Shown one piece after another: positions 1-32,389 of a stretch of DNA of 32,389 bases. How positions within the stretch are numbered: the stretch's first letter is position 1; the number at the start of each line of letters is the position of its first letter. The notes beneath the pieces were generated by a model. That model made no database searches, was not told where the DNA came from, and worked only from the letters and a program-made list of their open reading frames with translations. Origin of the DNA: Thermoplasmatota archaeon (GTDB taxonomy: Archaea; Thermoplasmatota; E2; DHVEG-1). The position numbers and the translations under genes were made by a program. Location of the stretch: assembly GCA_016936135.1 (NCBI GenBank), contig JAFGPP010000002.1:1-32389 (forward strand). Direction: 5' to 3'.

Positions 1-24
1 AAATTAATAATATTTTAATTATAA

Positions 25-462
25 TTATTCGGGTTTTCTACTAAATACTCGTTTTTCCATTTCATTAATTTCGTATTCAAGTTGCATGAGATTAAAATCA
101 ACACCAAACTCTTTGATAATTGAGCTATAATTAGATTGTACGCTGCGGGCTATTTCCCTTATAAAATAGTGCCCAGCATCAGTACCTAAAACCTCATTCA
201 TAGAAGAAACAATGTCGTAAAGGGCTTTTCCAAAATCATTTTTAGAAATTGAATCTAGATTAGTCATAATAGAAACATTTTCTCCCCCCTCGAGAAATGT
301 TGTATCCTTGAGACTTACATTTCTTAGAAAATCATATTGTTTTTCTAATTTTTTCATAACTTTATCCATAACAAAAACCGCGTGGCTTTCATTTGTCTTT
401 CTGCTGGATACTGCAATAAGAGTTTCTAGAATGTGTTTTAATACATCAGAATTTTCAACCAT
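25..462 (-). CDS. Single-domain protein, same new domain as the triple-repeat protein at 3300-4520
   Basis: I do not recognise a named family. The 145-residue product has no signal peptide or membrane segment and is predicted cytoplasmic. It aligns along its whole length with repeats 1 and 3 of the protein at 3300-4520. Shared points are an N-terminal helix of the type hhxxLExLI, an R-(K/T)-(T/S) turn followed by a helix with A, an 'SL' strand, a segment ending in 'FIRE', and the C-terminal 'GV(D/N)F-x-LMQLEY' signature. The ORF also opens with GTG at 471. I prefer the ATG at 462 because its N-terminus then matches that of the paralogue. A TATA box lies upstream at 513-523. It may partner or compete with the triple-repeat protein; that is inference. 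Confidence 0.75.
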   Translation of the reverse strand: MVENSDVLKHILETLIAVSSRKTNESHAVFVMDKVMKKLEKQYDFLRNVSLKDTTFLEGGENVSIMTNLDSISKNDFGKALYDIVSSMNEVLGTDAGHYFIREIARSVQSNYSSIIKEFGVDFNLMQLEYEINEMEKRVFSRKPE

Positions 463-512
463 CAAACCCACATTATCATAATTTTATACTCTATTATTAA
501 ATTTTTCAATTG

Positions 513-523
513 TATATAAAAGG
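513..523 (-). promoter_or_regulatory. TATA box for the gene at 25-462
   Basis: On the minus strand the bases read CCTTTTATATA, a good archaeal BRE/TATA match. A start site about 25 nt downstream would give a leader of roughly 20-30 nt before the GTG (471) or ATG (462). Confidence 0.5.
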
Positions 524-669
524 TAGGAAAACTTATTTTTCCAATAATTTTTAAAATTTTGAGACAATGTAAAAAATTCATAAGATTAGCTAGATTAATT
601 AATGAATAATCTTATTATACTTATTAAATAATACAGATGCAAGGTTTCTGAAAAAGAGGATGGGCTTAT

Positions 670-1107
670 ATGAGGAAGTTAGTTGTAATTATCTGTCTTG
701 TATCGGTTTCGTTTTTATTGACTGGATGTGTAACTCAGAATTCTGGTACAGCTGAACCTTTTAAAAATATCTCATTAGAATCTAACGTAGTTGAATTGGC
801 TTATGCAAATATAACTACGCATTGGAACAAAGATTTTGATGAAGAAGATTTACCCATTTTAGTGGTAAAAAAAGTGGATGTAAATTATCTTTTTCACAAC
901 ATAGCAGGAAGAATTGTTAATGTAAGTGTTACAGTCGAATATTATGACGAAAACAATAATCTTTTACATATAGGTGGTCCAAAAACCATTAATAATCTTC
1001 CGAAAGACTATATAGAGAAGAATATTGCTGCTCCAAATACAATTTCATATGATGGCATACACGTGGCTGATGTAGATCATGTAAAAATTATGGCAGTTGA
1101 AGTTTGA
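670..1107 (+). CDS. Lipoprotein, FxLyD-like domain
   Basis: The 145-residue protein starts with a basic tip (MRK), a hydrophobic stretch and a lipobox LTGC at residues 17-20, so Cys20 is the predicted lipidated residue and the protein sits on the outer face of the membrane. The rest (about 60-145) is beta-rich, with a pattern of 'GRIVNVSVTVEYYDENNNLL' then 'INNLPKD', which matches the FxLyD-type accessory domain common in bacterial and archaeal lipoproteins. Its partner is unknown. It is a monocistronic gene with AT-rich upstream DNA. Confidence is high for a lipoprotein and moderate for FxLyD. Confidence 0.75.
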   Translation: MRKLVVIICLVSVSFLLTGCVTQNSGTAEPFKNISLESNVVELAYANITTHWNKDFDEEDLPILVVKKVDVNYLFHNIAGRIVNVSVTVEYYDENNNLLHIGGPKTINNLPKDYIEKNIAAPNTISYDGIHVADVDHVKIMAVEV

Positions 1108-1169
1108 CAAAAAATATACTGATTTGAGTCTGAAATATTTTTAAAAATTTAGAAAGGATAATGAAATCT

Positions 1170-1706
1170 TTATATTTTTTTGAATTTTGTAGATACAGCA
1201 AGGAATATTATTGCACAAAATATTAAAAAAACTTCAAAACCTGGTGTAGAGGAATTATTTTGCTGCGGGTTATTTTCATAAAGATAAAGCACCATTGAAC
1301 CGGAATTGTGGGCATTTGTTCTAGTTTGATTGGTTGGATAATAACTTATTGTTATGTTATGTACTCCATTTCCTTCAAAGATCCAATCCTCCATAATAAA
1401 AGTTTTGTCTTCACCGGGTGAAAATGTATGATTCTGAAAAAAAGGATAGTTGCCATCATCTGTAACATCAAGCGTAATGTCATCTGAAGTCGAATTGCCT
1501 GAATTTTTTAGTGTAATATAAATATCATAATACATAATTATTTGATTACCAATTTGTTCTTTTTTTAAAAAATTATAGTTAGTTTTTGTTGTATCTATTG
1601 ATATAAATTGATCTTGCTCGCTTGCAAAACATGTTGTAATGAAATTATTTAAAAATACAAACACCAATAATGAGATTATGATTATTTTCAAGGGTCTAAA
1701 TCTCAT
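1170..1706 (-). CDS. Secreted CARDB-like protein with PGF-CTERM anchor
   Basis: The product has an N-terminal signal peptide (hydrophobic stretch ending near CFASEQ), an extracellular beta-sandwich with several N-glycosylation sequons, and the C-terminal tripartite signal TPGFE + hydrophobic helix + KFKK. That is the PGF-CTERM sorting signal recognised by archaeosortase A. The middle ('ITLKNSGNSTSDDITLDV', 'FSPGEDKTF', 'HNITISYYP') has the cadence of a CARDB domain. The ORF opens at 1715, but the ATG at 1706 lies 9 nt after a GAGGAG ribosome binding site, while the first ATG overlaps that site, so I place the start at 1706. A TATA-like CTTTAAATA lies near 1755. No archaeosortase gene is visible here. 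Confidence 0.75.
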   Translation of the reverse strand: MRFRPLKIIIISLLVFVFLNNFITTCFASEQDQFISIDTTKTNYNFLKKEQIGNQIIMYYDIYITLKNSGNSTSDDITLDVTDDGNYPFFQNHTFSPGEDKTFIMEDWIFEGNGVHNITISYYPTNQTRTNAHNSGSMVLYLYENNPQQNNSSTPGFEVFLIFCAIIFLAVSTKFKKI

Positions 1707-1852
1707 AAACGCCATCTCCTCAAAAAATTGATTAAGATGATGGTATTTATGATATTTAAAGTTCTCTGAAAAATTATTTCAATGAAAACTCTCAGGAAAA
1801 TTTATAGTGCAAATATCAATTACTTTTTATTTCTAGTAGGATTTGAATAAAA

Positions 1853-2065
1853 ATGTTAGATGCGCGTGGTATTCGAAGAGGTGTTGAAGTACTTGTAAAA
1901 AACAATCTTGAACCAGACTTACCAGAAAAAAAAGCAATCGTTGTAAATACGTATCCTGCGCCAAGTCGATGGTTAGTTGTCAAGTACGAAGATGGGAATA
2001 TGCAAGAAGTTGAGGAAAGTCAGGTAACAACAATGTTTGAGATTAACCGAAGAAAAATGTTTTAA
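1853..2065 (+). CDS. Small basic protein, possible SH3/Tudor-like barrel
   Basis: This 70-residue cytoplasmic protein is not one I recognise. It looks all-beta: 'GVEVLVKNN', 'KKAIVVNTYP', 'RWLVVKYEDGNMQEVEESQV' reads like an SH3/Tudor barrel in which a strand-turn with the D-G-N pair precedes an acidic strand. There is no cysteine or signal peptide. It stands alone, with a T-rich stretch near 1825-1835 as a possible promoter and weak AGGAT before the start. A nucleic-acid or peptide-binding role would fit such a fold but is only a guess. Confidence 0.6.
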   Translation: MLDARGIRRGVEVLVKNNLEPDLPEKKAIVVNTYPAPSRWLVVKYEDGNMQEVEESQVTTMFEINRRKMF

Positions 2066-2241
2066 ATTAGATTTTATTAAATTTTATTATTCAACAGCGA
2101 CTACAATTGCATAAGCAGTAGTATAAATGACGACCATGTGCTATTGCAGGTATATGCGCAGATAGCAATACGTATAAGTATACATCAAGGGTTTAATTTA
2201 TTAATGGGAAGTTTATACTTTTTTGGGATGAGGTTGATGGG

Positions 2242-2577
2242 ATGTACGACGAACAGGTTAGGTATTCTTCTCTTGATTTAAAACGGCCTTTGATAATACG
2301 TGCACTTAGGCGTAGTGCTGTAAGGAAGAAAATTGCTGAATATCTATTTGATATTAATCCTAGTTGTAGTTACACTTCTGAAATTGCTTATCATGTAAAA
2401 ACAACTCCGTCCAATGTAATAGGTGCAATAAGAGGCATGAAATCAAGATATAGGGAAGATGAATCCCTTATAAGTTTAGATATAGTTGAAGAAAAAACTG
2501 GCGGTAACAATATAAAACTTTACGGACTAACTTCATTCGGAAGAGAGATTCTTGAATCGCTGAAAAGAGCCGATTAA
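2242..2577 (+). CDS. Archaeal winged-helix transcriptional regulator
   Basis: The 111-residue protein has the layout of a widespread euryarchaeal regulator family: a short acidic N-terminus, 'IIRALRRSAVRKKIAEYL', a helix-turn-helix at about 40-70 ('SYTSEIAYHVKTTPSNVIGAIRG'), the 'RYREDESLISLDIVEE' helix and a wing ending 'KLYGLTSFGREIL'. DNA binding is expected through TTPSNVIGAIRG. No ligand or sensor domain is present. It lies alone, with upstream TATA-like sequences near 2210. Its target is unknown; the neighbouring surface-protein and response-regulator genes are candidates by proximity only. Confidence 0.85.
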   Translation: MYDEQVRYSSLDLKRPLIIRALRRSAVRKKIAEYLFDINPSCSYTSEIAYHVKTTPSNVIGAIRGMKSRYREDESLISLDIVEEKTGGNNIKLYGLTSFGREILESLKRAD

Positions 2578-2923
2578 ATTGTATTTTTATTAAATCTTCC
2601 CTTCATTTCAATCGTGCCGTTATTTTTCCATAACGGGCAGAAAAACAATATTATGATTTAACATATATACGATTTATCTTGCAGATTAAAATTAAAGATT
2701 TTACTCCCAACAATGCTAAATTTCAATATAAAAATATTTGATTGCATCCGATAATTAGTTGCCATCAAATAAAACTAATGTGTACAACTGTTACAAATTT
2801 TAACTATTATTATCTTCATAATTAAAAGGTTAAATTTTTATCCAAAAACCGCATTACAGTTTAATACTTAGTAATTAGGAGGATTAGGGATAGGGATATT
2901 CAAACTTTTAACGGGTGGAAAAA
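2578..2923. other. 346-bp intergenic region before the response regulator
   Basis: No credible coding sequence or tRNA was found here. It holds an imperfect hairpin (2615-2639) just after the winged-helix gene, a long AT-rich stretch, and a TATA-like GTTTAATACTT at about 2859-2869 that could drive the response regulator. A GGAGGA motif at 2879-2884 has no start codon in range and so looks non-functional as a ribosome binding site. Confidence 0.5.
2615..2639 (+). terminator. Hairpin downstream of the winged-helix gene
   Basis: TGCCGTTAT (2615-2623) pairs with ATAACGGGCA (2630-2639) across a six-base loop, giving nine pairs with one bulged G. It starts 38 bp after the stop codon at 2577. No T-tract follows on this strand, so it could be an RNA-processing or mRNA-stability element rather than a true terminator. 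Confidence 0.35.
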
Positions 2924-3307
2924 ATGTCTAAAAAAATTATGGTAGTTGATGATAACCCCAGTATAATTTTTTCAGTAAAAGAAGGGTTGGAACTTATAGA
3001 TGATACCTACGAGATTATTGGTGCTGAAAGTGGTGAAAAATGTCTAGATTTATTAAAATCTGGAAATTTACCTGATTTAATTTTGCTAGATATAATGATG
3101 CCTGGAATGAATGGATGGGATCTTTTTGCTGAATTAGATAATAATTCACAATGGAAAAAAATACCGGTGGTATTTTTGACAGCAAAAACTGATGTATACA
3201 GTACAGGTTTCGGAAAACTTGTAAGTACAGATTATATTGAGAAACCTTTTGATTTAACAGACTTAAAAAAACGCATTGATAATATATTAAAAAGAGAAAA
3301 TGTCTAA
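2924..3307 (+). CDS. CheY-like response regulator, receiver domain only
   Basis: This is a stand-alone receiver domain of 127 residues. With the ATG at 2924, the acidic pair is at Asp9/Asp10, the phospho-acceptor Asp56 is in 'LILLDIMMPG', the switch Thr is in 'VVFLTAKT', and the conserved Lys-Pro is in 'YIEKPFD'. No output domain is attached. An in-frame GTG exists at 2915, but GGGTGG at 2913-2918 looks like the ribosome binding site for ATG 2924. The stop codon overlaps the next start by 8 nt, so the downstream three-domain protein is its most likely partner. No histidine kinase lies in the window, so the kinase must be encoded elsewhere. Confidence 0.92.
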   Translation: MSKKIMVVDDNPSIIFSVKEGLELIDDTYEIIGAESGEKCLDLLKSGNLPDLILLDIMMPGMNGWDLFAELDNNSQWKKIPVVFLTAKTDVYSTGFGKLVSTDYIEKPFDLTDLKKRIDNILKRENV

Positions 3308-4520
3308 ATCATCCAATAGTTATCTTATATCTCGCATCTTGGAAGTTTTAATACAAAAGGTAGCCAGAAGAACTTCAAAGCAGTTCGCAATAGAAACAAT
3401 ACAGAAGGTCGTCCAAAATTGTCAGAAATCTTGTGATGTTATAAAATATATTTCATTAAACAAAGACCCGTACTTGGAACTTAGCGAAATCGTACAAGTA
3501 GATAAGTTAATAAATTCCGTAGACCCACAGGAAGTATTTGTTGCTGTAGAGGAGATTTTGAAGTTTACCGTAAAAGATTTGAAAAAAAGTGCTGATTACT
3601 TTTTTATACGTGAGTTTCAGGAGGCAGTGGATGATATCGACCACCTTAGAATTAACACCGAGGATATGAATTTAGGCGTAATGCAGTTAGAATATATTAT
3701 AGATAGAAAACAATCGCAGTTAATGAAAAAGAATGAGCTTATTTTTAATGTATTGAAGGCACTAATATTTTCGTTAAATCGATATTACAATGATGAAAAG
3801 GTCATTGAAATTATAAAAGAATCAATAGAGTATCTAAAAGATGTTTATGTTTTTCTTGATTATGTCCGCATTTCTAAAAAAACTGATGGTGAAGGTTTTT
3901 ATCTAATCGATGTGGGCGGAGAAATCAACGATACTTTGTCTTATATTTTAACAGAGGGAATGCAAAAATTCCTAGAATATACTATAAACAAAACTGATTT
4001 GGAGAATAAGAATTCTATAATAGACGATTTAAAGAAAGATCTGGGAGAAAAAAATCTTAACGAAATCGAAAATTTTGGGGTTAAGCTAGATAGAATCAGG
4101 ATAGAAAAATCAAGATACGAAGAAAAAGATATTATAAAAAAATCGCTAGAGTCGCTTATAAAAGTCATTGGTATGAGAACTTCCGATAAATTTGCAGTTA
4201 CTGTAATATCTCATATTCTTGAAAATCTTAAAAAAAGTAATGAAAACTCACCTTTACGCATGATTTCCATAGATATTACAGCAAATTCTTCAAATTTACC
4301 TGATTTTTCTATAGATATTTCTCCAAATATCAAATATGCTGGTACAAGGGAGATTGCTAAGGGATTGCAAGAAATTGTAAAAATGGCAGGCACTCATTTG
4401 GGCAATAAAACAATTTCATTTGTTAATGATTTTAAAAATCAGCTGGGTAACAATTATGTCACTGCTATGCAAGATCTGGGTGTAAATTTTCAGCTCCTAG
4501 AATTCAAATTTGGTTCCTAA
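3300..4520 (+). CDS. Three-domain protein of an unrecognised family, coupled to the response regulator
   Basis: The 406-residue protein has no signal peptide, membrane segment or domain I can name. Internal comparison shows three copies of one ~130-residue domain: about 4-137, 142-275 and 276-406. Repeats 1 and 3 are clearly alike (xxLExLI, R-T-S-x-x-FA, 'ISL/ISI', A-x-x-I-x-x, then 'MQLEY' or 'LLEFKF' at the end). Repeat 2 is more diverged and carries a charged helix (about 225-275) that may be a coiled coil. The same domain stands alone at 25-462. Because the start overlaps the response-regulator stop by 8 nt, translation is probably coupled and the two proteins are made in fixed ratio. It could be a phosphorelay output or scaffold; the function is unknown. 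Confidence 0.85.
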   Translation: MSKSSNSYLISRILEVLIQKVARRTSKQFAIETIQKVVQNCQKSCDVIKYISLNKDPYLELSEIVQVDKLINSVDPQEVFVAVEEILKFTVKDLKKSADYFFIREFQEAVDDIDHLRINTEDMNLGVMQLEYIIDRKQSQLMKKNELIFNVLKALIFSLNRYYNDEKVIEIIKESIEYLKDVYVFLDYVRISKKTDGEGFYLIDVGGEINDTLSYILTEGMQKFLEYTINKTDLENKNSIIDDLKKDLGEKNLNEIENFGVKLDRIRIEKSRYEEKDIIKKSLESLIKVIGMRTSDKFAVTVISHILENLKKSNENSPLRMISIDITANSSNLPDFSIDISPNIKYAGTREIAKGLQEIVKMAGTHLGNKTISFVNDFKNQLGNNYVTAMQDLGVNFQLLEFKFGS

Positions 4521-4552
4521 ATAATTACTAGTTGCTTATTTTATATATATCT

Positions 4553-4885
4553 TTAAAGCCACCTTCTTGCTTTCATTCTGACAATGGGGTCGTCAGTAAT
4601 TTCAATGATCTTTTTTGCAAGATTCTCGAATCCTTCGACAGTATTAATATCGAATTCGCCAAGTAATCTTTCCTTTATCTGTGGTACCTTTTTTTGTTGG
4701 GAATGTTTCAAATGTTCAATACCATCTTGCATTTTTGTTTGGAGTTCAGTTGATACATCAATTTCCTCCAACTGTCTTTCTAGCAAATTAGAAATAAAAG
4801 CCGACCGATCTCCAATAATGTTTTCTCTATCTATCCTATCAATCATCTCTGCAGGCAATTCCAAGAAAATTGTTTTCCGGTCCAT
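4553..4885 (-). CDS. Ribbon-helix-helix protein, probable DNA-binding regulator
   Basis: The N-terminus 'KTIFLELPAEMIDRID' followed by 'DRSAFISNLLERQLEE' is the ribbon-helix-helix pattern: a short beta strand that enters the DNA groove, then two helices that dimerise. The C-terminal half (about 55-110) is helical and charged, with no known domain. The ORF begins at 4897 (an extra MLFC), but a TATA-like CTTTAAAATA near 4909-4918 would place transcription start at about 4889, so the ATG at 4885 gives a leaderless gene and a typical RHH N-terminus. It is convergent with the three-domain gene and no toxin partner is adjacent. Confidence 0.7.
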   Translation of the reverse strand: MDRKTIFLELPAEMIDRIDRENIIGDRSAFISNLLERQLEEIDVSTELQTKMQDGIEHLKHSQQKKVPQIKERLLGEFDINTVEGFENLAKKIIEITDDPIVRMKARRWL

Positions 4886-4996
4886 ACAAAAAAGCATTGG
4901 ATAATAAGTATTTTAAAGTTTGTTTTAATGGTAAATCGGCAAATTACATAATTTAAAAAAAGGTAAAAACAGATTTTGGTATTATATTAGGTATTT

Positions 4997-5557
4997 ATGA
5001 TCGATAATAATATCCCTAGGTTTGGATTCCAGAATTTTTATGCATCAAGACAGGAAAGTAAATGTCCACTTATTCCCAGAGCTGTTGCTTTTTTAAACAA
5101 ACTCATTGAGAATCATCCAAAGTTAGATTTGTTTATGCCCATTATTAGCTTATCTTATGGTAAACGAATTATCATAAATTCACCTTCAGTACAAATCAAT
5201 GAAAGAAATTTCTTAGAGATAGTTGATTACGATCCTATAAAGCAAACTTATTTGCTAATAGGATTGTCAGAACCACCAATTGATGCTCCTTTACACTGGA
5301 TTGTTCTTAATGCAAAAAAGGAAATAAATGTACTATTACAAATGAAGCTAAACCTATCGAACAATAAATCATCAAAAAAATTTCCCCATATAAATGGTGA
5401 ATTTTTACATTGGTCCTTGGAAAAAATCGGAGAAATTTTAAAATTAATGAGAAACACAAATATTATAATCATAGGTAAGGACAATATTCTTTGTGCTGGT
5501 TTTGATTTGAAAGAGGTAGAAAGTTCAATATTAAAAATAATTGAGGACAGATTATGA
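4997..5557 (+). CDS. Degenerate class II aldolase/adducin-like protein
   Basis: The 186-residue protein resembles the class II aldolase fold in order of elements: 'MPIISLSYGKRIIINSPSVQI' at the GN-S-R/ITPSG position, 'FLEIVDYDPIKQTYLLIG', 'PPIDAPLHWIVLNAKKEINVLLQM' at the SSE-x-PLH...V-A-VVHTHS position, and 'NTNIIIIGKDNILCAGFDLKEVE' at the usual C-terminal G-x-x-x-x-G. The zinc His-x-His of the active site is replaced (LLQMKL), so a classical zinc aldolase reaction is doubtful. Its stop overlaps the MtnA-like start by 4 nt (ATGA), so the pair is surely an operon. Family assignment is by eye and moderate. Confidence 0.5.
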   Translation: MIDNNIPRFGFQNFYASRQESKCPLIPRAVAFLNKLIENHPKLDLFMPIISLSYGKRIIINSPSVQINERNFLEIVDYDPIKQTYLLIGLSEPPIDAPLHWIVLNAKKEINVLLQMKLNLSNNKSSKKFPHINGEFLHWSLEKIGEILKLMRNTNIIIIGKDNILCAGFDLKEVESSILKIIEDRL

Positions 5558-6507
5558 AGATAGACGGTAAAGATAAACGGTCACTATGGTTTGAAGGAGG
5601 ACGTCTTAAATTAATAGATCAAAGAAAATTACCATACAGTTTGGAAATATTTGTTGCAAAAAGTGTCGATAATGTTGTTTTTGCAATAAATGAAATGGTC
5701 GTAAGAGGGGCCCCTGCGATTGGAGCCGCTGCTGCCTACGGCATGGTAATGGGAAGTCAGGACATTATTAAAACCGAAAAAAAGCTTCAACAAACAAGAC
5801 CAACCGCCTTTGATCTTTTCTATGCCACGTCATATATGAAAAATGCAATTGAGAAAGGCATATGCCCATTAATTGCCGCGGAAGAATATGTAGAGGGCAT
5901 AATTAATCGATGTAGAAAGATAGGCAGACATGGTGAGAAATTGATTTCCGACAATTCGAAAATTTTAACTCACTGTAATGCAGGAGCCCTGGCCACCGTA
6001 GACTACGGTACTGCTTTGGCCCCAATAAGGGCAGCCCATGCAAAGGGCAAAAAAATTTTTGTTTATGCTGATGAAACTCGTCCGCGATGCCAGGGATTAC
6101 TTACAGCTTGGGAACTTAAACAAGAAGGGATTCCAAATTCAATCATTGTTGACAATGCAGCTGGATACTATATGCAAAAAGGCGAAATTGATATTGTAAT
6201 AGTAGGAGCAGACAGAATTGCAAAAAACGGAGACTTTGCAAACAAAATTGGGACTTATGAAAAAGCAATAGTTGCAAAGGAAAATAGTATACCATTTTAC
6301 GTAGCCGCACCCGAAAGTACATTTGACCAATCTATAGAAAACGGAAGTAAAATTACTATAGAAGAAAGAAACAAAGAGGAACTTATATACGTTAATGGTA
6401 AGAGGATTATGCCTGAATGGGCATCTGTGAAAAATCCAGCCTTTGATATAACACCAAAAAAGTATGTAACAGGTTATATCACTGAAAGAGGCATCATAAA
6501 AAAATAA
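5554..6507 (+). CDS. mtnA: S-methyl-5-thioribose-1-phosphate isomerase family (MtnA-like)
   Basis: The 317-residue protein carries all the MtnA landmarks: RGAPAIG at 51-57 (phosphate binding), 'THCNAGALAT' with catalytic Cys141, 'DETRPRCQG' at 173-181, 'VGADRIAKNGDFANKIGTY' with catalytic Asp220, and 'PFYVAAPESTFD'. The family converts an aldose 1-phosphate (methylthioribose or deoxyribose type) to the ketose in purine-nucleoside salvage. It is slightly shorter than bacterial MtnA. In archaea, homologues may also act on ribose 1,5-bisphosphate or 5-deoxyribose 1-phosphate, and the aldolase-like neighbour suggests a salvage route ending in C-C cleavage. It ends one base before the convergent topA stop. 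Confidence 0.88.
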   Translation: MKIDGKDKRSLWFEGGRLKLIDQRKLPYSLEIFVAKSVDNVVFAINEMVVRGAPAIGAAAAYGMVMGSQDIIKTEKKLQQTRPTAFDLFYATSYMKNAIEKGICPLIAAEEYVEGIINRCRKIGRHGEKLISDNSKILTHCNAGALATVDYGTALAPIRAAHAKGKKIFVYADETRPRCQGLLTAWELKQEGIPNSIIVDNAAGYYMQKGEIDIVIVGADRIAKNGDFANKIGTYEKAIVAKENSIPFYVAAPESTFDQSIENGSKITIEERNKEELIYVNGKRIMPEWASVKNPAFDITPKKYVTGYITERGIIKK

Positions 6508-8511
6508 TTATTTCTTATTTGTCTCGCAGTCTTGATTTAAACAGACATACCATGGTTTTTTTCCTTTATACTTTATTAAAATTACCGGCGATCCGCAATT
6601 ACAAGTTTTTTCTGTTTTTTGGACAAGTCCTTTTTGGGGAAGAGAATATGTGTTAGTACACTGGGGATAATTTGAACAACCAACAAATCTTTTGCCCTTT
6701 CTAGATATTCTCACCATCATTGTACTGCCACATTTGGGACATTTGCCAATTGCATTTTGTTCCTTGTGGGCATTTGTAATGTTAATTTTAATGCTTTCTT
6801 TTTCTTTTTCAAGAGCATCAACAACTTTGGCCAGCATCTTTCTTGATTCCTTGACGGTATCTTCCAATGTTTTTTTACCCTCAGTAATAAGACTCATATC
6901 TTCTTCCAATATTGCTGTCATTTTTGGTTTTATTACATCACAATCTCCCATGGCATCAATTACTGCAATAGCTATTGACGTAGGTTTTAGAGATGACCCA
7001 AAAATGTATTTTCTATTGTACAACTTGCTAATAATTTCATGGCGCGTTGATTTGGTCCCTAATTGAAGTTGCTCCATTTTTGCAATTAGCGCCCCCTGTG
7101 TATACCGAGATGGTGGCTTGGTTTTATCTTCTTTTAAATTTATTTTTTCAATATTTACAATTTCTCCGTTCTGCAATTTTGGAACAGATTTTCTTTTCTC
7201 TTTAAAATATGGATAAATGGTTCTCCAGTTGGCCTCTAGAATTTTATATCCATCAGCGTTAAATTCCTCACCAGATATATCCAGTGAAACCTCCCCAATT
7301 TCAACTATTGAATCTTTGGCAAGTGTTGCAAGAAATCTTCTACATATCAGTTCATATATTTTTTCCTGATCCGGTTTTAATTTTTTTCCATTGGGAACCC
7401 CAACTGGGTGAATAGGTGGGTGATCAGTCGTAAGTTTTTTTCCTCTTGTAGGTCTCGGTCGGCCATTTGCCAAAACTTCATTTGCCTCCGATGCAAAAGC
7501 CGATTGTGTCAGTTTATTTACTATTGATTTGATGTTTATTGATGAAGGATAAACAGTATTGTCTGTTCTGGGATATGATATGAGCCCAGACATGTATAAC
7601 TCCTCAGCAATACTCATTGCCTGCATGGCAGATATGCCTAATCCTGAAGCAGCCTGAAGAAACGTTGTGGTATTAAAGGGCGATGGGGGTAATTCATTTA
7701 TGATCTCATATTTGACATTTTTTACCTGGGCTTTTGTACAACCCTTAATCTTACAGAATATTTCCTTGGCTTTTTTTTCGTCCCATATTTGCCCTTCGCA
7801 ATAAGTAGCTTCAAAGGTTATTTGCTTTTTCAAAAAAGCAATAATTTTCCAATATGGTTTTGAAATAAAATTTTGAATTTCTTTTTCTCTTTCTACCAAT
7901 ATAGCCAGTGTCGGCGACTGTACTCTACCAATTGATAAAAATTCTCTTCCCAAACGTTGAGAAGTTAAAGATATAAATCTGGTTAAAACTGCACCCCAAA
8001 CTAAATCAATTCTTTGTCTTGCCTCACCTGCATCAGATAAACTGTAGTCCACCTCACCTAATTGATCAAATGCATCTGTTATTTCTTTTGTCGTAATAGC
8101 ACTAAATTTGGCTCTTCTTACATCATTTATTTTAGAATTTTGTTTTATTAGATTAACAGCTTCTACACCGATAAGTTCTCCTTCCCGGTCATAGTCTGTT
8201 GCTACTATTAAAAATGGATTCGCATTTACTAGTGATTTTAGTGCGTTTAAAATACTTTTTTCACTAACATTTTTAATTGGTTCAATTTCAATAAGGTCTC
8301 TAGGGGTTACTTTCTTCCATTGATTGAATTCTTTGGGAAAATCAATATTTACTATGTGTCCCTTTAAACCTATTATTTTCCAAGGCTCATTATTTTTATT
8401 AAATTCATAAACAGGGATCTGGCCAAATCTTGTACTTTTTGATTTTCCTTCGCTTAAAATATGAGCAATTCGCCTTGCAGCAATGTTTTTTTCACAGATT
8501 ATTAATTTCAT
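6508..8511 (-). CDS. topA: DNA topoisomerase I (type IA)
   Basis: The 667-residue enzyme relaxes negatively supercoiled DNA through a tyrosine-DNA intermediate. It opens with a Toprim domain (MKLIICEK at 1-8; acidic 'VATDYDREGELIG' with Asp106, Asp108 and Glu110). The catalytic tyrosine is Tyr313 in 'GLISYPRTDN'. The 'PPSRYTQGALIAKME' and 'GTKSTRHEII' motifs lie near 466-492. Two C-terminal four-cysteine zinc fingers follow (C591/594/612/618 and C637/639/657/662). Length and layout are typical of archaeal topoisomerase I. A TATA-like GTAAATTAATTATAG lies upstream near 8558-8572, divergent from purE. Confidence 0.97.
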   Translation of the reverse strand: MKLIICEKNIAARRIAHILSEGKSKSTRFGQIPVYEFNKNNEPWKIIGLKGHIVNIDFPKEFNQWKKVTPRDLIEIEPIKNVSEKSILNALKSLVNANPFLIVATDYDREGELIGVEAVNLIKQNSKINDVRRAKFSAITTKEITDAFDQLGEVDYSLSDAGEARQRIDLVWGAVLTRFISLTSQRLGREFLSIGRVQSPTLAILVEREKEIQNFISKPYWKIIAFLKKQITFEATYCEGQIWDEKKAKEIFCKIKGCTKAQVKNVKYEIINELPPSPFNTTTFLQAASGLGISAMQAMSIAEELYMSGLISYPRTDNTVYPSSINIKSIVNKLTQSAFASEANEVLANGRPRPTRGKKLTTDHPPIHPVGVPNGKKLKPDQEKIYELICRRFLATLAKDSIVEIGEVSLDISGEEFNADGYKILEANWRTIYPYFKEKRKSVPKLQNGEIVNIEKINLKEDKTKPPSRYTQGALIAKMEQLQLGTKSTRHEIISKLYNRKYIFGSSLKPTSIAIAVIDAMGDCDVIKPKMTAILEEDMSLITEGKKTLEDTVKESRKMLAKVVDALEKEKESIKINITNAHKEQNAIGKCPKCGSTMMVRISRKGKRFVGCSNYPQCTNTYSLPQKGLVQKTEKTCNCGSPVILIKYKGKKPWYVCLNQDCETNKK

Positions 8512-8631
8512 TTTTTATGCCAATTGTTATTTCGATCTAAACATAGATAATTCCTATAATTAATTTACGCCGCGGGTTTTTGAGGTCGAAAATATTAACT
8601 AATACACTAGATATTCCCAAAACTGATATCA

Positions 8632-9078
8632 ATGAAGGTTCATATTATAATGGGTTCAAAATCAGATATGAATGTTGCTGATAAAGCATGTAAAATATTT
8701 AACGAATTTGGTGTGAAATTTGAAACGACTGTTGCCTCTGCACATAGAACCCCTGATTTACTGAAAAAGGTAGTTATTGAAAGCGATGCCGACGTTTTTA
8801 TTGGTATCGCAGGTCTGTCAGCTGCGCTACCCGGGAGTATTGCTACGCTTACCACGAAACCTGTAATAGGCGTACCTGTTAGTGGAAAGGTAAACCTTGA
8901 TGCCATATTATCTATTGTCCAAATGCCTCCTGGAATACCTGTTGGTGCCGTTGGTCTTGACAGAGGAGATAACGCTGCTCTTTTTGCTATAGAAATGCTA
9001 TCTCTGGTTGATAAAAACCTTAGAAAAAGTTTAAAAAAATATAGAGAAAAAATCCAAGAAAAGGCCATATCAAAATAA
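8632..9078 (+). CDS. purE: N5-carboxyaminoimidazole ribonucleotide mutase PurE
   Basis: The 148-residue protein is a single PurE domain: GSKSD at 8-12, SAHRTP at 36-41, '[10 protein letters not shown]', 'KPVIGVPV', and '[12 protein letters not shown]'. It rearranges N5-CAIR to CAIR, or carboxylates AIR directly, in de novo purine synthesis. No purK is in the window. It is followed 12 bp later by GMP synthase, giving a purine operon. A TATA-like AAAATATTA near 8588-8596 lies about 40 nt before the start. Confidence 0.96.
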
Positions 9079-9090
9079 GGATTGAAAAAA

Positions 9091-10038
9091 ATGTTTAATG
9101 CAGAAAAATTCGTGGAAGAAAGCATCTACAAATTAAAAAACACAATTAAAGGAAAGGCACTTATTGCATTTTCTGGAGGGGTTGACAGCACAGTAACTGC
9201 AACATTGGTAAATAAAGCTATTCGAGACAAATTGATCGCAGTTCATGTTGATACAGGTTACATGAGAAAAAACGAATCCCAGCAAGTTGAAACTTTGATG
9301 AAAAAATTGGGATTGAATTATCATATAATAGATGCCAGTAAAGAGTATTATGATAGTTTAATAAATATTGTCGACCCTGAAGAAAAAAGAAAAATAATTG
9401 GTGAAAAATTTATCAGAATATTTGAAAAAGTTGCTCAAAAAGAAGAAGTAGATTTTCTAATTCAGGGAACTATCGCACCAGATTGGATTGAATCTGGGGA
9501 CGGTCTACGGGATACAATTAAATCTCATCACAATGTAGGCGGTCTTCCAAAAGAGATGAAATTAAAAATTGTGGAACCCCTTAGGGATCTATATAAAGAT
9601 GAAGTTAGAGAGGTGGCTAGGACTTTAAAGTTATCAGTAGCAGAGAGACAGCCATTCCCTGGACCTGGTTTGGCAATCAGAATTATCGGAGCTGCAACGA
9701 AAGATAGGGTTGAAATTGTTCGTGAAGCTTGTTTTATCGTTGAAACTGAGATTGATGCAGCAGTATCAAAAGGTAAAATGACTAGACCCTGGCAATATTT
9801 CGCAGTACTAATTCCAATTAAAACAGTTGGGGTTCATGGTGATAAAAGGGCATATGGATACACTATAGCGATTCGTGCTGTAGAAAGCATTGATGCTATG
9901 ACTTGTTCATATAGCAATATTCCTCATGAAGTTCTTGACAGAATTTCTATTCAAATCACAAATAGTTTAGGAGAAAAAATTAACCGTATAGTTTACGACA
10001 TCACACATAAGCCTCCGGGTACTGTTGAGTGGGAATAA
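9091..10038 (+). CDS. guaAB: GMP synthase subunit B, ATP-pyrophosphatase domain
   Basis: This is the archaeal split form of GMP synthase; subunit B adenylates XMP and accepts ammonia from subunit A. The PP-loop SGGVDST is at 28-34, 'GTIAPDWIES' and 'HHNVGGLP' follow, then the dimerisation part with 'ERQPFPGPGLAIRI' and the C-terminal 'ITHKPPGTVEWE' that closes the family. A TTG at 9082 is in frame, but ATG 9091 gives MFNAEKFVEE, which fits the usual N-terminus. The stop at 10036-10038 touches the subunit A start (TAATG), so the two subunits are translationally coupled. Confidence 0.96.
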   Translation: MFNAEKFVEESIYKLKNTIKGKALIAFSGGVDSTVTATLVNKAIRDKLIAVHVDTGYMRKNESQQVETLMKKLGLNYHIIDASKEYYDSLINIVDPEEKRKIIGEKFIRIFEKVAQKEEVDFLIQGTIAPDWIESGDGLRDTIKSHHNVGGLPKEMKLKIVEPLRDLYKDEVREVARTLKLSVAERQPFPGPGLAIRIIGAATKDRVEIVREACFIVETEIDAAVSKGKMTRPWQYFAVLIPIKTVGVHGDKRAYGYTIAIRAVESIDAMTCSYSNIPHEVLDRISIQITNSLGEKINRIVYDITHKPPGTVEWE

Positions 10039-10613
10039 TGGTCAGAATTTTAGTCGTTGATAATGGAGGGCAATGGACACATCGCGAGTGGAGAACACTT
10101 CGCGATCTTGGAGTTGATACAAAAATTTTTCCCAATACTGCTAAATTTGAAGAATTTGAAAATTATGGAGTTGATGGCTTGGTACTGTCAGGGGGTGCCC
10201 CCCGCATGGGACTACAAAATAATCTTGGAAATTGTAAAGAATATTTACAAAAGGCCAACTTTCCAATTCTAGGGATTTGTGCAGGACATCAATTCATGGC
10301 AAGATTTTTTGGAGGAAATGTGAAACCATCGAAAATACCTGAGTTTGGGAAAGTTGAATTGCAAATTTTGTCCAAGGATAGTTTGCTTTTTAAAGATCTG
10401 CCAAAAAAATCTATTGTTTGGGAGTCACATAACGATGAAGTCGTTGAATTACCCCCTACATTTGAGTTGCTAGCAAGTAGCGAGAATTGTTTAATTCAGG
10501 CTATGCAACATAAAACAAAACCATTATTTGGACTGCAGTTTCATCCCGAGGTCAAACACACAGAATTTGGTGAAAAAATTTTTTCTAATTTTATTACAAT
10601 TTGTGAGGAGTAA
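10038..10613 (+). CDS. guaAA: GMP synthase subunit A, glutamine amidotransferase
   Basis: Class I glutamine amidotransferase of 191 residues that hydrolyses glutamine and passes ammonia to subunit B. The triad is Cys81 (GICAGHQ), His169 and Glu171 (QFHPEV). 'VLSGGAPRMG' near 49-58 is the family's oxyanion strand. An in-frame GTG exists at 10029, but the ATG at 10038 shares its A with the TAA stop of subunit B, and it starts exactly at the 'MVRILVVDNGGQ' typical of archaeal subunit A, so I use it. Confidence 0.95.
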   Translation: MVRILVVDNGGQWTHREWRTLRDLGVDTKIFPNTAKFEEFENYGVDGLVLSGGAPRMGLQNNLGNCKEYLQKANFPILGICAGHQFMARFFGGNVKPSKIPEFGKVELQILSKDSLLFKDLPKKSIVWESHNDEVVELPPTFELLASSENCLIQAMQHKTKPLFGLQFHPEVKHTEFGEKIFSNFITICEE

Positions 10614-10661
10614 TTATTTACATAAATCCTAAAACATTATCTAAACTCAAATTGACAAATC

Positions 10662-10853
10662 CTAGTGTTTTTTTAAGTATTTAATAAAAAATGGTTTTGG
10701 ATGCATCGGTGTTTGACTAAATTGTTCTTTGTAGCAGCTCAGACAAAATCGATCTTTTGAACAAAAATTAAAAATTAGCTTATTAGATGGAAATTCTTTT
10801 CCGCATCCACAACATTTACTTTTTCTGATATTTTTTGATTCTTTTTGTCGCAT
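10662..10853 (-). CDS. Small zinc-ribbon protein
   Basis: A 63-residue basic protein with one zinc-binding knuckle pair: 'CCGCGKEF' and 'FCSKDRFCLSCY', giving CxxC plus CxxxxxCxxC-like cysteines at about 14-17 and 31-40. No membrane segment or signal. It lies last in the leftward lipid cluster, 95 bp after ubiX, with its own TATA-like AT stretch near 10890-10905, so it may be transcribed separately. Function unknown; such proteins often bind RNA or assist larger enzymes. Confidence 0.6.
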   Translation of the reverse strand: MRQKESKNIRKSKCCGCGKEFPSNKLIFNFCSKDRFCLSCYKEQFSQTPMHPKPFFIKYLKKH

Positions 10854-10948
10854 TATATCATCAACGTGTTATCAATTATCACGATTTTGATTAAACTTAT
10901 ACTTAAATATACCCTGAAATTTTGTCAAAATGAGAAAGCTTGGAAAAA

Positions 10949-11500
10949 TTAAGCCCATTTTTTATAAAGTGAGTGGGAAATTCCCAATTGATCAAGTATT
11001 TTTCCAACAATAAAATCTATGATTTCTTCAATTTTTTGTGGTTTATGATAAAAGCTAGGCATTGCAGGTAAAATAACTGCCCCATTCTGCTTAGCTGATA
11101 CCATGTTTTTGAGTGTTGCCAAATCTAAAGGTGTTTCACGTAATACTAAAATTACTTTTTTTCCTTCTTTAAGACAGCACATTGCTGATCTTGCTGTAAG
11201 AGTTTCGCAATAACCATTTGCAATTGCCGAAAGCGTTTTGATACTACATGGAACAATTATCATCGCTCCTATTTGAAATGACCCGCTTGCTGGCCCAGCA
11301 AAAAGGTTGTCATCATCATAAAAAAAATCTGCTAATTTTTTTACGTTGATTAAAGGATGATTAGTTTCGTATTGCATGATTTTTTTAGCACTACCTGTAA
11401 TTATCAAATGAATCTCGTCCTCGGTTTTTGCCAATTCTTCAAGGAGTTTGATTCCGTAAATAATGCCTGATGCACCGCCAATACTTACCAAAATTTTCAA
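10949..11500 (-). CDS. ubiX: Flavin prenyltransferase UbiX
   Basis: The 183-residue protein makes prenylated FMN from FMN and dimethylallyl phosphate for UbiD-type decarboxylases. Family motifs are present in order: 'GGASGIIYGIKLLEEL' near 8-23, 'GPASGSFQIGAMIIVPCSIKTLSAIANGY', 'LKEGKKVILVLRETPLDLATLKNM', and 'PAMPSFYHKPQKIEEIIDF'. Archaea need prFMN for the UbiD-like anhydromevalonate phosphate decarboxylase of their mevalonate pathway, so a place next to GGGP synthase makes sense as isoprenoid supply. No ubiD is in the window. The gene lies 7 bp after the GGGP synthase stop. Confidence 0.93.
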   Translation of the reverse strand: MKILVSIGGASGIIYGIKLLEELAKTEDEIHLIITGSAKKIMQYETNHPLINVKKLADFFYDDDNLFAGPASGSFQIGAMIIVPCSIKTLSAIANGYCETLTARSAMCCLKEGKKVILVLRETPLDLATLKNMVSAKQNGAVILPAMPSFYHKPQKIEEIIDFIVGKILDQLGISHSLYKKWA

Positions 11501-11507
11501 AATTATC

Positions 11508-12245
11508 TCACTCCTCTATAGCTTCTACTAATCTCCTCAAAGATACGGACAAATTATTCTCTGTTTCTAGAGTCGTGCCTGTCACTATAATGTCAGCTCC
11601 TGCTTTAGCTTTCTTACGTGCCTCTTTAATATTACGGATTCCGCCTCCTACTATAAGGGGAATATCTATTTTTTGTTTTACTGCCGAAACCATCTCATCG
11701 GATACTGGATCTGGTGCACCTGAACCCGCCTCAAGATAAAAAAATTTCATGCCCAGATATTGTGACGCAAGAGCGTATCCAACTGCAGTACCAATATCAT
11801 CCCTCTTTACAAGATCGACTTCTCCAACCTTCCCGGCAGTCATTCCCGGCTCAACAATTAAATATCCCATAGATATCGTTTCTAATCCCACCTGTTTTAC
11901 GAATTTTGCCCCCTTTACATGTTCCCTAATTACATAACCTAGATTTCTTGAGTTCAGTAAGCTCATAAAAAACATTGCATCGGCATATTTACTAAGAAAT
12001 TTTGCACCTGAAGGAAATAAAATAACCGGCAGTTTGGAATTATTTTTAATAATTTTTACTGTATCATCAACTTGTTTACAAGAAGTAAGTGTCGAGCCGC
12101 CAACCATCACAGCGCTACTTCCTGCTTCTTCAGCAATTTTGGCCAATTCGCCTGCAACTTTAGGAGATTGTTTATCAGGGTCCAATAAAGAAAAATGTAA
12201 TGTCTTCTTTTTAGACTCTTTTATTATTAAATCTGCAATACTCAT
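11508..12245 (-). CDS. Geranylgeranylglyceryl-phosphate synthase
   Basis: The TIM-barrel prenyltransferase joins sn-glycerol-1-phosphate to geranylgeranyl diphosphate, the first ether bond of archaeal membrane lipids. The 245-residue product shows 'LHFSLLDPDKQ' near the start, 'SSAVMVGGSTLT', 'ILFPSGAKFLS', 'YLIVEPGMTAGKVG', 'YLEAGSGAPDPVS', and 'PLIVGGGIRNIKEA', all family signatures. The ORF opens with TTG at 12254, but ATG 12245 (MSIADLI) is the better start. It lies 27 bp after the monophosphatase gene and 7 bp before ubiX in a leftward operon. Confidence 0.96.
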   Translation of the reverse strand: MSIADLIIKESKKKTLHFSLLDPDKQSPKVAGELAKIAEEAGSSAVMVGGSTLTSCKQVDDTVKIIKNNSKLPVILFPSGAKFLSKYADAMFFMSLLNSRNLGYVIREHVKGAKFVKQVGLETISMGYLIVEPGMTAGKVGEVDLVKRDDIGTAVGYALASQYLGMKFFYLEAGSGAPDPVSDEMVSAVKQKIDIPLIVGGGIRNIKEARKKAKAGADIIVTGTTLETENNLSVSLRRLVEAIEE

Positions 12246-12272
12246 ACTCAGCAATAAGGAAGATGGGCAATA

Positions 12273-13064
12273 TTAATTTTTACCAAGAGAAATAAGATTT
12301 TTTACTAACTCATTATTGCAACAAGCAATAACGCTGGTTCTTTCATCCAGAGAGATTTTCATATCAAGATTCTCGCCCGATATGTTGGTAACAACCCCGC
12401 CTGCCTCTCGAATTACAAGCGTTGAGGCGGCAATATCAGTTATTCTAAGATATTCTTTACTTACTATATAGTAATCAAATGCCCCTACTGCAACCATACA
12501 CATTTCTAGAGAGGCAGCCCCAAGGGATCTAATCTTTCCTTTTTTAGCAAGGTCAATGGCCAAATCATCTGCGTTAATGCCCAATGCAATTGAAACCAAA
12601 ACATCATTGGATGGAATCTCAGGTATCGCAAATCTTTGATTATTTAGAAATGCGCCATTGTTTTTTTCAGCTATAAACAAATCTCCTGTAGGAATATTTC
12701 TTACAACTCCGTATTCTATATCTTCAAGATATTTTTTTCCAACTCCCAGGCTTACACCAAAAAAAGGAATGCCACGATATGCATTTCTAGTCCCGTCTAT
12801 TGGGTCTAGAACAAATGTATACTTGCCCCCAAAATCAACAAACCCCGCTTCTTCACTCAAAATATTAACTGGAATTTTTGACTTTTTTATGAAAGATAAG
12901 GCTATCTTTTCAGCAATATCGTCAATATATTTTGTTGGTGTTCCATCAGCACCTATACCGACATTTGTACCAAATTTATGAATATCTATTTTATATTCTC
13001 GTTTAATTTTACGGTAAATTTTATCCACTGTTTGCCTTGCGAGTAGTTTTATTTTTGCATCCAT
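12273..13064 (-). CDS. suhB: Inositol-1-monophosphatase / fructose-1,6-bisphosphatase family
   Basis: Metal-dependent sugar phosphatase. In the 263-residue product, Glu71 (SEEAG), Asp87 and Asp90 (DPIDGTRNAY) form the metal site, and a C-terminal 'LRITDIAASTLVIREAGG' gives the last Asp. Archaeal members often hydrolyse both inositol 1-phosphate and fructose 1,6-bisphosphate; the former would feed archaetidylinositol synthesis. The open frame starts at 13109, but the ATG at 13064 (MDAKIKLLAR) has a TATA-like CTTTTATAAT about 30 nt upstream and a normal family N-terminus, so I take it as a leaderless or short-leader start. Neighbours are the lipid genes. Confidence 0.9.
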   Translation of the reverse strand: MDAKIKLLARQTVDKIYRKIKREYKIDIHKFGTNVGIGADGTPTKYIDDIAEKIALSFIKKSKIPVNILSEEAGFVDFGGKYTFVLDPIDGTRNAYRGIPFFGVSLGVGKKYLEDIEYGVVRNIPTGDLFIAEKNNGAFLNNQRFAIPEIPSNDVLVSIALGINADDLAIDLAKKGKIRSLGAASLEMCMVAVGAFDYYIVSKEYLRITDIAASTLVIREAGGVVTNISGENLDMKISLDERTSVIACCNNELVKNLISLGKN

Positions 13065-13122
13065 TGTCAAGAAATGCAACACAGGTACAATTATAAAAGT
13101 TATTAGCATAAAAAATTTAGAT

Positions 13123-13974
13123 CTATTTTGTTGTATGTTTAGTCAAGTTTCCATGGTAAGATACGAAAAATACAATGAATGCCCCTAGAATTCCAAATAA
13201 AATATTAAACATCAAATTTTCAGCAGCAAGATTCATTTTTTCCGCAGGAATTCTCAAAGCCCCTACCATTAAACCTATAATAAAAGTAATTGTTGGACCT
13301 CTGTATTTATTAAATAAATATGAAAGTAGTCTAGAAAAAACAAGTAGTCCAATTAACCCACCAACAACATATACAATTGCAAAAGATAGTTTGGAAAAAT
13401 CCAAGTGCTCAATTTCCTGAAGAACTCCCAACATAAATTCATATTGGCCTAATAAGTAGAGTATAAACGCACCAGAGATACCGGGGAGAATCATAGCACA
13501 AAATGAAATGATTCCTGAGAAAAAAATAATCAGATGAGAATTCTCTGTTTGAACTCCTTGTAAACCAACAATCAATAGTCCAGCTATTAAACCAAAAAAA
13601 ATAAACCAGGTTGATTTCCACGTAACCTCAAACCTAATTCTAATAAACATTACACATGCTGATGATATTATCAATCCAAAAAAAAATGCAGATGTATATG
13701 ATGGATAGTTATCAAACAATAACTTAAGAACCGGTGCGAGAGCAAGAAATGCTACGCATATCCCTGCCAATAATGGCAACAAAAAAGGAAAATCAATATT
13801 TAGAAAATTTTTTTTAGCTTTTTTTAGATAATTTTTACTTACAAATCCCCTTACAAGATTAGGAATAATTTTTAAATCAATTGATTTGATTGATTGGATC
13901 AAACGTTCATAAATACCAGTTATCAGCGCAATTGTACCTCCAGATATGCCTGGAATGATGTCAGCACTTCCCAT
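13123..13974 (-). CDS. DUF368 membrane protein, PopT-type polyprenyl-phosphate translocase family
   Basis: Polytopic membrane protein of 283 residues or more. It carries the two inverted-repeat signatures of DUF368, 'ADIIPGISGGTIALI' at the start and 'AMILPGISGAFILYL' in the middle, with about eight hydrophobic segments. Bacterial DUF368 proteins recycle undecaprenyl phosphate across the membrane; an archaeal one would be expected to move dolichyl-type phosphate used by AglB, which lies 2 kb away. The first canonical start, ATG 13974, cuts into the conserved K-G-L-x-M-G element; an open frame with no ATG/GTG/TTG continues to about 14031, so the true start is uncertain. Confidence 0.85.
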   Translation of the reverse strand: MGSADIIPGISGGTIALITGIYERLIQSIKSIDLKIIPNLVRGFVSKNYLKKAKKNFLNIDFPFLLPLLAGICVAFLALAPVLKLLFDNYPSYTSAFFFGLIISSACVMFIRIRFEVTWKSTWFIFFGLIAGLLIVGLQGVQTENSHLIIFFSGIISFCAMILPGISGAFILYLLGQYEFMLGVLQEIEHLDFSKLSFAIVYVVGGLIGLLVFSRLLSYLFNKYRGPTITFIIGLMVGALRIPAEKMNLAAENLMFNILFGILGAFIVFFVSYHGNLTKHTTK

Positions 13975-14071
13975 AAAAAGTCCTTTAAAAAATAATGTTA
14001 TGGATTCAAAATATCGATTCTTGTGATTCAGTTAGTCACCAAGGAGGGTAGAGTATATCAAAATAAAATAC

Positions 14072-15364
14072 TTATTGAATTGTAGAAGATATTTGTTTGC
14101 AAAAACCCATGTCAACTACAATTTCCTTCTCTTTAATTATTTGTTCGCCCCGTAGAAACACATCGGTTGGGAACAGAGCTTCTTTACCCTCAAATGGTGT
14201 CCATTCGCATTTATAATGAAGGGACTTTGCCTTAATTTTAGATATTTTGCTAAAATCGACAGCGATAAAATCTGCGTCCATGCCAACAGAAAAATTTCCC
14301 TTTGGAACACCGATTATTTCTGCAGGCCGTTTACACATTATTGAGGTGGCTAATTGAAGGTCTAATTTGTCCTTTTTTACCAATGCTAACAACATTGGGT
14401 ACATTGTTTCCACCCCGGGCATGCCTGAAGGTGCGACATCAAAATTTTGTTCTTTTTCTTCAATTGTATGAGGAGCATGGTCTGATTCTACTATATCAAT
14501 ATCGCCGGTTTTTAAAGCTAACCATAAAGATTCGCGATCAATTGCAGACCTAATCGGCGGATTTACTTTGAAAAAACTAGATTTTGTGTTGATGTTTTCT
14601 ACATCAAAAAACAAATGATGTGGAGTTGAACCAACACTTATATTACTGGGTCTATTTCTTAGCACATTTAGGCCTTCTAAAGAAGACAAATGACAGATAT
14701 GTATCCTTTGCTGAGAATCTAAGGCAGCATTTAGTACATTTAGAATTGCTGTTTTTTCGCAAATTGCAGGTCTAGATGCAACGTGATCAATACAATCAGA
14801 TGATAATTTCTTATACTTCTGGAGACACGTGTCGTCCTCAGCATGGAAAAAAATAGGTTTATTAATAACCTCGTTTGAAGAAAGTACGAACTTTAAATTA
14901 TCTTTGTTAAGTTTGATGGCTTGTGTACTTTCACCTAAGAATATTTTGAAGCCTTGGCAATGTTTGTTTAATTCTGATAATCTTGAACAGTTTTCATTGG
15001 ATATTGCTGCAAATAAGCCAAAATCTATGTAGCTTTTTTTGCTTACAATTTTTTTCTTCTTTTCAAGTAATTCCATAGATGTGACAGGAGGTATTGTGTT
15101 TGGCATATCACAAATGCAAGTTATTCCCCCATATGCTGCTGACATTGAGCCGGTTTTAAAGTCTTCCTTATGAATATTTCCAGGATCTCTAAAATGTACA
15201 TGAACATCTATGCCTGTAGGCAATATAATCTTGTTGGAAAATGAACAGACTTTATCCCCCGATAGTATCTTTTTAATCACACATATCTTCCCATCTTTGA
15301 TTCCAAGACAACATTCTTCAATTTTTCCTTGAATCAGGACCTTTCCTCTAATAACAAGATCCAT
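14072..15364 (-). CDS. pyrC: Dihydroorotase
   Basis: Zinc amidohydrolase that closes carbamoyl-aspartate to dihydroorotate in pyrimidine synthesis. The 430-residue enzyme shows the HVHFRDPG metal site (His55, His57), 'CDMPNTIPP', a lysine in 'GFKIFLGES' at the carboxylated-lysine position, 'HAEDD', 'ICHLSS' and 'ESDHAPHT'. The ORF starts with TTG at 15367, but ATG 15364 is 13 nt from an AGGGAG ribosome binding site. It overlaps the upstream AMMECR1 gene by 17 nt. No other pyr genes are adjacent apart from the PRPP synthetase 4.6 kb away. Confidence 0.95.
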   Translation of the reverse strand: MDLVIRGKVLIQGKIEECCLGIKDGKICVIKKILSGDKVCSFSNKIILPTGIDVHVHFRDPGNIHKEDFKTGSMSAAYGGITCICDMPNTIPPVTSMELLEKKKKIVSKKSYIDFGLFAAISNENCSRLSELNKHCQGFKIFLGESTQAIKLNKDNLKFVLSSNEVINKPIFFHAEDDTCLQKYKKLSSDCIDHVASRPAICEKTAILNVLNAALDSQQRIHICHLSSLEGLNVLRNRPSNISVGSTPHHLFFDVENINTKSSFFKVNPPIRSAIDRESLWLALKTGDIDIVESDHAPHTIEEKEQNFDVAPSGMPGVETMYPMLLALVKKDKLDLQLATSIMCKRPAEIIGVPKGNFSVGMDADFIAVDFSKISKIKAKSLHYKCEWTPFEGKEALFPTDVFLRGEQIIKEKEIVVDMGFCKQISSTIQ

Positions 15365-15956
15365 CAATTGTTTTCTCCCTGATTTGTCCTTTTGGTTTTA
15401 CTTCTGAAAAAATTTGCCCTTCGAATTTGTAAATTTTTGTTTGCGCATCTAGCCAAGCGTCTGGTAAAAGACCTGCTTTCATGCAAGTATTGGAAAGAAA
15501 CTCCTCTGGATCCCAATTCTGTTCAACTGCAACTTGCGGCAGAAGTAGTCCTTTAAAAAAACCCTGTTCAACAATAAGACCATCACGTCCTATCTTAACT
15601 TTATACTTATATTCTCTTGGGGAATTTACTAAGATAATTTCGGGCTTGGTTAAAATCGTTACCTCAATTACAATTTTCTCTATTTCGTTTGCTTCCAGTT
15701 TATTAAATCTGGGGTCTTTTGTTGCAGATTTTGCTGCACTCGCTAAGGCGTTTTTCAATGGCATCACCGGTTCCGGGATACCAATACATCCCCTTAGCTT
15801 GAAATCTGGAAATGTATGAAGGGACACAAATACTCCCCTATTTTGATCAAATAAGGGTCCAAGATCACAAGATTTTGGATTTTTTTTTCCTACATGAGAT
15901 TCGATAATATTTCGAGTAAATTTTACAGCATTGATTCCATCAACGTTAGATAACAT
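15348..15956 (-). CDS. AMMECR1-domain protein
   Basis: 202-residue protein that matches AMMECR1 along its length: the signature 'LRGCIGIPEPVMPL' near 52-66, 'AKSATKDPRF', 'EIEKIVIEVTILTKP', 'IGRDGLIVEQGFFKGLLLPQVA', and 'FLSNTCMKAGL'. The family is conserved in archaea and eukaryotes and its biochemical job is not settled. No Memo or radical SAM partner is adjacent. Its 17-nt overlap with pyrC indicates co-transcription, which is unusual and may only reflect operon history. Confidence 0.93.
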   Translation of the reverse strand: MLSNVDGINAVKFTRNIIESHVGKKNPKSCDLGPLFDQNRGVFVSLHTFPDFKLRGCIGIPEPVMPLKNALASAAKSATKDPRFNKLEANEIEKIVIEVTILTKPEIILVNSPREYKYKVKIGRDGLIVEQGFFKGLLLPQVAVEQNWDPEEFLSNTCMKAGLLPDAWLDAQTKIYKFEGQIFSEVKPKGQIREKTIDGSCY

Positions 15957-16028
15957 GTAAGAGGTTAACTAAAAAGACGTTAAAATAAAATGTGGTATTG
16001 GGCGTTTAGAACGCCTCATACTGGGATA

Positions 16029-19000
16029 TTATGTCAACTCCTCTTTATCAAGAAGTATTTCGTAGCTTTTAGATACTTCTCCAATCTGGATTGTGATCTG
16101 TCCATCAAAGACATATAACACATCTGTTCCACTTTCATTGGCCATGTGAGTTACAGTCACATTGTATGATCCGGGATAAAATTTAGATTCGAAATATCCT
16201 CCTGTGTCGGATTTTACCGTTTTAGGTTTGGCAGTGTTGTTTTCAACTGAAAGATCTACTTCAAAACCAATCGAAACGTTCTCAACTATAGAACCAGTAG
16301 TATTGTATCGTGTATAACCGCTTACAGTAACATAAGCATAGTCAAGAGACAAATCGTAAGTTGTAGAGACATTCTCGCTAACTGTAATTGTTGTCTCAGT
16401 TTCATAAATTGGATATTTAGTGGCATTAATTATATAGTTTCCAGGTACCAACGAAATGAAAGAATATTTTCCAGTTGTATCGGTAACTAGTGTGTCGACA
16501 ATTTTGATATCTCCATTTAGTTTGTTGTACTTGAGAGACACTTCAACGTTTGAAACTTCTTCTCCCTCGTCGTATTTTCCATTGTTGTTCTCATCATCGT
16601 AAATTGTACCTTCCGCATTGCCAGATTTTGGTTTTGAAATGTTATTAATGTTATTGCCAGTGTTTAGAGAAAGAAGTGTATCCTCAATCAAAAAATCATC
16701 GATTGTGGCAATAATCCTATAATACCCAGGTTTCAAGCCTTCAAAAGAATAAAAACCGTTGTTGTCGGTTGTTGTTGTATTGTAGTTTGAATAATCATAT
16801 TGCTGAGGTTGACCAGTATTTGGATCAAAAGTGTCTATTCCCAATATGACAATTTCTATATCTGATAGAGGGGTGTCAATAGAAAGATTATATGCAGAGT
16901 AGTTGTCAAGATTATCATAAACGTAGCCTTCCAGATTTGCAGGATCTATTGTAACATTGATGAATCGTTGGAAATTTCCTTGCTTCCTACTTGCCTCTTC
17001 ATCCGTGATTGGCGCTAGATTGCCAACACTGTTAAATGTTACATTTTTCAATGCAAATGCCCCAGCATCTAACTCAGGATATCGCCGAATTTGTATTGTA
17101 ACGTTACCTTCAGGCGCAATTACAGAAAATGTACCATTGACTGTTGATGTTTTATCATGATCAATTGGAATTTCTATACCATAATGAGATATATTCTTCT
17201 GAACGACAACTTGAGCATTTATGGGCCCTCCTTTGAAATAAACAGATCCGTTAATAAACGCTCCTGCATAGTATTTTGCAATTACTACAGCACTTTTACT
17301 TCCTGAATAATAAGGATATTTATTGATGTCTGATATAAATTCAGCACAAAAATGTCGCATATTTATACATGGAAGCTGATAGTTAGGCTCACTCTTACTA
17401 CCAGATTCGCCACTTGCAAATCCTATCCAAGTTCTATAAAACATGGTATCAAAATATGCGTCTTTGTAATATGCTTTCGTATTTACGGGGGGATCTTGTC
17501 TTAATTGCTGATCAGTTAAGTTATTTAAATCTTCAAATGTTAACTCCTTGCCGTTTTGAGTTACATACAGGTATTCAACAAAATCGTCTTCAGGGTTGTA
17601 CTCTCCCCCTCCAGCAACCAATAACAGACTCTTATCGGCTAGAAACGCAAAAATATTAAAAATTTGTTTATCGTAACCTTCAACACCATAATAACGAATG
17701 CTAAATCCAGTTGCATCTTGGATATCGCAATATAACCAAGTGATTTGCTCGTCGTTTAAACGATTAATAATTAATTTTGAAACATCGTGATAGATTGCAT
17801 TGGTTTTCCATTCTTCTCCAACTGTATATTCCTGACCTAGCTCACGATTGTACTCTTCTCCAATTGGTTTACCGTAAGAGGGAGAAATTTCAGGATTTTC
17901 TACCCATGATTTAATATCAATTGTGTCATTTTTCCCAAGATATTTTTCCAGTGCCGCCTCAACGTTAGTTGATAGTGATCCTCCCCCCTTAATAACATGT
18001 CCTTCCAACAGTCTAACTATCCAGACTGCAACTGCCTCTTCCTCGGTAGTAGACGTATGGAAGTTTGCTGCAGGAGGAATACCATCTTGAAAGTTGTCGG
18101 CAACTGTTGGATGTTCACCAATAGCTACTTCATAAAACCCGTAATCCCACCAAGAAATATAACCTGGACGTTCTTCCGGTTTTGAAATATGATTATCTTG
18201 GTTACTCAGCCAAGTATATGCATCAATCCAATATTGCTCTTTATAGTGTTGTAATCCAAATGCTCCTGAAGGGTAATCGCCAAACGCAGCCTGTTTATCA
18301 ACAGAGGGTATGGCAGCGTCAAAAGACAGATATGCATTAGGGAAAACTACTAAAAAACCTATAAAAACAATTCCCGAAATATGAATAAATTTAAAGCCCC
18401 GTCTTATTCCTCGAAAACCTCCTCCAGAGCTCTTTATGGTTCGAATCATCTGTTTGTAATCAATTTTGTCGACTATAACCCAAATAATCCAACCACCAAG
18501 TATTGCCATTACAGGAACCAAATCGTTGAGAAAACGACCTGCTACGCCAGTAAGCCAAATTTGTATTACAAAAATGGTAATAATGAAGAGAAAGTCTCTC
18601 CTCTGAGGGTTCTTATAATAACGATAAACTAAAAATGCAAAACCGAAAAAACCCAACCAATAGAAAGATGGACCAAACGACATGATTGTTCGGCTAATTG
18701 CATAAGTTCCTGCCTCTGCAATAGTCATAGAAACTTTTGAGCCGTAAATACCTGATCCGTATAAAATATTTGAAAGAGTAGATAGTGAAGAGAAACCAGA
18801 TATGATTGAGGATATCTCCTTTACAAAATACAGAGATACCAACGCAACAATCCCAACTACAAACACTATTGGTAAGGTTAAAGTCCACGGCAATTTCTTT
18901 AATTTGAATATATAGTAAATAGCTCCGAAAGCAGTAACACCCAAGCAAAGGAACAGTGGAATATCAGCTTGGAATCCCTTATATGCTGATGCAACAACAG

Positions 19001-19889
19001 GCAATGAAATTAGATATCCAGAGAATAACAATACTGACATGCTGCTGAAAACCTTGAACTGAATTTTATTTTTGTAAATATCAATTATCATTTGAACAAG
19101 TGCATATATAGCAATAATAACGTACAAATAACGAGCTTCGACCCAAGTCATAGATAGTGATGCAAGAGGTATTCCTCCAAGAATTGCATAAATAATCGAT
19201 TTTACATTATTTTTCTCTTTTATGCTTTTAATCAGAAAATAGAATGACATGAAATACAAAAAAAGGTTAAAAGAATCGTGATCAAATAGAGAATACGCAG
19301 ATCCATGCCCAGATCCGAGATGAAGTGGAATAAGGGCGATAAATAATGCTGCAAGAAGTCCTTCTTTTTTCCCAAACAACGTTTTACCAATAAAATAAAC
19401 AGGAAATACGAGTAACGCACCAAATAGAGCGGGTACAAACTGCATTGAATAACCAACTGCATCTACTTCATTCATAAATGGAGATAGCAATCTACTAAAT
19501 CCGATCGCCATCATGTTTAGAAGGGGCCTTCGACCTCCTGTTTGTTCAATTGGATAATTCAAAAGAGGATCTAATTCTGAATAATATGGATATGTTCCTG
19601 GATTTTCACCATAAAGGGTTTGATTTACCAGTCTCATGTTGTAATACGGGTCAGGACCGGATAAATAAAACCTATTAAAACCTTCGCCTTGATCATTTAT
19701 TGAAACACCACTTGATGCATTAAAATAAGCATTGAAGAGGAGGACAATAAAAAAAATACCGACCAAGAAAATTGCTGTTAACCATTGCTTTTTAAACCTA
19801 AAAGATGGTGCTTCGACAACGCTTTTTTGAACAATATGTTTGGGTTCTTCCATGGCTGGTTTGAATTTTCTCTGAGCTCGTTTTCTCAT
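16029..19889 (-). CDS. aglB: Oligosaccharyltransferase AglB/STT3 with four C-terminal beta-sandwich repeats
   Basis: Transfers a lipid-linked glycan to Asn of N-x-S/T on secreted proteins, outside the membrane. The 1286-residue protein has about 13 membrane segments (36-520), metal-binding 'SGPDPYYN' (Asp80) and 'DHD' (203-205), 'TIAE' (Glu392), and the peptide-binding WWDYG at 580-584. After the usual catalytic part (to about 870), four repeated beta-sandwich domains follow (about 875-985, 985-1085, 1090-1180, 1185-1286), two with 'DNNGFYSFEGL' type strands and one with an EF-like 'DDENNNGKYDEGEE' at 1098-1111. The usual length is 800-970 residues, so these domains are an addition. AGGTGA 4 nt before the start makes the start firm. 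Confidence 0.95.
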   Translation of the reverse strand: MRKRAQRKFKPAMEEPKHIVQKSVVEAPSFRFKKQWLTAIFLVGIFFIVLLFNAYFNASSGVSINDQGEGFNRFYLSGPDPYYNMRLVNQTLYGENPGTYPYYSELDPLLNYPIEQTGGRRPLLNMMAIGFSRLLSPFMNEVDAVGYSMQFVPALFGALLVFPVYFIGKTLFGKKEGLLAALFIALIPLHLGSGHGSAYSLFDHDSFNLFLYFMSFYFLIKSIKEKNNVKSIIYAILGGIPLASLSMTWVEARYLYVIIAIYALVQMIIDIYKNKIQFKVFSSMSVLLFSGYLISLPVVASAYKGFQADIPLFLCLGVTAFGAIYYIFKLKKLPWTLTLPIVFVVGIVALVSLYFVKEISSIISGFSSLSTLSNILYGSGIYGSKVSMTIAEAGTYAISRTIMSFGPSFYWLGFFGFAFLVYRYYKNPQRRDFLFIITIFVIQIWLTGVAGRFLNDLVPVMAILGGWIIWVIVDKIDYKQMIRTIKSSGGGFRGIRRGFKFIHISGIVFIGFLVVFPNAYLSFDAAIPSVDKQAAFGDYPSGAFGLQHYKEQYWIDAYTWLSNQDNHISKPEERPGYISWWDYGFYEVAIGEHPTVADNFQDGIPPAANFHTSTTEEEAVAVWIVRLLEGHVIKGGGSLSTNVEAALEKYLGKNDTIDIKSWVENPEISPSYGKPIGEEYNRELGQEYTVGEEWKTNAIYHDVSKLIINRLNDEQITWLYCDIQDATGFSIRYYGVEGYDKQIFNIFAFLADKSLLLVAGGGEYNPEDDFVEYLYVTQNGKELTFEDLNNLTDQQLRQDPPVNTKAYYKDAYFDTMFYRTWIGFASGESGSKSEPNYQLPCINMRHFCAEFISDINKYPYYSGSKSAVVIAKYYAGAFINGSVYFKGGPINAQVVVQKNISHYGIEIPIDHDKTSTVNGTFSVIAPEGNVTIQIRRYPELDAGAFALKNVTFNSVGNLAPITDEEASRKQGNFQRFINVTIDPANLEGYVYDNLDNYSAYNLSIDTPLSDIEIVILGIDTFDPNTGQPQQYDYSNYNTTTTDNNGFYSFEGLKPGYYRIIATIDDFLIEDTLLSLNTGNNINNISKPKSGNAEGTIYDDENNNGKYDEGEEVSNVEVSLKYNKLNGDIKIVDTLVTDTTGKYSFISLVPGNYIINATKYPIYETETTITVSENVSTTYDLSLDYAYVTVSGYTRYNTTGSIVENVSIGFEVDLSVENNTAKPKTVKSDTGGYFESKFYPGSYNVTVTHMANESGTDVLYVFDGQITIQIGEVSKSYEILLDKEELT

Positions 19890-19893
19890 TGTT

Positions 19894-19899
19894 TCACCT
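19894..19899 (-). promoter_or_regulatory. Ribosome binding site of aglB
   Basis: AGGTGA on the minus strand lies four bases before the ATG at 19889 and matches the archaeal 16S anti-SD core, so it fixes the aglB start. Confidence 0.7.
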
Positions 19900-19953
19900 A
19901 TGATTAAGTCACACTCGTAAATTTATAGTATTATAAATAACTTATCTGTCGTT

Positions 19954-20817
19954 TTATTTTGACTTGATTTTTAATTTTTTAGTGATGCATGGAGTTACTT
20001 TTACCTTGCTAAATTCAGAGATTATTGTATCAGTAGAGATAATTTCATCGCAACCAGCTTGATTAAGATTTTTTATGGCATCCGCTGCAAAAAGGCCATG
20101 AGTGCACGAAACAAAGACTTTATTTGCCCCCTGTTTTTTTAACTCAAAGATTGATTTTGCCATTGTATTGCCAGTTGAAATTATATCGTCAATTATTGCA
20201 ACATTGTTGCCCTTCACCTCAAGATTTTTTGGTTTAATTTCAACTGTGGATCCATCTATTCTTGTTTTATCCATGAAATCAAAATCACAATCGATTATTT
20301 GAGAAGTTTGCTTTGCCCTTACCAATGCCCCTTTGTCAGGGGCAAGAACCATATCAACTTTTTTCCCCTTTAGAAATGTAGCCAGTTCTGGGACTGCAGT
20401 ACAACTTTGTGCCTGAATGGGAAAAAAATCCAAAATGTGTTCCTTATGTGGATCTACAGTCAAAACTTTCTTTGTACTTTTACTAACAAGCTGAGCCATT
20501 AACTTTGCACTTATAGGTTCTCCATTTTCAAACTTTTTATCTTGTCTGGCGTATCCAAAATATGGTACAACGGCCGTAATACTTTTTGCGCCAGATTCTC
20601 TAGATGCTTCTTGTAAAAGGAGAAGTTCGATTATATTTGGGTCAGGGTATGTAGTCTGAACAATAATTACATCTTCTCCTGAGATGTCATCTAGGATGCG
20701 AACATATAATTCACCATCTGGAAATCGTTTAGAAACAATTTCAGCCAAAGGAATATGTAATTGTTTTGACAAATCCTTGGAGACAGATGATGACGCAGAA
20801 CCTCCGATAATATACAT
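19954..20817 (-). CDS. prs: Ribose-phosphate pyrophosphokinase
   Basis: Makes PRPP from ribose 5-phosphate and ATP for purine, pyrimidine and histidine synthesis. The 287-residue product is the short archaeal type: 'FPDGELYVRI' near the start, 'VVPYFGYARQDKKF' (ATP site), 'TVDPHKEHILDFF', and the PRPP loop 'VAIIDDIISTGNT'. It is divergently arranged with the surface-protein gene at 20898 and shares an 80-bp intergenic region with it. Its C-terminus 'TKKLKIKSK' is basic. Confidence 0.96.
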   Translation of the reverse strand: MYIIGGSASSSVSKDLSKQLHIPLAEIVSKRFPDGELYVRILDDISGEDVIIVQTTYPDPNIIELLLLQEASRESGAKSITAVVPYFGYARQDKKFENGEPISAKLMAQLVSKSTKKVLTVDPHKEHILDFFPIQAQSCTAVPELATFLKGKKVDMVLAPDKGALVRAKQTSQIIDCDFDFMDKTRIDGSTVEIKPKNLEVKGNNVAIIDDIISTGNTMAKSIFELKKQGANKVFVSCTHGLFAADAIKNLNQAGCDEIISTDTIISEFSKVKVTPCITKKLKIKSK

Positions 20818-20866
20818 AGAACAAGAAAGTAAATCAAAAAGCTGTTTTTAGCTATTTCGTAAGAAA

Positions 20867-20877
20867 GTTTTTATAAC
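20867..20877. promoter_or_regulatory. TATA element between prs and the surface-protein gene
   Basis: GTTTTTATAAC at 20867-20877 is centred 26 nt before ATG 20898, which predicts a leaderless transcript to the right. Read on the other strand (GTTATAAAAAC) it may also serve prs, with a leader of about 30 nt. Confidence 0.5.
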
Positions 20878-20897
20878 CTCATACGCATAATTCCCCA

Positions 20898-23075
20898 ATG
20901 GGTGTGGATGTGAAATCATTAAGAACATTTTCCAAGATGTTTTTGATAGTAGGATTGATATGCACATCCCTTTTTGTGCAGTATTCAAATGCTGATAAAG
21001 ATATCCAAAACCTTGTTGATGCAGTATTTGAAATAGAATTTGAAAGTGGGACGGAACTTAAACTGGATATTACAATGGATGTTAAAAAAATCACAACTGA
21101 TAAAACCTATCTCGGTTCTGAAATTAGCAGTGTATCCGAACAAGAACTGGGTGCCTTTAGGCTAAAGTTGTACCTAATGTTGGAAAGTCAACTAAATGAA
21201 ATGTTTAATTTTGCCAATTTACTTAATTTTTCAATGCCTGAATTTGACGGAAGCGGCTTCAAAGAAAATATGCATGTTAAACTGACAACTTCATTTTTTA
21301 AAGTTAATGAATCGATAAATATAGATAACTTTGTTAATGGATTACTTGACATGGGTGCAGTCATTGATTATACTTTTAACCTTAAAGCAGAGGAAGGATG
21401 GAACAACACATATAACTTCGTATTTCCACCTGATATAATATACAATCGAACCAACACGAATATTGTTAAGGGAAATACCATTCAATGGGAGGTGATTAAT
21501 GGATCTGGATTGCAACACAATAAATTGGCAGAGATCTCTTTAAAATATACCAACCCAACGACAAAAGGAATATCAGATGAAGATATTGATATTATATTTG
21601 AGTTAGATACTAGAAAGTTTAATCAAACTAGATTGACAGCAAACATACAGGTCCAGAATGTCGATATAATGGCATACAATATTTTGCCGGATTTTGTAAC
21701 GAATTTGAATTTTGTGCCCGCAGATGGGATTAGACTTTTAATAGACAACGGCCTATTGAGTTGGGATAATTTTTATAATATTACTATTCTACCTGTCATG
21801 GAAAATACTTTAAACGCAGTAACACGTTCCTCTTTCAATCAGACTATAGATGCTTTATTTTTATGGGATATAAACTCTAGTCTAAATTGCCCTGATCCAT
21901 ATGGCCCGTCAAACATGGATTATGATCCTCCAATTAGAGCTTCTCTAGTTGACAATGACGTAAATTTAAAAATTTTTAACATATCTTCACGAGCCTTAAT
22001 CGGTCTTGTTCAAGCTGGTGCAAACGCCACCATAGCTCCATCAGATATAAACTTTGGACAGGGGCTTGAGAACCTATTTTATGATTACTCAGGCATTATC
22101 TATTTTCCAAAATCAATATTATTAGAAGGCAATAACCCATACACATGGACTAAAAACAATCCAATTACGGGCGAAATTGTTTCAAATTCTTCAACAAAAT
22201 ATGAAAGTGAAGAAAAAAGAACTGTACTAACCATTGATATTTCAAATACCGATCTAAATCTGCTAAGTTTTTTTGTCGGCCGTCCAGATATGAATCTAGG
22301 ATTATCTATAGATGAGTCGCAATACTACTATGTGACAAAAGTCCCTAAGGAATTCTTAATACCACAAAAAATAAATTTACAGTATCTTAGCTCAGATGCA
22401 TTGAGATTGTGTATGGAAGAGGTATTTGATCCAAACGACATTTCATCTTTCCTGCAAAATGAAAATACCCTTTTTGAAAACAGAATTATGAATATACTTC
22501 AATGCGGAGAAATTGATGGTTATATAAATGATGGTATTTTTGAAGAATCTTTAATTTGGGATGGAAACGTAATGGATATGGATAAAAACAAGCCTGTTGC
22601 TATTCAATCATATGCACATATTTCTCAAGCTATAACTTTTGATATTTCTGTTCTTCCACCCTTAATGGATATTTCAAATATGACATTAAATTTCACCGGA
22701 TTGTGCGACCAAAATGTCACTTACAAAATATTGTTTCCAAAAGGAACCAGCGTAATGTTTGCTGATAATTTGAAGAAAGCCGTCTTAAGGAGTACAGAAG
22801 ATGGAAGATTATATATAGAAATCAGGTTCGATAAATCAGATAGCGGGCTCACCGAAGTACTTTCCTTTAAAATGGTACCATCTATACTTTTTATAATTGG
22901 ATTATTTATGCCATGTATCATTAGTTTGATTATTACAATTTTGCTTGTTGTCGTAGTATGTTTAATAAACAAAAAACGAAAAGGAAAAAAGGCCCTGACA
23001 GCCGAAACGGGCGATGCAAATAGTTACGCAGGCCAAGATTATTACATTCCTCCACCACCGCCAAAATCAAGATAG
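20898..23075 (+). CDS. Large surface protein, single C-terminal membrane helix, proline-rich cytoplasmic tail
   Basis: I do not recognise the 725-residue protein. It has an N-terminal signal peptide (about 14-33, ending QYSNADKD), about 620 extracellular residues with many N-glycosylation sequons and few cysteines, one helix near 660-690 ('FIIGLFMPCIISLIITILLV'), then a basic stop ('NKKRKGKK') and a short tail ending Y-Y-I-P-P-P-P-P-K-S-R. The ectodomain has two similar-looking halves rich in beta strands but no domain I can name. The start is supported by a TATA box 26 nt upstream. It may be an S-layer-associated or adhesive protein. Confidence 0.8.
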   Translation: MGVDVKSLRTFSKMFLIVGLICTSLFVQYSNADKDIQNLVDAVFEIEFESGTELKLDITMDVKKITTDKTYLGSEISSVSEQELGAFRLKLYLMLESQLNEMFNFANLLNFSMPEFDGSGFKENMHVKLTTSFFKVNESINIDNFVNGLLDMGAVIDYTFNLKAEEGWNNTYNFVFPPDIIYNRTNTNIVKGNTIQWEVINGSGLQHNKLAEISLKYTNPTTKGISDEDIDIIFELDTRKFNQTRLTANIQVQNVDIMAYNILPDFVTNLNFVPADGIRLLIDNGLLSWDNFYNITILPVMENTLNAVTRSSFNQTIDALFLWDINSSLNCPDPYGPSNMDYDPPIRASLVDNDVNLKIFNISSRALIGLVQAGANATIAPSDINFGQGLENLFYDYSGIIYFPKSILLEGNNPYTWTKNNPITGEIVSNSSTKYESEEKRTVLTIDISNTDLNLLSFFVGRPDMNLGLSIDESQYYYVTKVPKEFLIPQKINLQYLSSDALRLCMEEVFDPNDISSFLQNENTLFENRIMNILQCGEIDGYINDGIFEESLIWDGNVMDMDKNKPVAIQSYAHISQAITFDISVLPPLMDISNMTLNFTGLCDQNVTYKILFPKGTSVMFADNLKKAVLRSTEDGRLYIEIRFDKSDSGLTEVLSFKMVPSILFIIGLFMPCIISLIITILLVVVVCLINKKRKGKKALTAETGDANSYAGQDYYIPPPPPKSR

Positions 23076-23080
23076 ATGTT

Positions 23081-24277
23081 TTAATTCTTTTTTTTAACAA
23101 GACTCGGTAGTAAAGTTAGCAAGGAAGGAATGTGTTTTAGCATTGGTCCGACTAATTTAGATGGATAATCAATGTCGCCATGACTATTAATAACTTCTAA
23201 AATCTTAGGTTTCTGAAATTTTTCAATGTATTTATCAAACTGCTGATCTGATAGTCTTTTGTAAATATTTCTCAACATCATCCCCATATTAAGTTCTCTA
23301 CCAATATTAGAGGACCATAATTTGTGATATTTTTTAAGAAAATCAATCGAATAATCTTGTTTTTCCAAAGCAGCTATGGCAACGGATATGCAATATTTTC
23401 CACAAAGCAATCCTGTATATATTCCCCCTCCAGACGTTGGTTTGACTTGGCCCGCAGCATCCCCCACCAACATAATATTTGAGGCGGCGCTTTTATCCAA
23501 AGGACCAAGAGGAATTTTGCCACCAATTTTTTTAACGACCTTTGCATTTTCAAGAAATCTGCCACCATATTTTGATTTGAAAAGCTGGGAAAAATAATAC
23601 TGTATGGAATGTGGCGATAAAGGGTCAATACATAATCCAACTCTACATTTTGTTCCAGAATCATTTGTGGGTATAATCCAAGCAAAAAAACCAGGAGCAA
23701 TATCGTCACCTACAAATATTTTTACAAAATCAGGATCTAATTTGGTTCCAGTTAATTCGGCTCCAATGCCCTTTAATATTTCCTTTGGGTTTGAAAAACC
23801 AAACCTGTCTCTTATTATAGAATGAGCGCCATCGGCACCAACAACTAAGTCACATATTATTTCTGATTTTTGTGTTGTTTTAAGTTCAATTTTATTACCA
23901 CGCCTCTGTGCTGAAGTAAGCCTATTTTTCAACAAAAGTTTTGCATTTTTTGAGGTTGCTTGATCAATAATTTCCTTGTCAAATCTTGTTCGATTTATAA
24001 CAAGTGCATGTACTTTATTACCCCCAATAATCAAGCAATTACCATTGGGTGAAAAGATTTCTGCGCCTTTTATTTCGTTTTGAATAATTGCTGAATCTGA
24101 AACATTTACAAAATCAAATACCCTAGATGTAACAAGACCTGCACATTTCGGTGGTTCTCCAATTGTTTTGTGTTCCTCAACTATACTTACATTAAAGCCC
24201 TTTGATGCTATATTGCTTGCAACGTAACCCCCAATGGGACCTCCACCCACAACTACCAAATCAGCGGTTTCTGTCAT
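23081..24277 (-). CDS. Geranylgeranyl reductase family FAD protein (paralogue 1)
   Basis: FAD-dependent reductase of isoprenoid double bonds, used to saturate archaeal lipid chains or other isoprenoids. The 398-residue product has the dinucleotide loop GGGPIGG near 11-17, 'KCAGLVTSRVF', 'ADGAHSIIRDRFG', and 'VGDAAGQVKPTSGGGIYTG' at the FAD ribityl site. The substrate region lacks the Y-x-W-x-F-P-K motif of the biochemically studied enzymes and has 'FFAWIIPTND' instead. It is convergent with the surface-protein gene (5-bp gap). It shares one promoter region with the gene at 24365. Confidence 0.87.
   Translation of the reverse strand: MTETADLVVVGGGPIGGYVASNIASKGFNVSIVEEHKTIGEPPKCAGLVTSRVFDFVNVSDSAIIQNEIKGAEIFSPNGNCLIIGGNKVHALVINRTRFDKEIIDQATSKNAKLLLKNRLTSAQRRGNKIELKTTQKSEIICDLVVGADGAHSIIRDRFGFSNPKEILKGIGAELTGTKLDPDFVKIFVGDDIAPGFFAWIIPTNDSGTKCRVGLCIDPLSPHSIQYYFSQLFKSKYGGRFLENAKVVKKIGGKIPLGPLDKSAASNIMLVGDAAGQVKPTSGGGIYTGLLCGKYCISVAIAALEKQDYSIDFLKKYHKLWSSNIGRELNMGMMLRNIYKRLSDQQFDKYIEKFQKPKILEVINSHGDIDYPSKLVGPMLKHIPSLLTLLPSLVKKKN
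23088..23095 (+). terminator. T8 tract downstream of the surface-protein gene
   Basis: Eight consecutive T lie 13 bases after the stop at 23075, inside the 3' end of the convergent reductase gene. This is the type of oligo-T signal on which archaeal RNA polymerase ends. Confidence 0.45.
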
Positions 24278-24301
24278 ATTCGTTATCGTTATGTTAAAAA
24301 A

Positions 24302-24311
24302 GATTTATAAC
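24302..24311. promoter_or_regulatory. Bidirectional TATA-like element
   Basis: GATTTATAAC reads GTTATAAATC on the other strand, so both orientations resemble a TATA box. It lies 25-34 bases before the minus-strand reductase start (24277) and about 55 bases before the plus-strand start (24365). Confidence 0.45.
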
Positions 24312-24364
24312 AAAATCGCATATTAACAACGCATGGATAAAGGTTTCTAAGAGGATTAAGTGAT

Positions 24365-24709
24365 ATGAGTAAAATATTGAATTTAGGTATGTTCTTTATC
24401 TTTTTAAGGAAAACTGACACCAATCCACCTGATCCAAAATCTCAAGATTTAGATGAAAATAATTTACTTTGTCGTTTTGTAAAAGATGGATTTGGTAATA
24501 AACTTGGAGAGAGCATCGCAATAGATAATGATATAATGATTATTAAATCTGGGAAGGATTTTCTCGGAATTCCCTTTAAACATATTTTGGAAGAAGAAAA
24601 AACTCTACTTGTCAGGGGACCCATTGACAATGAAAAAGCAAAGGAAATGGGAAAAAATTGGCTGGACAAAACCTTACGTTCAAATAGCGTTCAGGAGGAT
24701 AAAGATTGA
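24365..24709 (+). CDS. Small PRC-barrel-like protein (DUF5749-like)
   Basis: 114 residues, soluble. The core 'GNKLGESIAIDNDIMIIKSGKDFLGIPFKHILEEEKTLLVRGPID' reads like a PRC-barrel-type beta domain seen in small archaeal proteins (I recall a DUF5749 family of this shape, not certain). It lies just ahead of pth2, and its TGA stop overlaps the pth2 TTG start by four bases, so the two are co-translated. A five-codon mini-ORF precedes it at 24333-24350. Function is unknown. Confidence 0.6.
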   Translation: MSKILNLGMFFIFLRKTDTNPPDPKSQDLDENNLLCRFVKDGFGNKLGESIAIDNDIMIIKSGKDFLGIPFKHILEEEKTLLVRGPIDNEKAKEMGKNWLDKTLRSNSVQEDKD

Positions 24710-25068
24710 TTGATTCAGAATATAAAATGGTCATTGTTACCCGGGATGACCTAAAGCTCAGCATCGGAAAGCTAGCTGCCCAGGTTGCACATGCCGCTGT
24801 GGAATGTACATTGATTGCAAAAAAAGAAAAATCAAAATGGTTTAGAGAATGGTTTAATCAAGGCGCAAAAAAGGCGGTAGTAAAAACCGATGTCCTAGAT
24901 GATTTTTCAATTTATAAAAAAAGGGCTGATAAGTTGAGTATTCCGGCAGTCATTATTATTGATGCCGGCCACACTGAGATTGCGCCAGGAACTCAAACCG
25001 TCTTAGGAATAGGGCCTGCTCCTACAAATTTAATAGACCAAGTAACCGGAAGTTTATCCCTTCTTTAA
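24706..25068 (+). CDS. pth2: Peptidyl-tRNA hydrolase (Pth2)
   Basis: Frees tRNA from peptidyl-tRNA dropped by ribosomes. The 120-residue protein matches the archaeal/eukaryotic Pth2 family: 'YKMVIVTRDDL', 'GKLAAQVAHAAVE' (Lys22, His29), 'KTDVLDDF', and 'IIIDAGHTEIAPGTQTVLGIGPAP' with Asp86, ending 'DQVTGSLSLL'. The start is a TTG at 24706, supported by a strong AGGAGGAT ribosome binding site at 24693-24700 with 5-7 nt spacing; no closer ATG exists upstream of the conserved core apart from Met8. Confidence 0.95.
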   Translation: MIDSEYKMVIVTRDDLKLSIGKLAAQVAHAAVECTLIAKKEKSKWFREWFNQGAKKAVVKTDVLDDFSIYKKRADKLSIPAVIIIDAGHTEIAPGTQTVLGIGPAPTNLIDQVTGSLSLL

Positions 25069-25201
25069 AAAAGAGCTAACCGAATAAATTTATTTTTTGC
25101 CATATCTTGATTTCTAAATTATGTTAATTTATCAACGAAAAAGCAAAATATTTTAAAATTGATATTTATTATCAGTTTAGGCGGTTTAGGAGGATGCACG
25201 T

Positions 25202-25585
25202 ATGAATGAAATGATAAGAGCTTTCGGTTGTAATGCCGGGAAGTTGTGGCAGGCACTTAACAATAACGGGCCTCAAGTTCAAACAAAATTATTAAAAAAA
25301 GCAAATCTTAGAATTGATGAGTTTTACACTGCAGTGGGATGGCTTGCTAGAGAAAATAAAATTTTCAAAGAAAAAAGAACATATAAACTCGGTGAAACAA
25401 ATTTAACTGAGGAAATTGGAAAAAATGCAGGAAAGGTTTGGGAAGTTTTAGGACACAATGATGAAATTGACGTATCGGCAATTTCACGTATAACCAATTT
25501 AGACAAGAATGATTGTTATTCGGCCCTTGGATGGCTTGGACGCGAAGGAAAAATTAGTGCCAAAATAAAAATCCGGAAAAAATAA
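25202..25585 (+). CDS. Tandem winged-helix protein (DUF2582-like)
   Basis: 127-residue protein made of two similar winged-helix units: 'NAGKLWQALNNNG...YTAVGWLARENKI' (about 11-60) and 'NAGKVWEVLGHND...YSALGWLGREGKI' (about 76-121). The repeated A-G-K-x-W and (V/L)-G-W-L-x-R-E are the DUF2582 signature. Probably a DNA- or RNA-binding dimer-like unit. A strong AGGAGGA (25188-25194) lies 7 nt before the start. The gene stands alone between pth2 and the DUF99 operon. Confidence 0.85.
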   Translation: MNEMIRAFGCNAGKLWQALNNNGPQVQTKLLKKANLRIDEFYTAVGWLARENKIFKEKRTYKLGETNLTEEIGKNAGKVWEVLGHNDEIDVSAISRITNLDKNDCYSALGWLGREGKISAKIKIRKK

Positions 25586-25616
25586 TAAATGGAAAATCTT
25601 ATAGCTAATTTTACGA

Positions 25617-25649
25617 TTTTTTTCTTTAATTATTGTAAAAGATTTTTTT
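25617..25649 (+). terminator. Paired T-tracts downstream of the DUF2582 gene
   Basis: Two runs of seven T (25617-25623 and 25643-25649) lie 30-65 bases after the stop at 25585. Oligo-T tracts of this type end archaeal transcripts. The second also lies near the start of the DUF99 gene, so it could be part of its promoter. Confidence 0.45.
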
Positions 25650-25672
25650 AGCTGGATTTTATTGACTAATTT

Positions 25673-26245
25673 ATGAAAAAACAAATTCGACTTCTTGGGG
25701 TTGATGATGCCCCATTTTCCTTTGATGACAGAGTCGTAAGTGTAATTGGTGTAGTAATGCGGGGGGGCGAATACGTTGAGAGCGTATTGAAAAGACAAGC
25801 AACTATTGATGGCACAGATGCAACCGACATTTGTATTGAAATGATTGAGTCAACCCGTCATAGAAAGCAGCTAAAGGCATTGATGCTAGATGGTGTTTCT
25901 CTTGGCGGATTTAATGTCGTCGATATCGAAAAAATTCTTAACAAAACTAATTTGCCTGTTATAACTCTTACTCGCGACCTTCCAGATTTTCAACAGATTG
26001 AGGTTGCATTAAAACAACATTTTAAAGATTGGGACGAAAGACTAATGATAATGACTCGTGGGCAACTTCACCAAGTAAAAACTAAACACAATCCTATTTA
26101 TGTAAAATGTGCCGGCATAAAAATTGATGAGGCAAAAGAAATAATAAAGTTATCAACTATACGAGGAGTCATACCTGAACCTATTCGAATGGCGCATATC
26201 ATAGCGTCAGGTATCACTAGAGGTGAATCTCATGGGAAAGCCTAA
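25673..26245 (+). CDS. DUF99 family protein (endonuclease V-like fold)
   Basis: The 190-residue product matches DUF99, an archaeal family related in fold to endonuclease V, with unknown function. The signature is 'IRLLGVDDAPFSF', 'VIGVVMRGGEYVESVLKR', 'IDGTDATDICIEMI', 'LMLDGVSLGGFNVVDI', 'LPVITLTRDLPD' and a C-terminal 'IPEPIRMAHIIASGITRGESHG'. Asp residues at 11-12 and in 'IDGTDAT' could form a metal site, but whether it is a nuclease is not known. It overlaps the ferredoxin start by 14 nt at its end, so it heads a tight operon with the lipid-redox genes. Confidence 0.92.
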   Translation: MKKQIRLLGVDDAPFSFDDRVVSVIGVVMRGGEYVESVLKRQATIDGTDATDICIEMIESTRHRKQLKALMLDGVSLGGFNVVDIEKILNKTNLPVITLTRDLPDFQQIEVALKQHFKDWDERLMIMTRGQLHQVKTKHNPIYVKCAGIKIDEAKEIIKLSTIRGVIPEPIRMAHIIASGITRGESHGKA

Positions 26246-26420
26246 GGCAGAGGTTGATGTGAGTAATTGCTTGGCTTGCGGCGGATGCATTTCTGTATGT
26301 CCAAACGACGCAATATCAATGTGTGCAGGTAAAGCTTTTGTGGATAAAGATAAATGTATAAGTTGTGCAATTTGTATAAGAACCTGTCCTGTTGGGGCAA
26401 TAAGAGGGGAGGATTACTGA
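26232..26420 (+). CDS. 2[4Fe-4S] ferredoxin
   Basis: 62-residue ferredoxin with two full clusters: CLACGGCISVCP and CISCAICIRTCP. The frame starts at GTG 26223, but that GTG is part of a GGTGA ribosome binding site, and ATG 26232 lies right after it, so the start is 26232 and the protein is MGKPKAEVD... It sits between DUF99 and geranylgeranyl reductase with a 2-nt gap to the latter. In Methanosarcina a ferredoxin of this kind donates electrons to geranylgeranyl reductase, so this one is most likely its redox partner. Confidence 0.93.
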   Translation: MGKPKAEVDVSNCLACGGCISVCPNDAISMCAGKAFVDKDKCISCAICIRTCPVGAIRGEDY

Positions 26421-26422
26421 TC

Positions 26423-27613
26423 ATGAAATATGACATAGTCATTGTTGGATCTGGACCTGCAGGAACGGTCACGGGTAGATTTGCTGCAGAATCCGGAGCA
26501 AAAGTGCTTATTGTAGAGAGGAGATCAGAAATAGGTGTTCCTGTGCTTTGTGGTGAGGGAATAAGCAGAAAAATCGATGAATGGGACATGTTGGAGGGAG
26601 ACAGGTGGATCGCAGGAAGGATGGACGGTGCCAGAATATTTTCTCCAGATGGGACAATGGTCGTTCTCTCCGCAGAAGTTGCGGGAAATGAAACTGGATA
26701 TGTAGTTTATAGAGATATTTTTGATCAAGAATTGGCAAAAAAAGCAGTAAAATCTGGCGTAAAGATAATGATGAATACGCAAGCCCTTGGTTTGATCAAA
26801 GAGGACGGTAAAATTAAAGGGATAAAAGTTAAAAACTTTGATAAGGAAATGGATATCCAATGTGATATAGTGGTTGGAGCCGATGGTGTTGAATCCAGGG
26901 TGGGTAAATGGGCAGGCATCGATACAACCTTAAAACCAAATGATCTTGAGACTTGTTGTCAATACACTCTTACGAATTGTGATGTAAAAGATTCTTATTG
27001 TGATTTTTATCTTGGAAGTAAAAAGGCACCAGGGGGATATATTTGGGTATTTCCAAAAGGTAACAATGTAGCAAATGTAGGAATTGGAATTCTTGCAAGC
27101 CTGAGTGAATCTGCATTAGCGAAAAAACTCCTGGATGAGTTTATCGAAAATGATAGAAGATTTGAAAAAGCAGAACCAATAAGATTTCTTGCAGGAGCAG
27201 TCCCGGTTGCCAGGCCAATTGAATCGGTCAGAGACAACTTAATTTTAGTCGGAGATTCTGCTCGTCAAGTTGATCCAATAACGGGAGGTGGTCTGACTCA
27301 TTGCCTTGAGATTGGAAAAATTGCTGGAGAAGTAATTGGAAAGGCCTTGAAAGAAAAAGATTTTAGCCAGGAATTCTTGTCAGAGTATGAGACTCGCTGG
27401 AAAGAAATCATCGGAAAAAAATTGAAGAGAAATTACATGGTAAAAGAGATTCTTCACGAAATGGAGGATAAAACATTAAACATGCTTGCTGATTCCCTTA
27501 AGGATTATAAATTTGATGAGCTCAGTACTCTTAGCCTTATCAAGGCACTAGTCTTGAAACACCCTACTTTGCTTATGAAATTAAAACCGCTTCTTAAGCT
27601 ATCTGAATTGTAG
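26423..27613 (+). CDS. Geranylgeranyl reductase (paralogue 2, Thermoplasma-like)
   Basis: Saturates the geranylgeranyl chains of archaeal ether lipids with FAD. The 396-residue product has GSGPAG at 9-14, 'VPVLCGEGISRKIDEW' (conserved Cys), 'GADGVESRVGKWAG', the substrate motif 'GYIWVFPKG' (Y-x-W-x-F-P-K), and 'VGDSARQVDPITGGG'. The C-terminus ends in 'SLIKALVLKHPTLLMKLKPLLKL', a pattern I associate with the Thermoplasma enzyme. A longer frame opens at 26354, but ATG 26423, 2 nt after the ferredoxin stop, starts MKYDIVIVG and is surely correct. Confidence 0.95.
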   Translation: MKYDIVIVGSGPAGTVTGRFAAESGAKVLIVERRSEIGVPVLCGEGISRKIDEWDMLEGDRWIAGRMDGARIFSPDGTMVVLSAEVAGNETGYVVYRDIFDQELAKKAVKSGVKIMMNTQALGLIKEDGKIKGIKVKNFDKEMDIQCDIVVGADGVESRVGKWAGIDTTLKPNDLETCCQYTLTNCDVKDSYCDFYLGSKKAPGGYIWVFPKGNNVANVGIGILASLSESALAKKLLDEFIENDRRFEKAEPIRFLAGAVPVARPIESVRDNLILVGDSARQVDPITGGGLTHCLEIGKIAGEVIGKALKEKDFSQEFLSEYETRWKEIIGKKLKRNYMVKEILHEMEDKTLNMLADSLKDYKFDELSTLSLIKALVLKHPTLLMKLKPLLKLSEL

Positions 27614-27622
27614 AGGCACTCT

Positions 27623-28435
27623 ATGAAATGGGGAATAGTTTGTAAATCCAAGTATAAAAAATCCGTTTCATTAGCTAAAGATATTTACGAGTTTTTACAG
27701 GATTATGGTCAGGTTTACTTAGATGAAACTTTCTCAGAAGAAATAAAGAAAAAAGGACACTCCGTAGCCGAATTGAATTCTCTTGCTGATATTGTAGTAA
27801 CAGTTGGAGGAGACGGTACTATCTTGCAAGCTTTAAAGGATATTGACAAACCAATTTTTGCGATAAATTCAGGAGGCATGGGCTTTCTTTCAGAGGTTGA
27901 ATCCAAATATGCAATTGGGGGTCTTAAGCAGGTTATTGAAGGTAGATACAATATAGAAGAGCGGGCAAAATTAAAAATTCTTGTTGATAAACAGAGACTT
28001 CAAGATGCAACAAATGAAGTTACAATACAAACTGCACAAATTGCCAAAATAATGTACTTTCAATTATCTGTTGAAAACGAGTTATTTGAAACTATAGGGG
28101 CAGATGGAGTAATTATTGCTACTCCAACTGGATCAACAAGCTATTCTCTAAGTGTTGGTGGGCCGCTAATGGATCCTTCAGTGGAGGCAATGATTGTTGC
28201 ACCGCTTGCACCTTTTAGACTCTCTGCCCGTCCGTGGATTATTCCAATTAAGAAAAAAATTAATATTAAGATTCTTCCAAAAAGCAAGGAAACAAAACTT
28301 GTAATTGATGGTCATTACTACCAAAGCGTAACTCCAGATTCAGAAATCTCGGTAACGCTTTCTGATAAAAAGGCCAGATTTGTTAGGTTTGGAGAATCGT
28401 TTTACCAAATGGTGAGATTGAAGTTGGTGCGATAA
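27623..28435 (+). CDS. nadK: NAD kinase
   Basis: Phosphorylates NAD to NADP. 270 residues with 'VTVGGDGTIL' (GGDGT at 62-66), 'AINSGGMGFLSEV' near 80-92, and 'GADGVIIATPTGSTSYSLSVGGPLMDPSVE' in the C-terminal domain, the standard family motifs. It lies 9 bp after the geranylgeranyl reductase gene, so the operon links NADP supply with lipid reduction; whether the reductase accepts NADPH through ferredoxin is not shown. Confidence 0.96.
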   Translation: MKWGIVCKSKYKKSVSLAKDIYEFLQDYGQVYLDETFSEEIKKKGHSVAELNSLADIVVTVGGDGTILQALKDIDKPIFAINSGGMGFLSEVESKYAIGGLKQVIEGRYNIEERAKLKILVDKQRLQDATNEVTIQTAQIAKIMYFQLSVENELFETIGADGVIIATPTGSTSYSLSVGGPLMDPSVEAMIVAPLAPFRLSARPWIIPIKKKINIKILPKSKETKLVIDGHYYQSVTPDSEISVTLSDKKARFVRFGESFYQMVRLKLVR

Positions 28436-28440
28436 GAAAA

Positions 28441-28863
28441 ATGTTATTTTTTAAAAAAAGGAACCGAGGTAATGCGAATAACCGGCTGGTTTCTTGGAAA
28501 ATTACCAGCAATTGTCTGAAACTAATTTGCGAATGTGCAAAATCAGAATACCCAAATGAGTTTGGCGGTCTGCTAAGGGTTGATTCAGAAAAAAAAACAA
28601 CTATAAATGAAATTGTGTTGTTGCCTGGAACTATCTCTGGTGATGCCCATGCAATTTTTCGTATGCATATGCTACCGATTGATTTTTCAATAGTAGGTAC
28701 AGTTCACAGCCACCCATCTCACTCAGCAAAGCCATCTTCCGCGGATCTTCAACTGTTTAGAAAACATGGAAAGGTTCACATAATCTGTGCCAATCCCTAC
28801 GATTCAGGTTCTTGGAAAGCCTATAATTACAATGGAGAAGACCTAGCAATGGAAGTTGTATGA
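28441..28863 (+). CDS. JAMM/MPN+ metalloprotease
   Basis: Zinc protease fold of the JAMM (Mov34/PAD-1) family, 140 residues. The motif is complete: Glu40 (NEFGGLL), then 'GTVHSHPSHSAKPSSAD' with His89, His91, Ser99 and Asp102. Archaeal JAMM proteins can remove ubiquitin-like SAMP modifiers; the substrate here is not known and no ubiquitin-like gene is adjacent. The N-terminus is basic ('FFKKRNRGNANNR'). It follows nadK by 5 bp and is the last gene of the operon. Confidence 0.93.
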   Translation: MLFFKKRNRGNANNRLVSWKITSNCLKLICECAKSEYPNEFGGLLRVDSEKKTTINEIVLLPGTISGDAHAIFRMHMLPIDFSIVGTVHSHPSHSAKPSSADLQLFRKHGKVHIICANPYDSGSWKAYNYNGEDLAMEVV

Positions 28864-28885
28864 TTTCAAAAATTAATTTTATTTT

Positions 28886-29101
28886 TTATGGTTTACATCC
28901 CTCTGGACATTGCCAATAGCTGTATCTTAATTTTCCCGATCCTGTCTCTGGTTCCCAAATTGTCCCACAGAGTTTACATTTGAAAATCGGTTTTTCCTCA
29001 TCAATAATTTCTACAACTTCAGGATTTCTATTCTCCATTAACTTTCTCACCTCTATTAATTCAAATTTTATAGGATAATCAATGATTGGATTATGGTCCA
29101 T
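28886..29101 (-). CDS. Small zinc-ribbon protein
   Basis: 71-residue protein with an acidic N-terminal half ('NPEVVEIIDEEKP') and a C-terminal zinc ribbon 'FKCKLCGTIWEP...YWQCPEGCKP' (CxxC and CxxxC). The frame begins with TTG at 29107; ATG 29101 is preferred. It is convergent with the JAMM gene. Function is unknown; it may be a nucleic-acid binding or rubredoxin-like protein. Confidence 0.65.
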   Translation of the reverse strand: MDHNPIIDYPIKFELIEVRKLMENRNPEVVEIIDEEKPIFKCKLCGTIWEPETGSGKLRYSYWQCPEGCKP

Positions 29102-29270
29102 ATTCAAAATAAATTGTTTTATTATTAGTTAACATAGTAAAAAGTTTTTGATTGGACGGCAAAACAAGATATTTTATTTATTTTCCTTTTTTAGCCTGTG
29201 AACCTATTGTCTAATATCAATTAAGATAAAATTTTATAACGACGTTTGTGCTATATCGACGCGTTAGAGG

Positions 29271-30362
29271 ATGTCTGCATCGCCTTTGGAAATTGTTCTG
29301 ATTGCACCATTAGCACCAATAGCTGGAGTAGTTTTATTCTGGTTTATACAATTATTATTTATCGAAAGTCAAAAATTTCTTCTCACAAAGATTAAACCCA
29401 AACATGAACCTTTGTGCCGATTTACAAATTTTTTAGGAATTTTATTTCAAACAATATGTCATGCTCTTGGATTTACTATAACAAGAAGTGGCATTTCAAG
29501 TTTTTATGTTAGTGTTAATTATGGAAAAGTTGCCCCTAAAAAAAAGAAGCAGGGCATATTTGAATGGATGGTGAATGGATTTCTTTTTGTTGGTCCCTTT
29601 TTTATTCCTTCCTCCCTGTTACTTATCTGTCTTTATTTTCTGATAACTGACAGTTTTAATACTTCAATTCCAATAGATCTTACTGTATCTCATTACTCAT
29701 TTGCAGGTCAACTTATAATATTTGGTAGCAACCTATACACTTTTTCTGAGGGGTTTTTTGGATTTCTTTCAAGTATCGACTTTCTGCATCCTGGCCACCT
29801 GGGATTTTTTATATTGCTAATATTTCTCGGTTTGGGAATAAGACCCAGTTACATGGGCGAAAAAAAAATAGAAAAAGTAGATCTGATTTACGACCTGAAA
29901 AATATAAAAAACAATTTGCTGCATAGGCCCATCTACATAATAATATTGTTTTTATTTTCCTACTTACTTTTTTATTTGTCAGTTCTTTTTGAGCAGACTT
30001 GGTATGTTTTAATCTTCTCTATTTTAGGTTGGCTTTCCATAATTGCAATTGCATCTATGATTGTAACTCACTTATTTTTGCTTTTGATAAAGAATTCTGA
30101 TGAAATCAATGACCAATGGAAATTATTGCCATACATCGTTATAATTGCTTCTTATGTTTTAGCCCGTACAATATTTTATTATTTCCCCGTTGAACATCTA
30201 AAAAGCGTCTCAATATTGATAATGTTTGTCTCAACATTTGCCACTTTGTTTCTATTATTAAAACTTAAAAGCAATAAGTTTAAAACAAAGCCAATAATCA
30301 AGCCATTAAAGAAAGTTATAAGCGGTGAAACTGATGGACCCAGAAGAGTTATTAAACAATGA
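29271..30362 (+). CDS. Polytopic membrane protein, possible inactive M50-like
   Basis: 363 residues with about eight membrane segments and a basic C-terminal tail. 'TICHALGFTITRSGI...SVNYGKV' and, later, 'LHPGHLGFFILLIFLGLGIRPSYMG' recall the layout of site-2 protease-like proteins, but the zinc HExxH is not present, so if related it is inactive. A TATA-like TTTTATAA at 29233-29239 places transcription start just before the ATG. AGAGG directly abuts the start codon and cannot act as a ribosome binding site. Its end overlaps the PH-domain gene by 29 nt. Confidence 0.65.
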   Translation: MSASPLEIVLIAPLAPIAGVVLFWFIQLLFIESQKFLLTKIKPKHEPLCRFTNFLGILFQTICHALGFTITRSGISSFYVSVNYGKVAPKKKKQGIFEWMVNGFLFVGPFFIPSSLLLICLYFLITDSFNTSIPIDLTVSHYSFAGQLIIFGSNLYTFSEGFFGFLSSIDFLHPGHLGFFILLIFLGLGIRPSYMGEKKIEKVDLIYDLKNIKNNLLHRPIYIIILFLFSYLLFYLSVLFEQTWYVLIFSILGWLSIIAIASMIVTHLFLLLIKNSDEINDQWKLLPYIVIIASYVLARTIFYYFPVEHLKSVSILIMFVSTFATLFLLLKLKSNKFKTKPIIKPLKKVISGETDGPRRVIKQ

Positions 30363-31212
30363 AAGGATTGAAAAATTGCTTTCGCCACATCCATTATCAT
30401 TTATGAGATTACAGGCTCTTTGTATTTTTTTAATTGTTTGGGGTGTTATTGTCGGATGGTTGGCAAATTTTTCAGAGTGGAAGGATGCTTACTTTGGTCA
30501 GTATATTGTTATTATACTAGCGTGGGCTCTTGTTTTGCTTGTGGTAGGAGTAATCGCATCGTTGACAACCATTAGGTGGAGCATTTTTTTCCTTTATCTT
30601 GGTGTTGTATTAGCCGGCGTTGGACTGATGTTTTGGCAGGGTTGGCTAGAAGCATCTAATGTGTTTATTCCGTTCTATTCTGTTGCAATGTCTATTGTCG
30701 GTTTTCTTTTTGTTGAATGGTACAGAAGATCCCATAAATATATAATATCAAATCAAAGAATAATATTTAGGGGAGGAGTCATAACAAAGGAGGAAAGGAC
30801 GTTAAGATACGACAAAATTACAGATATAAACGCAAAACAGGGCATTTTAGGCCAGATTTTTGGCTTTGGTACAATAATACCAATTAGTCAATCTGGCTTC
30901 GGTTTAGGTAGTGATAGTTCTTTTGCAGCAGGGGGCGTTGGAGTAGGAACAAAAAAGGCAAAGTTTTTAGGAATTTTTGGGGGTGGAAAAGAAGTTCAAA
31001 CCCCAAGGGCACGAAGTTATTATGAACTCCATGGGGTCCATCCATATAAAGATATAAAACAATTAGTTGAAAATCTTGTACAAGGAAGCGTAATTACTCC
31101 TTATCAACAAGAGCAAGTGGCATTCCAAAAGGAACAAGTAGATTTGCAAAAGGAAATGAGAGATCTGATGAAAAAAAAATTAAAAATCAACAATGAAGAG
31201 GACTCAGAATAA
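30334..31212 (+). CDS. Membrane protein with bacterial PH domain (bPH2/YdbT-like)
   Basis: 292 residues: a short cytoplasmic N-terminus, four membrane helices within about 23-130, then a bPH2 domain that begins 'KYIISNQRIIFRGGVITKEERTLRYDKITDINAKQGILGQIFGFG', the family signature. After it come a glycine-rich insert ('GLGSDSSFAAGGVGVG') and a Gln/Glu-rich coiled coil at the C-terminus. ATG 30334 follows a GGTGA ribosome binding site; the GTG at 30325 is part of that site. It overlaps the preceding gene by 29 nt, so they are co-transcribed. Confidence 0.88.
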   Translation: MDPEELLNNERIEKLLSPHPLSFMRLQALCIFLIVWGVIVGWLANFSEWKDAYFGQYIVIILAWALVLLVVGVIASLTTIRWSIFFLYLGVVLAGVGLMFWQGWLEASNVFIPFYSVAMSIVGFLFVEWYRRSHKYIISNQRIIFRGGVITKEERTLRYDKITDINAKQGILGQIFGFGTIIPISQSGFGLGSDSSFAAGGVGVGTKKAKFLGIFGGGKEVQTPRARSYYELHGVHPYKDIKQLVENLVQGSVITPYQQEQVAFQKEQVDLQKEMRDLMKKKLKINNEEDSE

Positions 31213-31220
31213 AAGATACA

Positions 31221-31228
31221 TTTAAATT
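31221..31228 (+). promoter_or_regulatory. TATA box of the arginine decarboxylase gene
   Basis: TTTAAATT is centred about 28 nt before ATG 31253, so the gene is predicted leaderless or nearly so. Confidence 0.5.
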
Positions 31229-31252
31229 TTATGAATTATTCTTCTGTAGCCC

Positions 31253-31798
31253 ATGGTCCCTAAGAAGGTGTTTTTTACTAAAGGAGTTGGAAGACACAGA
31301 CATGAGCTACAATCTTTTGAGTTGGCGTTGAGAAGTGCGGGTATAGAAAAATGCAATCTAGTAAATGTTTCAAGCATTATCCCACCAGAGTGCAAAATAA
31401 CCTCCAAGGATACCGGCGTGACCGGTTTAAAGCCTGGTCAAATTACTTATTGTGTGATGTCAAGAAATAAGACAAACGAACCCAATAGACTAATAGGTGC
31501 AGCCATTGGTGTTGCAATTCCAAAGGAGAAAGATTCCTATGGATATATTTCAGAGCACCATAGTTTTGGCGAAGTGGGTAAGAGATTAGGAGATCATGTA
31601 GAAGACTTAGCTGCAACGATGCTTGCTACAACACTGGGTTTTGAATTTGATCCCGACAAGGCATGGGATGAACGCAAACAAGAATACAAAATGAGCGGAA
31701 GATTTGTTCGTACTCAAAGTATCGCACAAACCGCTCGTGGCGACAAGAATGGATTATGGACTACAGTTATCGCAGCAGCAGTGTTTTTAGAAAAATAA
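31253..31798 (+). CDS. pdaD: Pyruvoyl-dependent arginine decarboxylase
   Basis: Makes agmatine from arginine, for polyamines and the agmatidine of tRNA-Ile. The 181-residue proenzyme self-cleaves between Ser40 and Ser41 in 'NVSSIIPP' and turns Ser41 into the pyruvoyl group. Other family marks are '[32 protein letters not shown]', '[10 protein letters not shown]' (active-site Glu near 101) and '[10 protein letters not shown]'. Length matches archaeal enzymes. It stands alone, with a T-rich stretch after the stop. Confidence 0.96.
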
Positions 31799-31912
31799 AA
31801 CATCTTTATATTCTTTTTAAAAAACCTTTTCAACCTTAGTTTTCACTTTTAAACTAGGAAAACACAAACAAAGTATATCTGCAGCCGACCGAATTTTAAT
31901 ACTAGTGAAGTA

Positions 31913-32136
31913 ATGGCTCAGGTAATAGAAGGTAATGAAAAAGTTGAACTAGTTTTTACTGGTAAAAATCAGATGTTTAACCTGTTGAAAATGTTAGTAT
32001 GCGGGGGAAGGGATTCGAAAACCAGTTTACTAGTAAAAAAGGTTCATTTATTTTTCTCATTATACACCATACAGAAAAGCTCGCTAGTGTCTTGTTCGCA
32101 AGAATCAAGAACTACTTACTTCACATATTTTGGTAA
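31913..32136 (+). pseudogene. Possible frameshifted small gene, weakly RpoL-like
   Basis: A frame opens at ATG 31913 ('MAQVIEGNEKVELVFTGKNQ', then 'MFNLLKML'). From about 31990 a different frame (shifted by -1) continues without stops: 'VSMRGKGFENQFTSKKGSFI', then 'FLIIHHTEKLASVLFARIKNYLLHIFW', ending at TAA 32136. The joined reading of about 74 residues has the outline of archaeal RNA polymerase subunit L (an N-terminal strand, a 'NLL' helix, then a C-terminal amphipathic helix), but the central motif of RpoL is missing. It could be a decayed copy, a sequencing error or chance. An uninterrupted alternative frame runs to 32239 antisense to the next gene and looks spurious. Confidence 0.2.
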
Positions 32137-32389
32137 TAAAGTTATGAATGCCCTGTGCTATTTCTTGCCAATTATCATTACTAAAAAAATGATGGCAACC
32201 ATTATACAGCTTGTATTCTGCATGGTATTTACCAGCTAATCTTTTAATCAATTCGGGAGGGCTTATTCCATCCTGCTGTGTTCCGATGAAAAAGAGAGGG
32301 CATTTTACTTTCTTCTCATTCACAGCTATCCTGTTCAACCCTAATTCATAGGTGACAATTGCTGATTGTTTCTCCAATTTTTCATAGAT
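32105..32389 (-). CDS. Alpha/beta hydrolase, C-terminal part (cut by window edge)
   Basis: Only the last 94 codons are present; the frame stays open to the window end (I-Y-E-K-L before the TTG at 32377), so the gene starts outside. 'KVKCPLFFIGTQQDGISPPELIKRLAG' is the strand with the acid residue after strand 7, and 'LYNGCHHFFSND' contains the catalytic histidine after the last strand, as in alpha/beta hydrolases. The nucleophile lies outside the window. Substrate unknown. Confidence 0.75.
   Translation of the reverse strand: MYEKLEKQSAIVTYELGLNRIAVNEKKVKCPLFFIGTQQDGISPPELIKRLAGKYHAEYKLYNGCHHFFSNDNWQEIAQGIHNFITKICEVSSS

Follow-up and report, generated by a model that had tools for sequence, protein, structure and literature searches.

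A triplicated domain encoded beside a stand-alone receiver: a candidate output arm or adaptor in archaeal two-component signalling

In the window (the whole stretch of 32,389 nt of Thermoplasmatota DNA analysed here), the gene of a stand-alone response regulator overlaps the gene of a protein made of three copies of a domain of ~135 residues, for which we use the name DOM (and DOM3 for the triple protein). The domain defines a multi-copy, lineage-specific family, and in two separate architectures receiver (REC) and histidine kinase (HK) genes are its most conserved neighbours. We suggest, with a probability of roughly 0.6, that DOM proteins act in archaeal two-component systems as an output or adaptor arm encoded by genes of its own, and DOM is probably how these archaea convert a received signal into action. 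The tie between DOM and receivers or kinases is one of gene neighbourhood, from which we infer a contact between the proteins, its dependence on phosphorylation and its final targets. Among archaeal response regulators, about 40% are REC-only; protein-protein contacts are expected as their mode of action, yet how such bare receivers act is an open question (PMC5847659). The DOM family offers candidate partners: its genes are often apparently co-transcribed with receivers or kinases, and it combines a compact domain and a confident structural model with three clear architectures. Because these partners are compact and confidently predicted, the question becomes testable with two small recombinant proteins.

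Gene structure of the receiver/DOM3 pair

The features of the window are collected in Table 1. The receiver gene was assigned to the ATG at 2924 and ends with TAA at 3305-3307; in the open reading frame listing the frame begins with GTG at 2915, i.e., within the GGTGG motif, and the ATG was preferred here. Its product matches PF00072 over residues 5-118 of 127 (Pfam scan, E 1.4e-22), and alignment with other receivers showed that the acidic pair, the phospho-acceptor Asp, the Thr and the Lys are each present. With these residues and no further domain it is a REC-only response regulator of the CheY/Spo0F type, as the initial annotation had recognised. In lacking an output domain of its own it resembles FilR2 and other REC-only regulators of methanogens; for the FilR2 system no coupled DOM partner has been described, and its second REC-only protein has no known role (PMC11784639).

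The second gene begins with ATG at 3300 and the receiver's stop codon falls inside that start, so that the two genes share exactly 8 nt (ATGTCTAA), in agreement with the earlier reading. Because gaps between -13 and +5 nt were found in seven of nine REC-DOM3 loci, fixed stoichiometry of the two proteins via translational coupling is plausible.

Table 1. Features of the window discussed in the text
Feature	Position	Strand	Evidence
Single-DOM protein, 145 aa (fourth DOM copy)	25..462	-	profile E 4e-48
EarA-like archaellum transcription regulator	2242..2577	+	PF07381 E 1.4e-25
Probable ribosome-binding motif GGTGG 5' of the receiver gene	2914..2918	+	sequence reading
Stand-alone receiver (REC), 127-aa response regulator with intact catalytic residues	2924..3307	+	PF00072; alignment with other receivers
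Gene overlap ATGTCTAA, 8 nt (DOM3 start/receiver stop)	3300..3307	+	sequence; open reading frame list
Triple-DOM protein DOM3, 406 aa	3300..4520	+	open reading frame; profile; aligned orthologues (alignment A1)
DOM copy a, residues 2-138	3303..3713	+	profile E 6e-37
MQLEY segment, close to where copy a ends	3681..3695	+	sequence
DOM copy b, residues 140-276, the most diverged copy	3717..4127	+	profile E 3e-27
DOM copy c, residues 271-406	4110..4517	+	profile E 6e-31

That DOM3 holds three copies of one domain, proposed earlier at ~130 residues each, was borne out by the profile matches and also by profile-free comparison of single sequences (a-c 2.6e-7, b-c 2.2e-5, a-b 0.005). The supposedly conserved 'MQLEY' end holds in part: within DOM3 it occurs in copy a only, and the solo gene also has it, but copies b and c end in IRIEK and LEFKF, respectively. 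The full end of copy c is GVNFQLLEFKF, where relatives have a GVNLHxIELK type, and G394 and N396 are invariant in alignment A1. The initial annotation did not mention the fourth copy, which is encoded on the opposite strand at the beginning of the window. Immediately downstream of the DOM3 gene, 4553-4897(-) encodes a small protein with a ribbon-helix-helix-like start by eye, for which the one weak Pfam match was DUF7201 (E 0.0026).

The DOM family: fold, architectures and distribution

No Pfam or NCBIfam model matched DOM proteins above its cut-off, and PHROGs and PADLOC gave scattered weak matches, none convincing; the view that the domain matches no known family therefore stands. In profile searches of PDB sequences, scattered matches to KaiB, EndoA and designed proteins (E 0.003-0.7) were regarded as noise. 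An AlphaFold2 model of a single DOM, generated from a 120-sequence alignment, had a pLDDT of 91.6 and a pTM of 0.86 and starts with two helices and a short one, followed by a two-stranded hairpin, then a long helix and a final three helices. The domain had been expected to be mixed alpha/beta; the short hairpin agrees with this, but the model is predominantly helical. The DOM3 model (pLDDT 82, pTM 0.42) has three folded units whose relative placement is uncertain. A Foldseek search of PDB and BFVD with the single-DOM model returned zero matches at E <= 0.001, and the DOM3 model was likewise without a structural match; MarR-like matches of the latter (probability ~0.1) were discarded.

The best-ranked PDB match of the single-DOM model was H-NOX, and archaeal REC-associated domains, MetOD1 among them, are related to the ligand-binding HNOB/V4R domains (PMC5847659). 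Together with the position of DOM genes next to kinases as well as receivers, this would fit a sensor that binds a ligand or cofactor and passes its signal to kinases and receivers, in contrast to an output that takes the signal from them. We consider such a sensor unlikely: the H-NOX match is insignificant (E 0.48-0.77, probability 0.21-0.51, TM 0.23-0.34, rmsd ~7-11 A), so that an H-NOX/V4R fold was not accepted, no His or Cys that could hold heme or metal is conserved in DOM, and an output accounts better for the tandem triplication and for the joining of DOM to a probable DNA-binding part.

Phosphotransfer proteins of the Hpt type have an invariant phospho-accepting His and form a four-helix bundle. 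Like Hpt and ChpT, DOM is mostly helical and is encoded with two-component genes, and it could thus be imagined as an intermediate that carries phosphoryl groups between receivers. However, none of His, Asp and Cys is conserved among the 120 sequences (column maxima of 22% for His and 51% for Asp), the predicted secondary structure differs (helices and a beta hairpin) and the model does not form a simple four-helix bundle. Because DOM lacks a conserved phosphorylatable residue, a phosphorelay step is highly improbable. Of the earlier proposal that DOM3 is the output or scaffold of a phosphorelay, output or scaffold remains the best reading, given the conserved linkage described below, while a relay carrier does not fit the absence of a conserved His or Asp.

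We also considered that DOM is a known domain that has diverged past sequence search, with MetOD2 as the example, because three of 28 members match PF18548 (best E 0.0026). These matches are below the model's cut-off; when genomes were searched, the DOM matches were located C-terminally in one solo subgroup, and control genomes that are unrelated matched equally well at E up to 1. A profile of the class's clearest MetOD2-like regions did not resemble DOM (hhalign probability 0.8%). Therefore, kinship with MetOD2 was not upheld, and we regard a hidden relative of this kind as very improbable. To our knowledge, MetOD2 has been described as confined to Methanocellales and Methanomicrobiales; in five loci from other families of the same class (L123, L132, L133, L146, L147), response regulators carry, fused to their receiver domain, a C-terminal helical part whose match to PF18548 stays below cut-off.

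A profile search covering 45 genomes of the window's family-level lineage and 345 other genomes of its phylum found DOM in 36/45 and 0/345, respectively, with as many as 13 matches in a single genome. In the window's own genome there are five DOM genes, which together hold nine domain copies; a match to a UDP-glucose dehydrogenase (L008, E 0.2) was a false positive. With a single triple protein as query, two named records were obtained, both from 'Thermoplasmatales archaeon' MAGs, and scanning viral contigs with a solo DOM gave no match. Three architectures occur: solo proteins of ~140-175 aa, DOM followed by a C-terminal part (~285-345 aa) and triple proteins of ~400 aa. In the loci read, no receiver or kinase was fused to DOM, the longest listed DOM frame being 446 aa. 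In a domain tree (six label changes versus a minimum of four), the class with the C-terminal part forms one group and the copies of triple proteins group by position, copy a of the window's DOM3 with copy a of other triple proteins; because of this grouping, the triplication appears to be ancient.

HalOD, MetOD, NitrOD and TackOD are archaeal REC-associated output domains (Galperin et al. 2018, PMC5847659). DOM shares with them a lineage-specific occurrence, small size, a tie to archaeal receivers and an obscure biochemical role; domains of the HalOD/MetOD type often have many stand-alone copies per genome, and the narrow lineage and several copies per genome of DOM are of the same kind. Unlike them, DOM was never found fused to a receiver in the loci read. 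It also differs in building a triple protein of fixed form, in being combined with a probable winged helix and in lacking a match to any MetOD model above cut-off. Because the defining fusion is missing and none of the known domains matched above cut-off, we did not file DOM under them; at most, it works like a detached version of these domains.

Receivers and kinases beside DOM genes

We read the neighbourhoods of ~70 DOM genes, up to ~5 kb per side, at loci chosen from the best matches and not randomly. Linkage to receivers in relatives, for which the initial annotation had suggested a tally and whose absence it would have counted against a partnership, was found: a receiver gene lies directly upstream on the same strand of 9/26 triple genes, with gaps of -8, 28, 4, 1, 3, 2, 5, 62 and -13 nt, and a receiver or kinase gene lies within 650 nt of 15/26. 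Because genomes of the family hold just 3-15 receiver genes, an upstream receiver would be expected by chance for <1% of genes. Gene runs of HK-REC-DOM3 are present in L069, L074, L075 and L078. In Pfam checks, kinases were identified in L069, L074 and L075 and receivers in L069, L072 and L074; all neighbours checked in this way (L069, L072, L074, L075, L098, L103, L108, L110) are receivers or HisKA/HATPase proteins.

A tree of triple-DOM proteins separates a clade with kinase genes downstream, a clade associated with Lhr helicases and a mostly receiver-linked set that holds the window's gene. In the receiver-linked set (n=12 loci), REC (9) and HK (5) are the only neighbours within five genes that recur in more than three loci, and the other flanks are reshuffled. 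The window's DOM3 and its receiver each group as sister to the L084 gene in their respective trees (supports 96/90 and 88/79). Four of the six loci of the kinase-downstream clade have a divergent receiver gene upstream; the order in this clade (L070 7773-8936; L071, L077, L080, L082, L083) is conserved, a kinase being followed by a HAMP-PAS-PAS protein without kinase domain and an aminotransferase-like gene. The receiver linkage is not universal: in the eight loci of the Lhr clade (L063 (4801-6009), L064, L065, L066, L067, L068, L073, L079), the triple gene follows directly on an Lhr-type helicase gene and neither a receiver nor a kinase gene is close by; both are likewise missing beside the second triple gene of the window's genome (L022). 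In five of the eight Lhr loci, the triple gene is followed by genes identified by sequence reading as HMG-CoA synthase-, thiolase- and DUF35-like.

Accordingly, DOM could be a general scaffold or dimerisation module without a tie to phosphorylation, its operons with receivers reflecting co-regulation only. A whole clade of triple genes beside lhr helicase and HMG-CoA synthase-like genes, solo copies beside archaellin genes, both without receivers, and a negative mirror-tree test point in this direction; the latter, a distance-correlation test of little power on nine REC-DOM3 pairs, gave no correlation (r 0.11, p 0.31). On the other hand, in two separate DOM architectures receivers and kinases are the best-conserved neighbours although the rest of the flanks varies, and intergenic gaps are a few nt or the genes overlap. 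We therefore find an untied scaffold rather unlikely and prefer an output or adaptor that works with receivers and kinases.

The second of these architectures is DOM with a C-terminal part. A kinase or receiver gene lies within 1 kb in 11/24 of these genes, and at 22 loci HK (11) and REC (8) are the top neighbours, the next commonest occurring in five. In the window's genome, one such gene (L024) overlaps the preceding kinase gene by 4 nt, and in L110 one overlaps a preceding receiver gene in the same way. The C-terminal part looks like a winged helix, a probable DNA-binding element, by matches that all stay below threshold: most of the top PDB matches are winged-helix regulators, MarR-type chains (E 0.1) among them, and several winged helix-turn-helix Pfam models matched weakly (best 0.0014, 5/22 members, none above cut-off). 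Genes of this class occur in tandem in L101 (4931-6574) and L115 (4916-6562), the first being shortened and without the winged-helix part.

Proposed role and the archaellum neighbourhood

Our working hypothesis is that a kinase encoded elsewhere phosphorylates the window's stand-alone receiver, and that the phosphorylated receiver, made beside DOM3 through the overlapping genes, would bind at least one DOM copy and thereby change what DOM3 holds or releases. Triple proteins would, thus, relay the state of a receiver or kinase to a client. Because DOM is also joined to a probable winged-helix part, the same contact would reach transcription at DNA in that class, and solo DOM proteins may pass the signal to neighbouring archaellum genes or to an archaellum-related step. 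More tentatively, this one structurally unclassified family might serve archaeal two-component systems generally as a detached output module that occurs alone, in triplicate or next to a DNA-binding part. If true, the module would link stand-alone receivers to transcription, the archaellum and other machines in this lineage, which would account for the way its REC-only regulators work.

In archaea, CheF (PF04283) is the adaptor that connects CheY to the archaellum. A solo DOM protein at an archaellin locus would be CheF-like in being a separate protein that carries a receiver signal to its target, but PF04283 was not matched by any DOM protein in our Pfam scans. CheF itself was found in only three genomes (3/27 family genomes; also given as 3/45 searched), and archaellins in 19 of 27 family genomes searched; DOM may provide a kinase-to-archaellum route in archaea where the known adaptor is mostly not found.

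Nine retrieved solo genes of the window's type are followed on the same strand, at a distance of 184-951 nt, by archaellin genes (archaellins confirmed by PF01917 in L085, L086, L088 and L091); other solo genes, e.g., L093, L095 and L111, are not upstream of archaellins. In the window and eight other loci, a gene for an EarA-like regulator is 1.4-1.9 kb from the solo gene. The window's archaellin genes would fall past the contig edge. Because the receiver/DOM3 pair follows the EarA-like gene, it adjoins the archaellum locus here, and in L081 the triple gene itself precedes archaellin genes. The order of EarA, two small secreted or lipoprotein-like genes, solo DOM and archaellins is conserved, the loci with an EarA/solo-DOM neighbourhood being window 25-462(-), L085, L086, L087, L088, L089, L090, L091, L092 and L062.
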